A stretch of 64,000 bases of DNA from Paenibacillus terricola (lineage in GTDB: Bacteria > Bacillota > Bacilli > Paenibacillales > Paenibacillaceae), in NCBI RefSeq assembly GCF_014779765.1, contig NZ_JACXZA010000003.1, forward strand, positions 124,001 through 188,000, read 5' to 3'. The notes under the pieces were generated by a model, which was not told the DNA's origin, made no database searches, and saw only the letters and a list, made by a program, of their open reading frames with translations. Positions within the stretch are counted from its first letter, which is position 1; each line of letters opens with the position of its first letter. The position numbers and the translations under genes were made by a program. Of the stretch, positions 1 through 64,000 are shown piece after piece.

Positions 1-42
1 TTACGAGTCTTAAACAATCGACCTGGCAACAACTATCTCAGC

Positions 43-528
43 TCACAATCCGCTGTAATCGATCTCCTCCATCAACCGGTCGGTGACTGGAACGATGTTC
101 TCATCTTCAACGCGGAAGTGTTCGGCGATAATCATCAGTACTTGCTGCAGCAGGCGGAGCGCCTCTTCCGAAGCAGCCCCGTCTGCAGTGGCCTGCAAGT
201 ACGATTCATAGAACTGGATGGCGATGCTGCCATCCTGCTCGAGTACAGCCACGGGGCCGATCGAGCCGCCGCATATTGCTGATCGAGCAAGCGGAAAGAT
301 CGTCTGTTGCTCGCAATACAGATGCTTCTGCCAGTCCTGCATGAACGAAATGAACAGAGCCCTCACTTCGCGGTGATGATCGTCCCATGCTGTGAAATCA
401 TAGTTGCCTGGATGCCAGCTTACGAGCAAACCCAGCTCCCTTAATCGGATGGATAGCGCCTGATGCTCTTCTTTCCATTGATCATAGGTGAGGTACAGGT
501 CGAGCAGCGGGAAATTCGTTCTCTCCAT
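43..528 (-). CDS. Hemerythrin-like (HHE) domain protein
   Basis: This small soluble protein of about 161 residues has the helical, histidine-rich make-up of hemerythrin HHE proteins: an early HH pair in an acidic context, an H-x3-E type spacing in the middle, and a late H-x4-E-x-E near the C-terminus. Such proteins bind a di-iron centre and handle O2, NO or iron. I chose the ATG at 528 behind a GAGGAGG ribosome site; a GTG three bases upstream is equally possible. It is the last of three minus-strand genes (CuA-type lipoprotein, DoxX, this gene) that run away from an FNR box, so oxygen- or NO-responsive expression is likely. The exact ligand set was not checked by alignment. Confidence 0.75.
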   Translation of the reverse strand: MERTNFPLLDLYLTYDQWKEEHQALSIRLRELGLLVSWHPGNYDFTAWDDHHREVRALFISFMQDWQKHLYCEQQTIFPLARSAICGGSIGPVAVLEQDGSIAIQFYESYLQATADGAASEEALRLLQQVLMIIAEHFRVEDENIVPVTDRLMEEIDYSGL

Positions 529-558
529 CACATTTCGTCCTCCTCAGCGTACTGCCCA

Positions 559-1113
559 TTATTTCAGAACAATCCTACCTGTGCCAGCGCCAGTGCCCGC
601 TCCGACATCTGTGCGTTCGCGATGCGTCAGTTTCGCCCAATATTTGCCGATGAGAGGCAGCAGATAGTAGTCTAGTCCGAAGCGTCCTGCGTTCGCGCCA
701 GCCGTGAAGACGAGGAATCCAATCACCATCAGCCAAGGGTTCGTGCTCACCGTACCAGCCAGCAGGAATAACGTATTAAGCATCAGTCCGAAGAATCCTG
801 CGAAGAGCGTCAGTCCACCCAGAATGAGACCAAGACCAATCAGGAACTCGCCAAGCGGAATCATAATGTTAATGAGCTTCACATTCGGCAGTGCAAAATG
901 CTCAATGAAGTACGTGTAGTTCGGATACAGCAATGCGCCAGTTGTTTTGTCCGCCAGCGGCGTGTCGACCGCCTTCTTAAGGAAGCCCGTAGCGTCGAAC
1001 CCGCCCGTCAGCTTATGCCAGCCTGGTTCCAACCATTTCCAACCGAGATAAATACGAACGAGTGTTACAATGACTGCCGCCCAAACATTTTGTTTGTACC
1101 ATTTCATAGCCAT
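559..1113 (-). CDS. DoxX family membrane protein
   Basis: The protein has about four hydrophobic segments and the DoxX look: an early R-x-Y-L-G-W-K-W stretch, then glycine-rich membrane helices with a PLGEFLIGLGL segment. DoxX proteins are small quinone- or redox-linked membrane subunits, first known from the terminal quinol oxidase of Acidianus. The start is placed at the ATG at 1113, nine bases behind GAGGAG; an ATG touching that site is too close. It sits between a CuA-type lipoprotein and a hemerythrin-like gene, which supports a role in respiratory or oxidative chemistry at the membrane. The substrate is unknown. Confidence 0.75.
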   Translation of the reverse strand: MAMKWYKQNVWAAVIVTLVRIYLGWKWLEPGWHKLTGGFDATGFLKKAVDTPLADKTTGALLYPNYTYFIEHFALPNVKLINIMIPLGEFLIGLGLILGGLTLFAGFFGLMLNTLFLLAGTVSTNPWLMVIGFLVFTAGANAGRFGLDYYLLPLIGKYWAKLTHRERTDVGAGTGAGTGRIVLK

Positions 1114-1176
1114 AATCGGCATCTCCTCTCGAATAACCTGTTTATATTGTTGTGAAAATAATCACATACTTACCTG

Positions 1177-1232
1177 TGAAAAAAGTGCCCGCCTTCAGAA
1201 GCTGCTGCTTCCAGATCATGACGGGCGCTTGC
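1177..1232 (-). terminator. Possible terminator after the CuA-type lipoprotein gene
   Basis: A long imperfect stem (GCGCCCG against CGGGCAC) with an inner GAAGC/GCTTC hairpin is followed on the minus strand by TTTTTT. It would separate, or attenuate into, the DoxX gene. Confidence 0.4.
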
Positions 1233-1247
1233 TGCGAATAAAAGATC

Positions 1248-1649
1248 TTATTGCACGATCAGTTTACCCGTCATCTTCGCGTGTCCGCCGCCGCACATGA
1301 TCGAGCAGTGGAATTCGAATTCGCCCGCTTGGTCCGCCACGAATGTCACCGTCTGGTCGCCCTTAATCTCTTTATTGTAGCCTGCCAGCTCAATGCCGTG
1401 ATTGCCTTGGCTGTTCTTCAGTGTGATGCTCACGGTATCGCCCTTATTTACTTTAATCTCGGGCTGATCAAACTCGAAGTTTTTCGCTTCGATCGTAATG
1501 TCTTTCGTTGTGCCCGTTCCTTCAGATACCGCAGTAGAAGAGGAAGCAGCTGCAGAATCCTTCGTATCTTTGTCGCCGCCCCCGCCGCAGCCTGTCATCG
1601 TCAAGGCAATCGTGAGTACGATGCCGAGTGTCCCTAACCATTTCTTCAT
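1248..1649 (-). CDS. Cupredoxin lipoprotein with a CuA-type copper motif
   Basis: This 133-residue exported protein has a lipoprotein signal (hydrophobic run ending T-G-C-G at about residue 21), a Ser/Thr-rich linker, then a cupredoxin domain. The last 20 residues carry C-S-I-M-C-G-G-G-H-A-K-M, matching the C-x3-C-x3-H-x2-M ligand pattern of the dinuclear CuA centre in cytochrome c oxidase subunit II and nitrous-oxide reductase; a further His lies near residue 82. It lacks the membrane hairpin and length of a real subunit II, so it is a free-standing CuA-like or copper-carrier protein on the cell surface. It starts behind GGAGG and lies just downstream of an FNR box. Confidence 0.8.
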   Translation of the reverse strand: MKKWLGTLGIVLTIALTMTGCGGGGDKDTKDSAAASSSTAVSEGTGTTKDITIEAKNFEFDQPEIKVNKGDTVSITLKNSQGNHGIELAGYNKEIKGDQTVTFVADQAGEFEFHCSIMCGGGHAKMTGKLIVQ

Positions 1650-1682
1650 TGTGAAGTCCTCCTTCGTTTCGGTTACAGGTCC

Positions 1683-1725
1683 ATCATAATCTCTTCCAGC
1701 GGTTTGTTATGTGATTTCCATCACA
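1683..1725 (-). promoter_or_regulatory. FNR box with matching -10 for the CuA/DoxX/hemerythrin genes
   Basis: TGTGATTTCCATCACA at 1710-1725 is a perfect TGTGA-N6-TCACA dyad, the FNR/CRP consensus. On the minus strand a TATGAT -10 lies at 1683-1688. The box centre is then about 40 bases before the predicted start point, which is the class II activation geometry of FNR. Confidence 0.75.
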
Positions 1726-1779
1726 AATTCGAGGATTACACAATTTTGACAAAAATCGATCCACTCCCCTATGCGTCGG

Positions 1780-1795
1780 TGTGATTTCCATCACA
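1780..1795 (+). promoter_or_regulatory. Second FNR box, facing the fnr-like gene
   Basis: TGTGATTTCCATCACA here is identical in all 16 bases to the box at 1710-1725, and the two start 70 bp apart. It suggests autoregulation of the downstream regulator gene; I see no convincing -10 at the ideal distance. Confidence 0.65.
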
Positions 1796-1902
1796 AAAAT
1801 AGTGGGAATTCTCATACCTAAATCAGGAAGTTCCCCGATTACGGATACGGATTACTATCTTAAGATGTAAATATAAGATGTATAGAAGGGTGCGGATCTA
1901 AT

Positions 1903-2655
1903 ATGAACAAAGTGGCGATTAAACATAAACAGCCTATCGTAGAACGTACAGAAAGTCCGCTTCGCATGGATCGCTTCTTTACGAGAGAGCAGTTCACACG
2001 ACTAGAGGAGCTCATGTATCCAAGGCGTGCTGAAGCTGGACACTATCTCTTCTGGGAAGGCGAGCCGACAGGCAAGCTATACTATATACACTCGGGCAAA
2101 GTGAAACTTCGCAAATCGACGGAGGAAGGCAAAGATTTCATTCTGTCGATCCTGCAAGCTGGCGATATCGTGTTTGAACCCGAAGATGGCATGCGCACCG
2201 TTCACAGCTTCAGCGCAGAAGTGATGGAGGAGGCCGAGCTTGGCGTCATCCAGTGGAGCGACCTCGAAATACTGCTCTATCGCCATGGCGACTTGGCTGT
2301 CCGTTTTCTGAACTGGGTTGGTCTGATGCATCGCGTGACGGATTCGAAATTCCGCGACCTGCTGCTCTTCGGCAAGCCTGGCGCGCTTGCTTCGACTCTC
2401 ATCCGGCTGACCAATACGTACGGCGCACCCTGTGCGGACGGCATTCTTATTACGCTGAAGCTGACGAATACCGAGCTTGCCGATTTCATCGGCACAACCC
2501 GCGAGAGCGTCAATCGAATGCTGAATGCACTGAAAGATGACGGCACGATCGATATCCGCAAAGGCCGGATCGTCGTCCTTAATCTGAATGCCCTGCGGCA
2601 GATTTGCCGTTGCCCGGAATGCCCCCGTTGCCCGAAGGAAGTATGCCGGATCTAA
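1903..2655 (+). CDS. fnr: Fnr-type CRP-family transcriptional regulator
   Basis: This 250-residue protein has the CRP/FNR layout: an N-terminal cyclic-nucleotide-binding-like beta domain (about 20-140), a long dimer helix, and a C-terminal winged helix whose recognition segment is T-N-x-E-L-A-D-F-I-G-T-T-R-E-S-V-N-R. The C-terminal tail holds five cysteines (about 235, 237, 240, 243, 248); the last three give C-x2-C-x4-C, the spacing of the [4Fe-4S] ligands known for Bacillus subtilis Fnr, whose cluster sits at the C-terminus. It is therefore probably an oxygen-sensing activator. It is divergent from the CuA/DoxX/hemerythrin genes, and both flanks carry identical FNR boxes. Function assignment is firm; the symbol rests on the cysteine pattern. 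Confidence 0.85.
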   Translation: MNKVAIKHKQPIVERTESPLRMDRFFTREQFTRLEELMYPRRAEAGHYLFWEGEPTGKLYYIHSGKVKLRKSTEEGKDFILSILQAGDIVFEPEDGMRTVHSFSAEVMEEAELGVIQWSDLEILLYRHGDLAVRFLNWVGLMHRVTDSKFRDLLLFGKPGALASTLIRLTNTYGAPCADGILITLKLTNTELADFIGTTRESVNRMLNALKDDGTIDIRKGRIVVLNLNALRQICRCPECPRCPKEVCRI

Positions 2656-2732
2656 CAGTCAACAGCCAACTACGCTAGTTGTACGCAAAAGGCTATTCAG
2701 TGCCGCTGCCGTTATCGGTCAGCCAGATTGAT

Positions 2733-2920
2733 ATGCTCCCCATACAGTAGACAGGTGAAATAATAAAAACCTGTTTCTGTGAGGGGAGCATTTTTCGTGC
2801 TTAAAAATAAGCTTGATACTGAAGAGAAATTAGCTATTCTTGAAGAGATTGCTAGTCGAACCCAACTTGCGAACTGGTCGGATAACTTACTGAGGCCGAT
2901 CAGCAGAAGCTTGCCATGAA
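2733..2920 (+). mobile_element. Possible IS3-like remnant (left end and start of orfA)
   Basis: ATGCTCCCC at 2733-2741 and GGGGAGCAT at 2783-2791 form a long interrupted dyad that also pairs ACAGGT with ACCTGT. A GTG-started reading frame at about 2798 begins V-L-K-N-K-L-D-T-E-E-K-L-A-I-L-E-E-I, resembling the start of IS3-family OrfA proteins, and then stops making sense after about 20 residues. No transposase catalytic part follows. The dyad with TTTTT behind it could instead simply be the terminator of the fnr-like gene. Confidence 0.35.
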
Positions 2921-3148
2921 GAAGCTGGAGTCCGAAGCGGAGCGGCTTCGCGCGGAATCGAATCCGTTCATATCAGGCAGCATCACAGCGAGTACAATTA
3001 ACTCGAACGAAGCTGACTGTACGTGGCGCAGTGCCTCAAGACCAGACGAAGCTTTAGCTATTCGTTGAAAACCTTCTTTGCGAAGCAGCGTTTCTACCAT
3101 GACCAGCAGTCCCTGCTCGTCATCGACTAACAAAATACGATCATCCAT
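2900..3148 (-). pseudogene. Truncated response-regulator receiver domain
   Basis: From ATG 3148 the frame reads as a receiver domain of about 63 residues: the acidic D-D pair in I-L-L-V-D-D-E and the M-L-P-D-M-N-G-F-D segment after the phosphorylation site. The phospho-acceptor position reads I-V-L-A-V-M-L-P, so the usual Asp is Ala. Homology ends near 2960 and the frame runs on as unrelated, low-complexity residues. The other half of the receiver and any output domain are missing, so this is a dead fragment next to the IS-like scar. Confidence 0.7.
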
Positions 3149-3190
3149 TATTGTTATCACCTGATTGTGATTCGTGCTGCGCTGGCACAT

Positions 3191-3218
3191 AAAAAAGTTT
3201 CCGGATATCCCAGAAACT
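3191..3218 (-). terminator. Terminator of the DoxX-like gene
   Basis: AGTTTC/GAAACT with an inner GG/CC pair around ATAT, followed on the minus strand by TTTTTT, 20 bp after the stop codon. Confidence 0.55.
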
Positions 3219-3238
3219 GTCTTAAGTAACACTTATAG

Positions 3239-3685
3239 TTAGTCAAACATCGGAGAAGCAAGAATTACCGCAGCCAGAAAAATAAGCTGAAGCAGCGTCC
3301 GGATGGGCAGCGAAGGCACAGGTCTGCCGTCAAGCGTTAGCTTATGGCGAGCGGCATACACATTGGCCGGAAACATTGCGATTAACAGCAGTGCAAGGCC
3401 AATGGCAGCATAAAGCGAGACCGCCGGAATCAGGATGCCGATCGCCCCTGCAATTTCGAGATAGCCGGTTATCGTGACAATCCGTCCAGGCTTCGGAAAG
3501 GATGGCGGCACCATACTTACAAGATCCTTTCGTTTCGAGCCCCAATGAGCGGATGCCGTCAGCAGCAGCATAACAGCGACCGCCGCCTGCAGTGAAGTAT
3601 GCCAATCATCCAAGTATGTGACTCCCGCTAGCCCTATTAATCGAAATAACACCCACGATATGACCAACGCAAATAACGGTATCAT
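3239..3685 (-). CDS. DoxX-like family membrane protein
   Basis: A 148-residue protein with four hydrophobic helices, starting behind GGAGGG. The middle reads P-G-R-I-V-T-I-T-G-Y-L-E-I-A-G-A-I-G-I-L-I-P, the usual glycine-rich core of DoxX-like proteins, and the tail keeps R-T-L-L-Q-L-I-F-L. These are small membrane proteins of unclear, probably redox-linked, function. It is a different, shorter branch than the DoxX gene at 559-1113. It stands alone, with its own terminator and no operon partner. Confidence 0.7.
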   Translation of the reverse strand: MIPLFALVISWVLFRLIGLAGVTYLDDWHTSLQAAVAVMLLLTASAHWGSKRKDLVSMVPPSFPKPGRIVTITGYLEIAGAIGILIPAVSLYAAIGLALLLIAMFPANVYAARHKLTLDGRPVPSLPIRTLLQLIFLAAVILASPMFD

Positions 3686-4004
3686 TGCACTCCCTCCTTA
3701 TAGCTAATGCTTCCATCATACACAGCCTAAGTAGAAGATGATGTCGATTTGAAGATAATCTCTCATTATTTGTAATGCCAACCTCAACAATGTGCAATCT
3801 AGCAGAAAACGACAAGTTTCGATATAATCATATACGAATTGGTATAAATTTGGAGTGGACTTGCGTCATTTGCTAGTACGAACTACAGATAAAACCTCAT
3901 ATCCTATTTAATAGAGGATATGAACACAATCGAAGCAGAACAAGAATAAGGCCAGCACCGTTTGCGCAGCACATTTTACAATAAGAAAGTATACGGAGGT
4001 ATGT
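3686..4004. other. Intergenic region before the aminotransferase operon
   Basis: No convincing gene. It holds the divergent promoter space, a CATATCCT/AGGATATG inverted repeat at 3898-3922 and the GGAGGT ribosome site at 3995-4000. Confidence 0.6.
3898..3922 (+). promoter_or_regulatory. Inverted repeat upstream of the catabolic operon
   Basis: CATATCCT (3898-3905) and AGGATATG (3915-3922) form an 8-bp dyad with a 9-bp AT-rich spacer, about 80 bp before the first start codon and with no T-run. It could be an operator for an unlinked regulator; no regulator gene lies in this operon. Confidence 0.35.
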
Positions 4005-5483
4005 ATGGATCGGACATTCTCAATCTCGCAGTATCCTGATGTGAAGGCCGTTACCAACCAGCTGGACCGATTGATTCAACTGCCGATTTACTCAATCAAA
4101 CCAGAAGTACTGAAGCGTTATGAAGAGGAATATTTTGCAGTCAAATGTGCGAGGTCCAAGGAAATGATCGATGAAGCAGTCGATATTATTCCAGGCGGCG
4201 TTCAGCACAACTTGGCTTTCAACCACCCTTTCCCGCTTGTGTTTACCAAAGCTGAAGGCGCTTACTTATATGATATCGACGGAAACCGCTATTACGATTT
4301 TCTGCAAGCAGGCGGCCCTACCGTACTCGGCAGCAATCCTGTTGAGGTGCGCGAGAAAGTCATTGAACTGCTGAATAACTGCGGCCCTTCGACCGGCCTG
4401 TTTCATGAATACGAATATAAGCTCGGCCGCAAAATCGCTGACAGCATCGAGTCGGTTGACATGTTCCGCATGCTCGGCTCTGGGACAGAAGCGTGCATGG
4501 CAGCGATTCGCGTCGCTAGGCTTGCAACGAAGCATAAGAACATTATTAAGATGGGCGGCGCCTACCACGGCTGGAGCGATCAGCTTGCTTACGGGATCCG
4601 TATTCCAGGCTCGAAATGGACGCAAGCGCATGGCGTTCCCCGTTATGTATTCAAACATACCCAAGAGTTTTTCCCGAATGACCTTAACGATCTTGAACGG
4701 AAGCTGCGCTTCAATAAACTGCGCGGCGGTACAGCAGCAGTCATGATCGAGCCTGTCGGCCCGGAGAGCGGAACAAGACTAGTCGATTACGAGTTCAATA
4801 AAGGAGTCGAACAGCTGTGCCGGAAGTATGGCGCTTTGTTGATTTTCGACGAGGTTGTTACTGCATTCCGTATCGGGATGTCCGGTGCGCAAGGCTACTA
4901 CGGCGTCTCCCCTGACCTGACGGTATTCGGCAAGGTCGTTGCTGGCGGATATCCCGCAGCCGGCGGACTCGGAGGCAAACGTGAATATATGAAATATCTC
5001 GGAGCCGGCATCGGCGGCGGCGGCAAGAAAGCGATGGTCGGCGGTACGATGGCAGCGAACCCGCTCAGCTGCGTAGCTGGTTACTATACGCTGTGCGAGA
5101 TTGAGCGTACAGGTGCGATCGAGAAATCCGGACAAATGGCCGATCGGCTCGTTGCTGGATTGCAGCAGCTCATCGCGAAATACAACCTGCCATTTGTCGC
5201 ATTTAACCAGGGATCGATCTGCCACTTGGAGACGGTCGGCACCATGCATTTTGCAATCAATTGGGCGAAGCCTTGGCAAATTCCGCACGTGCTCAAAGAG
5301 ACATCCAAGCGGAAGCGGGAGATGGAGCATATGGGGGCCGCTTATATGGCTGAAGGAATCGTGACGCTGGCAGGCAGCCGGATGTACACAAGCGGTGCGT
5401 ATACGAATGAAATGATCGACGATGCGCTCATTCGGTTTGATCGCGTATTCGCCAATGTCGCGGAATTGCAGGGGCAACAATGA
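4005..5483 (+). CDS. Class-III PLP aminotransferase (glutamate-1-semialdehyde aminomutase-like)
   Basis: This 492-residue protein is a fold-type I, class-III aminotransferase. Visible marks are G-S-G-T-E-A near residue 160 (phosphate loop), A-Y-H-G-W, the F-D-E-V-V-T-A-F-R block with the PLP-ring Asp, and G-V-S-P-D-L-T-V-F-G-K, whose Lys binds PLP. It is closest in style to glutamate-1-semialdehyde 2,1-aminomutase, but it is about 60 residues longer, with an extra N-terminal segment, and it is not near haem genes. It begins a four-gene operon, its stop overlapping the aldolase start (ATGA). A catabolic transaminase or aminomutase acting on an amino-sugar or amino-alcohol is my inference; the substrate cannot be read from sequence. 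Confidence 0.85.
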   Translation: MDRTFSISQYPDVKAVTNQLDRLIQLPIYSIKPEVLKRYEEEYFAVKCARSKEMIDEAVDIIPGGVQHNLAFNHPFPLVFTKAEGAYLYDIDGNRYYDFLQAGGPTVLGSNPVEVREKVIELLNNCGPSTGLFHEYEYKLGRKIADSIESVDMFRMLGSGTEACMAAIRVARLATKHKNIIKMGGAYHGWSDQLAYGIRIPGSKWTQAHGVPRYVFKHTQEFFPNDLNDLERKLRFNKLRGGTAAVMIEPVGPESGTRLVDYEFNKGVEQLCRKYGALLIFDEVVTAFRIGMSGAQGYYGVSPDLTVFGKVVAGGYPAAGGLGGKREYMKYLGAGIGGGGKKAMVGGTMAANPLSCVAGYYTLCEIERTGAIEKSGQMADRLVAGLQQLIAKYNLPFVAFNQGSICHLETVGTMHFAINWAKPWQIPHVLKETSKRKREMEHMGAAYMAEGIVTLAGSRMYTSGAYTNEMIDDALIRFDRVFANVAELQGQQ

Positions 5484-6694
5484 GCGGAGCCTATGTAACG
5501 TTCAATGTCGAGGAGGCTACAAAACGCGTCATTGCAGCTGGCATCCGGCTCGTCGAGACTGGATTGATCGCTCGTACATGGGGCAACGTGAGCCACCGGA
5601 TCAACAGGGAACAATTCGTTATTACACCAAGCGGGCGGGATTATCGTTCACTGACACCCGAAGATGTTGTAACGGTTCAGATCGCGGATGGTACCTACAG
5701 CGGCATTATTAAGCCTTCTTCGGAGCGCGGCGTGCACGCCGCCGTTTATCGGCAGTTCCCTGACGTAAACTTCGTCATTCATACGCATCAGACAGAAGCA
5801 TCGGTTATAAGTGCTAGTGAACTCGATTCGATTGACATCATCGAAGGCCCGCTCGCTGGCAAAGTGCTTTGCGGCGCTTACGCACTGCCAAGTACGAAGA
5901 AGCTGGCACGCAATGTCGCAGCCTCACTCGAGAATACGAACAATCGGGCGATTATTATGAAAAATCACGGCGCCGTCTGTTATGGCGTCGATGATGAGGA
6001 AGCGTTCAGCGTGGCTCTTGCCCTCGAGAGTGCCTGTCAGCGTTTTGTCGCCGATGTCTATCGCCAGATAAGCGGCGATTCGCATGCTGAACCAGCAGCC
6101 ATTAGCCAGCTGGTGTTGGAAGGTAATTATAGACAGGATGCCCTCGTACGTACAGAAGAAGGGCCTTTCTACAACAGCCGCCGCACCGAAGATGGTTTCG
6201 TGCTCGTCTCCTCTTCGTCCCGCGACGAAGAAATCGTTGTGAAATTCGGTGAGCGAAGCGTTAACACGCCGGAAGAAGCACTGCTTCACGAGGCGATCTA
6301 TAAGAAACATCAGCACGTTCATTATATGACGTGGAATCGCAGCCCCGAAGTGGCGGCGTTCTCAAGGACGAGTTTGAAGCTGAAGCCGCTGCTGGACGAT
6401 TTTGCCCAATTAATCGGCACTTCGGCACGTGTGGCTGAAGCGGATCCTCGCTCAGTTGCGGCAGCGCTAGGCCGCTCTTCTGCTGTGTTCGTCCGCGGTC
6501 AAGGCGCATTATGCTGCAGCGGGACAGAAGACGATGCAGCAGCGATCAGCATGGTGCTGGATAAGAACTGCAAAGCCTATGTTGGCGCGAGCCTGCTCGG
6601 CAGTGTTAAACCCCTCCACTATTGGGAGAGCCTGCTGATGCGCTTCGTCTACTTGAATCAATATTCCAAGCAAGCGTCCAGATCTTCCCGTTGA
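5480..6694 (+). CDS. Class II aldolase/adducin family protein with a degenerate second domain
   Basis: The first 210 residues are a class-II aldolase domain: G-N-V-S near residue 35, T-P-S-G-R-D, the zinc-binding H-T-H in V-I-H-T-H-Q-T, and a third His in M-K-N-H-G-A-V. Family members such as fuculose-phosphate aldolase cleave phosphorylated sugars using this metal site. Residues of about 255-395 resemble a second copy of the fold (R-G-Q-G-A-L-C-C in place of K-N-H-G), but the H-T-H is replaced by T-W-N, so it is probably non-catalytic. At 404 residues it is nearly twice the usual length. It overlaps the aminotransferase by four bases and the MFS gene at its stop, implying coupled translation. 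Confidence 0.85.
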   Translation: MSGAYVTFNVEEATKRVIAAGIRLVETGLIARTWGNVSHRINREQFVITPSGRDYRSLTPEDVVTVQIADGTYSGIIKPSSERGVHAAVYRQFPDVNFVIHTHQTEASVISASELDSIDIIEGPLAGKVLCGAYALPSTKKLARNVAASLENTNNRAIIMKNHGAVCYGVDDEEAFSVALALESACQRFVADVYRQISGDSHAEPAAISQLVLEGNYRQDALVRTEEGPFYNSRRTEDGFVLVSSSSRDEEIVVKFGERSVNTPEEALLHEAIYKKHQHVHYMTWNRSPEVAAFSRTSLKLKPLLDDFAQLIGTSARVAEADPRSVAAALGRSSAVFVRGQGALCCSGTEDDAAAISMVLDKNCKAYVGASLLGSVKPLHYWESLLMRFVYLNQYSKQASRSSR

Positions 6695-7956
6695 AAGGCG
6701 GCGTTATTATTCGTAAAGATCCTTTCTATCGATGGATCATTCTATTGGCTATGGTGCCTATCATTATCGCGACCGAGACGATGTGGCTGTCCTTCGCGCC
6801 CATTGCCAGTCAGGCCGAGGAATATTACGGCGTCAGCAGTCTAGCGATTACGTGGTGCTCGCTCAGCTATATGGTCATGTTCATCGTATTCTCCTTGCCC
6901 GCTTCATGGGTCATTGACCGCTGGGGATACCGAACATCGATAATCATCGGCGCTGTCATTACAGCTCTGTTCGGGCTTCTGCGGGCAGTGTTCGCAGAAC
7001 ATTGGACGCTCGTGCTCATTATGCAGTTCCTCATTGCGATCGGGCAGCCATTCCTGCTTAATATTACGACCAAGGCTGCAGCCAATTGGTTTCCAATGTC
7101 CGAGCGGTCCACCGCTGCAGGCATTCTGACGATGGCGCAATATCTTGGCTTCGTCGTGCCGATGGTTGTCGCACCAATCGTAGCAGAGAGCTCCGGCATT
7201 CCCGACATGCTGATGGTGTTCGCCATCATAGCGATTGCCGCGGCTGGCATCGCCATTATTTTCACGAAAGAAAAGCCTCTCGCTCCCATCTCAGATGATA
7301 CGCCGCCACGTGAGGCTGTAAGTCTCGCATCGATCAGATCGCTTGCGGTTAACCGTGGCTATTCGTTGATTATGCTTGTCAGCTTCATCTCCATCGGCAT
7401 CTTCAATACGCTGCTTACGCTTATCGATACGATACTCAGCCCACGCGGGCTGACGTCTGAGGAGTCCGGCATTGTTGGTGCTGTATTCATTGTTGCAGGC
7501 ATCATTGGCGCTGTCTTGCTGCCGCTCTTGTCTGACAAATACCGCATTCGCGTACCTTTCTTCACAGGTGCGATTGCGATCCTCCTCCCCGCGCTCATCG
7601 GTCTGACCTACGTGAATGAGGTTGTGTGGATCGCAATTATCGCAGGTATCGCAGGCTTTGCCATTATGGGCGTCGCTCCGATTCTGTTCCAACATGGCTC
7701 AGAGGCTGCTTATCCGATACCCGAGGGCACCTCGCTCGGCATGATTTTGCTCATGGGCCAAGTATCGGGCGCATTATTCGTCTATTTGTTCCAGCTGCTC
7801 GTTGATTCGTCGGGGTCGATTGCGCCGCCGATGCTTATATTCGCAGGGATGACCGCGATTATGCTGCCGCTCACTTTCCGTATGAAAGCAGGTAGGGGGC
7901 AAACTGCTATTCATCCTTCTAATCAAACTCCGCTCGGTCCTGGCTCGAGCCAATGA
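6691..7956 (+). CDS. MFS transporter
   Basis: A twelve-helix major-facilitator carrier of about 421 residues, with a Gly/Arg cytoplasmic loop after helix 2 (I-D-R-W-G-Y-R) and a central charged loop near residue 200. I place the start at TTG 6691, which overlaps the aldolase TGA as TTGA; an ATG at 6622 would add 23 residues lying wholly inside the aldolase gene. It resembles the organic-anion/metabolite branch of MFS rather than drug exporters. As the third gene in the aminotransferase-aldolase-MFS-kinase operon it is the obvious uptake system for the pathway's substrate. Confidence 0.8.
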   Translation: MKGGVIIRKDPFYRWIILLAMVPIIIATETMWLSFAPIASQAEEYYGVSSLAITWCSLSYMVMFIVFSLPASWVIDRWGYRTSIIIGAVITALFGLLRAVFAEHWTLVLIMQFLIAIGQPFLLNITTKAAANWFPMSERSTAAGILTMAQYLGFVVPMVVAPIVAESSGIPDMLMVFAIIAIAAAGIAIIFTKEKPLAPISDDTPPREAVSLASIRSLAVNRGYSLIMLVSFISIGIFNTLLTLIDTILSPRGLTSEESGIVGAVFIVAGIIGAVLLPLLSDKYRIRVPFFTGAIAILLPALIGLTYVNEVVWIAIIAGIAGFAIMGVAPILFQHGSEAAYPIPEGTSLGMILLMGQVSGALFVYLFQLLVDSSGSIAPPMLIFAGMTAIMLPLTFRMKAGRGQTAIHPSNQTPLGPGSSQ

Positions 7957-7978
7957 AGGCAGGTGCATTCGATCCAGT

Positions 7979-9586
7979 ATGAGCCATTATGTCATTACGT
8001 ACGATGTCGGAACTTCCGGGGTCAAAACTTGCATCTACGCTATTGATGAGTCGATTACGCTCATCGCTAGCGATATGGAGGGCTACTCCTTGACGATTCT
8101 CGATGGCGGGGGCGCCGAGCAAGAGCCAACGGATTGGTGGCATGCAATGTGCCGCACGACACGAAAACTGCTTCAAACGCACGACCTTTCACCAGAGCAG
8201 ATCAGCGGCATTTCCTTTTGCGCGCAGATGCAGGGGCTTGTGCTTGTCGATAAAGAAGGACGCCCTCTTCGCCGCGCGATGAGTTATATGGACAGCCGCG
8301 CCGTACGCGAGCATCGAGAAGGAATCGTTCACGGGGTGCGCGTCAGCGGAATGAATGTCCGGAAACTGGTACAATCGCTTGCGATTACACGCGCCGTTCC
8401 TGCCAGCGTCAAGGACCCGATATGGAAGTACAAATGGGTGCAGCGCAACGAACCTGCCGTGTTCGATCGCGTATATAAGTGGCTTGATGTGAAAGAGTTT
8501 CTAATCCATCGCTGCACAGGCGAGTTCGTCATGACAGAGGACAGTGCGTACGCGACGCTATTGTACGATCCAAGAGCGGGCCGCAAACAATTCAGCGCAC
8601 GCCTGTGTAAGCTATTCGGCGTGAATGTCGAGCATATGCCGAAGGTGGTGCCTTCGACGGCGCAGGTTGGGAAGCTTTCGAGTGAAGCGGCTGAAGAGCT
8701 GGGTCTCACTGAAGGCACTGCCGTGTTCGGAGGCGGTGGTGATGCCGCGCTGATCGGGGTTGGGGCAGGAGCAGTTGCACATGGCGATACCCATATTTAT
8801 CTCGGTACATCCGGATGGGTATCGACGGTCGTCGGGAAGCAGATACTTGACGCGAAACATATGATTGCCTCTATCGTCGGTGCCAACACGACAGGCTACC
8901 ACTACTTCAGTGAGCTAGAGACGGCGGGCAAATGCCTGGAATGGGTGAAGAACCATCTCGCTCTCGATGAGATCGGCATTTATCTAGAGAAGAAACAAAT
9001 CTCCGATTCGCAGGAGTCGATATATCGGAGTCTATATGATTACATGATGCATGCGATCAAAGATGTGCCGGCGGGAAGCAACGGCGTTATGTTCGCTCCT
9101 TGGCTGCACGGCAACCGCTCCCCGTTCGAAGATTCCAATGCACGCGGACTTTTCTTCAACATCGGAATCGATACTGGGAAGACCGAGCTGATCCATGCGG
9201 TGCTGGAAGGCATCTGCTACCATCTCCGCTGGCAGCTGGAGGCGCAGGATCTGAAGATTAAGACATCCCAAGCGATCCGGCTGGTCGGGGGAGGTGCGCT
9301 TGCCCCGCTTACATGCCAGATGCTGGCCGATGTGCTCGGTCGCGAGATCGAGACGGTCGACAGTCCGCAGAATGCCGGCGCCATTGGCGCTGCTGTCGTC
9401 GCCGCTGTTGGACTTGGCCGAATCGCAAGCCTCGACGATGCGAAGAAGCTCATTAAAGTAAAGGCAAGCTACAAACCGAATGCAGCGAACAAGGCGTCGT
9501 ACGATCACTATTTCGCCGTGTTCAAGACGTTGTATCGGAACAATAAGAAAGCCTTCAGCATGTTGAATGCTCAGCGGAATGCTTAA
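7979..9586 (+). CDS. FGGY-family carbohydrate kinase (xylulokinase-like)
   Basis: This 535-residue kinase has the two actin-like domains of the FGGY family: the N-terminal phosphate loop D-V-G-T-S-G-V-K near residue 8, the substrate-side C-A-Q-M-Q-G near residue 80, a glycine-rich G-G-G-G-D in the middle, G-T-S-G-W near residue 280, and the C-terminal G-G-G-A-L-A-P adenosine motif. The family phosphorylates sugars and polyols such as xylulose, ribulose and glycerol. Here it follows an aldolase and a transporter, so it should phosphorylate the imported compound before aldol cleavage. The sequence does not show which sugar. A terminator directly follows. Confidence 0.85.
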   Translation: MSHYVITYDVGTSGVKTCIYAIDESITLIASDMEGYSLTILDGGGAEQEPTDWWHAMCRTTRKLLQTHDLSPEQISGISFCAQMQGLVLVDKEGRPLRRAMSYMDSRAVREHREGIVHGVRVSGMNVRKLVQSLAITRAVPASVKDPIWKYKWVQRNEPAVFDRVYKWLDVKEFLIHRCTGEFVMTEDSAYATLLYDPRAGRKQFSARLCKLFGVNVEHMPKVVPSTAQVGKLSSEAAEELGLTEGTAVFGGGGDAALIGVGAGAVAHGDTHIYLGTSGWVSTVVGKQILDAKHMIASIVGANTTGYHYFSELETAGKCLEWVKNHLALDEIGIYLEKKQISDSQESIYRSLYDYMMHAIKDVPAGSNGVMFAPWLHGNRSPFEDSNARGLFFNIGIDTGKTELIHAVLEGICYHLRWQLEAQDLKIKTSQAIRLVGGGALAPLTCQMLADVLGREIETVDSPQNAGAIGAAVVAAVGLGRIASLDDAKKLIKVKASYKPNAANKASYDHYFAVFKTLYRNNKKAFSMLNAQRNA

Positions 9587-9617
9587 GATCATGCTGAGCT
9601 TAGTGTAGCATTAGCAG

Positions 9618-9655
9618 AACCCCCACATCCTTGTTGGATGCGGGGGTTGTTTGTT
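9618..9655 (+). terminator. Terminator of the aminotransferase-kinase operon
   Basis: A 13-bp stem (AACCCCCACATCC against GGATGCGGGGGTT, one mismatch) with a 5-base loop, followed by a T-rich GTTTGTT stretch 30 bp after the stop. Confidence 0.75.
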
Positions 9656-9918
9656 GTGGAGCATCACGAGGTGCGCATGAAAGCGACGCAGCAGTTGGTA
9701 CGCTATTGCCGATTAACAAATGTTTAGTATTAGCGCCCCAACCGAACCATTTCGTCCAATCCACTCAACAATCCCTAACATAAATAAACAAAAAATTCGA
9801 ATTGTATGTAATATTACATGACATAATCTATGTTTTTAATATATAATACCAATATTATCGACATTGCGTCAGGTTTTATGACATAACTAGACAGCTTGAA
9901 AGTTGAGGAGTGGTTGAA
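9656..9918. other. Intergenic region before the chemoreceptor gene
   Basis: No gene seen. The AT-rich last 140 bp should hold the promoter, including a 14-bp perfect palindrome. Confidence 0.55.
9806..9819 (+). promoter_or_regulatory. Perfect palindrome upstream of the chemoreceptor gene
   Basis: ATGTAATATTACAT is a perfect 14-bp palindrome about 100 bp before the start codon, inside AT-rich promoter DNA. It is a candidate operator; AT-only palindromes also arise by chance. Confidence 0.3.
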
Positions 9919-12141
9919 ATGTTCGGATGGCTTGGCTTTACTAAAGGACTCCCGCTGTGGCGCTCTTATCGCTTAAACGAAAGCTTAAAATCCGATGTCG
10001 AAGAGATCTTCGAAGGCATCGCAGACACGAGGATAAACGTACTTCATTCTTGGGCGACTGATTATTGGCGTCATCTGGAGCGGCTTCGCGATCAGCTGCT
10101 GTCAACCTCCGATGCTGCAGCTCTGTTAAGCAGTGCTGACCGGAACGATCTGGATAGAACCTTCACGGAAACGTACAGCCGAGGAACCGATTTTACAGAG
10201 CTGTTCCTGTTGGATGAATCGAACAGCGTCGTTTATTCGACTTATCCCGTACATATTGGCGCTGTCTACGTACAAGGACAAGCGTTCACCGCTGGCATTG
10301 GTTATGCCGCAGAATCCGCACAAGGGCGTCCTTGCTTGTTCGGCCCTTATTCCGATCCTATAACGCTGCGCATCGGCCCCCGTTCATCGACCTTTCATGA
10401 TGCGATGACGATCATGTTCATCTTGCCGATAATCAGTGGTGGTGATCGGACGGTTGGCGCAATTTGCGGCCGAGTGCCCAACGATGTTCTTGGCGATCTC
10501 ATCCAGCGGGAATCTGGTCACGTCTATCCGGATTCCGGCGACAACTATATTTTTATGGCGAAACCAATGTTGAACAAACATGTACCGCCAGGGACGGCAC
10601 TGTCTCGCAGCCGATTCGAGGATCGTACTTTCACCCACGGAGAGAACTTGAAAGACGGCATTACAACGGATTGGGGTGTTGTCTCTGTCAAGGAGCATAC
10701 GGAGCTGGAGCTTATTTTTACCGACCCGGCCACGGGTATGCTGCATCCTGGTGTCGCAAGTACAATCCGCAACGGCAGCAACCTATTCGTCGAGTTTCCG
10801 GGTTACTCGGATTACCGGCACATTCCCGTTATCGGCAAAGGCGTTACATTCCAGCTGCCGCATTGCCCTGACCTATGGGGCATGATGTGCGAAGGTGACT
10901 TGGAAGAGGTATACCGGCAGCGCAGCATTGGCTGGCGCCAAATGAAGCTTGGAGCAGCAGCCATCGCTCTATCCGCCGTGGCAGCAGCAGCCCTTATATG
11001 GCTCATCGCTTCACAAGCTCCACTCTGGTTAACGGCGGTGTCTGCCGGATTGTTCCATATCCTATTCGGAGCGTTATCGATCTCCTTCGTCCATAAGAAA
11101 GCTACAGGGAAAGTCGTCGAACGGCTGCAAGCGATCAATCGGTTTATCCGCATTAATGCGGAAGGCGAAGGCGACTTGACTCAGCGGCTTACACCTAATG
11201 ATTTTGAGAACGATGAAACAAGAGAACTGGCGAAGTGGATTAACAATATGATCGACTCGCTGGAGAACATAATGCTGCGCGTTAAACATGCCTCAGACGA
11301 TGTGCGATCGAGCCAACATGCGATGATTCGCTCAACGACTGTTACCGCTGAATCAACGGAACGCGTGAATCAGAACATGCATGTCATGCTGCGAAGCATT
11401 CGCAGACAGTTGAAAGATATCGACGTTGCGAAGGACGTTGCTGGCGAGATGCGTGAGCAGCTCCGCTCGATCGAGCAGGAAGCGGACCGCCAGATCGCTA
11501 CCGCTCAAGGCGAAGTCGAACGAATCGGCGATAAAATGCAGCATATCTCGGCTAAAGTTCAGCAATCCAATGAGACGATTCGCACCTTCATCCATACTGC
11601 TGAACAAATTCGGACCGTCTTGCATACGATCGAAGAAATTTCCGCGCAGACGCATTTGCTCGCTCTGAATGCTTCAATAGAAGCTGCTCGCGTAGGCGAG
11701 CATGGGCGCGGGTTCGCCGTTGTCGCAGCGGAGATTCGCAAGTTGGCCGACATGACGAACCGATCTACCAGTGAAGTTCATGACATTATTCAACTTATTT
11801 ATAAAGAAGCACAACAGGCCTATCAATCGATGGATGATGGAACGAAAGCCGTTGAGGAAGGCAATCAACTCGTTGCTGCCGCATCTCGACTACTATCTGA
11901 CGCAACCGCTGAAGAAAGCCGCAAATCGCAGGTCGTCGATGAAGTCGTCGCCTTGATGGAGAAGATCGCAGCAATCAGTATGGAGAACCGTGCACTCTCT
12001 ACTGACGTCGAATCCAAGGTGCAGGAGCTGATGAACGAGATTATGAGCGTCCGCCACACCTCGCAGACCGTTGAAGCCATCACCGTTCTCATGCAGCAGC
12101 TCGTTGGCCAATTCAAGCTTACGGAAGCGCGCGTCCGATAG
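9919..12141 (+). CDS. Methyl-accepting chemotaxis protein with N-terminal cytoplasmic-looking sensor
   Basis: About 740 residues. The first 335 residues form a sensor region with no hydrophobic segment and no signal peptide; its D-F-T-E-L-F-L-L-D pattern recalls Cache/PAS-like sensor domains. Two membrane helices follow (about 345-390), then a HAMP-like region and an antiparallel coiled-coil signalling domain. The hairpin tip is present, with I-E-E-I-S-A-Q-T and [10 protein letters not shown] followed by [12 protein letters not shown]. The start is the ATG 9 bases after GAGGAG at 9905; a GTG upstream overlaps that site. Usual chemoreceptors begin with a membrane helix and have an extracellular sensor, so this one should sense something inside the cell. 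It is monocistronic. Confidence 0.85.
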
Positions 12142-12170
12142 GAACGTGCGATAAGAGCGTGCAATATCAA

Positions 12171-12230
12171 GCAAAGACGATCGATTCCCGAATGATGTTC
12201 GGTCGAGTCGATCGTTTTATGCATCTTTGC
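12171..12230 (+). terminator. Terminator of the chemoreceptor gene
   Basis: ACGATCGA (12177-12184) pairs with TCGATCGT (12208-12215), which runs into TTTTAT; an outer GCAAAGA/TCTTTGC pair closes the structure. Confidence 0.6.
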
Positions 12231-12508
12231 ATGACGCAACAATTAGAACATGGATAAAGTTACCAAAAGAACATTGCTGAATGTCTTCGCTGTGTACAAT
12301 ATCACTATAATCTCCATAGCTGTGACCATCCCCCCTATTTGCTCCCTATTCAATCTATCAGCTTTATATATCCTATCAGCTTGTTTCTGTATATCTATCT
12401 GATCACATTATGATTTGATCTCAGAAAGGAGGTGAGTAATCGCAATAACTTCAGCGATCGTCTAGTCACACCGCTGCCGCTAAGTCTATGAATAAGGGAG
12501 GAGAATGA
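12231..12508. other. Leader and promoter region of the LPMO gene
   Basis: No gene of normal size. It holds AT-rich promoter DNA, a free Shine-Dalgarno-like GAAAGGAGG at 12424-12432, and the real ribosome site GGGAGGAG just before the start. A GTG frame overlapping the free site would code for only 19 residues and is not convincing. Confidence 0.5.
12424..12432 (+). promoter_or_regulatory. STAB-SD-like sequence in the LPMO 5' leader
   Basis: GAAAGGAGG lies about 75 bases upstream of the real start with no plausible gene behind it. The same sequence is the core of the STAB-SD element known to protect the cry3A mRNA 5' end of Bacillus thuringiensis by binding ribosomes. A stabilising role here is inference. 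Confidence 0.4.
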
Positions 12509-14629
12509 ATGACGTTTCAATTATTGTTGAAGCAGCAATCATCCAAGATGACGAGGCTTGTATGGGGGTCAGGCGCTTTACTTCTGCTTCTGGCTTGTTC
12601 TCTGCTTTTCGCGGATCGCGCATGGGCACATGGATGGGTGGATGACAGCCGAGCGGATTTATGCATGGACGGCGTGAATCAGAATTGCGGAGCCGTTCAG
12701 TATGAGCCTTGGAGCGTGGAAGGCCGAGGTGACTTCCCTGAGATCGGCGTGCCGGATGGCCAGATCACAGGCGGAGGCAAATACGAGCCGCTGTTTGCAC
12801 AGACCGCAACGCGCTGGGCCAAAGTCAACATGAGCGGCGGACCCTTTACGTTCCACTGGTCAATCGTCGCCAACCACAGCACGAACCGTTGGGACTACTA
12901 CATTACAAAGCCAGGTTGGGATCCGAACAAACCGATTACTCGCGCGGATTTGGAGCTATTCTGCCGTTATGAGGACAACGGCGCGATTCCGCCGAACGAC
13001 GTCTATCATGACTGCGTCATTCCGAACGACCGGGAAGGATATCATGTCATCGTCGGCGTATGGGACATCTTCGATACGATCAACGCTTTCTATCAAGCGA
13101 TAGACGTGAACTTAACCATTGACCATTCACAACCAACAACACCTGCGCCTGGTTACGCTGGCGATCCAAACCGGTTCGGCGCGATTCGCGATTGGAGCGT
13201 GATCCGACCGTATCAACCGGGTGAACAAGTCGTTTACAACGGCTATGTCTGGCAGGCAAGATGGTATACGATTGGCCAGCAGCCAGGCACGAACGAAGCA
13301 TGGCAGCAAGTCGGTCCGGCTACAGGAAACCCGACACGACCTGGGGAACCGACAGCGCTGACTGCAACATCCGGCAATGAGCAAGTGTCCCTCTCTTGGG
13401 CGACCACGTCCGGCGCAACGAGCTACACGGTGAAGCGATCGACCGTTTCGGGCGGTCCGTATACCAACGTGACTACAATTACGTCGACGAGCTACACGGA
13501 CATCGGCCTGACGAACGGTACGACGTACTATTATGTTGTAAGCGCTTCGAATAGCGCTGGTACTAGCGGAAACTCCACACAGGCAAGCGCAACGCCTGCA
13601 GGTGCAGCGACCCAAGCGCCTGCAGCACCAACCGGCCTGTCCACGATGGGCCATGATTCGCATGTTATGCTCTCTTGGGCAGCTTCGACAGGCGCCACGA
13701 GCTACACGGTGAAACAAGCTACTGTGTCAGGCGGTCCTTACACGAACATCGCAACCGTTACGTCAACCAGCTATACGGATCTGAGCGTGACGAATGGTAC
13801 AACGTACTATTATGTGATCAGTGCATCGAATAGCGCTGGTACCAGCGCCAACTCTACACAGGCGAGCGCGACTCCGACGAGCGGAGCTTCGATGGAGATA
13901 CCGGCAGCGCCAACAGGTCTAACCGCTACGGCGGGTAATGCACAGGTGACGCTCGCATGGACCGCTTCATCCGGCGCCACGAGTTATACGGTGAAGCGCG
14001 CGACCGTCTCGGGCGGCCCTTACACAGACGTCGCGACCGTTACGACAACAAGCTACGTGAATACGGGTCTGACGAACGGCACCACGTACTATTACGTCGT
14101 CAGCGCATCGAACAGTATGGGCAGCAGTGCCAATTCCGCACAAGCAAACGCATCACCAACTGGCGGAACCAGCACAACAAGCAGCCTAATCGTTCAGTAC
14201 CGCACCGCTGATACTAATGCAACCGACAATCAAATTAAAGCATCCTTCATTATCAAAAATACGGGAAGCACCTCCGTTAACCTCAGCACGCTGAAAATCC
14301 GGTATTATTTCACCAAGGATGGCACGGCCGCAATGAATGGCTGGATCGATTGGGCGCAAGTTGGGTCTTCGAACGTAAGCATTTCATTCGGCTCAGCTAC
14401 GGGAACGAATGCCGACACTTACGTTGAGCTCAGCTTCACCTCTGGAGCAGGCTCCATTCCAGCGGGCGGGCAAAGCGGTGAAATCCAATTGCGGATGGCT
14501 AAGACCGATTGGTCCAATTTCAACGAGAACAACGATTATTCCTATGATGGCACCAAAACCTCATTCGTAGATTGGAGCAAAGCTGTCTTGTCTCAGAACG
14601 GCTCGATTGTCTGGGGTACAGCACCGTAA
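12509..14629 (+). CDS. Modular AA10 lytic polysaccharide monooxygenase (CBM5/12, three FnIII, CBM3)
   Basis: A secreted 706-residue enzyme. The signal peptide ends A-W-A before His41, which becomes the N-terminal histidine of the copper brace; His123 in A-N-H-S-T-N-R-W is the second brace ligand, and Phe194 in N-A-F-Y-Q-A is the likely axial residue. After the AA10 domain (41-202) come a CBM5/12-like chitin-binding module (about 226-272, aromatic-rich W-S-V and Y-V-W-Q-A), three FnIII repeats (about 277-363, 370-457, 464-550) and a C-terminal CBM3 (about 556-706). AA10 enzymes oxidatively cleave chitin or cellulose. Carrying both binding modules, it could act on either or on mixed material. 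It starts behind GGGAGGAG; a second ATG at residue 14 is possible. It is monocistronic. Confidence 0.93.
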   Translation: MTFQLLLKQQSSKMTRLVWGSGALLLLLACSLLFADRAWAHGWVDDSRADLCMDGVNQNCGAVQYEPWSVEGRGDFPEIGVPDGQITGGGKYEPLFAQTATRWAKVNMSGGPFTFHWSIVANHSTNRWDYYITKPGWDPNKPITRADLELFCRYEDNGAIPPNDVYHDCVIPNDREGYHVIVGVWDIFDTINAFYQAIDVNLTIDHSQPTTPAPGYAGDPNRFGAIRDWSVIRPYQPGEQVVYNGYVWQARWYTIGQQPGTNEAWQQVGPATGNPTRPGEPTALTATSGNEQVSLSWATTSGATSYTVKRSTVSGGPYTNVTTITSTSYTDIGLTNGTTYYYVVSASNSAGTSGNSTQASATPAGAATQAPAAPTGLSTMGHDSHVMLSWAASTGATSYTVKQATVSGGPYTNIATVTSTSYTDLSVTNGTTYYYVISASNSAGTSANSTQASATPTSGASMEIPAAPTGLTATAGNAQVTLAWTASSGATSYTVKRATVSGGPYTDVATVTTTSYVNTGLTNGTTYYYVVSASNSMGSSANSAQANASPTGGTSTTSSLIVQYRTADTNATDNQIKASFIIKNTGSTSVNLSTLKIRYYFTKDGTAAMNGWIDWAQVGSSNVSISFGSATGTNADTYVELSFTSGAGSIPAGGQSGEIQLRMAKTDWSNFNENNDYSYDGTKTSFVDWSKAVLSQNGSIVWGTAP

Positions 14630-14681
14630 TATAACTTCAATAGCCGAACTGTATTCTATACGGCGGCACCTATAGACAGCA

Positions 14682-14717
14682 AGCAAAGCCCTCGAATCGA
14701 GGGCTTTGCTTTGTCTT
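14682..14717 (+). terminator. Terminator of the LPMO gene
   Basis: A 14-bp near-perfect palindrome (AGCAAAGCCCTCGA/TCGAGGGCTTTGCT) followed by TTGTCTTTGT. It lies between two convergent genes; the minus side has no T-run. Confidence 0.65.
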
Positions 14718-14736
14718 TGTCATTGTCATTGTCCCT

Positions 14737-16281
14737 TTATTGGAACACTTTCTGCTGCTCTACCCCACTCGTATTACCCACTTCAACCTTCCGCGGCCAG
14801 AATAGCATCGTCAGCACAATCCCTGCGATTGCGATACCGCCGCAAACGAATAACATTGCATCCAATCCGCTTACGAACGCTTCATGCACCGACTCAAGGA
14901 GTGAAGATGAGTTCATCTCGCCAGCTGTCATAGCGCCGGACGATACGTTATGGCGAATGGCTTCTGCTGTCGCTTCTGGCAAGCTGCTTACATCCACATG
15001 GCTGCTATAGATGCTGTTGAGCAGCGAGCCTAAGAACGCTACGCCAATCGTTCCGCCAATCTGACGCATCGCCATAATAACGGCTGAGCCTACACCTGCC
15101 CGCTCTTCGGGCAATGTGCCCAATGCAGCGTTCATAGAGATAGGCAGAACAAAGCTTAGACCAACACCAATGCACACAACCCAGACAGACGTGTAGCCAT
15201 ATCCCGTCGATACTTCCGTCATACCGCCCAGTCCAAAGCCTGCCGCTACGATTAGAAAACCTAACGCTATTACTGCCTTATCGCCTGCACGAGCCGATAG
15301 CAGTCCCGACAACCTAGAACCAACGACGACCCCTCCTATGAGCGGCAGCAACCGTAGACCGGCTGCTTGGGCATTAAAACCTTGCACAATTTGCAGATAT
15401 AGCGGCAATCCGAACAGAATCCCGAAGAGTGAGAAATTGACCAGGGTTGCCATTCCAGCCCCCCATGTAAAGCCTGCACGCTTGAATAACTTCAGATCAA
15501 CGAGCGGATGTTTCGTCCGACGACCAAGCCAGATGAACACACCAAGAAGCAATACACCTAGAATAACCGAGGCTAATGTAATTCCATCACCCCAGCCCTC
15601 GTCGCCCGATCGAGTTACGCCGTACGTAATAGCCGCCAAGCCCAAGCTCGACGTCACGATTCCCCGCCAATCAACCTTTAACTTTTGTTTCTCAGCAGTA
15701 GACTCAGGCAGCAGCACTACTAACGCAATAAGCGCGATTAGAATAATGGGCACATTGATTAGAAAGATCGTTCCCCAGTTGTAGTGCTCCAACAGCCATC
15801 CACCGATAATTGGACCTAGGGGAAGTCCAAGCGCACTAGCCATTACCCATAAATTCATCGCTTTCGGACGTTCTCCCTCGGAGAACAAGAACGGAACCAA
15901 CGACAGTGACAACGGCATAAGGAGCGCAGCCCCTAGGCCAAGTATTGCCCGAGAAATAATGAGTGCCTCAGAGGTCGTCGAATACGCACATGCGACCGAT
16001 GCTGCGCCGAACATAACAAGTGATAGAAATAGCAGCTTTTTGCGACTATACCGATCTCCTAACATTCCCGCAGGCAGCAGCATAGCTGCCAGTACTAGGT
16101 TGTAGGCATTGGCAAACCATTGCAACTGACTGGTCGATGCTTTGAGATCGGATGCGAGTACCGGAAGCGCCAGATTGAGCACTGTCGTATCGAGTCCGAT
16201 CGTCAGAACGCTTAGCGCCATCACGCCGAGCACCCACCATCTGGTCTTACTGTTGTGCATGTTGAGCACATTCATCATCAC
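14737..16281 (-). CDS. DHA2-family MFS drug exporter (EmrB/QacA type)
   Basis: A 14-helix exporter of about 514 residues. Motif C-like glycine/proline segments and the L-x2-D-x-T-V-L-N-L-A-L-P sequence in helix 1 (G-L-D-T-T-V-L-N-L-A-L-P) mark the DHA2 branch; M-L-G-D-R-Y-S-R-K is motif A. Such carriers expel hydrophobic or cationic compounds with protons. Three start codons (16281, 16278, 16275) cluster behind AAAGGTG. It lies directly downstream of a tetR gene; a tetR terminator and a TAACTAGTTA palindrome lie in the 63-bp gap, so it probably has its own TetR-controlled promoter. Confidence 0.85.
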   Translation of the reverse strand: MMMNVLNMHNSKTRWWVLGVMALSVLTIGLDTTVLNLALPVLASDLKASTSQLQWFANAYNLVLAAMLLPAGMLGDRYSRKKLLFLSLVMFGAASVACAYSTTSEALIISRAILGLGAALLMPLSLSLVPFLFSEGERPKAMNLWVMASALGLPLGPIIGGWLLEHYNWGTIFLINVPIILIALIALVVLLPESTAEKQKLKVDWRGIVTSSLGLAAITYGVTRSGDEGWGDGITLASVILGVLLLGVFIWLGRRTKHPLVDLKLFKRAGFTWGAGMATLVNFSLFGILFGLPLYLQIVQGFNAQAAGLRLLPLIGGVVVGSRLSGLLSARAGDKAVIALGFLIVAAGFGLGGMTEVSTGYGYTSVWVVCIGVGLSFVLPISMNAALGTLPEERAGVGSAVIMAMRQIGGTIGVAFLGSLLNSIYSSHVDVSSLPEATAEAIRHNVSSGAMTAGEMNSSSLLESVHEAFVSGLDAMLFVCGGIAIAGIVLTMLFWPRKVEVGNTSGVEQQKVFQ

Positions 16282-16297
16282 CTTTCATTTTTAAAAC

Positions 16298-16307
16298 TAA
16301 CTAGTTA
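16298..16307 (-). promoter_or_regulatory. Operator candidate for the MFS exporter
   Basis: TAACTAGTTA is a perfect 10-bp palindrome, 17 bp before the first start codon. The tetR gene has a related dyad with the same TAAC/GTTA arms upstream of it, at 17059-17076. Confidence 0.45.
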
Positions 16308-16321
16308 TTTATATTTCGGTT

Positions 16322-16359
16322 AAAAAAATACCGCCTTTATTTCTTTACAATAAAGACGG
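16322..16359 (-). terminator. Terminator of the tetR gene
   Basis: CCGTCTTTAT/ATAAAGGCGG (one G-U pair) with a T7 run. The stem includes the last three codons and the stop of tetR. Confidence 0.75.
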
Positions 16360-17034
16360 CTCCATTATCCCGTAAACAACGAATTGAACGAGCTGCTCCC
16401 GCGCATGCATAGAATTGCCGCCCGCTCCAGACTCACCATCCAGCTGCCCATCACCTGTCACATCAATATTGAAGCGAGAGAAATGCTGCATGGAGAAGCC
16501 CACGTTGCTGAGCAGCAGTATCGGCAAATAATAAGGGTCTAGACCCGCTCTAAGCAGTCCATTCTCCTTCGCTTGCTTAGCCAGGTTGAGCAATTGCGTA
16601 ATATCGTCTGGCCGATATGAAATCTGATTCCACGTGCGCCAACCTTCAGCTGCTTCCCACGAGTAGATTTTCAAGAATCGCGGGTTTTGCACTAAGAAGT
16701 CATACGTACTGCGTACGACCGTCTCAAGAAACAATCTAAACTTTCCTGCATCCTTCGTAAGCCGCTCGTCATTCAAGAGATCGCCCGACACATCTGCAAG
16801 CATCTGATCACCTAGCTGGTCGGCACGCTTGACAACTTCCATGTACAATCCCAGTTTATCGGTAAAATACTGATAGATCAGGCTTTTGTTATAACCCGAA
16901 GCGCTGGCAATGGCATCAATACGAGCGGCCGAAAAGCCCTGATCCGCAAAAATCTGTTCCGCCGCGTCAAGAATGATCTCCCTTGTTCGCGCAGCATCAT
17001 ATGTTTTCTTCGACTTCCGTTCCTTCTGTGTAAT
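16345..17034 (-). CDS. TetR family repressor, probable ATT start
   Basis: The frame codes for a complete TetR protein of about 229 residues. The helix-turn-helix (I-L-D-A-A-E-Q-I-F, then G-F-S-A-A-R-I-D-A-I-A, then N-K-S-L-I-Y-Q-Y-F) lies at about 20-65, and the C-terminal ligand domain is intact. No ATG, GTG or TTG exists in this frame between the upstream stop and the HTH; the first such codon is a TTG at 16848, after the HTH. I therefore place the start at an ATT at 17034, preceded by GGCGGGAG. A small frameshift giving a TTG start is the alternative. It lies just upstream of the MFS exporter it presumably represses, and a TCTAAC/GTTAGA dyad precedes it. Confidence 0.7.
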   Translation of the reverse strand: MTQKERKSKKTYDAARTREIILDAAEQIFADQGFSAARIDAIASASGYNKSLIYQYFTDKLGLYMEVVKRADQLGDQMLADVSGDLLNDERLTKDAGKFRLFLETVVRSTYDFLVQNPRFLKIYSWEAAEGWRTWNQISYRPDDITQLLNLAKQAKENGLLRAGLDPYYLPILLLSNVGFSMQHFSRFNIDVTGDGQLDGESGAGGNSMHAREQLVQFVVYGIMEPSLL

Positions 17035-17058
17035 GCCCGCTCCCGCCTTCGCAACAAT

Positions 17059-17076
17059 TCTAACTAATTGGTTAGA
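17059..17076 (-). promoter_or_regulatory. Operator candidate for tetR autoregulation
   Basis: TCTAACTAATTGGTTAGA: 6-bp arms TCTAAC/GTTAGA with a 6-bp spacer, 25 bp before the proposed tetR start. Confidence 0.5.
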
Positions 17077-17140
17077 TTTTAAGCTTCAACCGTTCAATCT
17101 GTCAAGTGCTGTTCGCGGAGAATGAATATCCTTCTGTGCA

Positions 17141-17974
17141 CTATAGATTCTCTTCAGCGATAAATTCGAAATTCGACAACGTAAATTGCCCATCGTGATA
17201 TGAAACATCAGCATTCAAATCACCAAAGTACTGCGGCGATGCAATCTTCTCGAATAAGAACGGAACACCAAACCTCGCCTTAATATCGTTATTGTCATCG
17301 AAGCTAAATCCAACTACATCCCGAATTCCTAATTGTTTCCTAACCGCTCCAAACTCATCATGATCATAATATTTCTTCATAATAACTTCTGTTTTCTTAG
17401 AACCGACCTTCACTTCTGCTATCAGCTCTTCCGCTTCTTTGATTGGTTTGAAAGAGATGGCGGGATTCACCTGATCCAAGTAGTCATTCTCCATGAATTG
17501 ACGGTCCTGCAGCTTCGGATCTTCCTCCATCTCGATCATATGCAGCTCTTCTAGAGAAACGCCAGTACCAGATCCAACATATAGAATGACGGCGAGTTCA
17601 TTATGGCCATCGCCATCGTAGTCTTTCACAGCTAATCTAGGTTCAATTCCTCTGGGCGTATTATAGATCCAATCATATTGTTGAACGAGGTCCCCGACAC
17701 GAAGCTCAACCCCGTTATCGAGGCCATACATATAGATGTTACGCTCCGGAATAGAGGCGATCACCTTCGATTCCGGATCACCTGGCGCTGTACTGTCCTT
17801 CACAGTCGATGAATCAGAAGATCCTGTGGAGCTGTCTACTTGTTCAGTCTGCGGCTTCATATCCTGCGTTTTGGATGTTTCATTCTTGACGCCACAGGAG
17901 GACAATAAGAGGCTGACTGCCATACATGATGCGATTAGAAAAGAATAACGTTTGCGGTATGAGGATACTTGCAA
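17141..17974 (-). CDS. Hypothetical lipoprotein
   Basis: A 277-residue secreted protein I do not recognise. It begins at a TTG behind GAGAGGGG and has a clear lipoprotein signal (hydrophobic run, then L-L-S-S-C at about residue 27). A Ser/Thr/Asp-rich linker follows to about residue 70. The folded part contains V-K-D-Y-D-G-D-G-H-N-E-L-A-V, an acidic D-x-D-x-D loop like those of FG-GAP/EF-hand-type calcium sites in surface proteins. It is monocistronic between the tetR gene and a VOC-family gene. Confidence 0.65.
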   Translation of the reverse strand: MQVSSYRKRYSFLIASCMAVSLLLSSCGVKNETSKTQDMKPQTEQVDSSTGSSDSSTVKDSTAPGDPESKVIASIPERNIYMYGLDNGVELRVGDLVQQYDWIYNTPRGIEPRLAVKDYDGDGHNELAVILYVGSGTGVSLEELHMIEMEEDPKLQDRQFMENDYLDQVNPAISFKPIKEAEELIAEVKVGSKKTEVIMKKYYDHDEFGAVRKQLGIRDVVGFSFDDNNDIKARFGVPFLFEKIASPQYFGDLNADVSYHDGQFTLSNFEFIAEENL

Positions 17975-18085
17975 GTGAAATGCCCCTCTCTGACGAACTC
18001 TGTCAATATTCTTCTATACCGACGTTATTTCGGGAAAAATGTTGCAGCAATAACCTACTTTAATGCGCTTGTTTTCACTGTCTAT

Positions 18086-18124
18086 TTCAAACAAATAAAG
18101 CTCAACGCCATTCGCGTTGAGCTT
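18086..18124 (-). terminator. Terminator of the VOC-family gene
   Basis: Perfect 11-bp stem AAGCTCAACGC/GCGTTGAGCTT, followed on the minus strand by TTATTTGTTT. Confidence 0.65.
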
Positions 18125-18145
18125 CGATCTGATTAATTCAACCCA

Positions 18146-18556
18146 TTACGACTGTGGCTGCTGCGCCTCCGTGCTGATTTGCCATTTGATGCCAAACCTG
18201 TGCTCTAGACGTCCGAACAACGTGCCCCAGAACTGTTTCTCGAGCGCCATAATAACTCGGCCGCCTTCCGACAAATTCGCGAATGCACGCTGTGCTTCCT
18301 CATCCGTCTTGAATTCTAGATTCAAGTCATAACCGCTGCTGCGTCCTGGCGGCTCATGCATGGAATCTGCAATGAAGAAGTTAACGCCTGCAGCTGTAAA
18401 CGACATATGTATAATACGATCTTTAAGCGCTTCATCTGTTCCTGGCGCTTGTCCATACGTCATCTGGTCGTTAATCTGCCCGCCGAGCGCCTGCACGTAG
18501 AAACCAGCCTGCGTCCTGGCATCCTCTGAGTAAAAACACGGTGTCAGCTTCGCCAT
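18146..18556 (-). CDS. VOC (glyoxalase/PhnB-like) family protein
   Basis: A 136-residue protein with the two beta-alpha-beta-beta-beta units of the VOC fold: M-A-K-L-T-P-C-F-Y-S-E-D-A-R at the start, G-G-Q-I-N-D-Q-M-T-Y-G in the first unit, H-M-S-F-T-A-A-G-V-N-F-F-I-A-D-S in the middle, and W-G-T-L-F-G-R-L-E-H-R-F-G-I-K-W at the end. That final tryptophan-rich segment is typical of the PhnB/3-demethylubiquinone-methyltransferase-like subgroup, whose true activity is mostly unknown. The start is set at the ATG opening the conserved domain; a GTG 21 bases upstream is possible. It has its own terminator. Confidence 0.8.
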   Translation of the reverse strand: MAKLTPCFYSEDARTQAGFYVQALGGQINDQMTYGQAPGTDEALKDRIIHMSFTAAGVNFFIADSMHEPPGRSSGYDLNLEFKTDEEAQRAFANLSEGGRVIMALEKQFWGTLFGRLEHRFGIKWQISTEAQQPQS

Positions 18557-18624
18557 TTCGAATCCCGCTCCAATCACTTGGTCGGTTACACACTCATCAT
18601 AACAAAAGCAGGAATAAAGACAAA

Positions 18625-19215
18625 TTAAGAAGTTCTGCTTAAAACACGAATAAACTCATCGTTCGAAGGCTGTCTGCCATCGAAAAGCTCACGGAAATGT
18701 CCCCGATTACAACCAACTTCAATGGCATGTCGTATAGCTCGCTCAATTCGGCTTGGAGTCGTTTTATACCGAGGGGCGAGAAGGACACTTATTTGTCTCA
18801 TCGTTAAAGAAGGATCTTCTTGATACAGTTGAATCGCTGTATTGATGTAAGCAAATCCTTTTATATGAGAAGGGATTCCGAGTTGTGCAATTCGTTGTGC
18901 AATCGCTCCGCTTACCTGATATTGTGGCTGCTTGTCGCGCGGTGCGTTTCGTTCCCTTACCGGGTTCTGAGTTTCGACATAGGTGCTCATTCCTTTACTT
19001 AGCGTTGACGGTATCGCCTGCTGTGCGCCCATCAACACCATTTGACGCAGCTGCTGCAGCTCAAGCAGCATGAATTGCTCACGGTTATGAAACTCTTGGC
19101 GCATCGTCTGCATAAGATCGGTAAGTGAATCTATTTTGTTATGCAGCGATTGAATGTTTTGATTCATTTGCTCCATTTCTTCTACTGATTTGGGATCATC
19201 TTTTTTGAAAATCAT
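18625..19215 (-). CDS. Receiver-less Spo0A-like DNA-binding protein with coiled coil
   Basis: 196 residues starting behind GAGAGGT. Residues of about 10-65 are a heptad-rich coiled coil (E-M-E-Q-M-N-Q-N-I-Q-S-L). Residues of about 100-190 match the C-terminal effector domain of Spo0A: G-I-P-S-H-I-K-G-F-A-Y, a central R-Y-K-T-T-P-S-R-I-E-R-A-I-R-H-A-I-E-V recognition region that is almost identical to Spo0A, and P-S-N-D-E-F-I near the end. The phospho-receiver domain of Spo0A is absent. It could bind 0A boxes (TTTGTCRAA) as a constitutive dimer or antagonise Spo0A at them; this is inference. No kinase or phosphorelay partner lies beside it. Confidence 0.85.
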   Translation of the reverse strand: MIFKKDDPKSVEEMEQMNQNIQSLHNKIDSLTDLMQTMRQEFHNREQFMLLELQQLRQMVLMGAQQAIPSTLSKGMSTYVETQNPVRERNAPRDKQPQYQVSGAIAQRIAQLGIPSHIKGFAYINTAIQLYQEDPSLTMRQISVLLAPRYKTTPSRIERAIRHAIEVGCNRGHFRELFDGRQPSNDEFIRVLSRTS

Positions 19216-19471
19216 CGTTATTACCTCTCATCGTTGTAAAATTCACCCTATTACGTGATAAATCTATTGTATTGGAATTATTTCTCACCTTCAATATTAA
19301 TTGTCGTCAATAGTTAAGATGCGGCGCGTTCGTATCCAATCCCTTTACAACCGCACCTTCAATTCAACAATAATCTCCAAAATGGTATAGTTGTCCCGAG
19401 CAAATGCACCTCCTGCTACATATGATAGATTAGAAAAACAAACCACTCCTCCTACAAGGAGGTGATGCATA

Positions 19472-19759
19472 ATGACAATGCTGCTCACAGGCTGGATGCT
19501 GTATACGCTCTGGATCGTACTTGGTTTCATGGCTCTCGATTTCCTCGTCGGTCTCTATCATGCGCTTCGCACGAAAGATTTTACGCCGTCGCTAATCCTT
19601 AGCTACCTGCAAGATACGCTCTACTACGTATTCCCGCTGTTGCTGCTTGCAGGCATCTCTGCACTCGACTCGACAGGCTGGATCGTACTGACAGGCTACT
19701 ATGTAGGTGCCTTCGGAATCGCACTCAAATATTTGTTATCGCTCAAAAGCAAATTGTAA
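19472..19759 (+). CDS. Small integral membrane protein, about three helices
   Basis: A 95-residue hydrophobic protein with a very strong ribosome site (AAGGAGGTGAT). Three membrane segments are visible (about 5-28, 42-62, 68-90), with charged turns H-A-L-R-T-K-D-F and a basic tail K-S-K-L. The size and layout resemble holins and holin-like proteins, but no endolysin gene is adjacent, so I do not claim that function. It has its own strong terminator and is transcribed alone. Confidence 0.65.
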   Translation: MTMLLTGWMLYTLWIVLGFMALDFLVGLYHALRTKDFTPSLILSYLQDTLYYVFPLLLLAGISALDSTGWIVLTGYYVGAFGIALKYLLSLKSKL

Positions 19760-19773
19760 GCGCCTTCGTCAAC

Positions 19774-19800
19774 AGCTCTAGGTGTGCCTAGGGCTTTTTT
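19774..19800 (+). terminator. Terminator of the small membrane protein gene
   Basis: AGCTCTAGG-TGTG-CCTAGGGCT followed by a T6 run. Confidence 0.85.
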
Positions 19801-19817
19801 GTTGTGTTTTATTATAG

Positions 19818-19843
19818 AAAAAACCACGCCCGAGGACGTGGTT
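19818..19843 (-). terminator. Terminator of the gene at 19882-20505
   Basis: AACCACG/CGTGGTT stem followed on the minus strand by TTTTTT. Confidence 0.8.
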
Positions 19844-19881
19844 AGCTTACATCGTATCGTTTGCGATGATAAGTAATGATG

Positions 19882-20505
19882 TTACTGAAGGCCGTGTTCT
19901 TCACGAATATTGTACAGACCTTGAATGAGCAGTTCCGCAGGATCGCGGTTCAGCAGCAGGTGCGTAACCAGCAGATGCAGCGGGAAAGCGCAAACATTAT
20001 TGCCTTCGACAATAGATGGGAATCCTGCTTCAAGGACCGGACCAAATTTGTCATGCAGCGCTAGGTCGACGTGTACAGGCTCTGGAGCGAATTCTTCGCG
20101 AATTAACGCTACGCATTGCGGTACGAGTACTTTGTCGACGATGAATTTGGCTTCGTCTTCGTTCCTCGGCGGGGTTGGAATTCCTCTTCCGCCCTCCTGC
20201 TTCATCAGCTCTACGAAGAAGGAAGCAAGCCATTCCGCCGGATCGTTGCCGGATTGGAATCGATTGACCAGCTCGCGCAGGAAGAAACCGCAGGAATAAA
20301 TTTGACCCGAATCGTTCTTCACGTGATAAATAAATACAGGACCGTACATCTCCTGTGTTACCACATTTCCATCCACTTCGTCGTAATGCATACGCAGTGC
20401 TACAAGGCAGTTATGATGAACAGCCTTGACCAGCTCAACCAACTGCGGATCAGGTTCAGCTGTTTGATTGCCTTTAAATTCTTCATTGGTCGTCTCGTTG
20501 TTCAT
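19882..20505 (-). CDS. Hypothetical protein with an upstream 0A box
   Basis: About 207 residues, soluble and acidic, not recognised. It seems to contain two related halves: each has a V-A-L-x-x-x-x followed by an F-G/Y-G-P-V segment and then an F-x-L-x-x-L-V helix with N-R-D/G-N-D-P-A-E, which suggests an internal duplication. The start is set at the ATG at 20505 with GGTGAT seven bases upstream; a GTG at 20517 is possible. A perfect Spo0A-type box lies 76 bp upstream. It has its own terminator. Confidence 0.6.
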   Translation of the reverse strand: MNNETTNEEFKGNQTAEPDPQLVELVKAVHHNCLVALRMHYDEVDGNVVTQEMYGPVFIYHVKNDSGQIYSCGFFLRELVNRFQSGNDPAEWLASFFVELMKQEGGRGIPTPPRNEDEAKFIVDKVLVPQCVALIREEFAPEPVHVDLALHDKFGPVLEAGFPSIVEGNNVCAFPLHLLVTHLLLNRDPAELLIQGLYNIREEHGLQ

Positions 20506-20517
20506 CCTTTTCATCAC

Positions 20518-21110
20518 CCGATTCCATCATATCACTCGATGGAACAAGCAGTCTAGTCAGAGTCTTATTTTCTCGTGCATTTCGACAAAGAAAATTCGTT
20601 CCATCCCACGATATTTCGGCAAAATCTGGCCTAATCGCCGATCTTATCGGGCTGACCTGACGATATTGCGTCATTACGGGCAAATGCTGAACGTGACGAA
20701 CTCAGAGGGTGCTACAGTGCGACTAAATGCCGCATTTACTCCTCTAACGAACCTCGGTGACACTATTGTACGCTGCTTGGCCGTTTCCCCAAGCTAACGA
20801 ACTCAAATCATGCTATTCAGCTTGATCCACGCGTTCCAACGGCGTTTGGAAGTAAATAAGATGTATGGGGTTCGTCACATTCCCAACGTCTACACGTAAG
20901 CAGGATAAGGTCGCTGAGGTTCGTTAGAACACCGAAACTGCTGCTGTGTCCCAACAAATCATCCGAGCCTATTGCGCGACTTATAAAATCAAGATACACT
21001 ATGGGCAAACAAAACAGCATCACATTCGGTCGTGAAGCACACGCCGCTTCGATACTTCGTATCGGGGCGGCTTTTTTGCGTGCTATCGAGGACTAATAAG
21101 GAGGATCGTA
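20518..21110. other. Gene-free region with TAACGRAC-type repeats
   Basis: No convincing coding frame. It carries a 0A box near 20585 and scattered family-B repeat units such as CTAACGAACCTCGGTGACAC at 20744, CTAACGAACTC near 20794, and the inverted GTTCGTTAG near 20920. The same units form the tandem array on the other side of the next gene. Confidence 0.6.
20581..20589 (-). promoter_or_regulatory. Spo0A-type 0A box
   Basis: The minus strand reads TTTGTCGAA, an exact match to the Spo0A box TTTGTCRAA, 76 bp before the start codon at 20505. A Spo0A-domain protein is encoded 1.4 kb away. Confidence 0.5.
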
Positions 21111-21764
21111 ATGGGACGTTTCGAACTCAAGTATGAAGAGTGGCTATTGCAGCAAATTAATCAAGAGGTTAATCATCGCAGACGTGAGTTATTGGAGAAA
21201 GGTCTAGGCCATGGTACGGTCGAATTTTTGCGGCATATTTGGTTTCCCGCGGTAGGTAATTTCGATCACTTATACCCCGAATGGGAGGTTCGCGACTTCA
21301 ACAGCGGTTACCGCTATGTAGATCTGGCCTACATGCCTGGCGGCGGTGTTAAAGGAGGGTTCGAGATTCAAGGCTATGGCTCGCATGCTCGGGATCTCGA
21401 AGTGAAACGGTTTAAAGATTTGTGCTGGCGGCACAGCCTCTTGGCTCTCAATGAGTGGATCTTTCTCCCCGTTGCTTATCCGTCGATTAAAGAAGAACCT
21501 TGGCGCTGCCAACAGCTTGTGCTCGCTTTCGTCGGCAAGTTTGTATCAATGCACGTACCAGCTTATCTAAGTGCCTTCGAAGCCGAAGCCGTTCGATTTG
21601 CTCGGCGTTTATTGCGTCCCTTTGCGCCATCAGAGTTGGCGGGACATCTACGCGTGACAGACCGCCATGCGAGGCGAATCTTATACGCGTTAGTTGATTA
21701 CGATCAACTGGTCGTCGCAAGCGGGAAACAGCGGCACCGCACGTTTTCCTTAAGGCAGGATTAG
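21111..21764 (+). CDS. Nuclease-fold-like protein with C-terminal winged helix
   Basis: 217 residues, starting behind AAGGAGGATCGTA. The N-terminal two thirds contain Y-R-Y-V-D-L-A-Y and then G-G-F-E-I-Q-G-Y-G, spaced like the D...E-x-K/Q core of PD-(D/E)xK nucleases, followed by a conserved-looking H-A-R-D-L-E-V-K-R-F-K-D helix and an N-E-W-I-F-L-P strand. The C-terminal 60 residues (P-S-E-L-A-G-H-L-R-V-T-D-R-H-A-R-R-I-L) look like a winged-helix DNA-binding domain. The nuclease assignment is inference. The gene is flanked on both sides by family-B repeats (scattered before, 263-bp tandem array after), which hints at a link between protein and repeats. Confidence 0.6.
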   Translation: MGRFELKYEEWLLQQINQEVNHRRRELLEKGLGHGTVEFLRHIWFPAVGNFDHLYPEWEVRDFNSGYRYVDLAYMPGGGVKGGFEIQGYGSHARDLEVKRFKDLCWRHSLLALNEWIFLPVAYPSIKEEPWRCQQLVLAFVGKFVSMHVPAYLSAFEAEAVRFARRLLRPFAPSELAGHLRVTDRHARRILYALVDYDQLVVASGKQRHRTFSLRQD

Positions 21765-21807
21765 CTAAAAATGTCGGGTATCATTAGTTACTTAACAAAT
21801 GCTCCCC

Positions 21808-22528
21808 ACTAACGGACTATGGTGACTCTATTGGACGATATTTTACCACTTTTGCGCGCTTACGGACTAAGGTGACTCTATTCCACCTGTTTGTACCGCT
21901 TCAGTATCAGTTTGAGGTGATTAGGGTCAGTGTGGTCCGTTACCCGTCCATTTCGATCAATATGAAATATTAACGTCCGTTTAGTCCGTTAGCACGGCGG
22001 ATACGGAACTCTAACACCTTGAGTACACGATTCAGTCAAGCATCTACGATGCAAGACGATATCTCTCTCCACTAACGGACTAAGGCGACTCTATTGGACG
22101 ATATTTAACCACTTTTGCGCGCTTACGGACTAAGGTGACTCTATTCCACCTGTTTGTACCGCTTCAATATCACTTTGAGCTGATTAGGGTCAGTGTGGTC
22201 CGTTACCCGTCCATTTCGATCAATATGACATATTAACGTCCGTTTAGTCAGTTAGCACGGCGGATACGGAACTCTAACACCTTGAATACACGATTCAGTC
22301 AAGCATCTACGATGCAAGACGATATCTCTCCCCACTAACGGACTATGGTGACTCTATTGGACGATATTTAACCACTTTTGCGCGCTTACGGACTAAGGTG
22401 ACTCTATTCCACCTGTTTGTACCGCTTCAGTATCATTTTGAGGTGAATAAAGTCTGCGTGGTCCGTTACCCATTTATTTTGATCTATATGACTTATTAAA
22501 GTCCATGTAGTCCGTTAACACGGCTGCT
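21808..22528. repeat. Tandem 263-bp repeat, about 2.7 copies (family B)
   Basis: The sequence ACTAACGGAC recurs at 21808, 22071 and 22334, exactly 263 bp apart, and the copies between match at most positions; the third ends near 22528. Each unit has two direct sub-copies of ACGGACTAAGGTGACTCTAT 50 bp apart, and inverted GTCCGTTA copies near the far end. There is no coding frame. Related single units occur near 20744 and 47322. Confidence 0.9.
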
Positions 22529-22549
22529 TGAGTACAGATACTAGCCAAC

Positions 22550-22609
22550 AACAAACAAATCAAGCCGCTCCTGGCTTGCACGGATTCCGTGGCAAGGCCG
22601 AGAGCGGCT
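22550..22609 (-). terminator. Terminator of the chvE-mmsA-mmsB operon
   Basis: AGCCGCTC (22563-22570) pairs with GAGCGGCT (22602-22609) around an inner GCTTGCACGG/CCGTGGCAAG stem; on the minus strand GATTTGTTTGTTG follows. Confidence 0.55.
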
Positions 22610-22684
22610 CGCAGTGCGGCGAATTGACGCGTTGTGCGCTTCTTTACAAAGCGCGTGAAGCCTAACGCCAATGACTCCGCTTCC

Positions 22685-23929
22685 TTATCCTCTCTTCTTA
22701 CGCGTCATGACGTCGAAGATGACGGCTGCGGCGAGGACGCCGCCGCGGATCATGTATTGGTAGGAAATGCCGACTCCGAGCAGGTTCATGCCGCTCGTCA
22801 GCGATGCCATAACGATTGCGCCGATAATGGAGCCCGTTACTTTACCTACGCCGCCTGCTGCCGATACGCCGCCGACATAAGCAGCCGCGATCGCATCAAG
22901 CTCGAACAGCGTACCAGCCGTTGTGGATGCCGACTGAAGGCGCGAAGTATACAGGATGCCGCTGAGCGCGCTGAGCAGACCCATTGAGCCGAACACGATA
23001 TAGGTAATCTTCTTGACATTGATGCCGCTCAGATGAGCCGCTTCCGGATTGCTGCCGACCGCATAGATATGGCGGCCGAGCACCGTCTTCGTCGTCAAGA
23101 AGTGATAGATAAGCACGACGCCTAACACGATGATAACGGTCCACGAGAAGCCGTTGTAGCCGGACAGTTTCCACGTCACGTAAGCGATTATCGCCGATAC
23201 GAAGATAAGCTTAACCGTTAAGATTCCTTTGGAGACGACTTCGAAATTGTATTTCTGTTTGTTGGTACGATTCTTGAACTCAAAGTAAATGTACAACAAG
23301 ATAATGACAAGGCCGAGAATGAGCGAGAGCACCTTCAGGCCGCCCACTTCCGTAATTTCTGGAACGAAGCCGTTGCCGATAGCGTTAAAATGATCGCTCG
23401 TGACGTTGATCGTGCCCGTCTTCTCCGTCACTTGCAGCAGCGCGCCGCGGAAAATCAGCATGGCTGCGAGCGACGAGACGAAGGAAGGAATTCCGACCGA
23501 TGCGACGAGCACGCCATTGAACATCCCGATGACGATGCCAAGCACGAGAATGATCGGAATCGTAAGGTAGAAAGGAACTCCCGCCTGAGTCATAAGTATG
23601 GCGGCAATAGCGCCCATGAAGCCAGCCGCGAAGCCGACGGACAGGTCAATGTGCCGAATGACGATAACGAGCGTCATGCCGACCGCCAATACGGCTGTAT
23701 ATCCCGTTGCATCCAGTAGGTTGCTGATGTTACGGGAAGACATGAACAAGCCATCTGTCATGATGGAGAAAATGACAATGATAACGAACAGAGCGATATA
23801 CATGCCGTATTCGCGAATATTGACTTTGAGCAGCGTCCCCGCCTCACCCAGCAGAGTTGGTTTCGTTTCACCCGAGGACGGCCGGCGGTGGCCGGAAATC
23901 TTCGGCGCCTCTTTGACTACGTTGTTCAT
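22685..23929 (-). CDS. mmsB: Monosaccharide ABC transporter permease (MmsB/GguB/XylH type)
   Basis: A 414-residue CUT2-family permease with ten or so membrane helices. The marks are V-L-A-V-G-M-T-L-V-I-V-I-R-H-I-D-L-S-V-G near residue 90, the G-I-P-S-F-V-S-S-L-A segment, and the EAA-like loop G-G-V-S-A-A-G-G-V-G-K-V-T-G-S-I-I-G-A near residue 355. It starts behind AGGAGGAACAACG. It is the last gene of an operon with a two-domain ATPase and a ChvE-type binding protein, and it forms the membrane channel for uptake of arabinose, galactose, xylose or similar sugars. The sugar cannot be fixed from sequence. Confidence 0.88.
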   Translation of the reverse strand: MNNVVKEAPKISGHRRPSSGETKPTLLGEAGTLLKVNIREYGMYIALFVIIVIFSIMTDGLFMSSRNISNLLDATGYTAVLAVGMTLVIVIRHIDLSVGFAAGFMGAIAAILMTQAGVPFYLTIPIILVLGIVIGMFNGVLVASVGIPSFVSSLAAMLIFRGALLQVTEKTGTINVTSDHFNAIGNGFVPEITEVGGLKVLSLILGLVIILLYIYFEFKNRTNKQKYNFEVVSKGILTVKLIFVSAIIAYVTWKLSGYNGFSWTVIIVLGVVLIYHFLTTKTVLGRHIYAVGSNPEAAHLSGINVKKITYIVFGSMGLLSALSGILYTSRLQSASTTAGTLFELDAIAAAYVGGVSAAGGVGKVTGSIIGAIVMASLTSGMNLLGVGISYQYMIRGGVLAAAVIFDVMTRKKRG

Positions 23930-23940
23930 CGTTGTTCCTC

Positions 23941-25461
23941 CTATTGCGTAGCAAATTGCATAATTTTTTCCTGATCGGCTTCTTCAATGGACAATTCGCC
24001 TTTGATTCGGCCTTCGGCCATGACATACACGCGATCGCTCATGCCAAGCACCTCGCCAAGCTCCGACGAGATCATAATGATGCTCATGCCCTCGCTGATC
24101 AGCTTGTTCATGATCGTATAAATTTCAAATTTGGCCCCAACGTCGATACCGCGCGTAGGTTCGTCGAGTATTAGCAGCTTCGGCCCAACGAACAGCCATT
24201 TGCCAAGCGACACCTTCTGCTGGTTGCCGCCGCTCAGGTTTCCGACGATCTGCTCGATGGAAGGCGCCTTCACATACAACGAATCCTTGTAGGATTGAGC
24301 GACTCGAACTTCCTCGTTGCCGTTAATGACGCCCTTGGAGGCGACGCCGCGCAAGTTCGCTGCGGTAATGTTGTTCCGAATATCCTGGATCAGGAATAAG
24401 CCGTTGCCCTTGCGGTCCTCCGTTACATAAGCGATGCCTGCATTAATTGCGTCACTCGTATGCTTGAACGAGCCCGGCTTGCCGTTCAGCAGCATATCGC
24501 CCTGCAGCTTATAGGATCTCGGATTGCCGAATAGGCTAAGCGCAAGCTCCGTTCGTCCTGAGCCCATCAGGCCGGCGATGCCGACGATTTCACCTTTTTT
24601 CACATGTAAGTTAACGTCCTTCACGACATGTCTGCCCAACTGCGTGTCAAAGGCGGACCAATTCTTTACCTCGAGAATGTTGTCGCCGAACGATTTATTC
24701 GCTCTCTTCGGGTAAATATCTTCGATCTCGCGACCGACCATGTTTTTGATGATGACGTTTTCCTTAATTTCTCCCTTTGATGCGTCCAGCGTGCAAATCG
24801 CGCGTCCATCACGGAGAACTGTAGCCTTGTCCGCAACCGCAATAACTTCCTTCAGCTTGTGCGAGATCATGATGCATGTAATCCCCTGCTTCTTCAGCTC
24901 CCTCAGCAGATTGAGCAGATTCTCGCTGTCATTCTCATTCAAGGCTGCCGTCGGTTCGTCCAAGATAAGCAGCCTAATATTCTTGCTGAGTGCCTTGGCA
25001 ATCTCGACAAGCTGCTGCTTGCCTACGCCAAGATCTTTAATGAGCGTCTCCGGGTTCACGCTCAGCCCGACCTTAGCGAGCATTTCCTTCGCCTGCACGA
25101 TCGTCTTGTTCCAATTGATAATCGAACCGCGAGCTACTTCGTTGCCGGCAAAAATATTCTCGTACACGCTAAGGTCCGGAAACAGCGCCAGCTCCTGATA
25201 GATAATCCCGATGCCAGCTTGCACGCTGTCGGCGATTTTGCCGAACTTCTGCACCTTGCCGTCGAAGACGATATCGCCCGAATACGTGCCGTGCGGATAA
25301 ACGCCGCTGAGCACTTTCATCAATGTCGACTTGCCCGCTCCGTTCTCGCCGACCAGGAAGTGAATCTCACCCTTAGCCACTTTGAAGTTGACCTCGGTCA
25401 GCGCCTTGACGCCCGTAAATTCTTTGGAGATATTGTTCATCTCTAAAATGTAGTCGCTCAT
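23941..25461 (-). CDS. mmsA: Monosaccharide ABC transporter ATP-binding protein (MmsA/GguA/XylG type)
   Basis: 506 residues with two ABC cassettes. The first has G-E-N-G-A-G-K-S-T-L (Walker A, near residue 38), the signature D-L-G-V-G-K-Q-Q-L-V-E-I and L-I-L-D-E-P-T-A-A-L. The second has the degenerate P-loop G-L-M-G-S-G-R-T-E-L usual for this family, then N-L-S-G-G-N-Q-Q-K-V and L-I-L-D-E-P-T-R-G-I-D-V-G-A. I chose the ATG at 25461 with AAGGAG nine bases upstream; an earlier in-frame codon would add 21 unlikely residues. It powers the CUT2 transporter with its neighbours. Confidence 0.9.
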   Translation of the reverse strand: MSDYILEMNNISKEFTGVKALTEVNFKVAKGEIHFLVGENGAGKSTLMKVLSGVYPHGTYSGDIVFDGKVQKFGKIADSVQAGIGIIYQELALFPDLSVYENIFAGNEVARGSIINWNKTIVQAKEMLAKVGLSVNPETLIKDLGVGKQQLVEIAKALSKNIRLLILDEPTAALNENDSENLLNLLRELKKQGITCIMISHKLKEVIAVADKATVLRDGRAICTLDASKGEIKENVIIKNMVGREIEDIYPKRANKSFGDNILEVKNWSAFDTQLGRHVVKDVNLHVKKGEIVGIAGLMGSGRTELALSLFGNPRSYKLQGDMLLNGKPGSFKHTSDAINAGIAYVTEDRKGNGLFLIQDIRNNITAANLRGVASKGVINGNEEVRVAQSYKDSLYVKAPSIEQIVGNLSGGNQQKVSLGKWLFVGPKLLILDEPTRGIDVGAKFEIYTIMNKLISEGMSIIMISSELGEVLGMSDRVYVMAEGRIKGELSIEEADQEKIMQFATQ

Positions 25462-25498
25462 CGTTATGCACTCCTTAGCGAAACAACTCTTACATAAA

Positions 25499-25530
25499 GG
25501 AATAGTGATAGACGAATCTATCACTATTCC
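25499..25530 (-). other. Perfect 14-bp stem-loop between chvE and mmsA
   Basis: GGAATAGTGATAGA and TCTATCACTATTCC are perfectly complementary around a 4-base loop, just after the binding-protein stop and before the ATPase start. There is no long T-run. Such hairpins in transporter operons often stabilise the upstream binding-protein mRNA. Confidence 0.7.
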
Positions 25531-25553
25531 TTGCCAGTTTTTCTACATAATTC

Positions 25554-26657
25554 TTACAGACCTTTGAAGTCGGAAGCTTTGTAGTAGCCCGATTCGATGA
25601 GCTTTTCCTTGAAGTTGTCTTTGTCGACGGCAACGACATCCGATTGTTTCGCTGGTACTTTCTTTTTGCCGTTGTCGTATTCGCCGTTCGTTTCAATCTT
25701 CTTGCCGTCGAGAACGTCAACCGCCAAGCCCATTGCGTCTTTTACGAGCGTACGAGTGTCTTTGAAGATCGTCATCGATTGTTTGCCATCGATAATGTAT
25801 TGGCCGGAAGCTTTATCGGCGTCTTGGCCGGAAATGACATAGCTCTTGATTGCGCTGTCGGCTCTGAATACGTCCGCGATGGAGCGAGCCGTTGCGTCGT
25901 TCGGTCCGAGGATCGCAACGTCGCCTTTCATGTCTGCGCCTGCTGCCGTAAGGTGCGTCTGCGCTTTATTCTTCGCTTCGTCCGGATTCCAGCTCGTCGT
26001 TACTTGACCGATAACCTTTGCCATTTCCTCGCGCTCCAGCGTAGCCTTGCCTGCGACGCCGATCGCTTCGCTCGAGTTGGCGATTTTGAACGTGCCGTCG
26101 GCGATTTTCGGCTGCAGCACGCTCCAAGCGCCCGCGAAGAACAGGAACGAGTTGTTATCGGTAGCAGCGCCGGCATACAGGTACAGCGGCACGCCTGTGC
26201 CTTTCACATGATCAACGAGGTATTGCGCTTGCTTCGCGCCGACCTTATTGCTATCGAACGTTGCATAGTAGTCGACTGCGGTCGTGTTCGTAATCAGACG
26301 GTCATAGGAAATAACCGTGATTTTTTCTTTTTTCGCTGCTTCTACTGCTGCACCAGCTGCAGTTGCATCAAATGGACAAATGATAAGTACTTTGATCCCT
26401 TTGTTGATCAGTGTTTCTACGTTTTCTTTTTCTTTGGCGGAAGAGCCTTGGCTGAACAGAATTTCACCTTTATAGTTCGAATCCTTCAATGCTTCTTTGA
26501 AGCGCTGCTCGTCCTGGATCCATCTTTCCTCGTCCTTCGTTGGCAGTACGATACCGACGCTTATTTTGCTGCTAGCGTTGCTGCCGCAAGCCGTAACCAA
26601 TGCGGCGAACAACATGACAACCATCATAATGGCGATCGCTTTGAAGCCTTTTTTCAT
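25554..26657 (-). CDS. chvE: ChvE-type monosaccharide-binding lipoprotein
   Basis: 367 residues with a lipoprotein signal (V-T-A-C-G, Cys near 24). The mature part follows ChvE closely: G-I-V-L-P-T-K-D-E-E-R-W-I near the start, V-I-S-Y-D-R-L-I in the hinge region, Y-A-T-F-D-S-N-K-V-G, T-D-N-N-S-F-L-F-F, S-G-Q-D-A-D-K-A and T-I-F-K-D-T-R. ChvE proteins bind galactose, arabinose, glucose and related sugars outside the membrane and feed MmsA/MmsB. The start is the ATG after GAGAGGGG; an upstream Met at 26726 would precede the signal by 23 residues. A cre-like box overlaps the predicted start point of transcription, suggesting CcpA repression. Confidence 0.9.
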   Translation of the reverse strand: MKKGFKAIAIMMVVMLFAALVTACGSNASSKISVGIVLPTKDEERWIQDEQRFKEALKDSNYKGEILFSQGSSAKEKENVETLINKGIKVLIICPFDATAAGAAVEAAKKEKITVISYDRLITNTTAVDYYATFDSNKVGAKQAQYLVDHVKGTGVPLYLYAGAATDNNSFLFFAGAWSVLQPKIADGTFKIANSSEAIGVAGKATLEREEMAKVIGQVTTSWNPDEAKNKAQTHLTAAGADMKGDVAILGPNDATARSIADVFRADSAIKSYVISGQDADKASGQYIIDGKQSMTIFKDTRTLVKDAMGLAVDVLDGKKIETNGEYDNGKKKVPAKQSDVVAVDKDNFKEKLIESGYYKASDFKGL

Positions 26658-26726
26658 CTTTCTTAACCCCTCTCGGTAATGGTCTAGATCACTTACTGAA
26701 GCAACTATATCACCCCGAACTTCCAA

Positions 26727-26744
26727 TGAAAGCGCTATACTATA
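26727..26744 (-). promoter_or_regulatory. cre-like box and -10 of the chvE operon
   Basis: TGAAAGCGCTATAC (26727-26740) matches 12 of 14 positions of the cre consensus TGWAANCGNTNWCA. A TATAGT -10 lies at 26739-26744 on the minus strand, so the box would sit over the transcription start. Confidence 0.5.
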
Positions 26745-26807
26745 GCACTCTTTTACGACTATCTGGACATTTTTAACTTGGAACGGATCAAGAGCTTATT
26801 TGAGTAC

Positions 26808-26843
26808 AAAAAAAGACAGCCGTACGCGTACGTACGACTGTCT
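26808..26843 (-). terminator. Terminator after xylF
   Basis: AGACAGTCGTACG/CGTACGGCTGTCT (one G-U) with a T7 run on the minus strand. It separates the sensor-xylF operon from the chvE operon. Confidence 0.85.
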
Positions 26844-26903
26844 ATGACTGAAATCGTTACACTACTATCATTGCAGGAATGCGTAGAAGCTTCATTAGCG
26901 TTC

Positions 26904-28085
26904 TTAGCGTTCAGTGTCTGCCTTCTCATCCGTTTCCTTCTGCACTTTCACATTCCGATACACATCCTCACGCGAGTGGAAGCCGTCTGCGATGATCGTG
27001 TCATCGATATTGAACCGGTCCACTGCGATTGGAGAGAGCAGCACGGACGGCACTTCAATCTTGCCGTTGTTCACCTTTCGGTCAGCGCCAGAAGGTTCGC
27101 CTCGTGCAAGCTTGAATGCAAGCTCGGCTGCTTTCTCTGCCAGCAGCTTGATCGGCTTGTACACCGTCATCACCTGTGTCCCTTCGACGATCCGCTGCGC
27201 TGCCGCGAGATCACCGTCCTGACCGGCAACTGGAATTTTCCCTGCCAAACCTTGCAGCCCAAGCGCTTGAACAACCCCGCCTGCAGTCCCATCGTTCGCC
27301 GCGATTACAGCGTCAATGTTGTTGCCGTTCGCGCTAAGCGCAGCTTTCATATTCGCCAATGCATTAGCAGGCGTCCAATCCTTCGACCACTGGTCGTATA
27401 CAATCGTAATGTCGCCTCTATCGATCAATGGCTGCAGCACGTTGAACACGCCTTTTTTGAACATATGGGCATTGTTATCCGTATCTGCGCCTCCGATATA
27501 GACATACTTGCCCTTCGGCACAAGACGAGCGATTGCTTTCGCCTGCAGCTCCCCCACTTGTTCATTGTCGAACGACACATACAGATCGATTTCGGAGTTT
27601 TTCACAAGTCGATCATAAGCAAGCACCTTGATGCCGGAAGCATGCGCCTTCTGCACAATAGCAGCCGTTGCATCCGCATTATGAGGGACGATAACAAGGA
27701 TATCGACGCCCTGGCTGATCATCGTCTCCGCTTGCGAGATTTGCTTCGCGTCATCGCCATTCGCCGCCATGACGACAACCTCGGCGCCAAGCGCTTCGGC
27801 GGCCTCCTTGAACATGTCGCGGTCCCTCTGCCAACGTTCTTCTTGCAGCCCATCCATCGAGAAGCCGATTTTGATCCGCCTATTGGTCTTGTCCTCTACC
27901 GTGCTGTCGTTAACTTCCGCACTCGTGCCAGCATCCGAATGAACTGCCGTTTCCGTATCCTCCTGCTCAGATGAAGTCTCACTACCGCTGTTTCCATTTC
28001 CACTATCACAAGCCGCTGCGAAGCAAGACAGCATAAGCAGCAGCGCAAGCACAAGCATCCTAGCGCGCAATATCGAGTGTCTCAT
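26904..28085 (-). CDS. xylF: D-xylose-binding lipoprotein XylF
   Basis: 393 residues; lipoprotein signal ending A-A-A-C-D near residue 27, then an acidic Ser/Glu/Thr-rich linker to about 60. The binding domain follows E. coli XylF nearly motif by motif: E-E-R-W-Q-R-D-R-D-M-F, I-S-Q-G-V-D-I-L-V-I-V-P, V-L-A-Y-D-R-L-V, V-S-F-D-N-E-Q-V-G-E-L-Q-A-K, N-D-G-T-A-G-G, G-Q-D-G-D-L-A and M-T-V-Y-K-P-I. It thus binds xylose at the cell surface. It starts nine bases after the response-regulator gene's stop and ends with a strong terminator. No xylG or xylH sits beside it, so it probably shares the MmsA/MmsB proteins encoded downstream or has a sensing role. Confidence 0.88.
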   Translation of the reverse strand: MRHSILRARMLVLALLLMLSCFAAACDSGNGNSGSETSSEQEDTETAVHSDAGTSAEVNDSTVEDKTNRRIKIGFSMDGLQEERWQRDRDMFKEAAEALGAEVVVMAANGDDAKQISQAETMISQGVDILVIVPHNADATAAIVQKAHASGIKVLAYDRLVKNSEIDLYVSFDNEQVGELQAKAIARLVPKGKYVYIGGADTDNNAHMFKKGVFNVLQPLIDRGDITIVYDQWSKDWTPANALANMKAALSANGNNIDAVIAANDGTAGGVVQALGLQGLAGKIPVAGQDGDLAAAQRIVEGTQVMTVYKPIKLLAEKAAELAFKLARGEPSGADRKVNNGKIEVPSVLLSPIAVDRFNIDDTIIADGFHSREDVYRNVKVQKETDEKADTER

Positions 28086-28093
28086 GCGCTTGT

Positions 28094-29635
28094 CTATCCC
28101 CTTCGGCCGAGCAGCGTCTTCCGATATTCGGTTGGCGAGACGTCGCATATTTTTTTGAACACCTTGCTGAAGTAATTCGGATCATGATAGCCGACCTCAT
28201 ATGTGATCTTCTTCAGGCTCCATTCCGGATTTCCCATCAGCCTCTTCGCCTTCTCTATGCGGCATTCGGTTAAGAAATCGATATAATTGACGCCAAGCTG
28301 CTCTTTGAACATCTTGCTGATGTAAAAAGGGCTAAGTCCTACGCGCTTGCCGATCGTGTCGAGCGAGATATCTTTATGCGAGTTGTCCATGATAAACTGC
28401 TTGATCCGCTGGATCGTATCCGGCGACACGTGGTCCTGATGCTCCGCAAGCGACTGCCGCATTCGGTCTAGCAGAAGAACCGATTCAGCGCGCAGCTGGC
28501 GATAATCCTGAGACTGGAACGAGAAGAACGGCGATTCCGTCTCCACGCCAAGCTCCAGCAGCGCCCGAGATGCGAGCCAGAGCAGCTCAAGCACACGCTG
28601 CTGCGCTTGAAGCAGATCGGCTCCTTCATGCTCATAACGCCGAATGAACTCCGTCACCTCTGCATGGACCTGATCCCACTGTCCCATTCGAATAAGCTCG
28701 AACAGCTGCTTCTCCAACTGCTTCGCTGGATAACCTTCACTCGTAACACCAAGCACCGGCGTATCCGCGAAGAAACGGAACTTCACGGGTACCGACGTAT
28801 CCATCGATGCGACTAGCGCTTCCTGATAAGACTGCCTGATCTGATCAAGCGATTCGCACACGTTGCCGATGCCAACGAACCAGCCTGCGCCGCCATCCGC
28901 CTTCGCAGAAGCGAGCAGCTCGCGAGCGATGGACCCAGCCTGTGCACGGTACGACTGGCTTGGGTCGCGGAACGCGATGATCGGAATTTGCCGTCCATAC
29001 AGCGCGCCTACCCAACCATTTTTCATCGAACGGACCTTATCTTTAATGACGGTATAAAGAGATTCCGAACCTGGCGGCAGCAGCATCGTCATCGCGAACT
29101 TGTCGTTGTCCGATCCAACGCCTAACAAACCTACCAGCTCATCCAAATGCACCTCATGTACATGGTCGAACAGAAGCTGCGTCACGATATCGGTCTCGAC
29201 GATCGGCATTACCTTCTGCAGCGTATCCCTATGTTGCAAGCTCGTTGCCGCTAGCTTACGATCTTCTTCAATCCGCGCCAGCACTTTGCCTACCGTCGCA
29301 ATAATCTCGCTCGCCTTGCTTGGCTTCAGCAGATAGTCTTTGACGCCAAGCTTGATCGCCTTCCGCGCATACTCGAATGTATCGTACGCGGTAACCATAA
29401 TAAACTTCATATCCGGGTAGTCCGTCGATAGATGCTCAATCGCTTCCAGACCACTCATCCCGGGCATCTTAATATCCATCAGTACCAACTCCGGCTGATA
29501 TTGCTCCGCTATCTCAAGGGCGATCATGCCATTCTTCGCCTGCCGAATCTCTAGGTTGGGAAACCCCTTCTGCAAGATCGCCTGCAGCCCTTCCCGCTCA
29601 ATCTGCTCGTCATCCACGATCAAGAGCTTCGTCAT
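28094..29635 (-). CDS. YesN-type AraC-family response regulator
   Basis: 513 residues: receiver domain at 1-120 with acidic D-D near 8-9, phospho-acceptor Asp54 in V-L-M-D-I-K-M-P and Lys in Y-L-L-K-P; a long central region of unknown fold; and a C-terminal AraC pair of helix-turn-helices (about 410-510) with I-S-L-D-T-I-G-K-R-V-G-L-S and V-G-Y-H-D-P-N-Y-F-S-K-V-F-K-K. It overlaps the kinase gene by 26 bp. In Clostridium and Paenibacillus such regulators, with LytS/YesM kinases and a XylFII binding protein, switch on xylose transporter genes; the downstream xylF and chvE operon are the likely targets. Confidence 0.9.
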   Translation of the reverse strand: MTKLLIVDDEQIEREGLQAILQKGFPNLEIRQAKNGMIALEIAEQYQPELVLMDIKMPGMSGLEAIEHLSTDYPDMKFIMVTAYDTFEYARKAIKLGVKDYLLKPSKASEIIATVGKVLARIEEDRKLAATSLQHRDTLQKVMPIVETDIVTQLLFDHVHEVHLDELVGLLGVGSDNDKFAMTMLLPPGSESLYTVIKDKVRSMKNGWVGALYGRQIPIIAFRDPSQSYRAQAGSIARELLASAKADGGAGWFVGIGNVCESLDQIRQSYQEALVASMDTSVPVKFRFFADTPVLGVTSEGYPAKQLEKQLFELIRMGQWDQVHAEVTEFIRRYEHEGADLLQAQQRVLELLWLASRALLELGVETESPFFSFQSQDYRQLRAESVLLLDRMRQSLAEHQDHVSPDTIQRIKQFIMDNSHKDISLDTIGKRVGLSPFYISKMFKEQLGVNYIDFLTECRIEKAKRLMGNPEWSLKKITYEVGYHDPNYFSKVFKKICDVSPTEYRKTLLGRRG

Positions 29636-31076
29636 CCTTCACGTTTCCTTTCGTCTTCGGGATCGTCAGTATAACGATTGTGCCATTCCCCGATTCGCTC
29701 TTTATATCGATTACATCTTCCAGGCCACAAAAGATACGCAGCCGCTTGACCACGTTGTTGAAACCTATGCCCGTTGAATGGCTTTCTGTCTCGAAATTAT
29801 CCTCACGGAGAATTTGCCTGATCTTGGTCTCCGACATGCCAGGGCCGTCATCGGCAATTTCAATTGTGACCCGCTCCCCGCTGTCGAAGACGCGGAAGGA
29901 GATTGTGCCGCCATCTTCCCGAGGCTCAACCGCATGGATAACCGCATTCTCAACGATTGGCTGTAAGGTTAAGCCTGGTAACTGGATAGACAGGCAGCTC
30001 TCATCGATATCCATATTGAACTGCAGACGGTCGGTAAACCGCGCTTTCTGAATCTCGATATATTGGCCGAGCACTCGGACTTCTTCCTTAAGCGTCATCG
30101 GCCGATCGAGCCGCTTCAGATTGTACCTCAGCAGCCCTGCGACGCTTGCGAGCAGATCGCTTGTCTCCTCCGAGCCTTCGAGGTAAGCCTTCTTCGAGAG
30201 CATATCGAGCGTATTGAATAAGAAATGCGGATTGATCTGACTCTGCAAACTTCGCAGCTGACTCTCCCGCAGCAGCAGCTTGTTCTGCTGCAGCTCATTC
30301 TCCAGTTGCGCTTTCTGCTGAATCTCCGAGATGAGGTTGTTAATATTGATGCGCATTCGATCGAACATTTTGGCTAGGAAAGATATTTCATCATTCGATG
30401 TCACTTCAACCTGCAGGTCGAAACGGCCTCGCGACAGCTCCCTTGCCGCCTGCGTCAGCTTAAGAATCGGTCTCGTGATGCTGGAGGAGAACAAGTAGGT
30501 GAACAGCAGCAGCATGAACGTAATCGTCAGCATGAGCCAGATGCCCAGCTTCTTCAATTCGGACGATTGGTCGATCATATCGCGGTAGAATCGATCGTAT
30601 GTCTTCAGATCGTTATCGAGCAGCGTGAGCGTCGTCTCGGATATGTACTTGGAGATGCGCGTAGCTTCCGAGAACGCTTTATCGGAATCCTCCGACTCTT
30701 TCTCTGATTGGAACATAAGAGATCGGTCTGTCGTCTCTATTAAACTATCGATTAAATTCATATAATTCGTCAGCGCAAAGTCGCTTTCCTCGCTGCGCAA
30801 GTCGAGCACCGCAATTCGTGCTTTACGCAGACGCACTTTGCTCGTATCCAGCTGAGTCAGATTGACCTCTGTCGGCGCAAGCAAATAATTGTACAGTGAC
30901 GTAACCGTCTGCTGACTGGCGTTCGTCACTTCGTTCATGCTTAAGTAACGCTGCAAGATTTCATTATATTGATCCATCGTCTTCTGATTGTAATAGGTAA
31001 GCGTAATCCATATAGCCGCCATAATAGACAGGACGACACCGGCGAGTATCCATATTTTCTTCTGAATGCTGTTCAT
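29610..31076 (-). CDS. YesM-type sensor histidine kinase
   Basis: 488 residues: membrane helix at about 8-30, an extracellular helical segment, a second helix near 180-200, HAMP (about 200-255), then the His_kinase domain with Q-I-N-P-H-F-L-F-N-T-L (phospho-acceptor His near 288) and a C-terminal HATPase with E-N-A-V-I-H-A, D-D-G-P-G-M and G-I-G-F-N-N-V. Its start overlaps the stop of the sugar-binding protein gene (ATGA) and its end overlaps the regulator gene, so the three are translationally coupled. The extracellular part is short and helical, which fits a kinase that reads the state of a neighbouring binding protein rather than binding sugar itself. Confidence 0.9.
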   Translation of the reverse strand: MNSIQKKIWILAGVVLSIMAAIWITLTYYNQKTMDQYNEILQRYLSMNEVTNASQQTVTSLYNYLLAPTEVNLTQLDTSKVRLRKARIAVLDLRSEESDFALTNYMNLIDSLIETTDRSLMFQSEKESEDSDKAFSEATRISKYISETTLTLLDNDLKTYDRFYRDMIDQSSELKKLGIWLMLTITFMLLLFTYLFSSSITRPILKLTQAARELSRGRFDLQVEVTSNDEISFLAKMFDRMRININNLISEIQQKAQLENELQQNKLLLRESQLRSLQSQINPHFLFNTLDMLSKKAYLEGSEETSDLLASVAGLLRYNLKRLDRPMTLKEEVRVLGQYIEIQKARFTDRLQFNMDIDESCLSIQLPGLTLQPIVENAVIHAVEPREDGGTISFRVFDSGERVTIEIADDGPGMSETKIRQILREDNFETESHSTGIGFNNVVKRLRIFCGLEDVIDIKSESGNGTIVILTIPKTKGNVKDDEALDRG

Positions 31077-32053
31077 GGCTGATTCGCCTTTCTCAGCATT
31101 CGAATGTCCGTCAGGTAACCTTCCGTGTTAAGCGGTACGGTCTTGCCGCTCAGCCATTGGATCATTCGATCGACGCTAATACGCCCCATATCATACGGCG
31201 ACTGCTCGATCATGCCATCTAGATTGCCGGACTCTAGCAGCGACATCGCATCCTGACTATCATCGAACGAATAGATAAAATAGGGTCCGACCCTCGCACG
31301 TCTGCCGATTTCCTGAATCATCGCACCAGCGAGATTCGCATTAACCGCAATGAACGCATCCACGGTCGGAAGCTCGTTCATCAAATTTTGCGTAGTGGCA
31401 ATGACCTGCTCCTTCGTATCTGCCGTCTCGGCATACCTAGTGAAGATGTTCGGATGGTTCTTCAGAATATCGTCGATGCCCTTCAGCCGCTGCTGTTGAA
31501 AATATTCATTACGGCTATCGCCGAGCAAAATAACTTTGCCCGAATCGCCCATATCGGCAAGCAGTTGATTGGCGATCATCTGTCCAGCGAGATACTGGTC
31601 AGAACCGACATAGGTCCGCCGCAGGCTGTCCACCATCGGCACATCATTGGCCACCGTAATGATCGGAATGCCATTGAAGGCAGCTTTGATCTTCGTCAAG
31701 TTTTTGAACGCGTCGGAATCCAGTCCCTGAACAATAATGCCGTCGACTTTGGAATCGATCGCAATCTCGATTTTTTTCAGAAAATCCTCTTCATTCTTGC
31801 CGTAGCTGCCCCATACCTCCATGCTTGCTCCAGCCTTCTCCGCTTCCTCCATCGCCCCATGGCTGACCTTGATCCAGAACGGCGTATCCAGCTCCTGTGT
31901 AATTAACACAAGCCGATATTTCGGCTGCTCGGACACCGGCGTACGCGGCGGCAGCTGGCCTTCGGAACGAAACACTTTGCCTGCGGACACCAGCGTAAAG
32001 TAAATCAGAATGACACATATAATGCCGAGTATGACGACAATCGATTTGCGCAA
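31073..32053 (-). CDS. Membrane-anchored sugar-binding protein of a three-component sensor (XylFII-like)
   Basis: About 326 residues: an uncleaved N-terminal membrane helix (R-K-S-I-V-V-I-L-G-I-I-C-V-I-L) with no lipobox cysteine, then a periplasmic-binding-protein fold of the RbsB class, with L-D-T-P-F-W near the start, D-G-I-I-V-Q-G, Y-V-G-S-D, G-D-S-R-N and Y-S-F-D-D-S-Q-D. I favour a TTG start at 32053, nine bases after GGAG; an ATG at 32074 has no good ribosome site. It overlaps the kinase gene by four bases. By analogy with XylFII-LytS it should present sugar to the kinase. Confidence 0.8.
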   Translation of the reverse strand: MRKSIVVILGIICVILIYFTLVSAGKVFRSEGQLPPRTPVSEQPKYRLVLITQELDTPFWIKVSHGAMEEAEKAGASMEVWGSYGKNEEDFLKKIEIAIDSKVDGIIVQGLDSDAFKNLTKIKAAFNGIPIITVANDVPMVDSLRRTYVGSDQYLAGQMIANQLLADMGDSGKVILLGDSRNEYFQQQRLKGIDDILKNHPNIFTRYAETADTKEQVIATTQNLMNELPTVDAFIAVNANLAGAMIQEIGRRARVGPYFIYSFDDSQDAMSLLESGNLDGMIEQSPYDMGRISVDRMIQWLSGKTVPLNTEGYLTDIRMLRKANQP

Positions 32054-32206
32054 GGGGACAATCTCCGTTTCCATGTAAGGTAAGTAATAACCAGCGTATA
32101 CCAAGAAAGCGTATTCATCAAGATGGTTTAACGTTAACATGAAACGACAAATGAAAAAAGCCGATCCGCTCAACATCGACACATCGATGATTGAACGAAT
32201 CAGCTT

Positions 32207-32890
32207 CTACGTTGTCTGCTTCAGCAGTCCTTGCATAATGACATCAAGCCCCCAGCGGAAACGAACCTCGCCATTGTCAGGCTGTCCACCGGCTTGGAAC
32301 TCTTCACGCATCGCTGTAAGCATCGGATATTGCTTGGCATCAAGTGATTGATAAGCTGCGGTTAATGATGCAATGGTCGTCCCTTGCTGATCACGGGATG
32401 CCTGCTCATAAGCGACTGACGAGGCGTACAGCAGCAGCATATCTGCCCCCCAAGCGGCAGCAGCAGAGCGGATGCCACCTTCATGCAGTCGAGCGAGCAC
32501 ATACTCGGTTAGCGCCAACGAGTGTGGTCCATGCGGCATCGTAGACATAGCAAGCGCTGCAATACCTGGCGTCTCATGCAGCACCTTAAGGTAGGCATAC
32601 AACGCTTCGAACAAATTGTCCGACCAATTGCCTTCGGATGGATCAGGAAGTTGAACTTGCGCCAGACTGTAATCCAGCACATACGCGTTCAGCTCCTGCA
32701 AGTTCGTTACATAAACGTATAGCGACGATGCTCCGGTATCAAGCGCTTTGGCAATTCGGCGCATACTAAGACCGTCTGCTCCATCCTGCTTCAGCAGCTC
32801 CAAGGCGGTCTTCACAATAATTTCTCTGCTAAGCGGTTCCTTAGCTGGCCGCGAACGGCGGCTAATAATCGTACGGTTTGAGTTGTCCAT
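32207..32890 (-). CDS. TetR family repressor
   Basis: 227 residues. The N-terminal helix-turn-helix (I-V-K-T-A-L-E-L-L, G-L-S-M-R-R-I-A-K-A-L-D-T-G-A-S-S-L-Y-V-Y-V) lies at about 25-65 and is preceded by a basic tail; the C-terminal domain is of the TetR_C type with a W-G-A-D-M-L-L-L region. It is 65 bp downstream of the FAD-monooxygenase gene on the same strand. The monooxygenase promoter carries a large dyad, so this protein probably represses the pair, itself included, until a small molecule binds. Confidence 0.85.
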   Translation of the reverse strand: MDNSNRTIISRRSRPAKEPLSREIIVKTALELLKQDGADGLSMRRIAKALDTGASSLYVYVTNLQELNAYVLDYSLAQVQLPDPSEGNWSDNLFEALYAYLKVLHETPGIAALAMSTMPHGPHSLALTEYVLARLHEGGIRSAAAAWGADMLLLYASSVAYEQASRDQQGTTIASLTAAYQSLDAKQYPMLTAMREEFQAGGQPDNGEVRFRWGLDVIMQGLLKQTT

Positions 32891-32955
32891 ACCACACTTA
32901 TATCATGTTTGCATACATTCGTAAATGTTGCCGCGGCTCGTCGATTCCACCTGTG

Positions 32956-34149
32956 TTAGGCGTTCGCTTGCTGAACAAACTCGAGATAAATCCGATCGAA
33001 TTGCTCCTTCAACCGCAGCGCTGCGTCTTCACCGAATATGATCGCTAGGTTTTCCCCAGACTGCATCGCTGATTCTGACGAATAGCGATACATATTGTGC
33101 TCATATTCGGCAATTGCTTCATCGAGTTCGCTGCCATGACGAACGATCGCAAGCGCCAATTCCGCTGCATCCTGCATGGCCATGTTCACCCCTTCCCCGG
33201 CAAAAGGGGACATGAGATGCGCCGCATCTCCAATCAGTGTCACGCCAGAGCGGCATTCCCACTGATGACCGACTGGCAGCATATAGATCCGCCTGCCGAT
33301 CATGTTATGGCTTGCATATCGAATGTACTTCTGAAGCGAAGGATCCCAATCTTCGAAATAGCCAAGCAGCTGCGCCTTCGCCGCTTCTACGTCAATCAGA
33401 TCGATGCCGCATGTATCCAGCCAATCGCGTTCCGCGTTGAAGCAGAGATACACTTTCAACGATCCGTTGCCATTAAGCTGCCCCATTATTGCTTTATGAT
33501 CCGCTAAGGCGAACATTTTGCCTCGCGCATTAAGAGCAGCAAGATCCGGGTGTGCATTAGCCACATCAGGAATGTTCAGTTCCACCATCGTGATGCCGGA
33601 ATAAGTTGCAACTGCATCCGTCAGCAGCGGGCGAACCTGCGAGAAGGCGCCATCTGCACCAACGACCAAGTCAACGACGTCGATTTGTCCGTTCTCGAAG
33701 CGCAGCTCATGTTGTCCGTTCTCAAGCGGCACAGCCTCAATCAGCTTATAACCGTATCGGATAGCGTTCGGATTCAACGCCTTGAGCAGCATATCGCATA
33801 ATACGCCGCGGTCAATTTCAGGACGAGCTCCCTGCGCGTCTCCTTCGGCAACCTCGTCCATATACAGCTTGCCTGACTTATCAAATAGCCGGAAGTCTTC
33901 CCCTTCATAGCGGGCTAACGCTTGGAATTGCTCGTATAACCCCGCTTCCTTCAGCGCCATCTGACCGGATTCTTCATGTATATCAAGCGATCCGCCGCGC
34001 TCCCGATTCGTATCATGCGGCTCGCGTTCATAAACAACTGCGTCTATTCCGTTCTTCTGTAGGATTAAAGCGAGCGTCAGTCCGCCCGGGCCTCCGCCAA
34101 TAATAGCGATACGTTTATTCAGGACTTGTTGTTGTACGATTGTTGTCAT
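32956..34149 (-). CDS. FAD-dependent monooxygenase, TetX-related family
   Basis: 397 residues of the class-A flavoprotein hydroxylase fold: Rossmann G-G-G-P-G-G-L-T near residue 20, Y-E-R-E, the G-S-L-D-I-H substrate-side segment, a D-G-A-F-S motif mid-protein and the C-terminal FAD signature G-D-A-A-H-L-M-S-P-F-A-G-E-G-V-N. These features and the overall order match the TetX group of NADPH-dependent hydroxylases, one of which inactivates tetracyclines. Many relatives act on other aromatic compounds, so resistance cannot be assumed. The start is the ATG ten bases after AAGGAG. The operator-bearing promoter and tetR partner suggest induction by a small molecule. Confidence 0.85.
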   Translation of the reverse strand: MTTIVQQQVLNKRIAIIGGGPGGLTLALILQKNGIDAVVYEREPHDTNRERGGSLDIHEESGQMALKEAGLYEQFQALARYEGEDFRLFDKSGKLYMDEVAEGDAQGARPEIDRGVLCDMLLKALNPNAIRYGYKLIEAVPLENGQHELRFENGQIDVVDLVVGADGAFSQVRPLLTDAVATYSGITMVELNIPDVANAHPDLAALNARGKMFALADHKAIMGQLNGNGSLKVYLCFNAERDWLDTCGIDLIDVEAAKAQLLGYFEDWDPSLQKYIRYASHNMIGRRIYMLPVGHQWECRSGVTLIGDAAHLMSPFAGEGVNMAMQDAAELALAIVRHGSELDEAIAEYEHNMYRYSSESAMQSGENLAIIFGEDAALRLKEQFDRIYLEFVQQANA

Positions 34150-34198
34150 ATTCAATCCACTCCTTATGTGTGATAGGATTTGATCCATCTTGGTACTG

Positions 34199-34243
34199 AT
34201 TATATATTAACGAACACCGTTCGTAAAGAACGCTGTTCGTTAA
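34199..34243 (-). promoter_or_regulatory. TetR-type operator overlapping the monooxygenase promoter
   Basis: On the minus strand, TTTACG (34222-34227) and TATAAT (34199-34204) are spaced by 17 bp, a near-ideal sigma-A promoter. The dyad TTAACGAAC...GTTCGTTAA spans 34207-34243, covering the -35 and the spacer; it also contains a nested ACGAAC-ACC-GTTCGT palindrome. Binding there would block RNA polymerase. Confidence 0.75.
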
Positions 34244-34253
34244 AGTTCTTAGA

Positions 34254-34279
34254 AAGCACGCCATTGTATTGGCGTGCTT
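34254..34279 (-). terminator. Terminator of the DrrAB-type exporter operon
   Basis: Perfect 10-bp stem AAGCACGCCA/TGGCGTGCTT, followed by only a weak T-run (TTCT). Confidence 0.45.
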
Positions 34280-34291
34280 CATTACAGCAAC

Positions 34292-35098
34292 TTACGTGCG
34301 GCGCATATATGCGCGAACGGTAAGAGGAGCGAAGACCGCTACGATAACTGCTGCTCCAATGAGCGTAATGCCGAGATCCCAGCCAACCGTACCCGAGTTT
34401 GTCATATCGCGGACAGCCGTGATGAGATGCGAGACCGGATTGATATTGGCAAACCATTGCAGCCATTTCGGCATCGTATCAACCGGCACGAATGCGTTGG
34501 ACAAGAACGTCAGCGGGAACAATACAAGCATCGAAATGCCTTGGACGCTGGATGCTGTACGCGCGATAACTCCGAAGAAAGCGAAGATCCAGCTAAGTGC
34601 CCACGAGCAGGCGATAACAACAAGTGCCGCAAGCACAACATAACCGAAGCCGCCGTCTGGACGGTATCCCATGATATAGCCCATTGTGAACGTCAGCGTC
34701 GTTGCAATCGTATAGCGGATCGTGTCGGCGAGCAGCGCCCCGGCTAACGGAGCAATACGTGCGATTGGCAGCGATTTGAATCGGTCGAACACGCCTTTAT
34801 CCATGTCCTCCCGCAATTGCGTGCCCGTGACGACTGATGTTGTAATAACCGTCTGTACGAGAATACCTGGAATGATGACCGGCAAGTAGCTCTGTACATC
34901 GCCAGAGATCGCTCCACCGAAGATATACGTGAACATAAGGGTGAAAATGATCGGCTGCAGGGTCACGTCGAACAGCTGCTCCGGCGTCCGTTTGATTTTG
35001 AGCAGACCCCGATAGGCCATCGTAAAGGAGTTGCGTATCGTCAGCATAAGACTGGTACGATTCTTTAATTGTTGTGTTGCTGCCGTTGAAGTTTTCAT
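34292..35098 (-). CDS. ABC-2 type permease (DrrB family)
   Basis: 268 residues with six membrane helices. The N-terminal Q-L-F-D-V-T-L-Q-P-I-I-F-T-L-M-F-T-Y-I-F segment and the G-I-L-V-Q-T-V-I-T-T, F-K-S-L-P-I-A-R-I-A-P and N-A-F-V-P-V-D-T-M-P motifs are typical of daunorubicin-exporter DrrB proteins. It overlaps the ATPase gene by four bases, and the two form an exporter for a hydrophobic compound or polymer. A hairpin after the stop separates it from the monooxygenase gene. Confidence 0.85.
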   Translation of the reverse strand: MKTSTAATQQLKNRTSLMLTIRNSFTMAYRGLLKIKRTPEQLFDVTLQPIIFTLMFTYIFGGAISGDVQSYLPVIIPGILVQTVITTSVVTGTQLREDMDKGVFDRFKSLPIARIAPLAGALLADTIRYTIATTLTFTMGYIMGYRPDGGFGYVVLAALVVIACSWALSWIFAFFGVIARTASSVQGISMLVLFPLTFLSNAFVPVDTMPKWLQWFANINPVSHLITAVRDMTNSGTVGWDLGITLIGAAVIVAVFAPLTVRAYMRRT

Positions 35099-36135
35099 CC
35101 TCTTACCCCCACTGCTTTTTTATTCGATTGCTCCGACTCCACGGCTTGCTGCTGCGCTTCCTCTCTTGCGCTTTCCCCTGTAATCGTTAGGAACACTTCA
35201 TCCAATGTCGGCTTCTGCACGCTCATCTCAGCCAGATGAATGCCTTCGGCACGAAGTGCGATAAGCAGATCCGTCACGAGATCTGCATCTCGCATTGGCG
35301 CCGTAATCTTCGACGCTTCCGACGATACGCTTGTTTGTACTGACAGTACTTTCTCAATAAGGCGGCGCGTTTGCGCAATATCCTTCGCATCCTGGACGCG
35401 AAGATGAAGCGACGACGTACCTACCGATCCTTTCAGCTCATCTACTGTACCTTCAGCAACAACGTGGCCAAGATCGATAACCGCGATACGGTCGGCCAAT
35501 TGGTCTGCTTCATCGAGATACTGCGTAGTCAGCAGAACCGTCGACCCCGTCTTCACGAGACGGCGAATCGTCTCCCACATTTGCGTCCGTGTGCGTGGGT
35601 CAAGACCCGTTGTTGGCTCATCGAGGAAAATAAGCGGCGGCTGTGCAATCAAGCTCGCTGCTAGGTCCAATCTGCGGCGCATACCGCCGGAGAAATTCTT
35701 GAGCGGGCGTTTCGCTGCTTCCGTCAAGCCGAATTCTTCAAGCAGATCCGCTGCTTTCTTCTTCGCCTCTGATCGTCCAAGACCAAGCAGCCGGGAGAAA
35801 ATAATAAGGTTCTCCGTCGCGCTCAGCGACTCATCGACCGACGCATACTGGCCGGTTACTCCTATCAGCTGGCGAACGATTTGCGACTCCTTCACCACAT
35901 CATGGCCGAAGATGCGTGCCGAGCCTGCGTCTGGACGCAGCAGCGTTGCCAGCATGCGAATCGTCGTTGTTTTGCCGGCGCCGTTCGGTCCGAGCACGCC
36001 GTAGATTGAACCAGCCTTTACTTTCAAATCAACGCCATCTACTGCTTTATTGTCACCGAATGTTTTCACCAGGCCGTGCGCTTCAACAGCCCAATCGCCG
36101 TTGTTCGGCTCATAGATCCGATTGCTTTTACTCAT
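35095..36135 (-). CDS. ABC transporter ATP-binding protein (DrrA family)
   Basis: 346 residues: Walker A G-P-N-G-A-G-K-T-T near residue 50, signature F-S-G-G-M-R-R-R-L-D near 150, Walker B L-I-F-L-D-E-P-T-T-G-L-D-P-R-T-R. The C-terminal 100 residues carry the DrrA-type extension with P-T-L-D-E-V-F-L. It powers the permease encoded immediately downstream. Drug or antibiotic export is the family's best-known role; the substrate here is unknown. Confidence 0.88.
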   Translation of the reverse strand: MSKSNRIYEPNNGDWAVEAHGLVKTFGDNKAVDGVDLKVKAGSIYGVLGPNGAGKTTTIRMLATLLRPDAGSARIFGHDVVKESQIVRQLIGVTGQYASVDESLSATENLIIFSRLLGLGRSEAKKKAADLLEEFGLTEAAKRPLKNFSGGMRRRLDLAASLIAQPPLIFLDEPTTGLDPRTRTQMWETIRRLVKTGSTVLLTTQYLDEADQLADRIAVIDLGHVVAEGTVDELKGSVGTSSLHLRVQDAKDIAQTRRLIEKVLSVQTSVSSEASKITAPMRDADLVTDLLIALRAEGIHLAEMSVQKPTLDEVFLTITGESAREEAQQQAVESEQSNKKAVGVRG

Positions 36136-36476
36136 TGTTTAACTCCTCCATCCATTTGCTCATCTCGTTTATAGTGCTATCTTAGCGAGCGTATATAAAC
36201 TGAATTTAAACAAAAGGATACAAGAGATGAATTGTGTTAAAAACCTAGTTCGCACGGTTTTGTTCGTTACGACTAGGCGTGGGTCGATGTGCGTCAACGT
36301 TGCTCCTCGGTATGACTTCGCTTAACCCGACTGATGCGCGGATCTCTGCACGTGCCACGTCGATTATGAGTCGAACAAGCACAGCTGCAACCGTTAGCGG
36401 TTTCTAAACTAAACGCAAAAAATCGCCCCACCCTGCCAAGTTGGCAGAATGGAGCGATTTGTTCTATTACAGTAAA
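36136..36476. other. Intergenic region between the exporter ATPase and cysI
   Basis: Holds the exporter promoter (36140-36240) and the cysI terminator. The GC-richer middle (36240-36410) has no gene and ends with a CCGTTAGCGG motif like other intergenic repeats of this window. Confidence 0.5.
36415..36459 (-). terminator. Terminator of the cysJI operon
   Basis: AATCGCTCCA...TGGGGCGATT with an inner CTGCCAA/TTGGCAG stem, then TTTTTT on the minus strand. Confidence 0.8.
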
Positions 36477-38192
36477 TTAATCATGGAAGTTCGTGCCGTC
36501 CGTTACGGCTTTCACATAGCCTGTGCGGACAACAAAGTCACCAAAGTGCTCGCCTTTATTGCGCTCAACCGCAAAATGTTTAAAGATTGGCGTCAGCGTA
36601 GCGATAATCTCTTCTTCTGCAATGTTCTCGCGGTACAACTTGCTCAGTCGATCGCCCGTGAAGCCAGCGCCCATGTACATGTTGTAACGGCCTTGAGCCT
36701 TACCGATGAACGCAATCTCACCAAGTGCAGGACGTGCACAGCCGTTCGGGCAGCCCGTCATACGGATGTTGATTTCTTCGTCACGCAGACCTGCTTCTTC
36801 GAGAATCGGCTCCAGCTTGTCGATCAGCGTTGGCAGGTAGCGCTCCGCTTCAGCCATTGCAAGGCCGCAAGTCGGAAGTGCGACGCACGACAGTGCGCTG
36901 CGGCGAAGTGCCGAATAGTTGCCGCCTTCTTCAACGCCGTGCTCTTTGAGCAATGCAGCAATCTTCGTCTTCTTCTGGCTCGTCACGTTGGCAATAACCA
37001 GGTTCTGGTTCGCCGTCAGACGGAAATCGCCTGTATGAATCTTCGCGATTTCACGAAGCGCCGTTCTCAGCTTAATGCCAGCTGTGTCAACAACTCGGCC
37101 GCCTTGCACATACAGCGTTAAGTTCCATTTGCCGCCTACGCCTTTGACCCAACCATAACGGTCGCCCGTATTGTCGAAGCTGAACTCGCGTGCAGGCTGA
37201 AGCTCCCAACCAAGACGGTCATGCAATTCATCAACGAACCAGTCAAGGCCGTGACGATCGATCGTATATTTGAAGCGCGCGTTCTTACGTACGGAACGGT
37301 TGCCGTAGTCGCGTTGAATCGTTACTGTTTTCTCTGCAACATCAAGGATTTGATCCGGCGTTACGAAGCCAATAACTTTCGCCAGCTGCGGATACGTGTT
37401 CGTGTCGCCGTGCGTCATACCCATGCCGCCGCCAACGCTAACGTTGAAGCCAACAAGCTTGCCGTTCTCAACGATTGCGATGTAGCCAAGGTCTTGCGAG
37501 AATACGTCTACATCATTCATTGGAGGTACTGCAATGCCGATCTTGAACTTACGCGGCAGATAGACCTTGCCGTAGATCGGCTCAACTTCCTCTTCGCCGC
37601 TCTCCACCTTCTCGCCATCGAGCCAAATCTCGTGGTATGCAGGCGTCTTCGGCGCGAGGTGCGACGTCAGCTTCTGCGACCAGCCGAACACTTCGCTATG
37701 AATGTCGGATTGGTACGGATTCGGGTTGCACATCACGTTACGGCTTACGTCACCGCAAGCAGCCAACGTCGTGAGCAGCGCTTCGTTGATTTCTTGAATG
37801 GTGCTCTTGAGATTCCATTTCAACACACCATGCAGCTGGAAAGCTTGACGCGTCGTCAGCTTCAGACTGCCTGTACCGTATTTGTCAGCGAGTTCGTCCA
37901 TAAGAAGCCATTGTGCTGGCGTCGACAGACCGCCTGGCGTAACGACGCGAAGCATGAATTGATAGTATGGCTCAAGCTTCTGCTTCTGACGTTCGTTACG
38001 ATAGTCGCGATCGTCCTGCATGTAGCTGCCGTGGAATTTCAACAGACGGTTGTCCAGCTCTGGCAGACCGCCTGTAATGCGGTTCGAGAGCGATTCTGTC
38101 AGCGATCCGCGCAGGTAGTTACTCTCGAGCTTAAGTTCTTCAACGTCGCTCGGCTTGCCGCCAATAGGCTGAACCTTAACTTTTTTACTCAT
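36477..38192 (-). CDS. cysI: Assimilatory sulfite reductase (NADPH), hemoprotein beta subunit
   Basis: 571 residues. The two sulfite/nitrite-reductase repeats are visible, with Y-Y-Q-F-M-L-R-V in the first and the cluster-siroheme site near the C-terminus: C-V-A-L-P-T-C followed about 40 residues later by G-C-P-N-G-C, giving C-x5-C and C-x3-C. Substrate-binding R and K residues occur in R-Q-A-F-Q-L-H and N-R-S-V-R-K-N. It reduces sulfite to sulfide with six electrons from CysJ. The start is the ATG after AAAGGAG; an upstream in-frame codon adds 8 residues. It lies 82 bp after cysJ in the same operon and ends with a strong terminator. Confidence 0.95.
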
Positions 38193-38274
38193 TGCCATTA
38201 GCTCCTTTGCCCCCATGATGGGTCCATGCTCTTGCGTAACACGTTTCTATCGATATGCGCTTTATCCCCAGCGC

Positions 38275-40125
38275 TTAATATACGTCACGTTGGTAACGGC
38301 CTTGCTCTTGCAGCGCCGATACGTATGCAGCCGCTTCGTCAGCGGATTTGCCGCCATGCTGTTCGATGATCGACAGAAGAGCCTTGTGCACATCATGTGC
38401 CATATGCTTCTCGTCGCCGCATACATACACATGCGCACCGTTCTCCAGCCATTGATACAGCTGAGCGCCACTTTCCAGCATGCGATTCTGTACGTACACT
38501 TTCTCTTTGGAATCACGGGAGAAGGCAACATCCAGCTTCGTCAGAACGCCGTCCTTCAGCATGCGCTGCCAGTCCGTCTGATACAGGAAGTCCGTTACGA
38601 AATGACGGTCGCCGTAGAACAACCACGTCTGACCTTGTGCGCCGGACTCTTCACGCTCTTCAAGGAAAGCACGGAACGGTGCTACGCCTGTGCCTGGACC
38701 AACCATGATAACTGGCGTATCCGGATTAACCGGCGGCTTGAAGTTCGGGTTCTGCTGAATGAAGATCGGCAGCTTGTCGCCTGGTTGGAGACGCTCGGAC
38801 GTGTACACGGAACAAACGCCTTTACGATCACGGCCATGCGCTTCATATTCAACCTTACGAATCGTCAGATGCACTTCTTCAGGATGTGCTTCCACGCTGC
38901 TCGCGATGGAATACAGACGCGGCGGCAGCTTACGGAGCAGGTTCGCGATATCAGCGGCCTTCAGCGTCCATGGCGCGAAGTCGCGAAGCAGATCAAGCAG
39001 GTCACGGCCGTTCATGTAAGCCTTCAGTTCTTCTTTATTGTTAACCAGCTCTGCGAGTCTGCTGTTACCTGTAAAAGCAACGGCTTTCTCCAGCAGCGGC
39101 TTCGTCAGTACCGTAATTTCGTAGTGGTGCAGCAATGCGGAACGAAGCGGCGATGTTTCGCCGGATTTGCCCGTTACTACCGCTTCTTCTGCATTCCACT
39201 TCAGCTCTGCGATAATCTCATCAACAAGCGCTGGATCGTTCTGCGGGTAAACGCCTACTGCGTCACCAGGTGCATACGTCAAGCCGGAGCCTTCGAGCGA
39301 CAGTTCGAGGTGGCGCGTCTCGCGATCCGAGCCTCTGCCGTTCAGGTTGAGGCTGTCGAGCACTTCAGCCATGAACGGATTCGCACGCGTGTATTCCGAT
39401 TCGCCTGCAGCTGCAGGCGCGGCAGCCGTTGCTGCGCCCGATGCAGCTGGTGCTGCGGATGCCGAAGCTGCGCTTACTGCGCCTTCAACAGCTGCGAGCC
39501 AGCCAGCAGCTGCATCTTCGAAGTCAACGTCGCAATCAACGCGGTCAACGATACGTTGCGCGCCGAGTTCAGCAAGCTTCACGTCGAAGTCTTGACCTGT
39601 TTTGCAGAAGAACTCGTAGGACGTATCGCCCAGAGCCAGGACAGAGAACTTCGTGCCTTCGAGTTTCGGTGCACGTTTGCTGTGCATGAACTCATGGAAC
39701 GTAAGCGCGTTATCCGGTGGATCTCCTTCGCCGTGCGTGCTTGCTACGATGAACAGGTAAGGTACTTCCTTGAGCTTGTTCGTTTTATATTGGTTCATCG
39801 CCGACAGCGTCACTTCAAAGCCTTGGCCTTTCAGCTTATCTGCCAGGCGGCCAGCCAGACGCTGGGAGTTGCCCGTCTGCGAACCGAATAGGATCGTCGC
39901 TTCACGAGGCAGCTGCGGTGCAGTTGGTGCTTCTACTGCTGCAGGTGCTTCCAATGCTACAGCTGTAGCGACTTGCGCTGCTGCGCTGCCAGCATTGCCG
40001 GCACGATAAAATGTTAGAAAACCGCTTAACCAGTTAATTTGAGCTTCCGTCAGCGTTGGGAGCAGCTTATTGATGAGTTCCGCTTGCTCACTCGTAAACG
40101 GGCTGTTCGTCACTTGAAGTTGCAA
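38275..40125 (-). CDS. cysJ: Assimilatory sulfite reductase (NADPH), flavoprotein alpha subunit
   Basis: About 616 residues: an FMN-binding flavodoxin domain (about 80-225, G-S-Q-T-G-N-S-Q and S-T-H-G-E-G-D-P-P), a low-complexity Ala-rich linker (about 225-250), then the FAD/NADPH ferredoxin-reductase domain with R-L-Y-S-I-A-S-S, G-P-G-T-G-V-A-P-F and the C-terminal Y-Q-R-D-V-Y. It passes electrons from NADPH to CysI. The GAGGTGG ribosome site touches the first ATG, so I prefer the TTG at 40125, giving M-Q-L-Q-V-T-N-S. It is first in the cysJI operon. Confidence 0.93.
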   Translation of the reverse strand: MQLQVTNSPFTSEQAELINKLLPTLTEAQINWLSGFLTFYRAGNAGSAAAQVATAVALEAPAAVEAPTAPQLPREATILFGSQTGNSQRLAGRLADKLKGQGFEVTLSAMNQYKTNKLKEVPYLFIVASTHGEGDPPDNALTFHEFMHSKRAPKLEGTKFSVLALGDTSYEFFCKTGQDFDVKLAELGAQRIVDRVDCDVDFEDAAAGWLAAVEGAVSAASASAAPAASGAATAAAPAAAGESEYTRANPFMAEVLDSLNLNGRGSDRETRHLELSLEGSGLTYAPGDAVGVYPQNDPALVDEIIAELKWNAEEAVVTGKSGETSPLRSALLHHYEITVLTKPLLEKAVAFTGNSRLAELVNNKEELKAYMNGRDLLDLLRDFAPWTLKAADIANLLRKLPPRLYSIASSVEAHPEEVHLTIRKVEYEAHGRDRKGVCSVYTSERLQPGDKLPIFIQQNPNFKPPVNPDTPVIMVGPGTGVAPFRAFLEEREESGAQGQTWLFYGDRHFVTDFLYQTDWQRMLKDGVLTKLDVAFSRDSKEKVYVQNRMLESGAQLYQWLENGAHVYVCGDEKHMAHDVHKALLSIIEQHGGKSADEAAAYVSALQEQGRYQRDVY

Positions 40126-40279
40126 CAACATCCACCTCACATCAATCTTTAAAATCCGACTACGTTACTGTGTTTTTACCTTATCTTCATAGTAACCTAG
40201 ACTCACGCTAGGTTCAATCCATTCGTCGATATTTGTCTATAAAGTATCTTATGAAGTTCATTATTTTTAATTATAAATG
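40126..40279 (-). promoter_or_regulatory. cysJI leader with an inverted repeat
   Basis: AACCTAG (40194-40200) and CTAGGTT (40208-40214) form a perfect 7-bp dyad in AT-rich upstream DNA, a candidate operator or leader hairpin. No T-box or SAM-riboswitch consensus was recognised. Confidence 0.4.
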
Positions 40280-40284
40280 AATAT

Positions 40285-40936
40285 TTCTACCCACCCAAAC
40301 CCTCAAAGAGTTCTACCCACCCAAACCCTCCCTGCAAGGGAGGGCCCCATGGGTTTCCAACCCCTGGACCCCGGAAGTGGCTGTTGGCGGGACCGAAGAG
40401 CGGGTCAGTTACTGCCTGCTGAGAGTCGTGTGCCCTGTGGGGCACAACTTTCGTTCGAGCTCTTACTGAACACTATTAGCTGAACAGAGACGGTTGGTCA
40501 GTTACAACGTGCTAGGAGTCGCGTGCCCCTGTGGGGCACAACTTTCGTTCGAGCTCTTCTCTAGGGGCTGCGCCCCTTTGATACCTTGCTCTCTTCAAAT
40601 TTAAGTCATTTCTTCTTCCTACCCAAACCCTCAAAGAGTTCTACCCACCCAAACCCTCCCTGCAAGGGAGGGCCCCATGGGTTTCCAACCCCTGGACCCC
40701 GGAAGGGGCTAATAGTGAGACTGGGACGCGGGTAAGTTACATCGTGCTGGGAGTCGTGCGCCCCTGTGGGGCGCAACTTTCGTTCGAGCTTTTACTGAAC
40801 ACTATTAGCTGAACAGAGGCGTTTGGTCAGTTACAACGTGCTAGGAGTCGCGTGCCCCTGTGGGGCACAACTTTCGTTCGAGCTCTTCTCTAGGGGCTGC
40901 GCCCCTGTGGGCCAACTTTTGTTCGAGCGATTCAGT
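40285..40936. repeat. 328-bp direct repeat, two copies, with four GTGCCCC hairpins (family C)
   Basis: The stretch from CTACCCACCCAAACCCTC to the CTAGGGGCTGCGCCCC end occurs twice with a 328-bp offset (for example CAAAGAGTTCTACCC at 40304 and 40632). Inside each copy the module GTGCCCCTGTGGGGCAC plus AACTTTCGTTCGAGCT occurs twice, about 93 bp apart, giving four hairpins in all. Frames are all interrupted. The composition is much richer in G-tracts and C-tracts than the neighbours. Confidence 0.85.
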
Positions 40937-40951
40937 ACGCTGACAAAAAAC

Positions 40952-40985
40952 AAAAAAGCCCATCCTGCTTCAGGCAGAATGGGCT
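40952..40985 (-). terminator. Terminator of the SleB-type hydrolase gene
   Basis: AGCCCATTCTGC/GCAGGATGGGCT stem (one mismatch) followed by TTTTTTG on the minus strand. Confidence 0.85.
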
Positions 40986-40999
40986 AAGATTCTTCATAT

Positions 41000-41998
41000 T
41001 TACTTGGCGAAGCTGTGATGGCCGATTGTGACGACGACATCCAGGCTTGACCAGAATGGTCCGCTCGTTACATCCGGGTTGAAGAAATAGACGGCGTCTT
41101 CAACGTTATTTTTCCCATTCAGGGCATCCTTAGCGGCGCGTAATGCACTTGCCTTCGGCTCGACCTTGTCGAGTGTGCCATCATGCGCTGGCGGGAACTG
41201 TCTTCCGGAGTAGATTACATCGTGAATGTTGTTCGGGAAACGGCCGCTCTTCACTCGATTAAGAATAACGTTCGCTACCGCAAGCTGGCCTTCATACGAT
41301 TCATAACCCGCTTCAACCGTCGTGATCTTCGCAAGCAGAATCAATTCAGCCTTCGTATACGACCCTGCTGGCTGATCCATAAACGCCGGTCGTACAATGC
41401 GGAGCTTCGTTCCTTCATTAATCTTCGATTTGCCGTTCAGCCCGTTCCGATTCAACAATGCTGCCTTCGAGATTTCATTATCCTTAGCAGCCTGTTCAAT
41501 GGTATACGTTTCCGTAATGACAGCAGGATCTACAGATGCGATTATAACTGCGCTGCTGTCCGCATTGTATTGCAGTTGTGCGTGCAGCACTTCAGCGAGT
41601 GTGCGAACCGGTACATACAGTCTCCCGCCCTCCGTGAATGGAAGCGCATCCATACGATAACGTACATCGTTGAAATAAACGACCGACACCCCATTACCGA
41701 ACACAATCGTATCCTTCAGTGCTGTTTCTATGGTTAGTTCTTCATTATCGCTATTCCAGTTTACGCTTGCACCAAACTGCGCCGCAATGCGCCCTGCCGG
41801 TACGTACATCCGATTGTCTTGAATCCGGACAGGATCGTCAAGCTGTATCTCCTTGCCATTCAGCACGATCGACACTTCACTTGCCGCCGTTGATGGCGCT
41901 GCAAGAACGCTCGATTGCGGTCCGCCTAGGGTGAATACCAATACCGCGAGCAATGCTATGAAAGTAAACTTATGCTTAAACTTGGTTCCTATGATCAT
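41000..41998 (-). CDS. Secreted cell-wall hydrolase, SleB type, with copper-amine-oxidase-N and LysM-like domains
   Basis: 332 residues starting behind GGGAGGTACAC. A signal peptide ends near V-L-A-A-P. Residues of about 40-155 form two short repeats with M-Y-V-P and L-Y-V-P-V-R, typical of the copper-amine-oxidase-N domain used by Paenibacillaceae as a surface or wall module. A LysM-like stretch (Y-T-I-E-Q-A-A...T-K-L-R-I-V) follows. The C-terminal 130 residues are a SleB/CwlJ hydrolase domain with T-V-E-A-G-Y-E-S-Y-E-G-Q (likely catalytic Glu), A-N-V-I-L-N-R-V and F-F-N-P. SleB enzymes cut cortex peptidoglycan in germination; a vegetative wall role is also possible. It is monocistronic. Confidence 0.85.
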   Translation of the reverse strand: MIIGTKFKHKFTFIALLAVLVFTLGGPQSSVLAAPSTAASEVSIVLNGKEIQLDDPVRIQDNRMYVPAGRIAAQFGASVNWNSDNEELTIETALKDTIVFGNGVSVVYFNDVRYRMDALPFTEGGRLYVPVRTLAEVLHAQLQYNADSSAVIIASVDPAVITETYTIEQAAKDNEISKAALLNRNGLNGKSKINEGTKLRIVRPAFMDQPAGSYTKAELILLAKITTVEAGYESYEGQLAVANVILNRVKSGRFPNNIHDVIYSGRQFPPAHDGTLDKVEPKASALRAAKDALNGKNNVEDAVYFFNPDVTSGPFWSSLDVVVTIGHHSFAK

Positions 41999-42365
41999 GT
42001 GTACCTCCCAGCTCAGATAATGAGGGTTAAGGCTTCCACTCTCTTTCGGGCTAGGCAAATTGTACCATGAAAGACCGCCAAGACGGCATTAAGGTTTTCA
42101 CAGAATTCAACTCGGAATGGTTTTCTCCCCATATCTGCTGGGAAAATGTTGATGAGTTTGCTCTTGAACCCGATAGCCTTATGAGAGCGATATGAGAATT
42201 CTCTCAGACGCACTTCATAATTGAAGTTAGCGTCGTTAACTCCGAATAGAGGTTATCTGAGCTTGTCTCCTTCATTCGAATCAACTGAAATTATTGTATG
42301 CGGACAAGCTAGCTTCGGTGCATAATTCCAAGCATGCCATCATGAATGAGATTGACTTGTATCCA
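41999..42365. other. Intergenic region, no gene seen
   Basis: Only short frames without ribosome sites. Apart from the SleB-gene promoter end (41999-42060), nothing is recognisable. Confidence 0.5.
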
Positions 42366-42980
42366 TTAACTGATGTGGAAAGTTCCAATTACAGTTGTAC
42401 CTTCTTGATCGTATAGGGGGATATCGCGACCAGCGGCAGGTCTATTCTTTTGTTGTTCGAGCGCCTCTTTTGGCGATTTGGGCATCACACCGTCTAAGTC
42501 TGTTTTGAACACGTACCCATTAGTACCATCGACACCTGTTGCACTGATTAAGTCAGGCTCCATATCTGGAGATGCTGCATCGGCAGAGGAACCGTAGGTT
42601 TGTCCATTATCATTGATCGCATAACGCACATTCTTAGCGCTTATATGAAAAGAACCGATGATGGTTTTCCCATCAGCCTCATACAGGGGGACGTCACCAC
42701 CAAGCTCATTCAGATAATCTTGTTTCCGTACATATCCTGCAGTGCCATCCACAAATCCTACATGGATCAGGTCGGGTAGTAATTCATCGAAATTGGCTGT
42801 TTCAGCAGAACCGTATGTTTGTTTGCTTTCATTTGTCGCATAACTAGTAAGATTAGTAGGTTCTTGATGAGCCGTGTCTTGCGATAATGAGCTTTGGAAC
42901 GCCCAAGCAGCTCCTACTGCACCGACGATAACAACAACCATACCCATCCCTATTCTGATGCCTTTAGAACTCGTCCTCAC
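42366..42980 (-). CDS. Hypothetical membrane-anchored protein with a duplicated domain
   Basis: 204 residues from a GTG behind GGGAGGG. One N-terminal membrane helix (about 10-28) is followed by two copies of a domain of about 70 residues: T-Y-G-S, then P-D-L-I, then V-D-G-T-x-G-Y-V-x-K, then D-x-P-L-Y, then I-G-x-F-H-I-S. The last four residues of both copies are F-H-I-S, so the gene ends exactly at a domain boundary. I do not recognise the function; it is probably extracytoplasmic. A monocistronic gene. Confidence 0.65.
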   Translation of the reverse strand: MRTSSKGIRIGMGMVVVIVGAVGAAWAFQSSLSQDTAHQEPTNLTSYATNESKQTYGSAETANFDELLPDLIHVGFVDGTAGYVRKQDYLNELGGDVPLYEADGKTIIGSFHISAKNVRYAINDNGQTYGSSADAASPDMEPDLISATGVDGTNGYVFKTDLDGVMPKSPKEALEQQKNRPAAGRDIPLYDQEGTTVIGTFHIS

Positions 42981-43083
42981 CTTGTTTCCCTCCCTACAAG
43001 TTTTATTTAATAATCACTCATCAGCCAACACGTCCTATTCAATTGTTATACGATACCAAATAATGTAAAGTTGCGCAAAAATG

Positions 43084-43129
43084 TCCGTTGAATGAATAAA
43101 GGCAACCTGTCGTTTACTCGACGGCTGCC
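43084..43129 (-). repeat. Family A-like element and terminator after the P-loop phosphotransferase gene
   Basis: GGCAACC...CGAC/GGCTGCC forms a hairpin with a T-rich minus-strand tail (TTTATTCATT) and ends in CAACGGACA. This resembles the distal half of the elements in the 48.9-55.7 kb array. Confidence 0.5.
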
Positions 43130-43140
43130 CTCTGATATTT

Positions 43141-43665
43141 CTAATTATCTGGCTTACCAAACAAACTTGTCAGAATAAAATCCGCACATTCTTCTGATGA
43201 ACTTAGGTGAGTATTAACAGTGCAGTTATATTGAATATCTGTTGCCATTATTTCATTTTGCCACTCTGACTGATCTTCCGCCCTATCTCCGCGTTCAATA
43301 TTTCTCTGACGACAAATTTCCAAAGGACAATAAACCTCAACCATATAAAAAGGATACCCCGAGAATATGTCCTTCACTTTATCATAATGCGGTTTCAACT
43401 CCGGTCTTTCTACTAAAATGCCATCAATAAGCACATTCTTCCCATGGTCAGAAAATAGTTTAGCGGTGTGATACATCAGAATAATTGCTTCACTTAAATA
43501 CTTCCAGTAGTCTTCACGAAGATAGTTATCTCCTATTGTATTTTCAAAAAGGTCATTTGCCACAACATAAAAGAATTCAGTCGATCTTAACTGAATCGCA
43601 TCGACGATAGAAGTTTTGCCGGCGCTTGTCACACCGTTAAGAAACACGATTTTACCCTTGTTCAT
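43141..43665 (-). CDS. P-loop phosphotransferase, chloramphenicol-phosphotransferase-like family
   Basis: 174 residues starting behind GAGGGGG. The P-loop reads N-G-V-T-S-A-G-K-T-S-I at about residue 10, and V-L-I-D-G-I-L-V, Y-C-P-L-E-I-C-R-Q-R-N and E-R-G-D-R follow in the order seen in chloramphenicol 3-O-phosphotransferase-like proteins. That family phosphorylates small hydroxyl compounds; members outside Streptomyces are mostly untested. A family-A-like hairpin follows the stop at once, as with the cassette genes further on. Confidence 0.75.
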   Translation of the reverse strand: MNKGKIVFLNGVTSAGKTSIVDAIQLRSTEFFYVVANDLFENTIGDNYLREDYWKYLSEAIILMYHTAKLFSDHGKNVLIDGILVERPELKPHYDKVKDIFSGYPFYMVEVYCPLEICRQRNIERGDRAEDQSEWQNEIMATDIQYNCTVNTHLSSSEECADFILTSLFGKPDN

Positions 43666-43825
43666 CTAAGTATTCCCCCTCATTCAGGGTCCTCATGTAA
43701 TTAATAATCATCACCGTGACGATGGCCCCTGACTAACTTATAGTGTACCATAATTACCCAATAGAATAGTGTAATAGAGCACTATTTCAACAATAACCAT
43801 CACAGAACTTTAATAGAGCATATAT

Positions 43826-43865
43826 ATAAAAGAGCAACACAAAGGGAAGTCTCCCTCTGCGTTGC
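43826..43865 (-). terminator. Terminator of the GH127 gene
   Basis: GCAACGCAGAGGGA/TCCCTTTGTGTTGC (two mismatches) followed by TCTTTTAT on the minus strand. Confidence 0.75.
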
Positions 43866-43894
43866 CCGTCAAAGATTGCCTAACTTCTATTCAA

Positions 43895-46198
43895 TTAAGA
43901 TTGGCTCAGTTCATCCAGACGTGCACGGTCGATCATGCGAATGCCGAATACGCCGCCGACAATGCCGCCGTTCGCCGATACGAACTTCACTTCCACTTGC
44001 TCGGCTCCGCTAATCAGCTCGCTAGGAATATCATAGAGCACATCGAACAGCTTCTCGCGATGCTCAGCTTCCAGACGCTGACGGCCAATTGCTTGGCCAT
44101 TAATCAGGATGTCGAACTCACGCTCTACGCGGCCATTCTCCCGATGAACCGCTCCGTCGCTGCCATAGTATGTGACTTGCAGCCCATGTACGGTACCTGG
44201 AAGGACCTTCATCTGGTAGCTGAAGAAGCCATCTGGTTCTGCAACACGGAAGCCCTCATGTGCATGTACAGAGTAGCCAGAATGAGAATTGTCCGATTGA
44301 CCGTTATGTTCAACCTCAGACTGCTGTTCGTGCGGCTTAACAACGTCGATCGTTATCGCGTGCAAGTACTCGCGTTCTGCCTTCTCTTCATCTACATAGT
44401 TGACGTATTGCTCTTTGTTCATGAGCGTCCAGTAGATTGTGTAACGCTGATGATGCAGTTGGAAGAATGGGATAAGCGTCACGCGCTGCTCCCCTGGTTC
44501 GCCAACGGCATCCGTAATGAACGTCAGTGGTGAGCCTTCCGCTGGCTTGATCCACGACTTGACGTCCGTCTCGTCAGTTACGAGAACCGGAACCTTGATA
44601 ATCGGATGATGGTGCAGCTTCAGATGGTTATCGATAATGTCACACTCTGGGAAGTTCTCTGTGCCAAGCGCACCTGCCAGAACGATTGGGCCATACATGA
44701 AGCCGACTTTCTTCTCGTCATCCTTCGCACGATGCACATGAAGATCCATAGGCAGCGTTACTTCGATCGAATCGCCGGAGTTCCAGCTGCGTTCGATTTC
44801 GAGGTAGCCGTTCGTCGAGCTCGTGAATGTGTCCGAGCCGTTAACAACCGCCGTTACAGCGCCTGCAACCCAATAAGGAACGCGAATGTTCAACTTGAAG
44901 CTTGCGTTGTCTGCTTGCTCGATAACAACAATCGTTTTGTCTGTTGTAGGGAATTCCGTATGCTGCTTGATGATCACATTGCGATCTTCCAGCACCGCTC
45001 TGGAACCGATAAATAGATTGACATATACCGCTTCCTTATCCGAGTAGTAAATATCACGCGGGTAGAGAGCAGGGTTCTCCATCCCCGTACCTGTACAGCA
45101 CCAGAACGAATGGTCATGGGTGCCGTATACTTTGAAGTGGCCAGGTTCGGTTGAGATGAAGTACATTTTGGCACCCGTATCAGGGTCTTGCGATGCAAGA
45201 ATATGGTTATAGAGCGCACGCTCGTAGAAATCCATATATTCTGCCTTCGGCGTCCAACGGAACAGTAGGCGTGTCAGCTTCAGCATGTTGTACGTGTTGC
45301 ACGTCTCAGCTGTCTCAACGCCAAGCTTCTCCGTGTTCTTCGCGCGGAAATGTTCAAAGATACTGTTGCCGCCGATAATATACGAGCGGTTGCGCGTCAC
45401 TTCATCCCAGAAGTATTCCGCCATTGCGCGGTATTTCTCTTCACCTGTAATGTCGTAGAGCTTCGCTGCGCCGATTACTTTCGGGATCTGCGTATTGGCG
45501 TGTTTGCCTTCAAGCTCATCAACTCCGCGGGAGAGCGGCTCAAGAATCGCTTGATGGCAGAAACGGATTGCCAGATCGAGATAATCTTGGTTGCCCGTAA
45601 TCGTATAGAGATCGGCCATCGCTTCGTTCATGCCGCCATGCTCGCAAATCAACATGCGTTGGAACAGCTCGTCCGATAGATTGTCAGAACCTTTCTTCGC
45701 CCAATCAGACAGCTTCACAACAACCTCCAGCGCCTTCTCATTGCCCGTCAGCTTGTAGGCATCGATCAGACCTGCGTAGATTTTATGAATGCTGTACCAT
45801 GGAACCCATGAACCGCCGAGACCAAAGTTATGAACCTCGAAATCGCCATTGCCGAAGAAAACATTATCGAAGCACTTACGTGGAAAGCCGCTTACATAAC
45901 CGTCGGGATCATGGGATTGTACATGCGCCAGCTCATCAACAGTGTAGTTCAGCTTAGCGAGGATCACTTCGTCGCCCGTTACCGCGTACATCGCAGCTGC
46001 TGCCGATAGGAAGTGACCGACGGAGTGGCCCGCGATTTGCGTCGACTCCCAGCCGCCGTAACGTTCGCTCTTCGGCTGAAGGCCAGCAGCCTCGTAGCAT
46101 GGCGCCATGAGACGGTCCACATCATGCGTGATTAGGTAGCTCTTACCCGTTTCTTGCGAAGCTTGGAAAATACCTTCGAGCAGCGTTGTTCTCGTCAT
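43895..46198 (-). CDS. GH127-family beta-L-arabinofuranosidase-like enzyme (DUF1680)
   Basis: 767 residues with no signal peptide, so intracellular. The alpha/alpha-barrel carries the family marks H-S-V-G-H-F-L-S-A near residue 55, A-E-T-C-N-T-Y-N-M-L-K near 310 and F-W-C-C-T-G-T-G-M-E-N near 370; the Glu and cysteines form the unusual zinc-cysteine nucleophile site known for GH127. The C-terminal part has two beta domains. GH127 removes beta-L-arabinofuranose from plant glycans after import. It is divergent from an AraC regulator, which probably controls it, and it fits the glycan locus at 56-64 kb. Confidence 0.88.
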   Translation of the reverse strand: MTRTTLLEGIFQASQETGKSYLITHDVDRLMAPCYEAAGLQPKSERYGGWESTQIAGHSVGHFLSAAAAMYAVTGDEVILAKLNYTVDELAHVQSHDPDGYVSGFPRKCFDNVFFGNGDFEVHNFGLGGSWVPWYSIHKIYAGLIDAYKLTGNEKALEVVVKLSDWAKKGSDNLSDELFQRMLICEHGGMNEAMADLYTITGNQDYLDLAIRFCHQAILEPLSRGVDELEGKHANTQIPKVIGAAKLYDITGEEKYRAMAEYFWDEVTRNRSYIIGGNSIFEHFRAKNTEKLGVETAETCNTYNMLKLTRLLFRWTPKAEYMDFYERALYNHILASQDPDTGAKMYFISTEPGHFKVYGTHDHSFWCCTGTGMENPALYPRDIYYSDKEAVYVNLFIGSRAVLEDRNVIIKQHTEFPTTDKTIVVIEQADNASFKLNIRVPYWVAGAVTAVVNGSDTFTSSTNGYLEIERSWNSGDSIEVTLPMDLHVHRAKDDEKKVGFMYGPIVLAGALGTENFPECDIIDNHLKLHHHPIIKVPVLVTDETDVKSWIKPAEGSPLTFITDAVGEPGEQRVTLIPFFQLHHQRYTIYWTLMNKEQYVNYVDEEKAEREYLHAITIDVVKPHEQQSEVEHNGQSDNSHSGYSVHAHEGFRVAEPDGFFSYQMKVLPGTVHGLQVTYYGSDGAVHRENGRVEREFDILINGQAIGRQRLEAEHREKLFDVLYDIPSELISGAEQVEVKFVSANGGIVGGVFGIRMIDRARLDELSQS

Positions 46199-46330
46199 GT
46201 CTATATCGCTCCAATATATACGATTTGATTATTTAATGATATAAGTTTATCCTTGTTTCTAGCGATATTCTACGAGTGAACCAAACGATTTCTTATAATA
46301 TTTCACACAACTATGCAGGTGAGGATATCC
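46199..46330. promoter_or_regulatory. Divergent promoter region of the GH127 and AraC genes
   Basis: 132 bp of AT-rich DNA between two outward-facing starts, the natural target of the AraC protein. No clear dyad was picked out. Confidence 0.5.
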
Positions 46331-47182
46331 ATGAGTAAAATTCTATTTGAGCTCCCTCCACTTCCCTATTACATTACAATTGGCCGCAACAAGTATGCCA
46401 AAGGCGAACAGCATCCAAACCGGCGAAACCTTGGTATATTCGACTGGTTATTCGTAGTGCAAGGGATGCTGCATATCGGTGAGGATGAATCACAGTGGGA
46501 GGTTGGGCCCGGTCAATCGCTGCTGCTGCTGCCTGACCGCTACCATTATACGACGGCTCCTTGCGAGGAGGAGACCGTGTTTTATTGGATCCATTTTGTA
46601 TACGAGGGGAAATTCAGTTCCTATTCGGATGCGGATTATTCGATGATGATCCGACATGCGTGGGCCAATCCGTATAAGCTGCGGGTGCCGCAGTATACGG
46701 CGCCTTTGCAGTTCGCGCGCATTGAACGGCTGCTTGAGCAGATGCTCGCGTACACAGAGACGACGGGGTCGACCGCCTATTGGCGAGAGCAGCAGCATTT
46801 TATGGACCTCATCCATCTGTTAGAGGAGAATGACACGGGAGACAGCACGACCAATGCGGTCATGCGGCTGGCGGAGCGAACGGAAGCCTATTTGCGGCTG
46901 CACTACCAGAAGGAACTGTCGAACGAGTCGCTGGCGGAGGAGCTGCATTTTCACCCGAACTATGTGGTGCGATGCATGAAGGAAATCTACCAGTGTACGC
47001 CGATGGAGTACTTGATGCGCTATCGACTTGAACAAGCGAAGCTGCTGCTGATTAAGACGGAATGGTCGGTCGCGCACGTTGCCGAGTACGTCGGCTTCAA
47101 CTATGTGCCGTACTTCTCGAACTGCTTCAAGCGGCACACGGGCATGAGTCCGCTCGCTTGGCGGAAGCTGCATGCGAAGTGA
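46331..47182 (+). CDS. AraC family transcriptional regulator
   Basis: About 283 residues. The N-terminal cupin-like ligand domain (about 20-160) has the Y-Y-I-T-I-G-R-N opening and a P-G-Q-S-L-L-L-L-P-D-R-Y-H-Y strand pair. The C-terminal 100 residues are two AraC helix-turn-helices (L-S-N-E-S-L-A-E-E-L-H-F-H-P-N-Y and W-S-V-A-H-V-A-E-Y-V-G-F-N-Y-V-P-Y-F-S-N-C-F-K). The start is the ATG after AGGTGAGGATATCC. It is divergent from the GH127 gene and likely responds to arabinose or a related sugar. Confidence 0.88.
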   Translation: MSKILFELPPLPYYITIGRNKYAKGEQHPNRRNLGIFDWLFVVQGMLHIGEDESQWEVGPGQSLLLLPDRYHYTTAPCEEETVFYWIHFVYEGKFSSYSDADYSMMIRHAWANPYKLRVPQYTAPLQFARIERLLEQMLAYTETTGSTAYWREQQHFMDLIHLLEENDTGDSTTNAVMRLAERTEAYLRLHYQKELSNESLAEELHFHPNYVVRCMKEIYQCTPMEYLMRYRLEQAKLLLIKTEWSVAHVAEYVGFNYVPYFSNCFKRHTGMSPLAWRKLHAK

Positions 47183-47524
47183 TAGAGCAGCTTGAGCGTA
47201 GAGATACCTTGTAGGTGCATGAGTACGTTGAGTTTCAGCGGGCAGCAGTTACAGGTGCTACGTTTGCGTTGCGGCTAACGATGCTGCAGCAGTGATGTGT
47301 GTATCGTACGATCTCCTTCATCTAACGGATGCCACAGTGGCTATTGAGGTAATTTGGATCAAATTTACAGCGTAACGGTTGTCAGCATTGCTATCGCGCT
47401 AGAATGGAGGGTTTTGTCCATTAGTTTAGTCAATAAGCCTGCTGACAACCGCTAGGACACCGAAACAGGCGCTAGTGGCGGATTAAGGTGCAGCGGCAAC
47501 CGTTAGCGCGCGCCAACACAGGCT
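47183..47524. repeat. Gene-free region with family-B type units
   Basis: No gene. CTAACGGATGCCACAGTGGC (from 47323) resembles the 263-bp repeat unit opening; inverted and related TAACGG/CCGTTAG motifs recur to 47510. Confidence 0.6.
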
Positions 47525-48214
47525 CTACAGGTGCTTCCACCAGATACCCGCGCACTCGGGAACAGTCGACCACGCATTCTCTTCAATCCGATGCGCCAGC
47601 TCTGCGCCGAAGAAGAACTCCGTCTTCTCCTTCGCTTCCGCCACATCTCCAAACGTATAGTCCGTTCGGATCCAACGATGCTCGAACCCGTATTTGTTCT
47701 CGAGTTGCTCATAGTAAGACTTCAAGAACTCGGGTGGATTAGGCGTTTCCGTTCCAGTCCCCATCGTCTCTAGAATGATGATTGTTCCGTTGGGCTTCGA
47801 TACGCGGGTCAGCTCATCCAGCACCAACGCTAGATTTTGCTCCCAATCGGAATTGTCCGTGTTCGTCAGGTAACAGATGCTCCACCCCGAAACCACCAGA
47901 TCAATCGAATGATCTGCAATCGGAAGACTGCGATGATCCGCTACTACTGTGGTCCAATTCGGAGTCGAGTTGCTGCTTGTTAATTTCTTATCCAACAAAT
48001 CCAGCATCGCACTAGAAATATCCGTACTAACTAATGACTTCGCCTCAGGCGCTATGATGCTCGAAAGTCTGCCCGACCCCGCTCCTAGGTCCAATACATT
48101 AAGTCCTTGAAAAGGTTTGATCTCCTTAATGACCGTTGTAAGATCAGGTTGCCGACTCACCATTTCCTCGTATGACATCGATGAATCCTGATAGATTTCT
48201 TCATGGCTTGTCAA
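47525..48214 (-). CDS. Class I SAM-dependent methyltransferase
   Basis: 229 residues from a TTG placed eight bases after AGGAGG. Motif I reads V-L-D-L-G-A-G-S-G-R near residue 40, motif II has S-T-D-I-S-S-A-M-L, then V-A-D-H-R-S-L-P-I-A-D and I-D-L-V-V-S-G-W-S, the usual Methyltransf_11/25 order. The substrate is unknown; small-molecule methylation is typical. It is monocistronic, next to family-B repeat DNA. Confidence 0.85.
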   Translation of the reverse strand: MTSHEEIYQDSSMSYEEMVSRQPDLTTVIKEIKPFQGLNVLDLGAGSGRLSSIIAPEAKSLVSTDISSAMLDLLDKKLTSSNSTPNWTTVVADHRSLPIADHSIDLVVSGWSICYLTNTDNSDWEQNLALVLDELTRVSKPNGTIIILETMGTGTETPNPPEFLKSYYEQLENKYGFEHRWIRTDYTFGDVAEAKEKTEFFFGAELAHRIEENAWSTVPECAGIWWKHL

Positions 48215-48465
48215 AATAGATACCTCCTAATGTAAAACTGTCGGTGCATAGTTCTGTAAATATGAGTTCGCGAAAGTATGCCGATGCTGATGTTTCGTGC
48301 TGTCCTCCGAACATTCCTCACGTTCCATCTGTAGCTCATTCTATTAGCACGGTGTAGAACAAACAATAACCGGATAATTGAGATTTTCTACGATTCAACC
48401 TATAGTTGAGTCATCGTAAATACGTCTCGATTAGTGGATTATTTGCAAAATGATTGCCATAAACT

Positions 48466-48900
48466 CTATTGAACGCCATAGATTAACCGACTCAATTCAC
48501 TGCTCTGCTTCGTGTCAATCGTATATCCTTGCTCACTATCCGCGGCTTCCACAAGCAAACCCCTTAATTCCGCACTTGGATCGATCGCCATATAATATTG
48601 CTTACTGCCCCCATCGACAAAGGTAACTTCTACATTAAACATTGGCGCATAGTCGAGCTTCCCTTCCCTTGGCTCAGCTTCGTCCAGCATCCTCTTGAAC
48701 AAAACAAGTTCATTCGGCGCACTGAACGTCTGCTCCTTGAAAGGTGCTTTGCCCGAATCTATCAATGATGACGTACTCTCCAGACGTACCTGTTGGAGTG
48801 CGATCGATTGGGATTTCTCGTTGCCGCAACCCGACAGCACCGTAGTAAGAGCTATAATGCACACAAACAGTAAACCATTAAGCCTCAACCTCATCATCAC
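48466..48900 (-). CDS. Hypothetical lipoprotein
   Basis: 144 residues with a lipoprotein signal (V-L-S-G-C-G near residue 25). The rest contains a V-E-V-T-F-V-D-G-G-S-K-Q-Y-Y-M beta hairpin and no known motif. It is secreted and anchored, function unknown. It is the first gene after the cassette-like array, on the same strand. Confidence 0.6.
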   Translation of the reverse strand: MMMRLRLNGLLFVCIIALTTVLSGCGNEKSQSIALQQVRLESTSSLIDSGKAPFKEQTFSAPNELVLFKRMLDEAEPREGKLDYAPMFNVEVTFVDGGSKQYYMAIDPSAELRGLLVEAADSEQGYTIDTKQSSELSRLIYGVQ

Positions 48901-49043
48901 AATCCCCCCTACCTTTTCTATAAATAGTCACTCTTCAAAGAAAAGTAACGATCTCCACCTTGTCCGACAGCTCAATGGTACTCTCTTCCAAAAAAAACAG
49001 AATCTTATAGAGGGCGGTGATTGAACTATCGTTTCCCGATAGG

Positions 49044-49115
49044 TTAATCTCGAAATGCCTCGGGCAGACCGAGAAGCCGCCAGTCCCGCAGCTTGGATAC
49101 GTTGTTATACGATGT
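49044..49115 (-). pseudogene. C-terminal gene remnant ending at a family A element
   Basis: A 23-residue open stretch ending W-R-L-L-G-L-P-E-A-F-R-D and a TAA that abuts the element at 49021-49043. It reads like a natural protein end, but the rest of the gene is absent. Confidence 0.45.
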
Positions 49116-49170
49116 TTATGCCTCTAACATGTTTCGCGGCTCATTTTATCACGCCCATTCAATTGGTATA

Positions 49171-50091
49171 TTAATCAGCGAGAGCACGTATTATGTTAGT
49201 TTTTGCTTCATTTAGCAACCTTTCATCTTTATCATCAACAGCCTGCATCATTATCCCAGTTGGAATATACATGGCAATCAATCGAGCTAATATCTTCGTT
49301 TCTTCATCTACATCCCCATATACATTGAAAAAGTCAGCTCGCGCATCCGGGGGTAAAAAGCTATACACAACATTCAAGTCACAAGCAGGATGTCCTATAT
49401 TGACATCTCCCCAATCAATAACCCCTGAAACTTTTCCATTCTTATCTACCAGTATATTTTTAAAATGAAGGTCACCATGTAGGAATACGTTCTTTTGTTT
49501 CACTCTTTCAGTTCTGAGCCTTTCCAAATAGTTCGTTATGGCATGATACTCTTCTTCACTAAAATGACAGGCAAGGTCGGAAATGCAATTATGCATCTTT
49601 TCCTTACGCCTCGCTATATCAGTCAGATTTCTATGGTCATGTTGAACTCCAATTTCTTGAGCTACTTTCACAGGGAATGCATGCAAACCTTTTAAAAATT
49701 GTGCGAGCGTTGTTGCTGAGTACGCGCGTTGCTTGTCAGTTAATCCGACTGGAAACTCCCCGGATAAATAGGGGTAGCCAAGGAAGGGCATAGGATAATT
49801 GTAGTCCCCTTCCCCAAAAAACATGGGTAAAGAATAGGCTATAGAAATATAATCTTTAAGCTTAGGTAATATCTTTCCTTCCATCCTTAAAGAACTGAGT
49901 GCAACTTTCCTTCTTGGAAAGCGAAATACATATTCACCCCCGACAAGAAAAACAGTGTTATCCCAGCCGTGTCCTAGTTTTTCTACGCTTTTTGAAGCTA
50001 ACTGAGGAAATTGACTGCTGATTAATTTATAAGCCAAATCTTTTGATACTTCCCATTCTGCATCCCATTGATTCGAACCGCCCATTTCCAC
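49171..50091 (-). CDS. Aminoglycoside-phosphotransferase (APH) family kinase
   Basis: 306 residues with the APH fold: Y-V-F-R-F-P-R-R-K (ATP-binding strand with the Lys/Arg region near 60), catalytic loop F-L-H-G-D-L-H-F-K-N-I-L near 200, and the metal-binding V-I-D-W-G-D that follows. The V-N-I-G-H-P-A-C-D-L segment is standard for the family. Members phosphorylate antibiotics, choline-like compounds or sugars, so resistance is not proven. The start may be GTG 50091 (six bases after GGAGG) or ATG 50085. It is one gene of the cassette-like array, followed by a gene remnant and a half element. Confidence 0.85.
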   Translation of the reverse strand: MEMGGSNQWDAEWEVSKDLAYKLISSQFPQLASKSVEKLGHGWDNTVFLVGGEYVFRFPRRKVALSSLRMEGKILPKLKDYISIAYSLPMFFGEGDYNYPMPFLGYPYLSGEFPVGLTDKQRAYSATTLAQFLKGLHAFPVKVAQEIGVQHDHRNLTDIARRKEKMHNCISDLACHFSEEEYHAITNYLERLRTERVKQKNVFLHGDLHFKNILVDKNGKVSGVIDWGDVNIGHPACDLNVVYSFLPPDARADFFNVYGDVDEETKILARLIAMYIPTGIMMQAVDDKDERLLNEAKTNIIRALAD

Positions 50092-50204
50092 CTATCGCCT
50101 CCGACATAAAAAAAGGATAGTTTCGCTTAATCGTCATGTACTATTTTACCATTAGTCATTCTTGGGTTTGATAATAAACAGTTGTAAATATTCGTTCCGT
50201 TAAT

Positions 50205-50293
50205 CTGCCCGTTACTTCAATGGAAAGGGAGCAGAACCGCGCGGTCTGCTCCCTTTTTTTTGGTTGAACTAACGTTCTCCATTAGCATAATGA
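50205..50293 (-). repeat. Family A element 1, with strong terminator hairpin
   Basis: GGGAGCAGA (50227-50235) and TCTGCTCCC (50245-50253) form the stem; runs of A and T on both sides make it usable in both directions (T8 on the plus strand). The minus-strand entry side reads GCTAATGGAGAAC then GTTAGTTCAACC, and the exit side GAAGTAACGGGCAG. Confidence 0.8.
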
Positions 50294-50379
50294 TCTAACC
50301 TGTATTTATGGTACGGTTCTCCGCGCTGTCTGTAACGGCAAGTTTTAGGGCCATCCATTGCGAGATAGCCTCGTTCAAC
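50269..50379 (-). pseudogene. Gene remnant whose last codons lie inside family A element 1
   Basis: An open frame of 36 codons contains R-G-E-P-Y-H-K-Y-R-L-D-H-Y-A-N-G-E-R and ends at the TAG in the element, so N-G-E-R-stop is encoded by the element itself. A GGAGG precedes it, but in-frame start codons are blocked by stops; an overlapping TTG frame of 27 codons fits that site instead. Confidence 0.45.
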
Positions 50380-50454
50380 TCACATTACCTCCAAGGAATT
50401 GTTTATTAAACCTAAGCCGCAGTAGCTTCTTATTGGATTGTGTTTGTTTGTACT

Positions 50455-51084
50455 CTAAATGAATCTTTCGATTCGATCCCGATATTCGTCCCACAGATAC
50501 TCCGAATTTTCAATAATCAACTTTGGAACGTCCCAAGCATCTATGATAGAACGTACAAACGCCTGACTGCCACCCCAAAGTAATCCAGCCTCACGGAAAT
50601 CTTCCTCCGATTTGAAGGACACTGGCCCCCATTCATTACCGCGAACACTACAAATAAACCTCCATTGAGCTTCCGGACTTACTTGGTAAAAGTAGATAAG
50701 AGCCGGTTGCAATGGTGACAGAATCTGTTGCAAGGACTTAGAGAATCGACGTAACTTCTCTCTGTTCATCCCCATGTGAAAAGAGGTATTGATGGTGTCC
50801 TGGAAAAAAACACTTTCGATTATGGTGACCTCATTATTGTTTAGCTGCTCATCTACGAACGACCTATACCGGGACTGGAGAAGGTGAATGAATTCGTCCG
50901 CTTGACGTTCGTCTTCGAACGAATCAAAGTGTCGGTCGAGAATAAGCAGCGGGTGATTCGATTGTTCCTCTAAGACACAGCGACTAGATATCCCTCGCTT
51001 GGTCAGTTGTTCGGAGACCATACGAGCACTTGTCGTCTTACCCGACCCCGGCATACCATCAATTATGATTATCTTAGAATTCAT
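50455..51084 (-). CDS. Small P-loop kinase
   Basis: 209 residues. The N-terminus is a Walker A strand-loop I-I-I-I-D-G-M-P-G-S-G-K-T-T, followed by a zeta-toxin/adenylate-kinase-like pattern with I-I-E-S-V-F-F-Q-D and P-A-L-I-Y-F-Y-Q-V. The start is the ATG nine bases after GGAGATACG. The family phosphorylates small molecules or nucleotide sugars; nothing identifies the target. It shares layout with the longer kinase at 53980-55128 in the same array. Confidence 0.7.
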   Translation of the reverse strand: MNSKIIIIDGMPGSGKTTSARMVSEQLTKRGISSRCVLEEQSNHPLLILDRHFDSFEDERQADEFIHLLQSRYRSFVDEQLNNNEVTIIESVFFQDTINTSFHMGMNREKLRRFSKSLQQILSPLQPALIYFYQVSPEAQWRFICSVRGNEWGPVSFKSEEDFREAGLLWGGSQAFVRSIIDAWDVPKLIIENSEYLWDEYRDRIERFI

Positions 51085-51578
51085 TTTCCGTATCTCCTCC
51101 AATTGCGCCAAGGTCTCAGCCCTCAGCTCCCATTAATATTTCCTCAATGAGACGGAGATCCAACACAAATAGCCTACAACATCTCCTTGTAAATGCAAGG
51201 AACGGAATAGGCGAATGTTTGCATGGACATAGGTAGCCCTCTGTAAGCATAGATCGGCCTCCATCTCATCGTCGATTCTAAAACGGCATCAACAAAAAAA
51301 AAACACCGATCAGGGTTAATTTGTTCATCCGTTTTATTTCCTCAACTTGATGAAACGAAAGCGATTCCCTGTCAATGCCGAAGATGTAAAACCCCTGATT
51401 GCAGCAGCTTATCAACCATCGCATGCCCGATATATTGTCGCTCCGATCCATCGTGCGTAATTGCTATCGTTCTCCGTTAGTGTAATTTTTCTACATCATA
51501 AGTCCTCCTAGGTAATCAAACTAAATGGGCAAATTTATGCTTCTTTTATTTTAATTTTATCGCACAGCTAGCGACTGC
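51085..51578. other. Gene-free cassette interval with element 5
   Basis: It holds a half family A element (51461-51480). An open minus-strand stretch starts right behind it (A-I-T-H-D-G-S-E-R-Q-Y-I-G-H-A-M, about 28 residues to a stop near 51380) without a start codon, so it looks like another gene remnant. A10 and T-rich tracts near 51290 are also present. Confidence 0.45.
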
Positions 51579-52055
51579 CTATCCTGTCATATTAATATAA
51601 GCAACACTCAGGAGCCACAAGCTAATGGGGAGCAAAGTACTCGCGAGTGTTAAATTCATGCTGAATGTTTTCTTCCATTTTAAAGAAATAATAGTGTCGG
51701 CAATTAAGAAGAAAAAGGCTGCAATCAGGCTAATGTGGAGCAATATAAGCCCGAAGCCACAATGAAAAATTGTTGAGACAGTCAAACGTAGCCATAGACG
51801 TTGAGTAACAGTACTTGCAATCAGTTCACTTATTAATGATGTGGCTACCCCATAAAGGTAAATAGCAGGTGCGGCGTATATCATATAGACGTTAATAATG
51901 CGAAATGCTTCGTGTGAGCGGGCACCGATGGAATGTATGCTTTCAGAACTGAACGGATTAGGCTCTAACCAAGCATAGGTAAGGGTGAATAAAAAGGTTG
52001 CAATTGCTGCACTTATGATTTTTCTCAAAAATAGTTGTCTAAGTGGAAAGTACAT
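51579..52055 (-). CDS. Hypothetical integral membrane protein
   Basis: 158 residues with about five hydrophobic segments (about 10-28, 52-75, 85-105, 108-125, 135-155). It has a basic N-terminus and a large first loop with A-R-S-H-E-A-F. No family recognised. It is a single cassette gene between element 2 (52111-52191) and half element 5. Confidence 0.55.
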   Translation of the reverse strand: MYFPLRQLFLRKIISAAIATFLFTLTYAWLEPNPFSSESIHSIGARSHEAFRIINVYMIYAAPAIYLYGVATSLISELIASTVTQRLWLRLTVSTIFHCGFGLILLHISLIAAFFFLIADTIISLKWKKTFSMNLTLASTLLPISLWLLSVAYINMTG

Positions 52056-52110
52056 TTTACGTAAATTCCCTCCCCCGCCTAAATTCGTCTACCTAATTTT
52101 ATCATACCAT

Positions 52111-52191
52111 CCGTTAGCATAATGAAAACGGCAGCCGTTTGCCTGGTTCGACTGCCGCGGTATCCTTATTCAACTATCGTTTCCCGTTAGT
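52111..52191 (-). repeat. Family A element 2, complete three-frame stop
   Basis: On the minus strand the entry side reads ACTAACGGGAAAC then GATAGTTGAATAA: TAA, TAG and TGA fall in the three different frames. The hairpin CGGCAG/CTGCCG lies at 52129-52157, and the exit side is CATTATGCTAACGG. Confidence 0.8.
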
Positions 52192-52287
52192 TTAATCTTC
52201 TGGAGTTTCCCAACCCTCGTCTAGAACAAGCTTACCTGTATTATCTCTGATAAAAGCGGTGCCTGGTGAAACATCAAGAAATTGGAA
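52192..52287 (-). pseudogene. C-terminal gene remnant ending at element 2
   Basis: 31 codons, ending V-L-D-E-G-W-E-T-P-E-D and a TAA that overlaps the element's first bases. There is no start codon; it begins 8 bp after the DUF7660 gene's stop. It looks like the tail of a gene displaced by the DUF7660 gene. Confidence 0.45.
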
Positions 52288-52295
52288 TCATAACT

Positions 52296-52514
52296 TCATT
52301 CATATGCCTTTCCTGCTGCAAGTGTTGTGGCGAAAACGCTCCAGGTTAAGGAATCAGAATAAGCGCCTGAATCGCTCAGCCACGCTTCCATCGCTTCCAA
52401 AAAACGATTCAGTGTCGGGTTCTCCCAGTCCTCGGCATGCTCATTTAAGTCCCGCCGCAGCTCGTGAAGATAGGCGATCAATTCGTCCTTACTGGATACC
52501 TTACTTGGATCCAC
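52296..52514 (-). CDS. DUF7660 family protein
   Basis: 72 residues from a GTG behind GAGGGGCG. The pattern S-K-D-E-L-I-A-Y-L-H-E-L-R-R-D-L, then W-E-N-P-T-L-N-R-F-L-E-A-M-E-A-W-L-S-D and the terminal W-S-V-F-A-T-x-L-x-A-G-K-A-Y-E is the DUF7660 layout as I know it: a small acidic helical protein of unknown function, often seen beside polymorphic-toxin immunity genes. It is a cassette gene between elements 6 and 2. Confidence 0.7.
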   Translation of the reverse strand: MDPSKVSSKDELIAYLHELRRDLNEHAEDWENPTLNRFLEAMEAWLSDSGAYSDSLTWSVFATTLAAGKAYE

Positions 52515-52558
52515 CGTTCAACGCCCCTCACTTTACATCTTTACTCCATTATCTGACA

Positions 52559-52647
52559 CCATTAATCTTCCCGCAACACAAAAACAGCCGCGTAGAGATG
52601 GTCTGCATCGGCTGCCTCTGAATTATCGAGCAATCGTCTCCCGTTGG
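52559..52647 (-). repeat. Family A element 6, degenerate
   Basis: CAGCCG (52585-52590) pairs with CGGCTG (52609-52614). The entry side has decayed to CCAACGGGAGACGATTGCTC, which still carries a TAA in one frame. Confidence 0.6.
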
Positions 52648-52700
52648 AATTGTGAACCTCCTCCTAATCCTGCTGGTTAGCTCAACCACGACATACATCA

Positions 52701-52991
52701 TTACAGTGTTGAGCCCTCAATCCTTATCCTTACCTTTGTTGGTCGGCGTTGACTCATATCCCCAGGCTCTGGTATTAAATCACCGTTTACTATCCGTGAT
52801 TCAAAGTAAGCTATTTTAACCTCTTCTATATCTTTGAGGAGGTCCACCATCGTAGAACTAATCGCATGACAACCCGGCAATTCTTCGACAACCCCAAAAT
52901 AATAACCTGATTGGTTATCATCCCTCGGTGGAACATACTCCGCAATAAAGTTGTAGTTCTGTATCATGTAATAAGCAATATCCTTGGTCAT
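52701..52991 (-). CDS. HicB-like antitoxin-fold protein, orphan
   Basis: 96 residues with the HicB partial RNase-H-like fold: an N-terminal strand, then Y-Y-F-G-V-V-E-E-L-P-G-C-H-A-I-S-S-T (the hallmark E-L-P-G-C segment), followed by a helix D-L-L-K-D-I-E-E-V. The C-terminus is short and lacks an obvious helix-turn-helix. No HicA toxin frame occurs on either side, so it is not a complete toxin-antitoxin pair. The start is the ATG after AAAGGTTG. It is the single gene of its cassette. Confidence 0.78.
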   Translation of the reverse strand: MTKDIAYYMIQNYNFIAEYVPPRDDNQSGYYFGVVEELPGCHAISSTMVDLLKDIEEVKIAYFESRIVNGDLIPEPGDMSQRRPTKVRIRIEGSTL

Positions 52992-53050
52992 AATCACACA
53001 ACCTTTGCGTTTAATCCATCAATCCTATAGTACCATATTTTGGAACTATC

Positions 53051-53131
53051 CTGCCCGTTACTTCAATGAAACAGGGAGCAGCGCCGCGGAGGTCTGCTCC
53101 TTATTTTGGTTGAACTATAGTTACCCATTAG
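53051..53131 (-). repeat. Family A element 7
   Basis: Nearly the same as element 1: CTGCCCGTTACTTCAATG exit side, GGAGCAG.../CTGCTCC hairpin and a GGTTGAACTATAG...CCCATTAG entry side. Confidence 0.8.
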
Positions 53132-53244
53132 TTTGTTCATTTTTTAACTACTAATCAGCTTGAAAAATGCGTTAGTATGAACAGGTTGTTCCCAATTGTT
53201 AAAGATACTGTCCTAGTTGTTTAATGGAGCATTCCTTCTCTTCG

Positions 53245-53622
53245 CTAAGCGACGAGACTGATTAAATTGTTATCGGGGTCCTTTATGATCGCATATCGCT
53301 CTCCCCACGGTGTATCTCGCGGCTCAAGGAAGCCGTCATACCCAAGCGTCGTCAACTGACGGTACACGTCGTCCAGCGCTTCGTTGCTGGAGAACTGAAA
53401 AGCGAGCTCGGTCCGGCAGCCGACAGGATCTTCCCAGCCTTCAAAAACACGCTTTACCGAATCCACCATATCGAATGCAAACACAATTCCTTCTTGCTCC
53501 ACGTCTACGTGATGCGCTTCGTCGGCGACGTCTGGAATAGCCAGCCCCAGCACGCGATAAAAATCCAACGCCCTCTTCATCTCTTCTACGTAAATCGCGA
53601 CTCGTTTCAACCTTACCGTCAT
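53245..53622 (-). CDS. VOC (glyoxalase) family protein
   Basis: 125 residues. M-T-V-R-L-K-R-V-A-I-Y-V-E-E-M-K-R-A-L-D-F-Y opens the first VOC unit. H-H-V-D-V-E in its middle and the second unit's R-D-T-P-W-G-E-R-Y-A-I-I-K-D-P-D-N-N-L-I-S-L complete the fold, with metal-binding-type H and E positions as in glyoxalase and bleomycin-resistance proteins. The start follows GGGAGCTGCAAAGC; longer frames extend upstream without support. It stands directly after an AraC fragment that may have been its regulator. Confidence 0.8.
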   Translation of the reverse strand: MTVRLKRVAIYVEEMKRALDFYRVLGLAIPDVADEAHHVDVEQEGIVFAFDMVDSVKRVFEGWEDPVGCRTELAFQFSSNEALDDVYRQLTTLGYDGFLEPRDTPWGERYAIIKDPDNNLISLVA

Positions 53623-53708
53623 GCTTTGCAGCTCCCTTCGTTTTGCTTGATTTTCACCCCCATTATAGTAATTGTCCCTCATTTCAAAATAGTAAAAAAC
53701 GGACTTCC

Positions 53709-53951
53709 TCACTCTTGCTTGGTCAGCCGTTTGAGTGGAAGTCCGTAATATCGCTTAAAAACACCAGCGAAGTGCGACTGATCATAGTACCCGTGTTGAA
53801 GCGCCAAATCCGTCAAGCTTAAATAGTCTCCGCTGTACAATTCCTCCAGCACACTTTGAAAGCGGACGATGCCGAGCATCTCCTTCGGGCTGAGGCCAAG
53901 CTCCTCTTCATAATAGGAATGCTGCCCTTTAGCTGAACGAAATGCTCCCAT
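53709..53951 (-). pseudogene. AraC-type helix-turn-helix fragment, 5' truncated
   Basis: An 80-residue C-terminal AraC piece: L-G-L-S-P-K-E-M-L-G-I-V-R-F-Q, then L-T-D-L-A-L-Q-H-G-Y-Y-D-Q-S-H-F-A-G-V-F-K-R-Y-Y-G. The first helix-turn-helix and the ligand domain are missing. The open frame breaks off 28 bp before a family A half element (53979-54000), which suggests the rest was lost when the neighbouring cassette arrived. Confidence 0.75.
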
Positions 53952-53978
53952 TTATGCACAAACCTCGACCTGGGAATA

Positions 53979-54000
53979 TTCAACTAAAGTTCCCCGTTGG
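53979..54000 (-). repeat. Family A half element 4, supplying a stop codon
   Basis: CCAACGGGGAAC then TTTAGTTGAA: the kinase gene's final codons P-T-G-N-F-S and its TGA are read from it. The hairpin and exit side are missing. Confidence 0.75.
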
Positions 54001-55128
54001 ATCATGTTCCTCAGTTAGTAAGCGAGTGAATTTGTTTCCAATCACACTCCAATCTTGAGAAATGTCCCTTCCACCAATAGTGAAACAATTTGATGAAGTC
54101 TTTTTATCGGATGACATTGAAAATAATAACTCTACGGAATTATCGCAGATATAAAATTCAGATTCGTTCTTTGGTATTAACCTCTTTTTGTAATTATTAT
54201 AACTTCCATACAATATCCCGTTTTCAAAGCTAATTTTAAACGTCAGATCATTCCAAACATATTCACCTGTAAAGATCGAGAAATGATGGTTATCTAACAT
54301 TTTATCGCAACGGCCAACTTCCAATATTCGTAATATTAATTGCTCATAATCAATCCAATTCCTCTTTGCAATATCAATTGAAAGTTTAACGAAATTTGAA
54401 TGATTGACAATCTCTTGGGCGATTTCATCGTATTCAGTCAAAAAATCAATGTATAGCTCAAAGTCATTTTTTTGTTTTCCTTGTGCGTAAGGAAAATGTC
54501 TTCCGACTTTATATGTTTCTCCTCTAATTTCAAACATCTTTCTAATTGAGCTTTCCTTATCCGATGGGGTCAGATAGATTATGACTGGATTTAATGATTT
54601 GAGTTCCTCCATTAAGGAATTAATGAATTTCATAATCACGGACTTCGAAAATCCGTTTAGAAGTAATCCATCTGTAAAAAATTGAATAATCGATCCTTCC
54701 ATGATAATTACTTCATTTTCTTCTATCACTCTTTTCACAAAAGATTGAACCTTTGTTCTTGCAATGGCCAGATATCTACTAGGATCATTTATCCAGAAAA
54801 ACGGAAAGAGTTCCTTAATTAATTCAGCCTTATTCGAGATTAAATGGCTCCGTCTCAACTCTAATAAACTCACGCAATACATGTTTTCAATAGTTGTAGT
54901 CACACCCGAGACAGAATCAAACAATGAAAGCAACTCACTAAACTCACTAAACTCAGTTTCATTCAAGTATACTTCGTTAAAAAAGTTAATTGGATGGTTA
55001 CTCGCTAATTCATGAATAAAACTATTTGGAACACCCGCCAAATCTAACTGTATAGAAACAGACCTTGCTGTCGTTGATTTTCCTGAACCTGGTATGCCTT
55101 CAAAGAGAATTAGGTTTGAATTAATCAC
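53980..55128 (-). CDS. P-loop kinase with a C-terminal extension
   Basis: 382 residues from a GTG nine bases after GAGGA. The N-terminal 270 residues begin with L-I-L-F-E-G-I-P-G-S-G-K-S-T-T (Walker A) and include I-I-M-E-G-S-I-I-Q and P-V-I-I-Y-L-T, a layout shared with the kinase at 50455-51084. The last 110 residues form a separate beta-rich region (F-S-I-F-T-G-E-Y-V-W-N-D-L-T). Codon use is much more AT-rich than in neighbouring genes, pointing to recent acquisition. Its stop codon is supplied by the family A half element. Substrate unknown. Confidence 0.7.
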   Translation of the reverse strand: MINSNLILFEGIPGSGKSTTARSVSIQLDLAGVPNSFIHELASNHPINFFNEVYLNETEFSEFSELLSLFDSVSGVTTTIENMYCVSLLELRRSHLISNKAELIKELFPFFWINDPSRYLAIARTKVQSFVKRVIEENEVIIMEGSIIQFFTDGLLLNGFSKSVIMKFINSLMEELKSLNPVIIYLTPSDKESSIRKMFEIRGETYKVGRHFPYAQGKQKNDFELYIDFLTEYDEIAQEIVNHSNFVKLSIDIAKRNWIDYEQLILRILEVGRCDKMLDNHHFSIFTGEYVWNDLTFKISFENGILYGSYNNYKKRLIPKNESEFYICDNSVELLFSMSSDKKTSSNCFTIGGRDISQDWSVIGNKFTRLLTEEHDPTGNFS

Positions 55129-55222
55129 AACGATCACTCCTCGTCATTTCATCCCTCAAAGAGGAATATACCATTTTCTAGAAGTGAAAACGGATTCAAG
55201 TATGGATTCATTTTGAATAATT

Positions 55223-55292
55223 CTGCCCGTCAGCTGAATAGACTGCTGAGAAATCAGCAGCCTGTTGTTGTCATGCAATCAATATCCATTAG
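55223..55292 (-). repeat. Family A element 8
   Basis: Perfect hairpin CTGCTGA-GAAA-TCAGCAG (55243-55260), exit side CTGCCCGTCAGCTG, entry side CATTAG next to the TAG of the gene at 55299. Confidence 0.75.
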
Positions 55293-55298
55293 CTCAAT

Positions 55299-55603
55299 CT
55301 AATACGGCACATACAGGAAACGTTCTTCATTATAAAGGATAAGCATATCATCTTTTGTGCCTGTACTTGGGGCATCATAATCATCTGACCACCTATGCAT
55401 TTCAAAAAACCTAATTTCATACCTGGTCCCAAGGCTTTATCTATGCTTCTTAAAGCTAAAACATATTTTTTTTCATCCCAAACAAATGAGGTAGGAAACT
55501 CCTTACAAAGCGATACAGGACTTTCAGGTTTAGATTGGTTAATATTATTTTCAGGTCTAAACATAAAACTGCTTAATACTAAAAAGGTATAAAAAAGCTT
55601 CAT
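55299..55603 (-). pseudogene. Frameshifted gene for a small exported protein
   Basis: From ATG 55603 (behind GAGGTGAAG) a signal-peptide-like start (M-K-L-F-Y-T-F-L-V-L-S-S-F) and K-Y-V-L-A-L-R-S-I-D-K-A-L-G-P-G are read. Near 55430 the sensible frame shifts by one base, and E-I-R-F-F-E-M-H-R-W-S-D-D-Y-D, then L-Y-N-E-E-R-F-L-Y-V-P-Y, continues to the TAG at 55299-55301. The direct frame instead gives a Met/Cys-rich nonsense tail. This is either a real lesion or a sequencing error. Family unknown. Confidence 0.6.
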
Positions 55604-55969
55604 CAACACACTTCACCTCATTGGATAAGGTGCCCAATTAAAGCCACGCTACCCCGCCCATTACTTCTTCAACGAAAACAGCACTCTAAATCAACACTGA
55701 ACATTAACAGAGCCATCTTTAGATGATTTCCGTAAGGATAAGTTTTACGAATAATATAACAAACAAAATGAAACATACTTCATTAATCTGAACTGTACTT
55801 CCAGCCTATCTCGAATTAGCATCTGTCGTCGTTTGTAAAAGTAGCGTCCACTCAAGCCAAACAAACAAAAACAGCCCTGGACGTCACCGTCCAAGGCTGC
55901 TCACTCCCTCTTCAATCCTTACCTATCTATATAACATACGACTTATCGAAATTAAACCTGAACCTAATG
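55604..55969. other. Intergenic region between the array and the GH35 gene
   Basis: Contains a half family A element (CGCCCATTACTTCTTCAACG, 55655-55682), AT-rich DNA without a gene, and the GH35 terminator. Confidence 0.55.
55861..55898 (-). terminator. Terminator of the GH35 gene
   Basis: AGCCTTGGACG-GTGA-CGTCCAGGGCT followed by GTTTTTGTTTG on the minus strand. Confidence 0.75.
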
Positions 55970-58738
55970 TTACCCTTCAATCGTCGTCCAACGCCGATTC
56001 GATTGCTCGTCGAACAACAGCTTAGCCTTCGCTGGCGATCTGCCCTCTTCATCGAACAGGACAAGCTCGTTCACGTCTTTCAGCCAATCTAGCGGCAGCT
56101 TGTAATCTTCTTGCGGACCGATCTGCCAGTAGCGGCCAAGGTCGATGCCGTTGAGCCAGACGGAGCCTTTGCTCAATCCCGTGAGACGCAGCTTCAGCTT
56201 AGCATGAACATCAGCCGGAAGCTCAGGTTTCGCGAACTCGCAGCGATGCCAAGCCGGCCCTTTCTTACTTTCCGTTGTCGACGATGCGCTTACACCCGCT
56301 TCCGATGGCACTCCATCTGCGAGCCCCGCCATACTCCACGCTCCGATTGCATTTGACGAATGGTAAGTCAGCAGCTCCAATCGATTGACTGGCGACTTCG
56401 CGTACGGCATCTCGATCACATTATCTCCAGGCTGAATGTAAGCCGAGATATCGACTGAATGGTGTGCGAACCAGTTCTGATAACCTTCCAGCGGCACTTC
56501 TTTCCCATTAATGCGAAGCGGTACGCTCACTGCACCTACGAGAACTGCCCGATCATGTCCATCCACTTGGAACGTACGCGACAGCGTCGCTTGACCATCC
56601 AATGTGTTCACGCGATCAAGATGCACCGTCTCCTCTCCATGTGACCAACCGCTGCGAATATCTGTCGCAGTGCCTTGCACATAACCCGTATCGAACAAGC
56701 CTTTAGGCTCCCCGAGATACGGCGAGAAGTTCAACCGACCCATGTTCTGAACGAGAATCTGTACATTATTACTGCCTTTATGCAGCGGAATCTCGATGGA
56801 GGAAGACCCAACTTCACGAATCAGTCCAATTTCCGCTCCATTCACATAGACTCTCGCTGTATCTTGAAGCTTCGGCAGAATGAGCGTCGTCTGCTTATCG
56901 GAATCGCTTTCGATCAAGCTGGAATAAACGATATAGCCATAAGGCTGCGAGAAGCTTGAGAAGTCCTGCGGAACCTCACACGAAACGCCTTGCACCGAAG
57001 CAAGATCCAACGTGCTAGTCACCCAACCAGCCAATTTAGGCGCCTTCAGTTTCACAGCACCAACCGGTTGCCCCGTAGTCTCGCTACTATCTCGCTCCAC
57101 TCGGAAGTCTTCTGGCCACTCTACTGCCGAAACCGAAGCATTCACTGATGCAACCAACTGTCCGCCTGCCTCTATATCCACATCGAAGCATCCGCCAAAC
57201 CATTGGCCTTTCGCAATGCGCCACGTCTGATCCATGGCAGTCGTATTCAGCACGATCACCCGCAGCTCTTGACCTCCAATGATCAAACGGACATCCTGAG
57301 GCTCATTGAAGTGATAGAAGTCAAACGTAATTGTTCTGCCATCTGCGCTCTGCGCATGCAGAATCGGCTGATCATCCGCGTATTGAATCACTTCATCAGC
57401 GTTCAATTCCACCAGCGACCGCTGTCCATCCTTGGCGTAGACGATCAACGTGTGAATACCATTCACAACCTCGTTGCACGCAATCGCAGTATTGCTAATC
57501 AAACGAACCCCATCCAGCAGCTGCAAGCCATCCAGCACCGGAACGATTTCCCCCGGGTTGACCATAACCGGCAGCGTCCTGCCGTTCTCAAGTGTTAGAT
57601 AGACCGTTTCTCGCTCTTCCTTGACGCTTCCGACGAACAGAATCCGCTGCTCTCCGTTCCTTCTGCCACGAACGGTAATGTCTTCCGGCGCCGCAATGCC
57701 AGCTGTGTCAAACGACTCCGAATCGAGCAGCAACGAGCCCGCCGCCTCCACGAACAAGGAGAACCGCTTCGCCGCCATATACTTCGGCGTCGTTCTTCCG
57801 TACTCGTTCAATGGCGCATCATAATCGTATGATGTAACCATGAAGATATCGCTGCTGCCAACCGTTCTGCCGCCATAACCAGCAAAGTTCGTCCCGCCGA
57901 AGAACATGTAATGGCTAATTCCTGTGAAACCTGTCTGAATCGCTTCAAACATGCGCTTCTCGTACAACTGTGGTGTTTTCTGCGTTGCCGCTGGCGCTCC
58001 CCAATGCTCGAACCAACCGCTCCAGAACTCCGTCACGATCTTCGGTGTATCCGGCTGCTTCTTCACCAGATTCGCATAATGATGATCGGCGCCGCTCCAG
58101 AAGTTCGCACCTTCGATCGCACCCTCAACACCGCCAACGCATGTAATGAGCGGCATATCTATCCCACAGCTCAGCAGCCCGTCCCTTAAGTGGCTCATAT
58201 AAGCAGATGCAGAAGCATCGTCTGTCAAGTAGCCGTATTCATTCTCTACCTGTACGAGAATAACCGTTCCACCTTGCGACAGTTGACGCTGACGAATGAT
58301 CTCCGTGATACGGTCGAAGTACAAGTCAACATACTTCAGATAGGTCTCATTGTACTCCCGGAACTTCACGCCTTCCTTGAGGCTGAGCCACCAAGGGAAG
58401 CCCCCAAAGTCCCACTCCGCACAGATGAATGGACCTGGTCTTGCAATGACCCACAGGCCAAGCTCTGCGCACAGGTCAAGAAACGCTCCACAGTCTGCAT
58501 CGCCCTCGAAGTTCCAATCCCCTTCATTCGGCTCATGCACGTTCCATGCAAAATACGTATCAATGCAGTTCATTCCTGCAAGCTTTGCTTTGACAAGAAC
58601 CTCCCGCCATTCTTCCTTCGGCATCCGGAAGTAGTGAATGGCCGCACTGTTCAGAAACACTCTCTTGCCATTGATGATGTAACTCTTCTCGTCGTATGTG
58701 AACTCCACGCCAGTATTGGCTGCATAAGTGGTGTGCAT
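55970..58738 (-). CDS. GH35 beta-galactosidase
   Basis: 922 residues without signal peptide. The N-terminal TIM barrel has the GH35 order: N-S-A-A-I-H-Y-F-R near residue 35, A-W-N-V-H-E-P, R-P-G-P-F-I-C-A-E-W, the acid/base in L-V-Q-V-E-N-E-Y-G near 167 and the nucleophile in V-T-E-F-W-S-G-W-F near 240, then M-F-F-G-G-T-N-F. Jelly-roll beta domains fill the C-terminal half, ending with W-L-N-G-I-D-L-G-R-Y-W. It removes terminal beta-galactose from imported oligosaccharides. The start is the ATG after GAAGGTGA. A tandem 14-bp direct repeat lies in its promoter. Confidence 0.92.
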   Translation of the reverse strand: MHTTYAANTGVEFTYDEKSYIINGKRVFLNSAAIHYFRMPKEEWREVLVKAKLAGMNCIDTYFAWNVHEPNEGDWNFEGDADCGAFLDLCAELGLWVIARPGPFICAEWDFGGFPWWLSLKEGVKFREYNETYLKYVDLYFDRITEIIRQRQLSQGGTVILVQVENEYGYLTDDASASAYMSHLRDGLLSCGIDMPLITCVGGVEGAIEGANFWSGADHHYANLVKKQPDTPKIVTEFWSGWFEHWGAPAATQKTPQLYEKRMFEAIQTGFTGISHYMFFGGTNFAGYGGRTVGSSDIFMVTSYDYDAPLNEYGRTTPKYMAAKRFSLFVEAAGSLLLDSESFDTAGIAAPEDITVRGRRNGEQRILFVGSVKEERETVYLTLENGRTLPVMVNPGEIVPVLDGLQLLDGVRLISNTAIACNEVVNGIHTLIVYAKDGQRSLVELNADEVIQYADDQPILHAQSADGRTITFDFYHFNEPQDVRLIIGGQELRVIVLNTTAMDQTWRIAKGQWFGGCFDVDIEAGGQLVASVNASVSAVEWPEDFRVERDSSETTGQPVGAVKLKAPKLAGWVTSTLDLASVQGVSCEVPQDFSSFSQPYGYIVYSSLIESDSDKQTTLILPKLQDTARVYVNGAEIGLIREVGSSSIEIPLHKGSNNVQILVQNMGRLNFSPYLGEPKGLFDTGYVQGTATDIRSGWSHGEETVHLDRVNTLDGQATLSRTFQVDGHDRAVLVGAVSVPLRINGKEVPLEGYQNWFAHHSVDISAYIQPGDNVIEMPYAKSPVNRLELLTYHSSNAIGAWSMAGLADGVPSEAGVSASSTTESKKGPAWHRCEFAKPELPADVHAKLKLRLTGLSKGSVWLNGIDLGRYWQIGPQEDYKLPLDWLKDVNELVLFDEEGRSPAKAKLLFDEQSNRRWTTIEG

Positions 58739-58789
58739 TGCAGTCACCTTCCTCTTCTATGCTTCGCGAATGAATCGCGGTATTAATGT

Positions 58790-58817
58790 GAAATAGGTTT
58801 CATGAAATGGGTTTCAT
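58790..58817 (-). promoter_or_regulatory. Tandem 14-bp direct repeat upstream of GH35
   Basis: GAAATAGGTTTCAT (58790-58803) and GAAATGGGTTTCAT (58804-58817) are adjacent copies differing at one base, 52 bp before the GH35 start. Direct repeats of this size are typical sites for AraC-type activators. Confidence 0.55.
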
Positions 58818-58824
58818 ATAAAGG

Positions 58825-58851
58825 GAAAAACAAAGCTGCCGTGACAGCTTT
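58825..58851 (-). terminator. Terminator of the GH30 gene
   Basis: AAAGCTG/CAGCTTT stem that starts inside the stop codon, followed by GTTTTT. Confidence 0.7.
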
Positions 58852-60388
58852 ATCCTCGCCATTGCCCATACCAAGTGACTACTGACCTTGCCGGAATGTT
58901 TCCTTCCAGCGTACCGTCTGCCTGAACTTGGATGTCCTCTCCCTGCGACAGATCACTTTCATCCGATGTCACATAAGTCTGCATGACCTTGATGCCGTCT
59001 TTCACTTCCATCCCTTGCAATGAAACTCGAATGCTGCGGTCCTCTTGACTGTCATTCACGAACACAGCGGTGAGCGTCTGGTCTCCTTCGTGAATATAAG
59101 CCGATCCCATAAGCCCGCAAGCCTCCTGATCATCTGCCTCATTAAGCGCAATTCGTATTGCGCCAGGACGTACAAACTTGCTGTAATTGCCAAGCGCCCA
59201 TAGGATCTTGGAAGTCAGAATGTTCTGCTCGTCCCCTGGCTTGTTAAAATCGGTATAGATCAGCCCGTCCTTATAATCCTCCTTGGACACAGCCGTCCAC
59301 CACTGCCAAGCTGCCGCATTCGCTGCCGCCAGGTCAAAATGAATCGCTCGCGCCACACGCAGCGCTGCATTCATCCCAAAATCGCGGCCATGACCGTCAG
59401 CACCAAGAATGCAGTACTCCGACATCCAATAGACAGCATCCGAATCGTAACGCGCAATATTCGCAACAAGCAATTCCCTCAGCGTACCAAGGCGGTCATC
59501 GCCAGGCTTATCGTAATCCGACCAGTATGAGTGAGATGCAATCTTATGCCCGATCGCTTCCTTCAGCTCAGGATCATCCAACAAGCACTTGATATATTCA
59601 CGATACTTGCCTGTCCCAAGCTGGTTCGCACCACTCGTGTATTGCTGCTCGCCGGAGAACGTCTCGAACAAATCATCGTCCAGCAGCGACGTAATCTCAA
59701 CGCCATCTGCCGCGCTGATCTTCGTCTTCATGCCCGCAGCCTGCAGTTGCCTGTACACCTCAAGAAGTACCCGCTTCAGGTCATCGTTGTTATAACGGTT
59801 ACCTTCTTGCCCCGAATTGTTCCAGTCCCAGGTCGGTTCATTGATCGGGCTTACATACTGAAACTCTAAACCTTCATTATAAAAATGCTTCAGCACATCG
59901 ATTAGAAACGATGCGAACGCTGGCTCATAGCCCGGCTTCAAGTTAGTCGAACCCACGCTTGGGTCCGGCTGCGCATGCCCGTTCTTCGTCATCCATACCG
60001 GTGGGCTGTTGACGAAGGCGATCAGCGTATTCACGCCTCTTTCCTTCGCTGCGCGCAGAAACCACTGCTGACCCGCCTGCTTGCTCCAATCGTAATCGCC
60101 GTCTGCCGACATCTTGAAAGCCTCGGCTCGCCGCCACGGATTGCGAATAATATCGCGATCCGTTTCATCTGAGCCTGCGCCAACATTGAAACGCCAAGCG
60201 GACAATCCGATACCTTTCTCTCTGGAGAATAGAAGGTCTGCAACACGGGTTTTATTGTCTTCCGTCCAATGCTTACCGATTGGATCCATGGACCATGCGT
60301 CAGATGCCCCGAAATTATCGATCGTTTGGTATTTTACTGCCGCGTCGATCAGCATCTTGCTAACATGCGGCTTAATTCCGACTGTCAA
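58850..60388 (-). CDS. GH30 family glycosidase, possibly endo-beta-1,6-galactanase
   Basis: 512 residues from a TTG about 11 bases after AAAGGCGG; no signal peptide. The (beta/alpha)8 barrel shows F-G-A-S-D-A-W near residue 25, W-R-F-N-V-G-A-G-S, the acid/base in V-S-P-I-N-E-P-T-W near 180 and the nucleophile Glu in W-M-S-E-Y near 325, with a side beta domain at the end. The G-A-S-D-A-W and G-A-G-S features resemble the GH30 subfamily of beta-1,6-galactanases; this is tentative. It lies between sugar ABC permeases and GH35 on one strand and probably trims imported galactan fragments. Confidence 0.82.
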   Translation of the reverse strand: MTVGIKPHVSKMLIDAAVKYQTIDNFGASDAWSMDPIGKHWTEDNKTRVADLLFSREKGIGLSAWRFNVGAGSDETDRDIIRNPWRRAEAFKMSADGDYDWSKQAGQQWFLRAAKERGVNTLIAFVNSPPVWMTKNGHAQPDPSVGSTNLKPGYEPAFASFLIDVLKHFYNEGLEFQYVSPINEPTWDWNNSGQEGNRYNNDDLKRVLLEVYRQLQAAGMKTKISAADGVEITSLLDDDLFETFSGEQQYTSGANQLGTGKYREYIKCLLDDPELKEAIGHKIASHSYWSDYDKPGDDRLGTLRELLVANIARYDSDAVYWMSEYCILGADGHGRDFGMNAALRVARAIHFDLAAANAAAWQWWTAVSKEDYKDGLIYTDFNKPGDEQNILTSKILWALGNYSKFVRPGAIRIALNEADDQEACGLMGSAYIHEGDQTLTAVFVNDSQEDRSIRVSLQGMEVKDGIKVMQTYVTSDESDLSQGEDIQVQADGTLEGNIPARSVVTWYGQWRG

Positions 60389-60515
60389 TCTAGATTCATC
60401 CGCCTTTCTTAAAACATATGACTTTATTAATTTTCTACTTCATACGTAATCTTATATTTCTCCAGTATGAAATAGGCTGGACCGCTTATGAGAACGGCAC
60501 AGCCGTTTCACCTTG

Positions 60516-61511
60516 TTAGCCAACAATACCTGATTGTTCAAAGTTCTCTACTATACGCCTCTGGACAAGGAAGTAGATGATCAACAGTGGCAGAAGATAG
60601 ATGATGGCTGCCGCTTGCTTCACTGCGTCAAAGGAGAATGTCGTTGCACCAGGCACCGCATACCATGTTTTAATCGCATACAAAATATTTTGGATGTTAC
60701 CCTCAGAGAAGGTGGTCACCAGCTTATTGCTTAAGTACGGTCCGTCTGGATGGAAGTAGCCTGTATAGTAGGTGTCCCCGTAATTCCATACGAACGCTAG
60801 AATCGCAACCGTCATAACAGCCGGAACAGCATTCGGGAGCGCAACTCTGAAGTACGTTTTGTAGAAGCCGCAGCCGTCCATATAAGCAGCTTCCTCCAGC
60901 TCCTTCGGCAGTCCTTTGAAGAATTGCCGGAATACGAAGATGAACATGCTCTGCTTCACGCCGAATCCGAAGAACGCAATTAAGTAGAGCGTATAAGGCT
61001 GATTGATTAAGTCTATCGTGCTGCCATGAAGCGCCGTAATGATGCCGAACACATCAAAGTGCTTGAAACTCAAGTATTGCGAAATGAGCAGCGACTGTGG
61101 CGGTACAACGAAGGACACGATGACGAGAACCGTCAGCACACTACGTCCCCAGAACTCTACCCTGCCTAACGAATACCCCGCTATTGCGCATACAAAGATC
61201 TGAATAACGGCGATGATAACGCCGTAACCGATCGATTGCAGCATCGGAACGAAGTTGCCGAACACCAGTCGAATGGCCGCCTGGAAGCTGACGGTCGAAT
61301 ACTTGATCGGCACCCAGATGACGTCGGGATTCCCGAGATCCTCAATATTGTTGAAAACGACTGGAATGAGTTTAATTAATGGATAGATGATGGCAAATCC
61401 CAGACCAATGACAAGCGAGTAGAATAAGAACCCGAATACGAATTTGCTAAACTTTTCTTTGATCACATAACCGTCTATTCGTCTTACGGTCTGTACATCA
61501 CTTTTCGCCAT
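60516..61511 (-). CDS. Carbohydrate ABC transporter permease (CUT1, MsmG/UgpE type)
   Basis: 331 residues with six membrane helices. The EAA loop reads E-L-E-E-A-A-Y-M-D-G-C-G-F-Y-K-T-Y-F-R-V-A-L-P near residue 220, as in the second permease of CUT1 sugar importers. It overlaps the upstream permease gene by 14 bp. Together they form the channel for an oligosaccharide transporter; the binding protein and ATPase are not in the window (the ATPase is usually an unlinked MsmX-type protein). Confidence 0.88.
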   Translation of the reverse strand: MAKSDVQTVRRIDGYVIKEKFSKFVFGFLFYSLVIGLGFAIIYPLIKLIPVVFNNIEDLGNPDVIWVPIKYSTVSFQAAIRLVFGNFVPMLQSIGYGVIIAVIQIFVCAIAGYSLGRVEFWGRSVLTVLVIVSFVVPPQSLLISQYLSFKHFDVFGIITALHGSTIDLINQPYTLYLIAFFGFGVKQSMFIFVFRQFFKGLPKELEEAAYMDGCGFYKTYFRVALPNAVPAVMTVAILAFVWNYGDTYYTGYFHPDGPYLSNKLVTTFSEGNIQNILYAIKTWYAVPGATTFSFDAVKQAAAIIYLLPLLIIYFLVQRRIVENFEQSGIVG

Positions 61512-62430
61512 TGTTCAGTTTCACCACCTTGCTTGTAATGAATAGAAGCAGAAGCAAATCAATCAATACGTTGAATAGATAGACGACCGATAACGAGGAG
61601 CCTACGCCAATGTTGTTCTTATTGAACGCAAAATAGTAGATTTCCGTCGAAATCGACGATTGGAGAAACATATCAACGAACGTATAGACCAGCGCGAACA
61701 ACGAGATGTTTGACAGCAGTGGAAGCGTAATTTTCCAGAATACTTCGTAGCTGTTGGCACCTTCAATGCGAGCGACCTCGTATAGAGATCGATTGATCGA
61801 CTGCAAGCCTGCCAAGAAGATCAACGTCTGAACCCCTGTCTGAGAGATCAGCGTAAAAATGTTGCTGGCAAGGTCGGAAATAAATAACGTCACATTCAGC
61901 GGTAGAAAAGTATAATTGAGCAGGAAATCGATCAGAAAGCTCGTATCAATCTGACTGCTGACTGCTGCATCGGCCACATCGCCGCCCGACGTGATATTGA
62001 CGAGATCCACGACGACCTTCAGTCCCAATACGATTGGAAGGAAGAAGATGACCCGTGCCAGCCCCCGTCCCTTGAACTTCACGTTCACTAGAATGGCGCA
62101 GAACAAGCTGAAGATGACGATAACCGGCGTATTGATGAAGATGTCGATGTTCTCGTCCGTGAATACCCGTAGGAACGTCTGACTCTGACTGGATACTTCC
62201 GAGCGGAATAAGTTAGTGAAATTTTGCAAGCCGACATACTTGAGCGTCATGCCCCCGTTGTCGGCAACGCCTACCTCGTGAAACGAGTATTTGATCGTGT
62301 TCACTAGCGGCTTTATGAAAAACAGGATGAAGCCGATCAGCCACGGCAGCATGAACACGATGCCATGGATTTTTCTCATATTTTGATGAGATATACGCAG
62401 CTTCTTTGGTTTGACCGCTGTACCCTCCAC
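61498..62430 (-). CDS. Carbohydrate ABC transporter permease (CUT1, MsmF/UgpA type)
   Basis: 310 residues. The start is the GTG at 62430, eight bases after a perfect AAGGAGG; the frame stays open for another 64 codons only because it reads through hairpin repeats. M-L-P-W-L-I-G-F-I-L-F-F opens the first helix, and the EAA loop Y-E-V-A-R-I-E-G-A-N-S-Y-E-V-F-W-K-I-T-L-P lies near residue 220. It is the first permease of the pair, downstream of the DUF5696 gene across a 262-bp repeat-filled gap. Confidence 0.88.
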   Translation of the reverse strand: MEGTAVKPKKLRISHQNMRKIHGIVFMLPWLIGFILFFIKPLVNTIKYSFHEVGVADNGGMTLKYVGLQNFTNLFRSEVSSQSQTFLRVFTDENIDIFINTPVIVIFSLFCAILVNVKFKGRGLARVIFFLPIVLGLKVVVDLVNITSGGDVADAAVSSQIDTSFLIDFLLNYTFLPLNVTLFISDLASNIFTLISQTGVQTLIFLAGLQSINRSLYEVARIEGANSYEVFWKITLPLLSNISLFALVYTFVDMFLQSSISTEIYYFAFNKNNIGVGSSLSVVYLFNVLIDLLLLLFITSKVVKLNNGEK

Positions 62431-62449
62431 CTTCGGAACCTCCTTAAAG

Positions 62450-62690
62450 CAATTTTGCTTCTTCTTCGATGTACTGCTTTGCAAGCAAAATTGCTTACCT
62501 CGTAAGCATCCGCTTAGCAATTTGCGTGCTTCTTCGATGTACTTCCTGTAAGCAAATTGCTCACTTCGTAAGCATACGCTTAGCAATTTGCGTGCTTCTT
62601 CGATGCTTCTATTTGAAAGCAAATTGCTAGCTTCGTAAGGATACGCCTAGCAATTTGCTTTCTTCTTCAATCGCTTCTTGTAAACAAATG
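62450..62690. repeat. Three tandem hairpin repeats of about 67 bp in the sugar operon (family D)
   Basis: TTCTTCGATG recurs at 62462, 62530 and 62596, with a decayed copy at 62663 (spacings 68, 66, 67). Each unit contains GCAAATTGCT and AGCAATTTGC flanking about 20 bases (CACTTCGTAAGCATACGCTT), so each can form a hairpin. They fill the gap between the DUF5696 stop and the permease start. Confidence 0.85.
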
Positions 62691-62692
62691 AC

Positions 62693-64000
62693 TTACTTGT
62701 TGGACTCGATGATGTAGCCTAGCGCATCCAGCTGGTGGCCTGCCACGGTAACGGCATATTTGTTGTAGTTGACGATAACCGCCGCTCCGGATGCATAGGT
62801 GGTCTCGAACACGTTTTTCGCCAGCATCTGATGATTGACGATCTGCTTCGAGCCAATCTCTTCAAGTCCTTTGCTGTACTCGGAATATAGAGACTTAATA
62901 GAGTCTTTAATAGCCGAATATTGAATCGAAATATAATCGCTGTATTCCGAATTTTTCAGAACGTCGACGTTCTCCGAGCTAATCGTAAACTTCGGAATGC
63001 TGCCAAGCTCGAACGCCTGTAGCAAGAAGTAGCTGCTTCGATCTCCCGACATGTTCACGTTCAGCGTCGTATATTCCGTCAACCCGTTCATGACGAGTTG
63101 TCTGAATGGAATCGTGCCGTACATCGTGCCATATTCGCTGCTCTCTCTCGAGATATTCTCTGCGTATTGGCTGTAACGGACTTTGTCCATATTCGGATTG
63201 TCCAGCGCGATCGTCTTGCTCTCCGACAGCTTCTTCAAATTGTCCTCGACGATGCTATTAGCCACGACCGGATCGATAATGTCTCGTGGATTGTAGTTCC
63301 CGTAATAGGTCGAACCCATATCATTCACCGCAATATTCGGATAGTCGTCAGAATCCTTGATGAACTTGTTCACCGTATCGCTTAGGATCAACGGATTGAG
63401 CAGATACTGCTTCGTTACATACAAGTTGAACATGCCGCCAGCAAGATCGTACTTCTGGAGGGCAATCGGCTTGCCGTCATAGCCATGCAGCGCGTTCGAT
63501 TTCAGCCAGAAACCATCGCTCGTATCGGATACTCGCATCAGGTCGGCATTCATGAACAGCTGGCTGTCAGTGTTCTGCTTGAAGTAGTCCATCAAGGCAT
63601 TCAACTGCTTGCTGCTGCCGTTAGCCTTGGTCAAGTCCGCCTTGTTCGAGATTGTGTTGTTTATGCCTCCATTGAAGAAGCCCTTGTAGTTCACAACCTT
63701 GTTGACGTCTTGCAGATCGTTCATGATCGATAGCAGTTGATCGTACTTCGTCATCGAATATGGCTTCGTATAAGGGATTCCGAGGAACCGCTTATCCAGC
63801 GTGACCGCTCCGATGACGTCGAGGAACAGCTTCGGCTTCGTATCGTACACGGGCTTCAAGTCGTATTTGTCGATCAAATACTGCTGGTAGCTCTTCGCCA
63901 TGTCATAATACGAGACGTTGCCGCTGAAAAGCTTATATCGAATCGCATAATCGACGTTGATCAAACCCGTCGTAGACAGGAACCTTGCATCGTTGTCGCT
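62693..64000 (-). CDS. DUF5696 family protein, partial
   Basis: The frame is open to the window end, so only the C-terminal 435 or so residues are seen. The D-T-K-P-K-L-F-L-D-V-I-G-A, Y-K-G-F-F-N-G-G, N-D-M-G-S-T-Y-Y-G-N-Y-N-P-R and D-N-P-N-M-D-K-V segments match DUF5696 proteins, large secreted or membrane proteins often beside sugar ABC permeases in Paenibacillus. A role in glycan capture or cleavage is likely but unproven. It is the first visible gene of the permease operon. Confidence 0.75.
   Translation of the reverse strand, partial: SDNDARFLSTTGLINVDYAIRYKLFSGNVSYYDMAKSYQQYLIDKYDLKPVYDTKPKLFLDVIGAVTLDKRFLGIPYTKPYSMTKYDQLLSIMNDLQDVNKVVNYKGFFNGGINNTISNKADLTKANGSSKQLNALMDYFKQNTDSQLFMNADLMRVSDTSDGFWLKSNALHGYDGKPIALQKYDLAGGMFNLYVTKQYLLNPLILSDTVNKFIKDSDDYPNIAVNDMGSTYYGNYNPRDIIDPVVANSIVEDNLKKLSESKTIALDNPNMDKVRYSQYAENISRESSEYGTMYGTIPFRQLVMNGLTEYTTLNVNMSGDRSSYFLLQAFELGSIPKFTISSENVDVLKNSEYSDYISIQYSAIKDSIKSLYSEYSKGLEEIGSKQIVNHQMLAKNVFETTYASGAAVIVNYNKYAVTVAGHQLDALGYIIESNK

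Follow-up and report, generated by a model that had tools for sequence, protein, structure and literature searches.

To begin with, the array of small genes found in Paenibacillus terricola is read, with a probability of about 80%, as belonging to a site-specific gene-cassette system of Bacilli, which would be represented here by an orphan array without a recombinase; the case for recombination itself comes from the comparison of genomes. The DNA analysed was a window of 64,000 nt (assembly GCF_014779765.1, contig NZ_JACXZA010000003.1, positions 124,001-188,000 of the forward strand). A sequence-only reading of this window had proposed one element in nine copies, some of them half copies, separated by about one minus-strand gene each. 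All nine were recovered, seven of them by a covariance model and two by eye, with about one gene between neighbouring copies, and the seven model-found elements and the genes named earlier all lay on the minus strand (Table 1). The label of cassette array is supported. In the full element, a terminator-like stem was flanked by two core sites in direct repeat, d1 and d2, and the gene slot ran from one d2 to the next d1. The cores, ~28 bp long and with Xer-like arms, were AACTAACG-GGRNA-ACGATAGTT (d1) and AACTAACG-GGCAG-GATAGTT (d2), that is, two-armed sites with like arms and different spacers.

Table 1. Features of the array within the window (CM, covariance model R1; L and G numbers denote array loci and genomes).
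Feature	Position	Strand	Evidence
Element E1, stem degenerate	48951..49048	-	CM 33.7 bits, E 0.00031
Cassette gene, APH-like kinase	49171..50091	-	PF01636 115 bits; 60-62% relatives in other genomes' array loci
Element E2	50196..50291	-	CM 80.9 bits, training copy
Cassette gene, P-loop protein (first)	50455..51111	-	KTI12 28.1 vs. 22 bits; 51% relative in L253
Half element E3, d1 core only	51465..51490	-	By eye; pattern match at 51474
Cassette gene, membrane protein	51579..52055	-	ORF; no Pfam or NCBIfam match
Element E4	52098..52196	-	CM 89.4 bits, training copy
Cassette gene, DUF7660	52296..52514	-	PF24693 65.9 bits; 58% relative in L242
Element E5	52558..52653	-	CM 27.5 bits, E 0.0059
Cassette gene, HicB-like	52701..52997	-	PF15919 22.6 bits (cut-off 27); 62-63% relatives in L217, L226
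Element E6	53042..53137	-	CM 79.5 bits, training copy
Cassette gene, VOC/glyoxalase	53245..53712	-	PF00903 48.7 bits
AraC-type HTH fragment, start within E7	53709..53951	-	PF12833 44.6 bits
Element E7	53913..54006	-	CM 56.5 bits, training copy
Cassette gene, second P-loop protein, end within E7	53980..55137	-	ORF; NF005250 101.7 bits, below cut-off
Element E8	55214..55298	-	CM 30.5 bits, E 0.0014
Cassette ORF, exported protein	55289..55609	-	ORF; no Pfam or NCBIfam match
Half element E9, d2 core only; upstream array boundary	55652..55675	-	By eye
Segment without counterpart in G001	48419..56003	.	blastn of flanks

The covariance model R1 was trained on 12 element copies from the genome of the window, and four of the seven elements that it found there (those starting at 50196, 52098, 53042 and 53913) were training copies, matching by construction, while the three independent matches had E-values between 0.0003 and 0.006, with 419,175 bases searched. 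Moreover, the half-motif CCGTTAGNNNAAT (at most one mismatch) occurred 12 times in the window, some of these matches falling outside the array, against 3.5 expected, and none of 100 shuffles reached 12. A right-half 22-mer (at most three mismatches) occurred three times against 0.00 expected, a single 21-mer with three mismatches had one site genome-wide, and a gapped element pattern gave 23 matches compared with four in reversed controls. No Rfam match was found between positions 47000 and 57000 at E ≤ 1. Regarding the products, which had been called unrelated, several distinct families were backed by Pfam, with the APH kinase, DUF7660, glyoxalase/VOC, AraC-type HTH and KTI12 (first P-loop protein) above the cut-offs. 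The second P-loop protein had only a below-threshold Pfam kinase match; NCBIfam NF005250 matched both P-loop proteins below its cut-off, and these two may therefore be related. The array had no match in the collected array loci in a nucleotide search at 1e-30, so that the relatives of its cassettes in those loci are at the protein level only.

Elements with E ≤ 1e-4 were present in 194 of the 295 genomes sampled in the family, in 14 out of 19 genera, and in one genome (G029) the matches spread over 120 kb of a single contig. Within array loci, which were selected for high element number, the longest ORF lay on the strand of the element in 390 out of 466 intervals (opposite strand in 60, none in 16). 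The gene content was diverse, as 100 sampled array ORFs represented 74 Pfam families, with matches to acetyltransferases, NUDIX hydrolases, an immunity protein and relatives of drug-modifying enzymes. In other Bacilli, a ~50% clade of the recombinase described below and, in at least one case, a clean array of like plan were found; the dyad counter used there is insensitive, giving 5 vs. 3.2 and 14 vs. 6.0 for two known Paenibacillus arrays (L197 and L250).

The arrays of relatives contained a 280-aa Xer-like tyrosine recombinase, whose gene occupied the slot of the terminator-like stem and was bounded by d1 and d2. It was found, whole or in pieces and at ≥64% identity, in 45 of the 295 genomes, while the genome of the window kept only a relic of 35 residues, with a d2 core after it, outside the window. 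Thus, the earlier statement that no integrase is present holds for the window itself, but not for the arrays of its relatives. The recombinase (P0001) scored 110.1 bits on PF00589 (cut-off 27.1) and carried R138, K162, H229, R232, H255 and Y264 (counted by hand), which we take to be the catalytic residues of tyrosine recombinases. It remained below the cut-offs of both the integron integrase TIGR02249 (89.7 vs. 265 bits) and XerD (191 vs. 329.6 bits), and therefore passes the threshold of no named family, the nearest profiles being XerC and XerD. The gene lay on the own strand of the arrays, with at least two opposite-strand rows among the 300 of 351 matches listed (80 loci), and a predicted fold of its leader covered the ribosome-binding site in 53 out of 54 cases. 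In plasmid and phage collections, only recombinase matches of <60% identity were found. The idea that the recombinase has a special, attI-like site on its upstream side was considered and rejected, as the module runs from d1 to d2 and its upstream site is therefore an ordinary d1.

The co-occurrence of a recombinase family with element number, suggested as a check by the sequence-only reading, was observed for this enzyme in counts that ignore kinship and are capped at 14 elements per genome. Elements appeared in 42 of the 45 genomes with recombinase and in 152 of the 250 without it, and at least ten elements in 25 and 38 of them, respectively. The three recombinase-bearing genomes without elements at E ≤ 1e-4 were G278, G035, which had one at E 0.002, and G305, which had weak ones near its recombinase (locus L259). 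It might be argued that the host XerC and XerD act on these sites, as in dif modules, and that the recombinase gene is a passenger, given the size of the cores, their Xer-like arms, the nearest profiles and the 152 genomes that have elements without the enzyme. Nevertheless, the recombinase is bounded by the sites themselves and accompanies many elements, which makes this explanation unlikely. The dif modules of Acinetobacter (pdif sites, XerC/XerD) are closer in plan than integrons, with genes placed in modules of two kinds, which are delimited by short Xer-type sites with two arms. However, they have no enzyme of their own and their neighbouring sites are in inverse orientation, while d1 and d2 are direct repeats pointing one way, in chromosomal arrays of Bacilli with terminator-like modules between the genes.

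An integron-type layout with a different element had also been proposed, of which the one-orientation array of unrelated genes stood, whereas the enzyme, the sites and the recombinase placement of integrons were absent; membership of the integrons fails on enzyme, sites and layout. Integrons likewise line up unrelated single genes in one orientation, separated by a repeated site, and have a tyrosine recombinase and arrays lacking the enzyme (CALIN). In them, attC is conserved in fold rather than sequence and accompanies each gene as it moves through a single crossover point, while the integrase, next to attI at one end, points away from the cassettes. A divergent integron, in which a remote IntI would act on the element as an attC read in folded single-stranded form, might still account for two-box sites around a variable stem, yet it is very unlikely. 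The TIGR02249 cut-off was reached in none of 16 genomes, and the core arms were conserved in sequence and showed no covariation, their own pairing being no higher than in shuffled sequences (577 elements for the inner and 292 for the outer arms). Moreover, the recombinase was a module inside the arrays, with no end-placed attI seen, and breaks occurred at both types of core, where the ends pile up; the single-site reading (element as attC, one crossover point) was rejected on this ground. For Firmicutes, IntegronFinder 2.0 is reported to give one complete integron (Limnochorda pilosa) and a few CALIN (PMC9024848).

The earlier suggestion that genes would vary while elements stay was supported, as a genome of the same genus (G001) lacked the segment listed last in Table 1, which covers the array and a lipoprotein-like ORF (48466-48900), and many of the breaks of segments shared between genomes lay at the cores. 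Unique segment ends per 100 bp amounted to 129 in d1, 106 in d2 and 23 in the stem, with 19 in the flanks at 17-60 bp and 7-10 at 60-200 bp. Ends at d1 and d2 were thus five to seven times denser than those of the hairpin or the close flanks. The element did not behave as the common terminator lacking conserved boundaries that the sequence-only reading had named as grounds for rejection. Among recombinase-holding shared segments, 80 out of 385 (first set) and 38 out of 102 (second set) ran from d1 to d2, corresponding to 80 of the 86 and 38 of the 42 that had cores at both ends. The other shared segments of the second set (n = 167) included 33 d2-d1, 18 d1-d1, 7 d2-d2 and 5 d1-d2. Furthermore, the stem often differed where the gene was the same, and genes with 96-98% identity had different stems on both sides (e.g., L086/L193 and L103/L197).

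A reading without any site-specific system, in which plain terminators lie in gene-exchange hot spots and homologous recombination between repeats makes the breaks, could draw on the terminator-like stem and on the many ends away from cores. In particular, 173 out of 305 unique ends were >200 bp from any element, neither end lay near a core in 268 out of 716 segments of the first set (those with the recombinase counted in), and 20 out of 24 insertions had no core at either end, some of these rows being one event repeated. It is nevertheless highly improbable, because the ends concentrate in the cores rather than in the stem or near flanks, stems differ beside the same genes, and the associated recombinase is bounded by cores. 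Least credible is that the element is no more than a MITE belonging to the recombinase module, inserting between genes that it does not move. The stem and recombinase modules do have both ends in common, the former resembling an enzyme-less form of the latter, as with MITEs and their parent elements. Yet the same cores also delimit the genes, which are shared with breaks at both types of core and seem to be mobile as well, and the insertions at cores carried 1.2 to 5.6 kb.

In the cassette system proposed here, the recombinase would cut and join within the d1 and d2 spacers, mostly between two sites of one type (d1 with d1, or d2 with d2). Exchange between like sites would release gene-plus-terminator units as circles, which would insert at like sites, and the genes would keep one orientation because the sites point one way. 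The stem would insulate each gene, while the recombinase would travel as one module among others and often decay, leaving orphan arrays such as that of the window. The four insertions with cores at both ends were all of the same type. On the other hand, a d1-to-d2 segment duplicated within one genome (L185/L193) is a misfit with a strict same-type rule, and the frequent d2-to-d1 sharing, of a gene without either neighbouring stem, counts against the model because no single d1-d1 or d2-d2 exchange yields it. The ends and insertions away from cores, given above, weigh against the model as well, and so do the 60 intervals with the longest ORF on the opposite strand and the three recombinase-bearing genomes without elements at E ≤ 1e-4. 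The empty-site comparison had the flanking gene in one of the nine genomes tried, and the unit-by-unit comparison comprised one between-genome pair. With moderate confidence, we favour a gene-capture system of the Bacilli's own, not an integron by the tests applied, in which a self-mobile Xer-like recombinase and an enzyme-less terminator module would occupy one and the same kind of slot, and the recombinase would build large arrays through two site types and control its translation through a hairpin in the leader.

Among open-licence papers other than preprints, no description of this system was found at the level of titles and abstract openings. Firmicutes are reported to have very few integrons, for reasons that are unclear (PMC9024848). 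If the system works as proposed, these bacteria would use a different device for the job of integrons, which would explain many of the small variable genes that they carry. It would also provide a second case for testing the origin and expression of cassette arrays, and would offer a compact recombinase whose sites are short and defined.

The window array was borne out as the sequence-only reading had described it, namely as a series of repeated elements with single genes between them. Nine full or half copies were counted, with about one minus-strand gene per gap, and the core half-motif was enriched across the window (12 observed vs. 3.5 expected). A covariance model built from 12 copies in the P. 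terricola genome found seven of the window elements, four of which were training copies, while the remaining two were half copies identified by eye. Read with the genes, the consensus was ATTAAG-CTAACGGGAAACGATAGTTCAAT, a variable stem (for example, GGCAGCCG...CGGCTGCC) preceded by an A-rich and followed by a T-rich stretch, and then TTGAACTAACGGGCAGGATAGTTCAAT. The element thus read holds two direct repeats, d1 (AACTAACG-GGRNA-ACGATAGTT) and d2 (AACTAACG-GGCAG-GATAGTT), both two-armed, with similar arms and different spacers. Since covariation was absent from the inner arms (own pairing 7.53 vs. 7.68 shuffled, 577 elements) and from the outer arms (6.51 vs. 6.47, 292 elements), the arms look like protein-binding sites rather than a fold under selection.

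Coordinates of the array and related features
Feature	Sequence	Position	Strand
Element array	window	48951-55675	minus
Stretch with no counterpart in G001	window	48419-56003	
Recombinase relic	P. terricola genome (G000), C1 (= L263:12142-12246)	1468142-1468246	
Predicted hairpin hiding the ribosome-binding site upstream of the recombinase (example)	L197	6420-6484	
2.2-kb recombinase segment, d1 to d2, duplicated in one genome at 99.5% identity	L185	8731-10888	
Second copy of that segment	L193	8731-10888	
Element matches about 1 kb or less from contig start	G012	C3:512, C5:448, C34:160, C36:954	
Small genes separated by d2 sites, no printed d1 near	L341	7809-9110	

In G001, a genome of the same genus, the glycoside hydrolase and the methyltransferase flanking the array were present with no counterpart of the array stretch between them; this was the only one of the nine genomes tried that had the hydrolase, so gain and loss are not distinguishable at this locus. 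Four cassette genes of the window had relatives at the protein level in array loci of other genomes: the APH-like gene (60-62%), the HicB-like gene (62-63%), the DUF7660 gene (58%) and the first P-loop gene (51%, in locus L253, where it lies against the elements' strand). The AraC fragment and the second P-loop gene had only weak matches in such loci.

The model matched the P. terricola genome 32 times at E≤1, and 18 of these matches had E≤0.01; they were clustered and spread over several contigs. Across the family, elements appeared at E≤1e-4 in 194 of 295 genomes and 14 of 19 genera, the counts per genome being lower bounds because at most 14 candidates were scored in each. Among the matches listed for one genome (G029), one-strand elements extended across 120 kb of a single contig. 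Of 466 inter-element intervals, 390 had their longest ORF on the element's strand and 60 on the opposite one, while 16 had none of 60 aa. Of 140 same-strand array ORFs drawn randomly, 100 were compared with Pfam and gave matches to 74 families, most commonly acetyltransferase (5), integrase (3) and NUDIX (3), and defence-gene models gave at most six matches. Arrays may also break assemblies, as the G012 matches near contig starts suggest.

No integron integrase scored above the cut-off in the 16 genomes searched, and the search led to tyrosine recombinases of ~285 aa on array-bearing contigs. Those examined were P0001, from Paenibacillus terrigena DSM 21567 (G012), and P0002, from P. pabuli. 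The closest profiles were XerD and XerC, with scores far under the cut-offs of both, and the closest solved chains were 4a8e and 1a0p, IntI4 being weaker. P0001 had matches at E≤1e-40 in 50 of the 295 family genomes, 45 of them at ≥64% identity (whole or in pieces) and five at ≤39% only. At a threshold of E≤1e-3, named genomes had 254 stretches encoding relatives; the 80 best of these were mainly from Paenibacillus, with others from Cohnella, Brevibacillus and records labelled Bacillus. The P. terricola genome had no full-length recombinase of the P0001 family (best matches 25-33%); a relic of 35 C-terminal residues (83%) was found there, followed by a d2 core, on a contig stretch that also carries other elements.

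The co-occurrence of a recombinase family with element number, put forward as a check from sequence alone, was found. Elements were present in 42 of 45 recombinase genomes vs. 152 of 250 others, and at least 10 elements in 25 of 45 vs. 38 of 250 (Mann-Whitney P-value of 2e-11 for element number, with kinship ignored and the counts being lower bounds).

Around the 80 recombinase loci, 351 element matches were obtained at E≤0.1, and only two of the 300 listed were on the opposite strand. Directly upstream of the recombinase start codon, most of the 54 loci listed had a d1 core in which the left arm varied, and from the right arm onward the upstream sequence was alike within locus groups; some loci had no clear core there. 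The 3′ end was followed by a stem and then a d2 core. Shared segments holding the recombinase ran from d1 to d2 in 80 of 385 in one set and 38 of 102 in another, that is, in 80 of 86 and 38 of 42 of those with cores at both ends. The recombinase therefore lies where the stem module would otherwise be; the two modules share both ends, and the stem module may be a version of the recombinase module that lacks the enzyme. The duplicated recombinase segment points to a recent move or copy. In 53 of the 54 loci, the leader was predicted to fold so that a stretch further upstream pairs with the ribosome-binding site, in several pair variants, with dinucleotide-shuffle z values of -3.6 to -4.7 in the four leaders tested, and the leader is a possible translational switch.

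Gene exchange with the element as boundary, as implied by the cassette-like layout, was supported by 167 recombinase-free segments (250-4000 bp, ≥88% identity) shared between different genome clusters. A total of 178 of their 334 ends were ≤20 bp from a core vs. 8.5% of random positions. Counting each end once, the density per 100 bp was highest in d1 (129) and d2 (106), against 23 in the stem; outside the element it was 19 at 17-60 bp and fell to 7-10 between 60 and 200 bp. Of the 305 unique ends, 173 were >200 bp from any element. Segments with cores at both ends were most commonly d2-d1 (33), followed by d1-d1 (18), d2-d2 (7) and d1-d2 (5). Genes were often common to genomes without their terminator. 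In P. pabuli, P. radicibacter and genome G031, copies of the APH-like cassette had 96-97% identity, and the adjoining stems differed. Of the 24 insertion events listed, 20 had no core at either end. The remaining four were bounded on each side by cores of one type (d1 in two events, d2 in two), one of the d2 cores being missed by the profile and plain in the sequence letters.

Beyond the family, 34 of 398 genomes of the class matched the recombinase at E≤1e-50; identity was 47-53% in 22 of them and ≥73% in four, which belong to two other families. Of 16 regions around these hits, L340 and L341 (both from G571) and L346 (from G427) were clearly above shuffled dyad counts and L352 doubtfully so, while 12 were not above them by this insensitive counter. 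In L341, the cleanest, the printed sites were all on one strand, with d1 as AACTAACG-GGTGC-TTTAGTT and d2 as AACTAACG-GGGCAG-GTTAGTT, and several d2 sites had no d1 nearby. Its d2-separated small genes are perhaps the simplest cassette form. Two plasmids, filed under Arthrobacter citreus and Sporosarcina psychrophila, had repeats of the same plan near ~50% recombinases, and a third, from Peribacillus simplex (L244), had a trace at most. The A. citreus record (L246, CP053689.1) carries a Bacilli-type recombinase with array-like repeats, and its organism label may be wrong.

By the tests made, the array system is neither an integron nor a member of the Acinetobacter dif modules, and it resembles both in its working. 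Recombination would take place at the d1 and d2 cores, d1 pairing mainly with d1 and d2 with d2, and the recombinase module would itself move.
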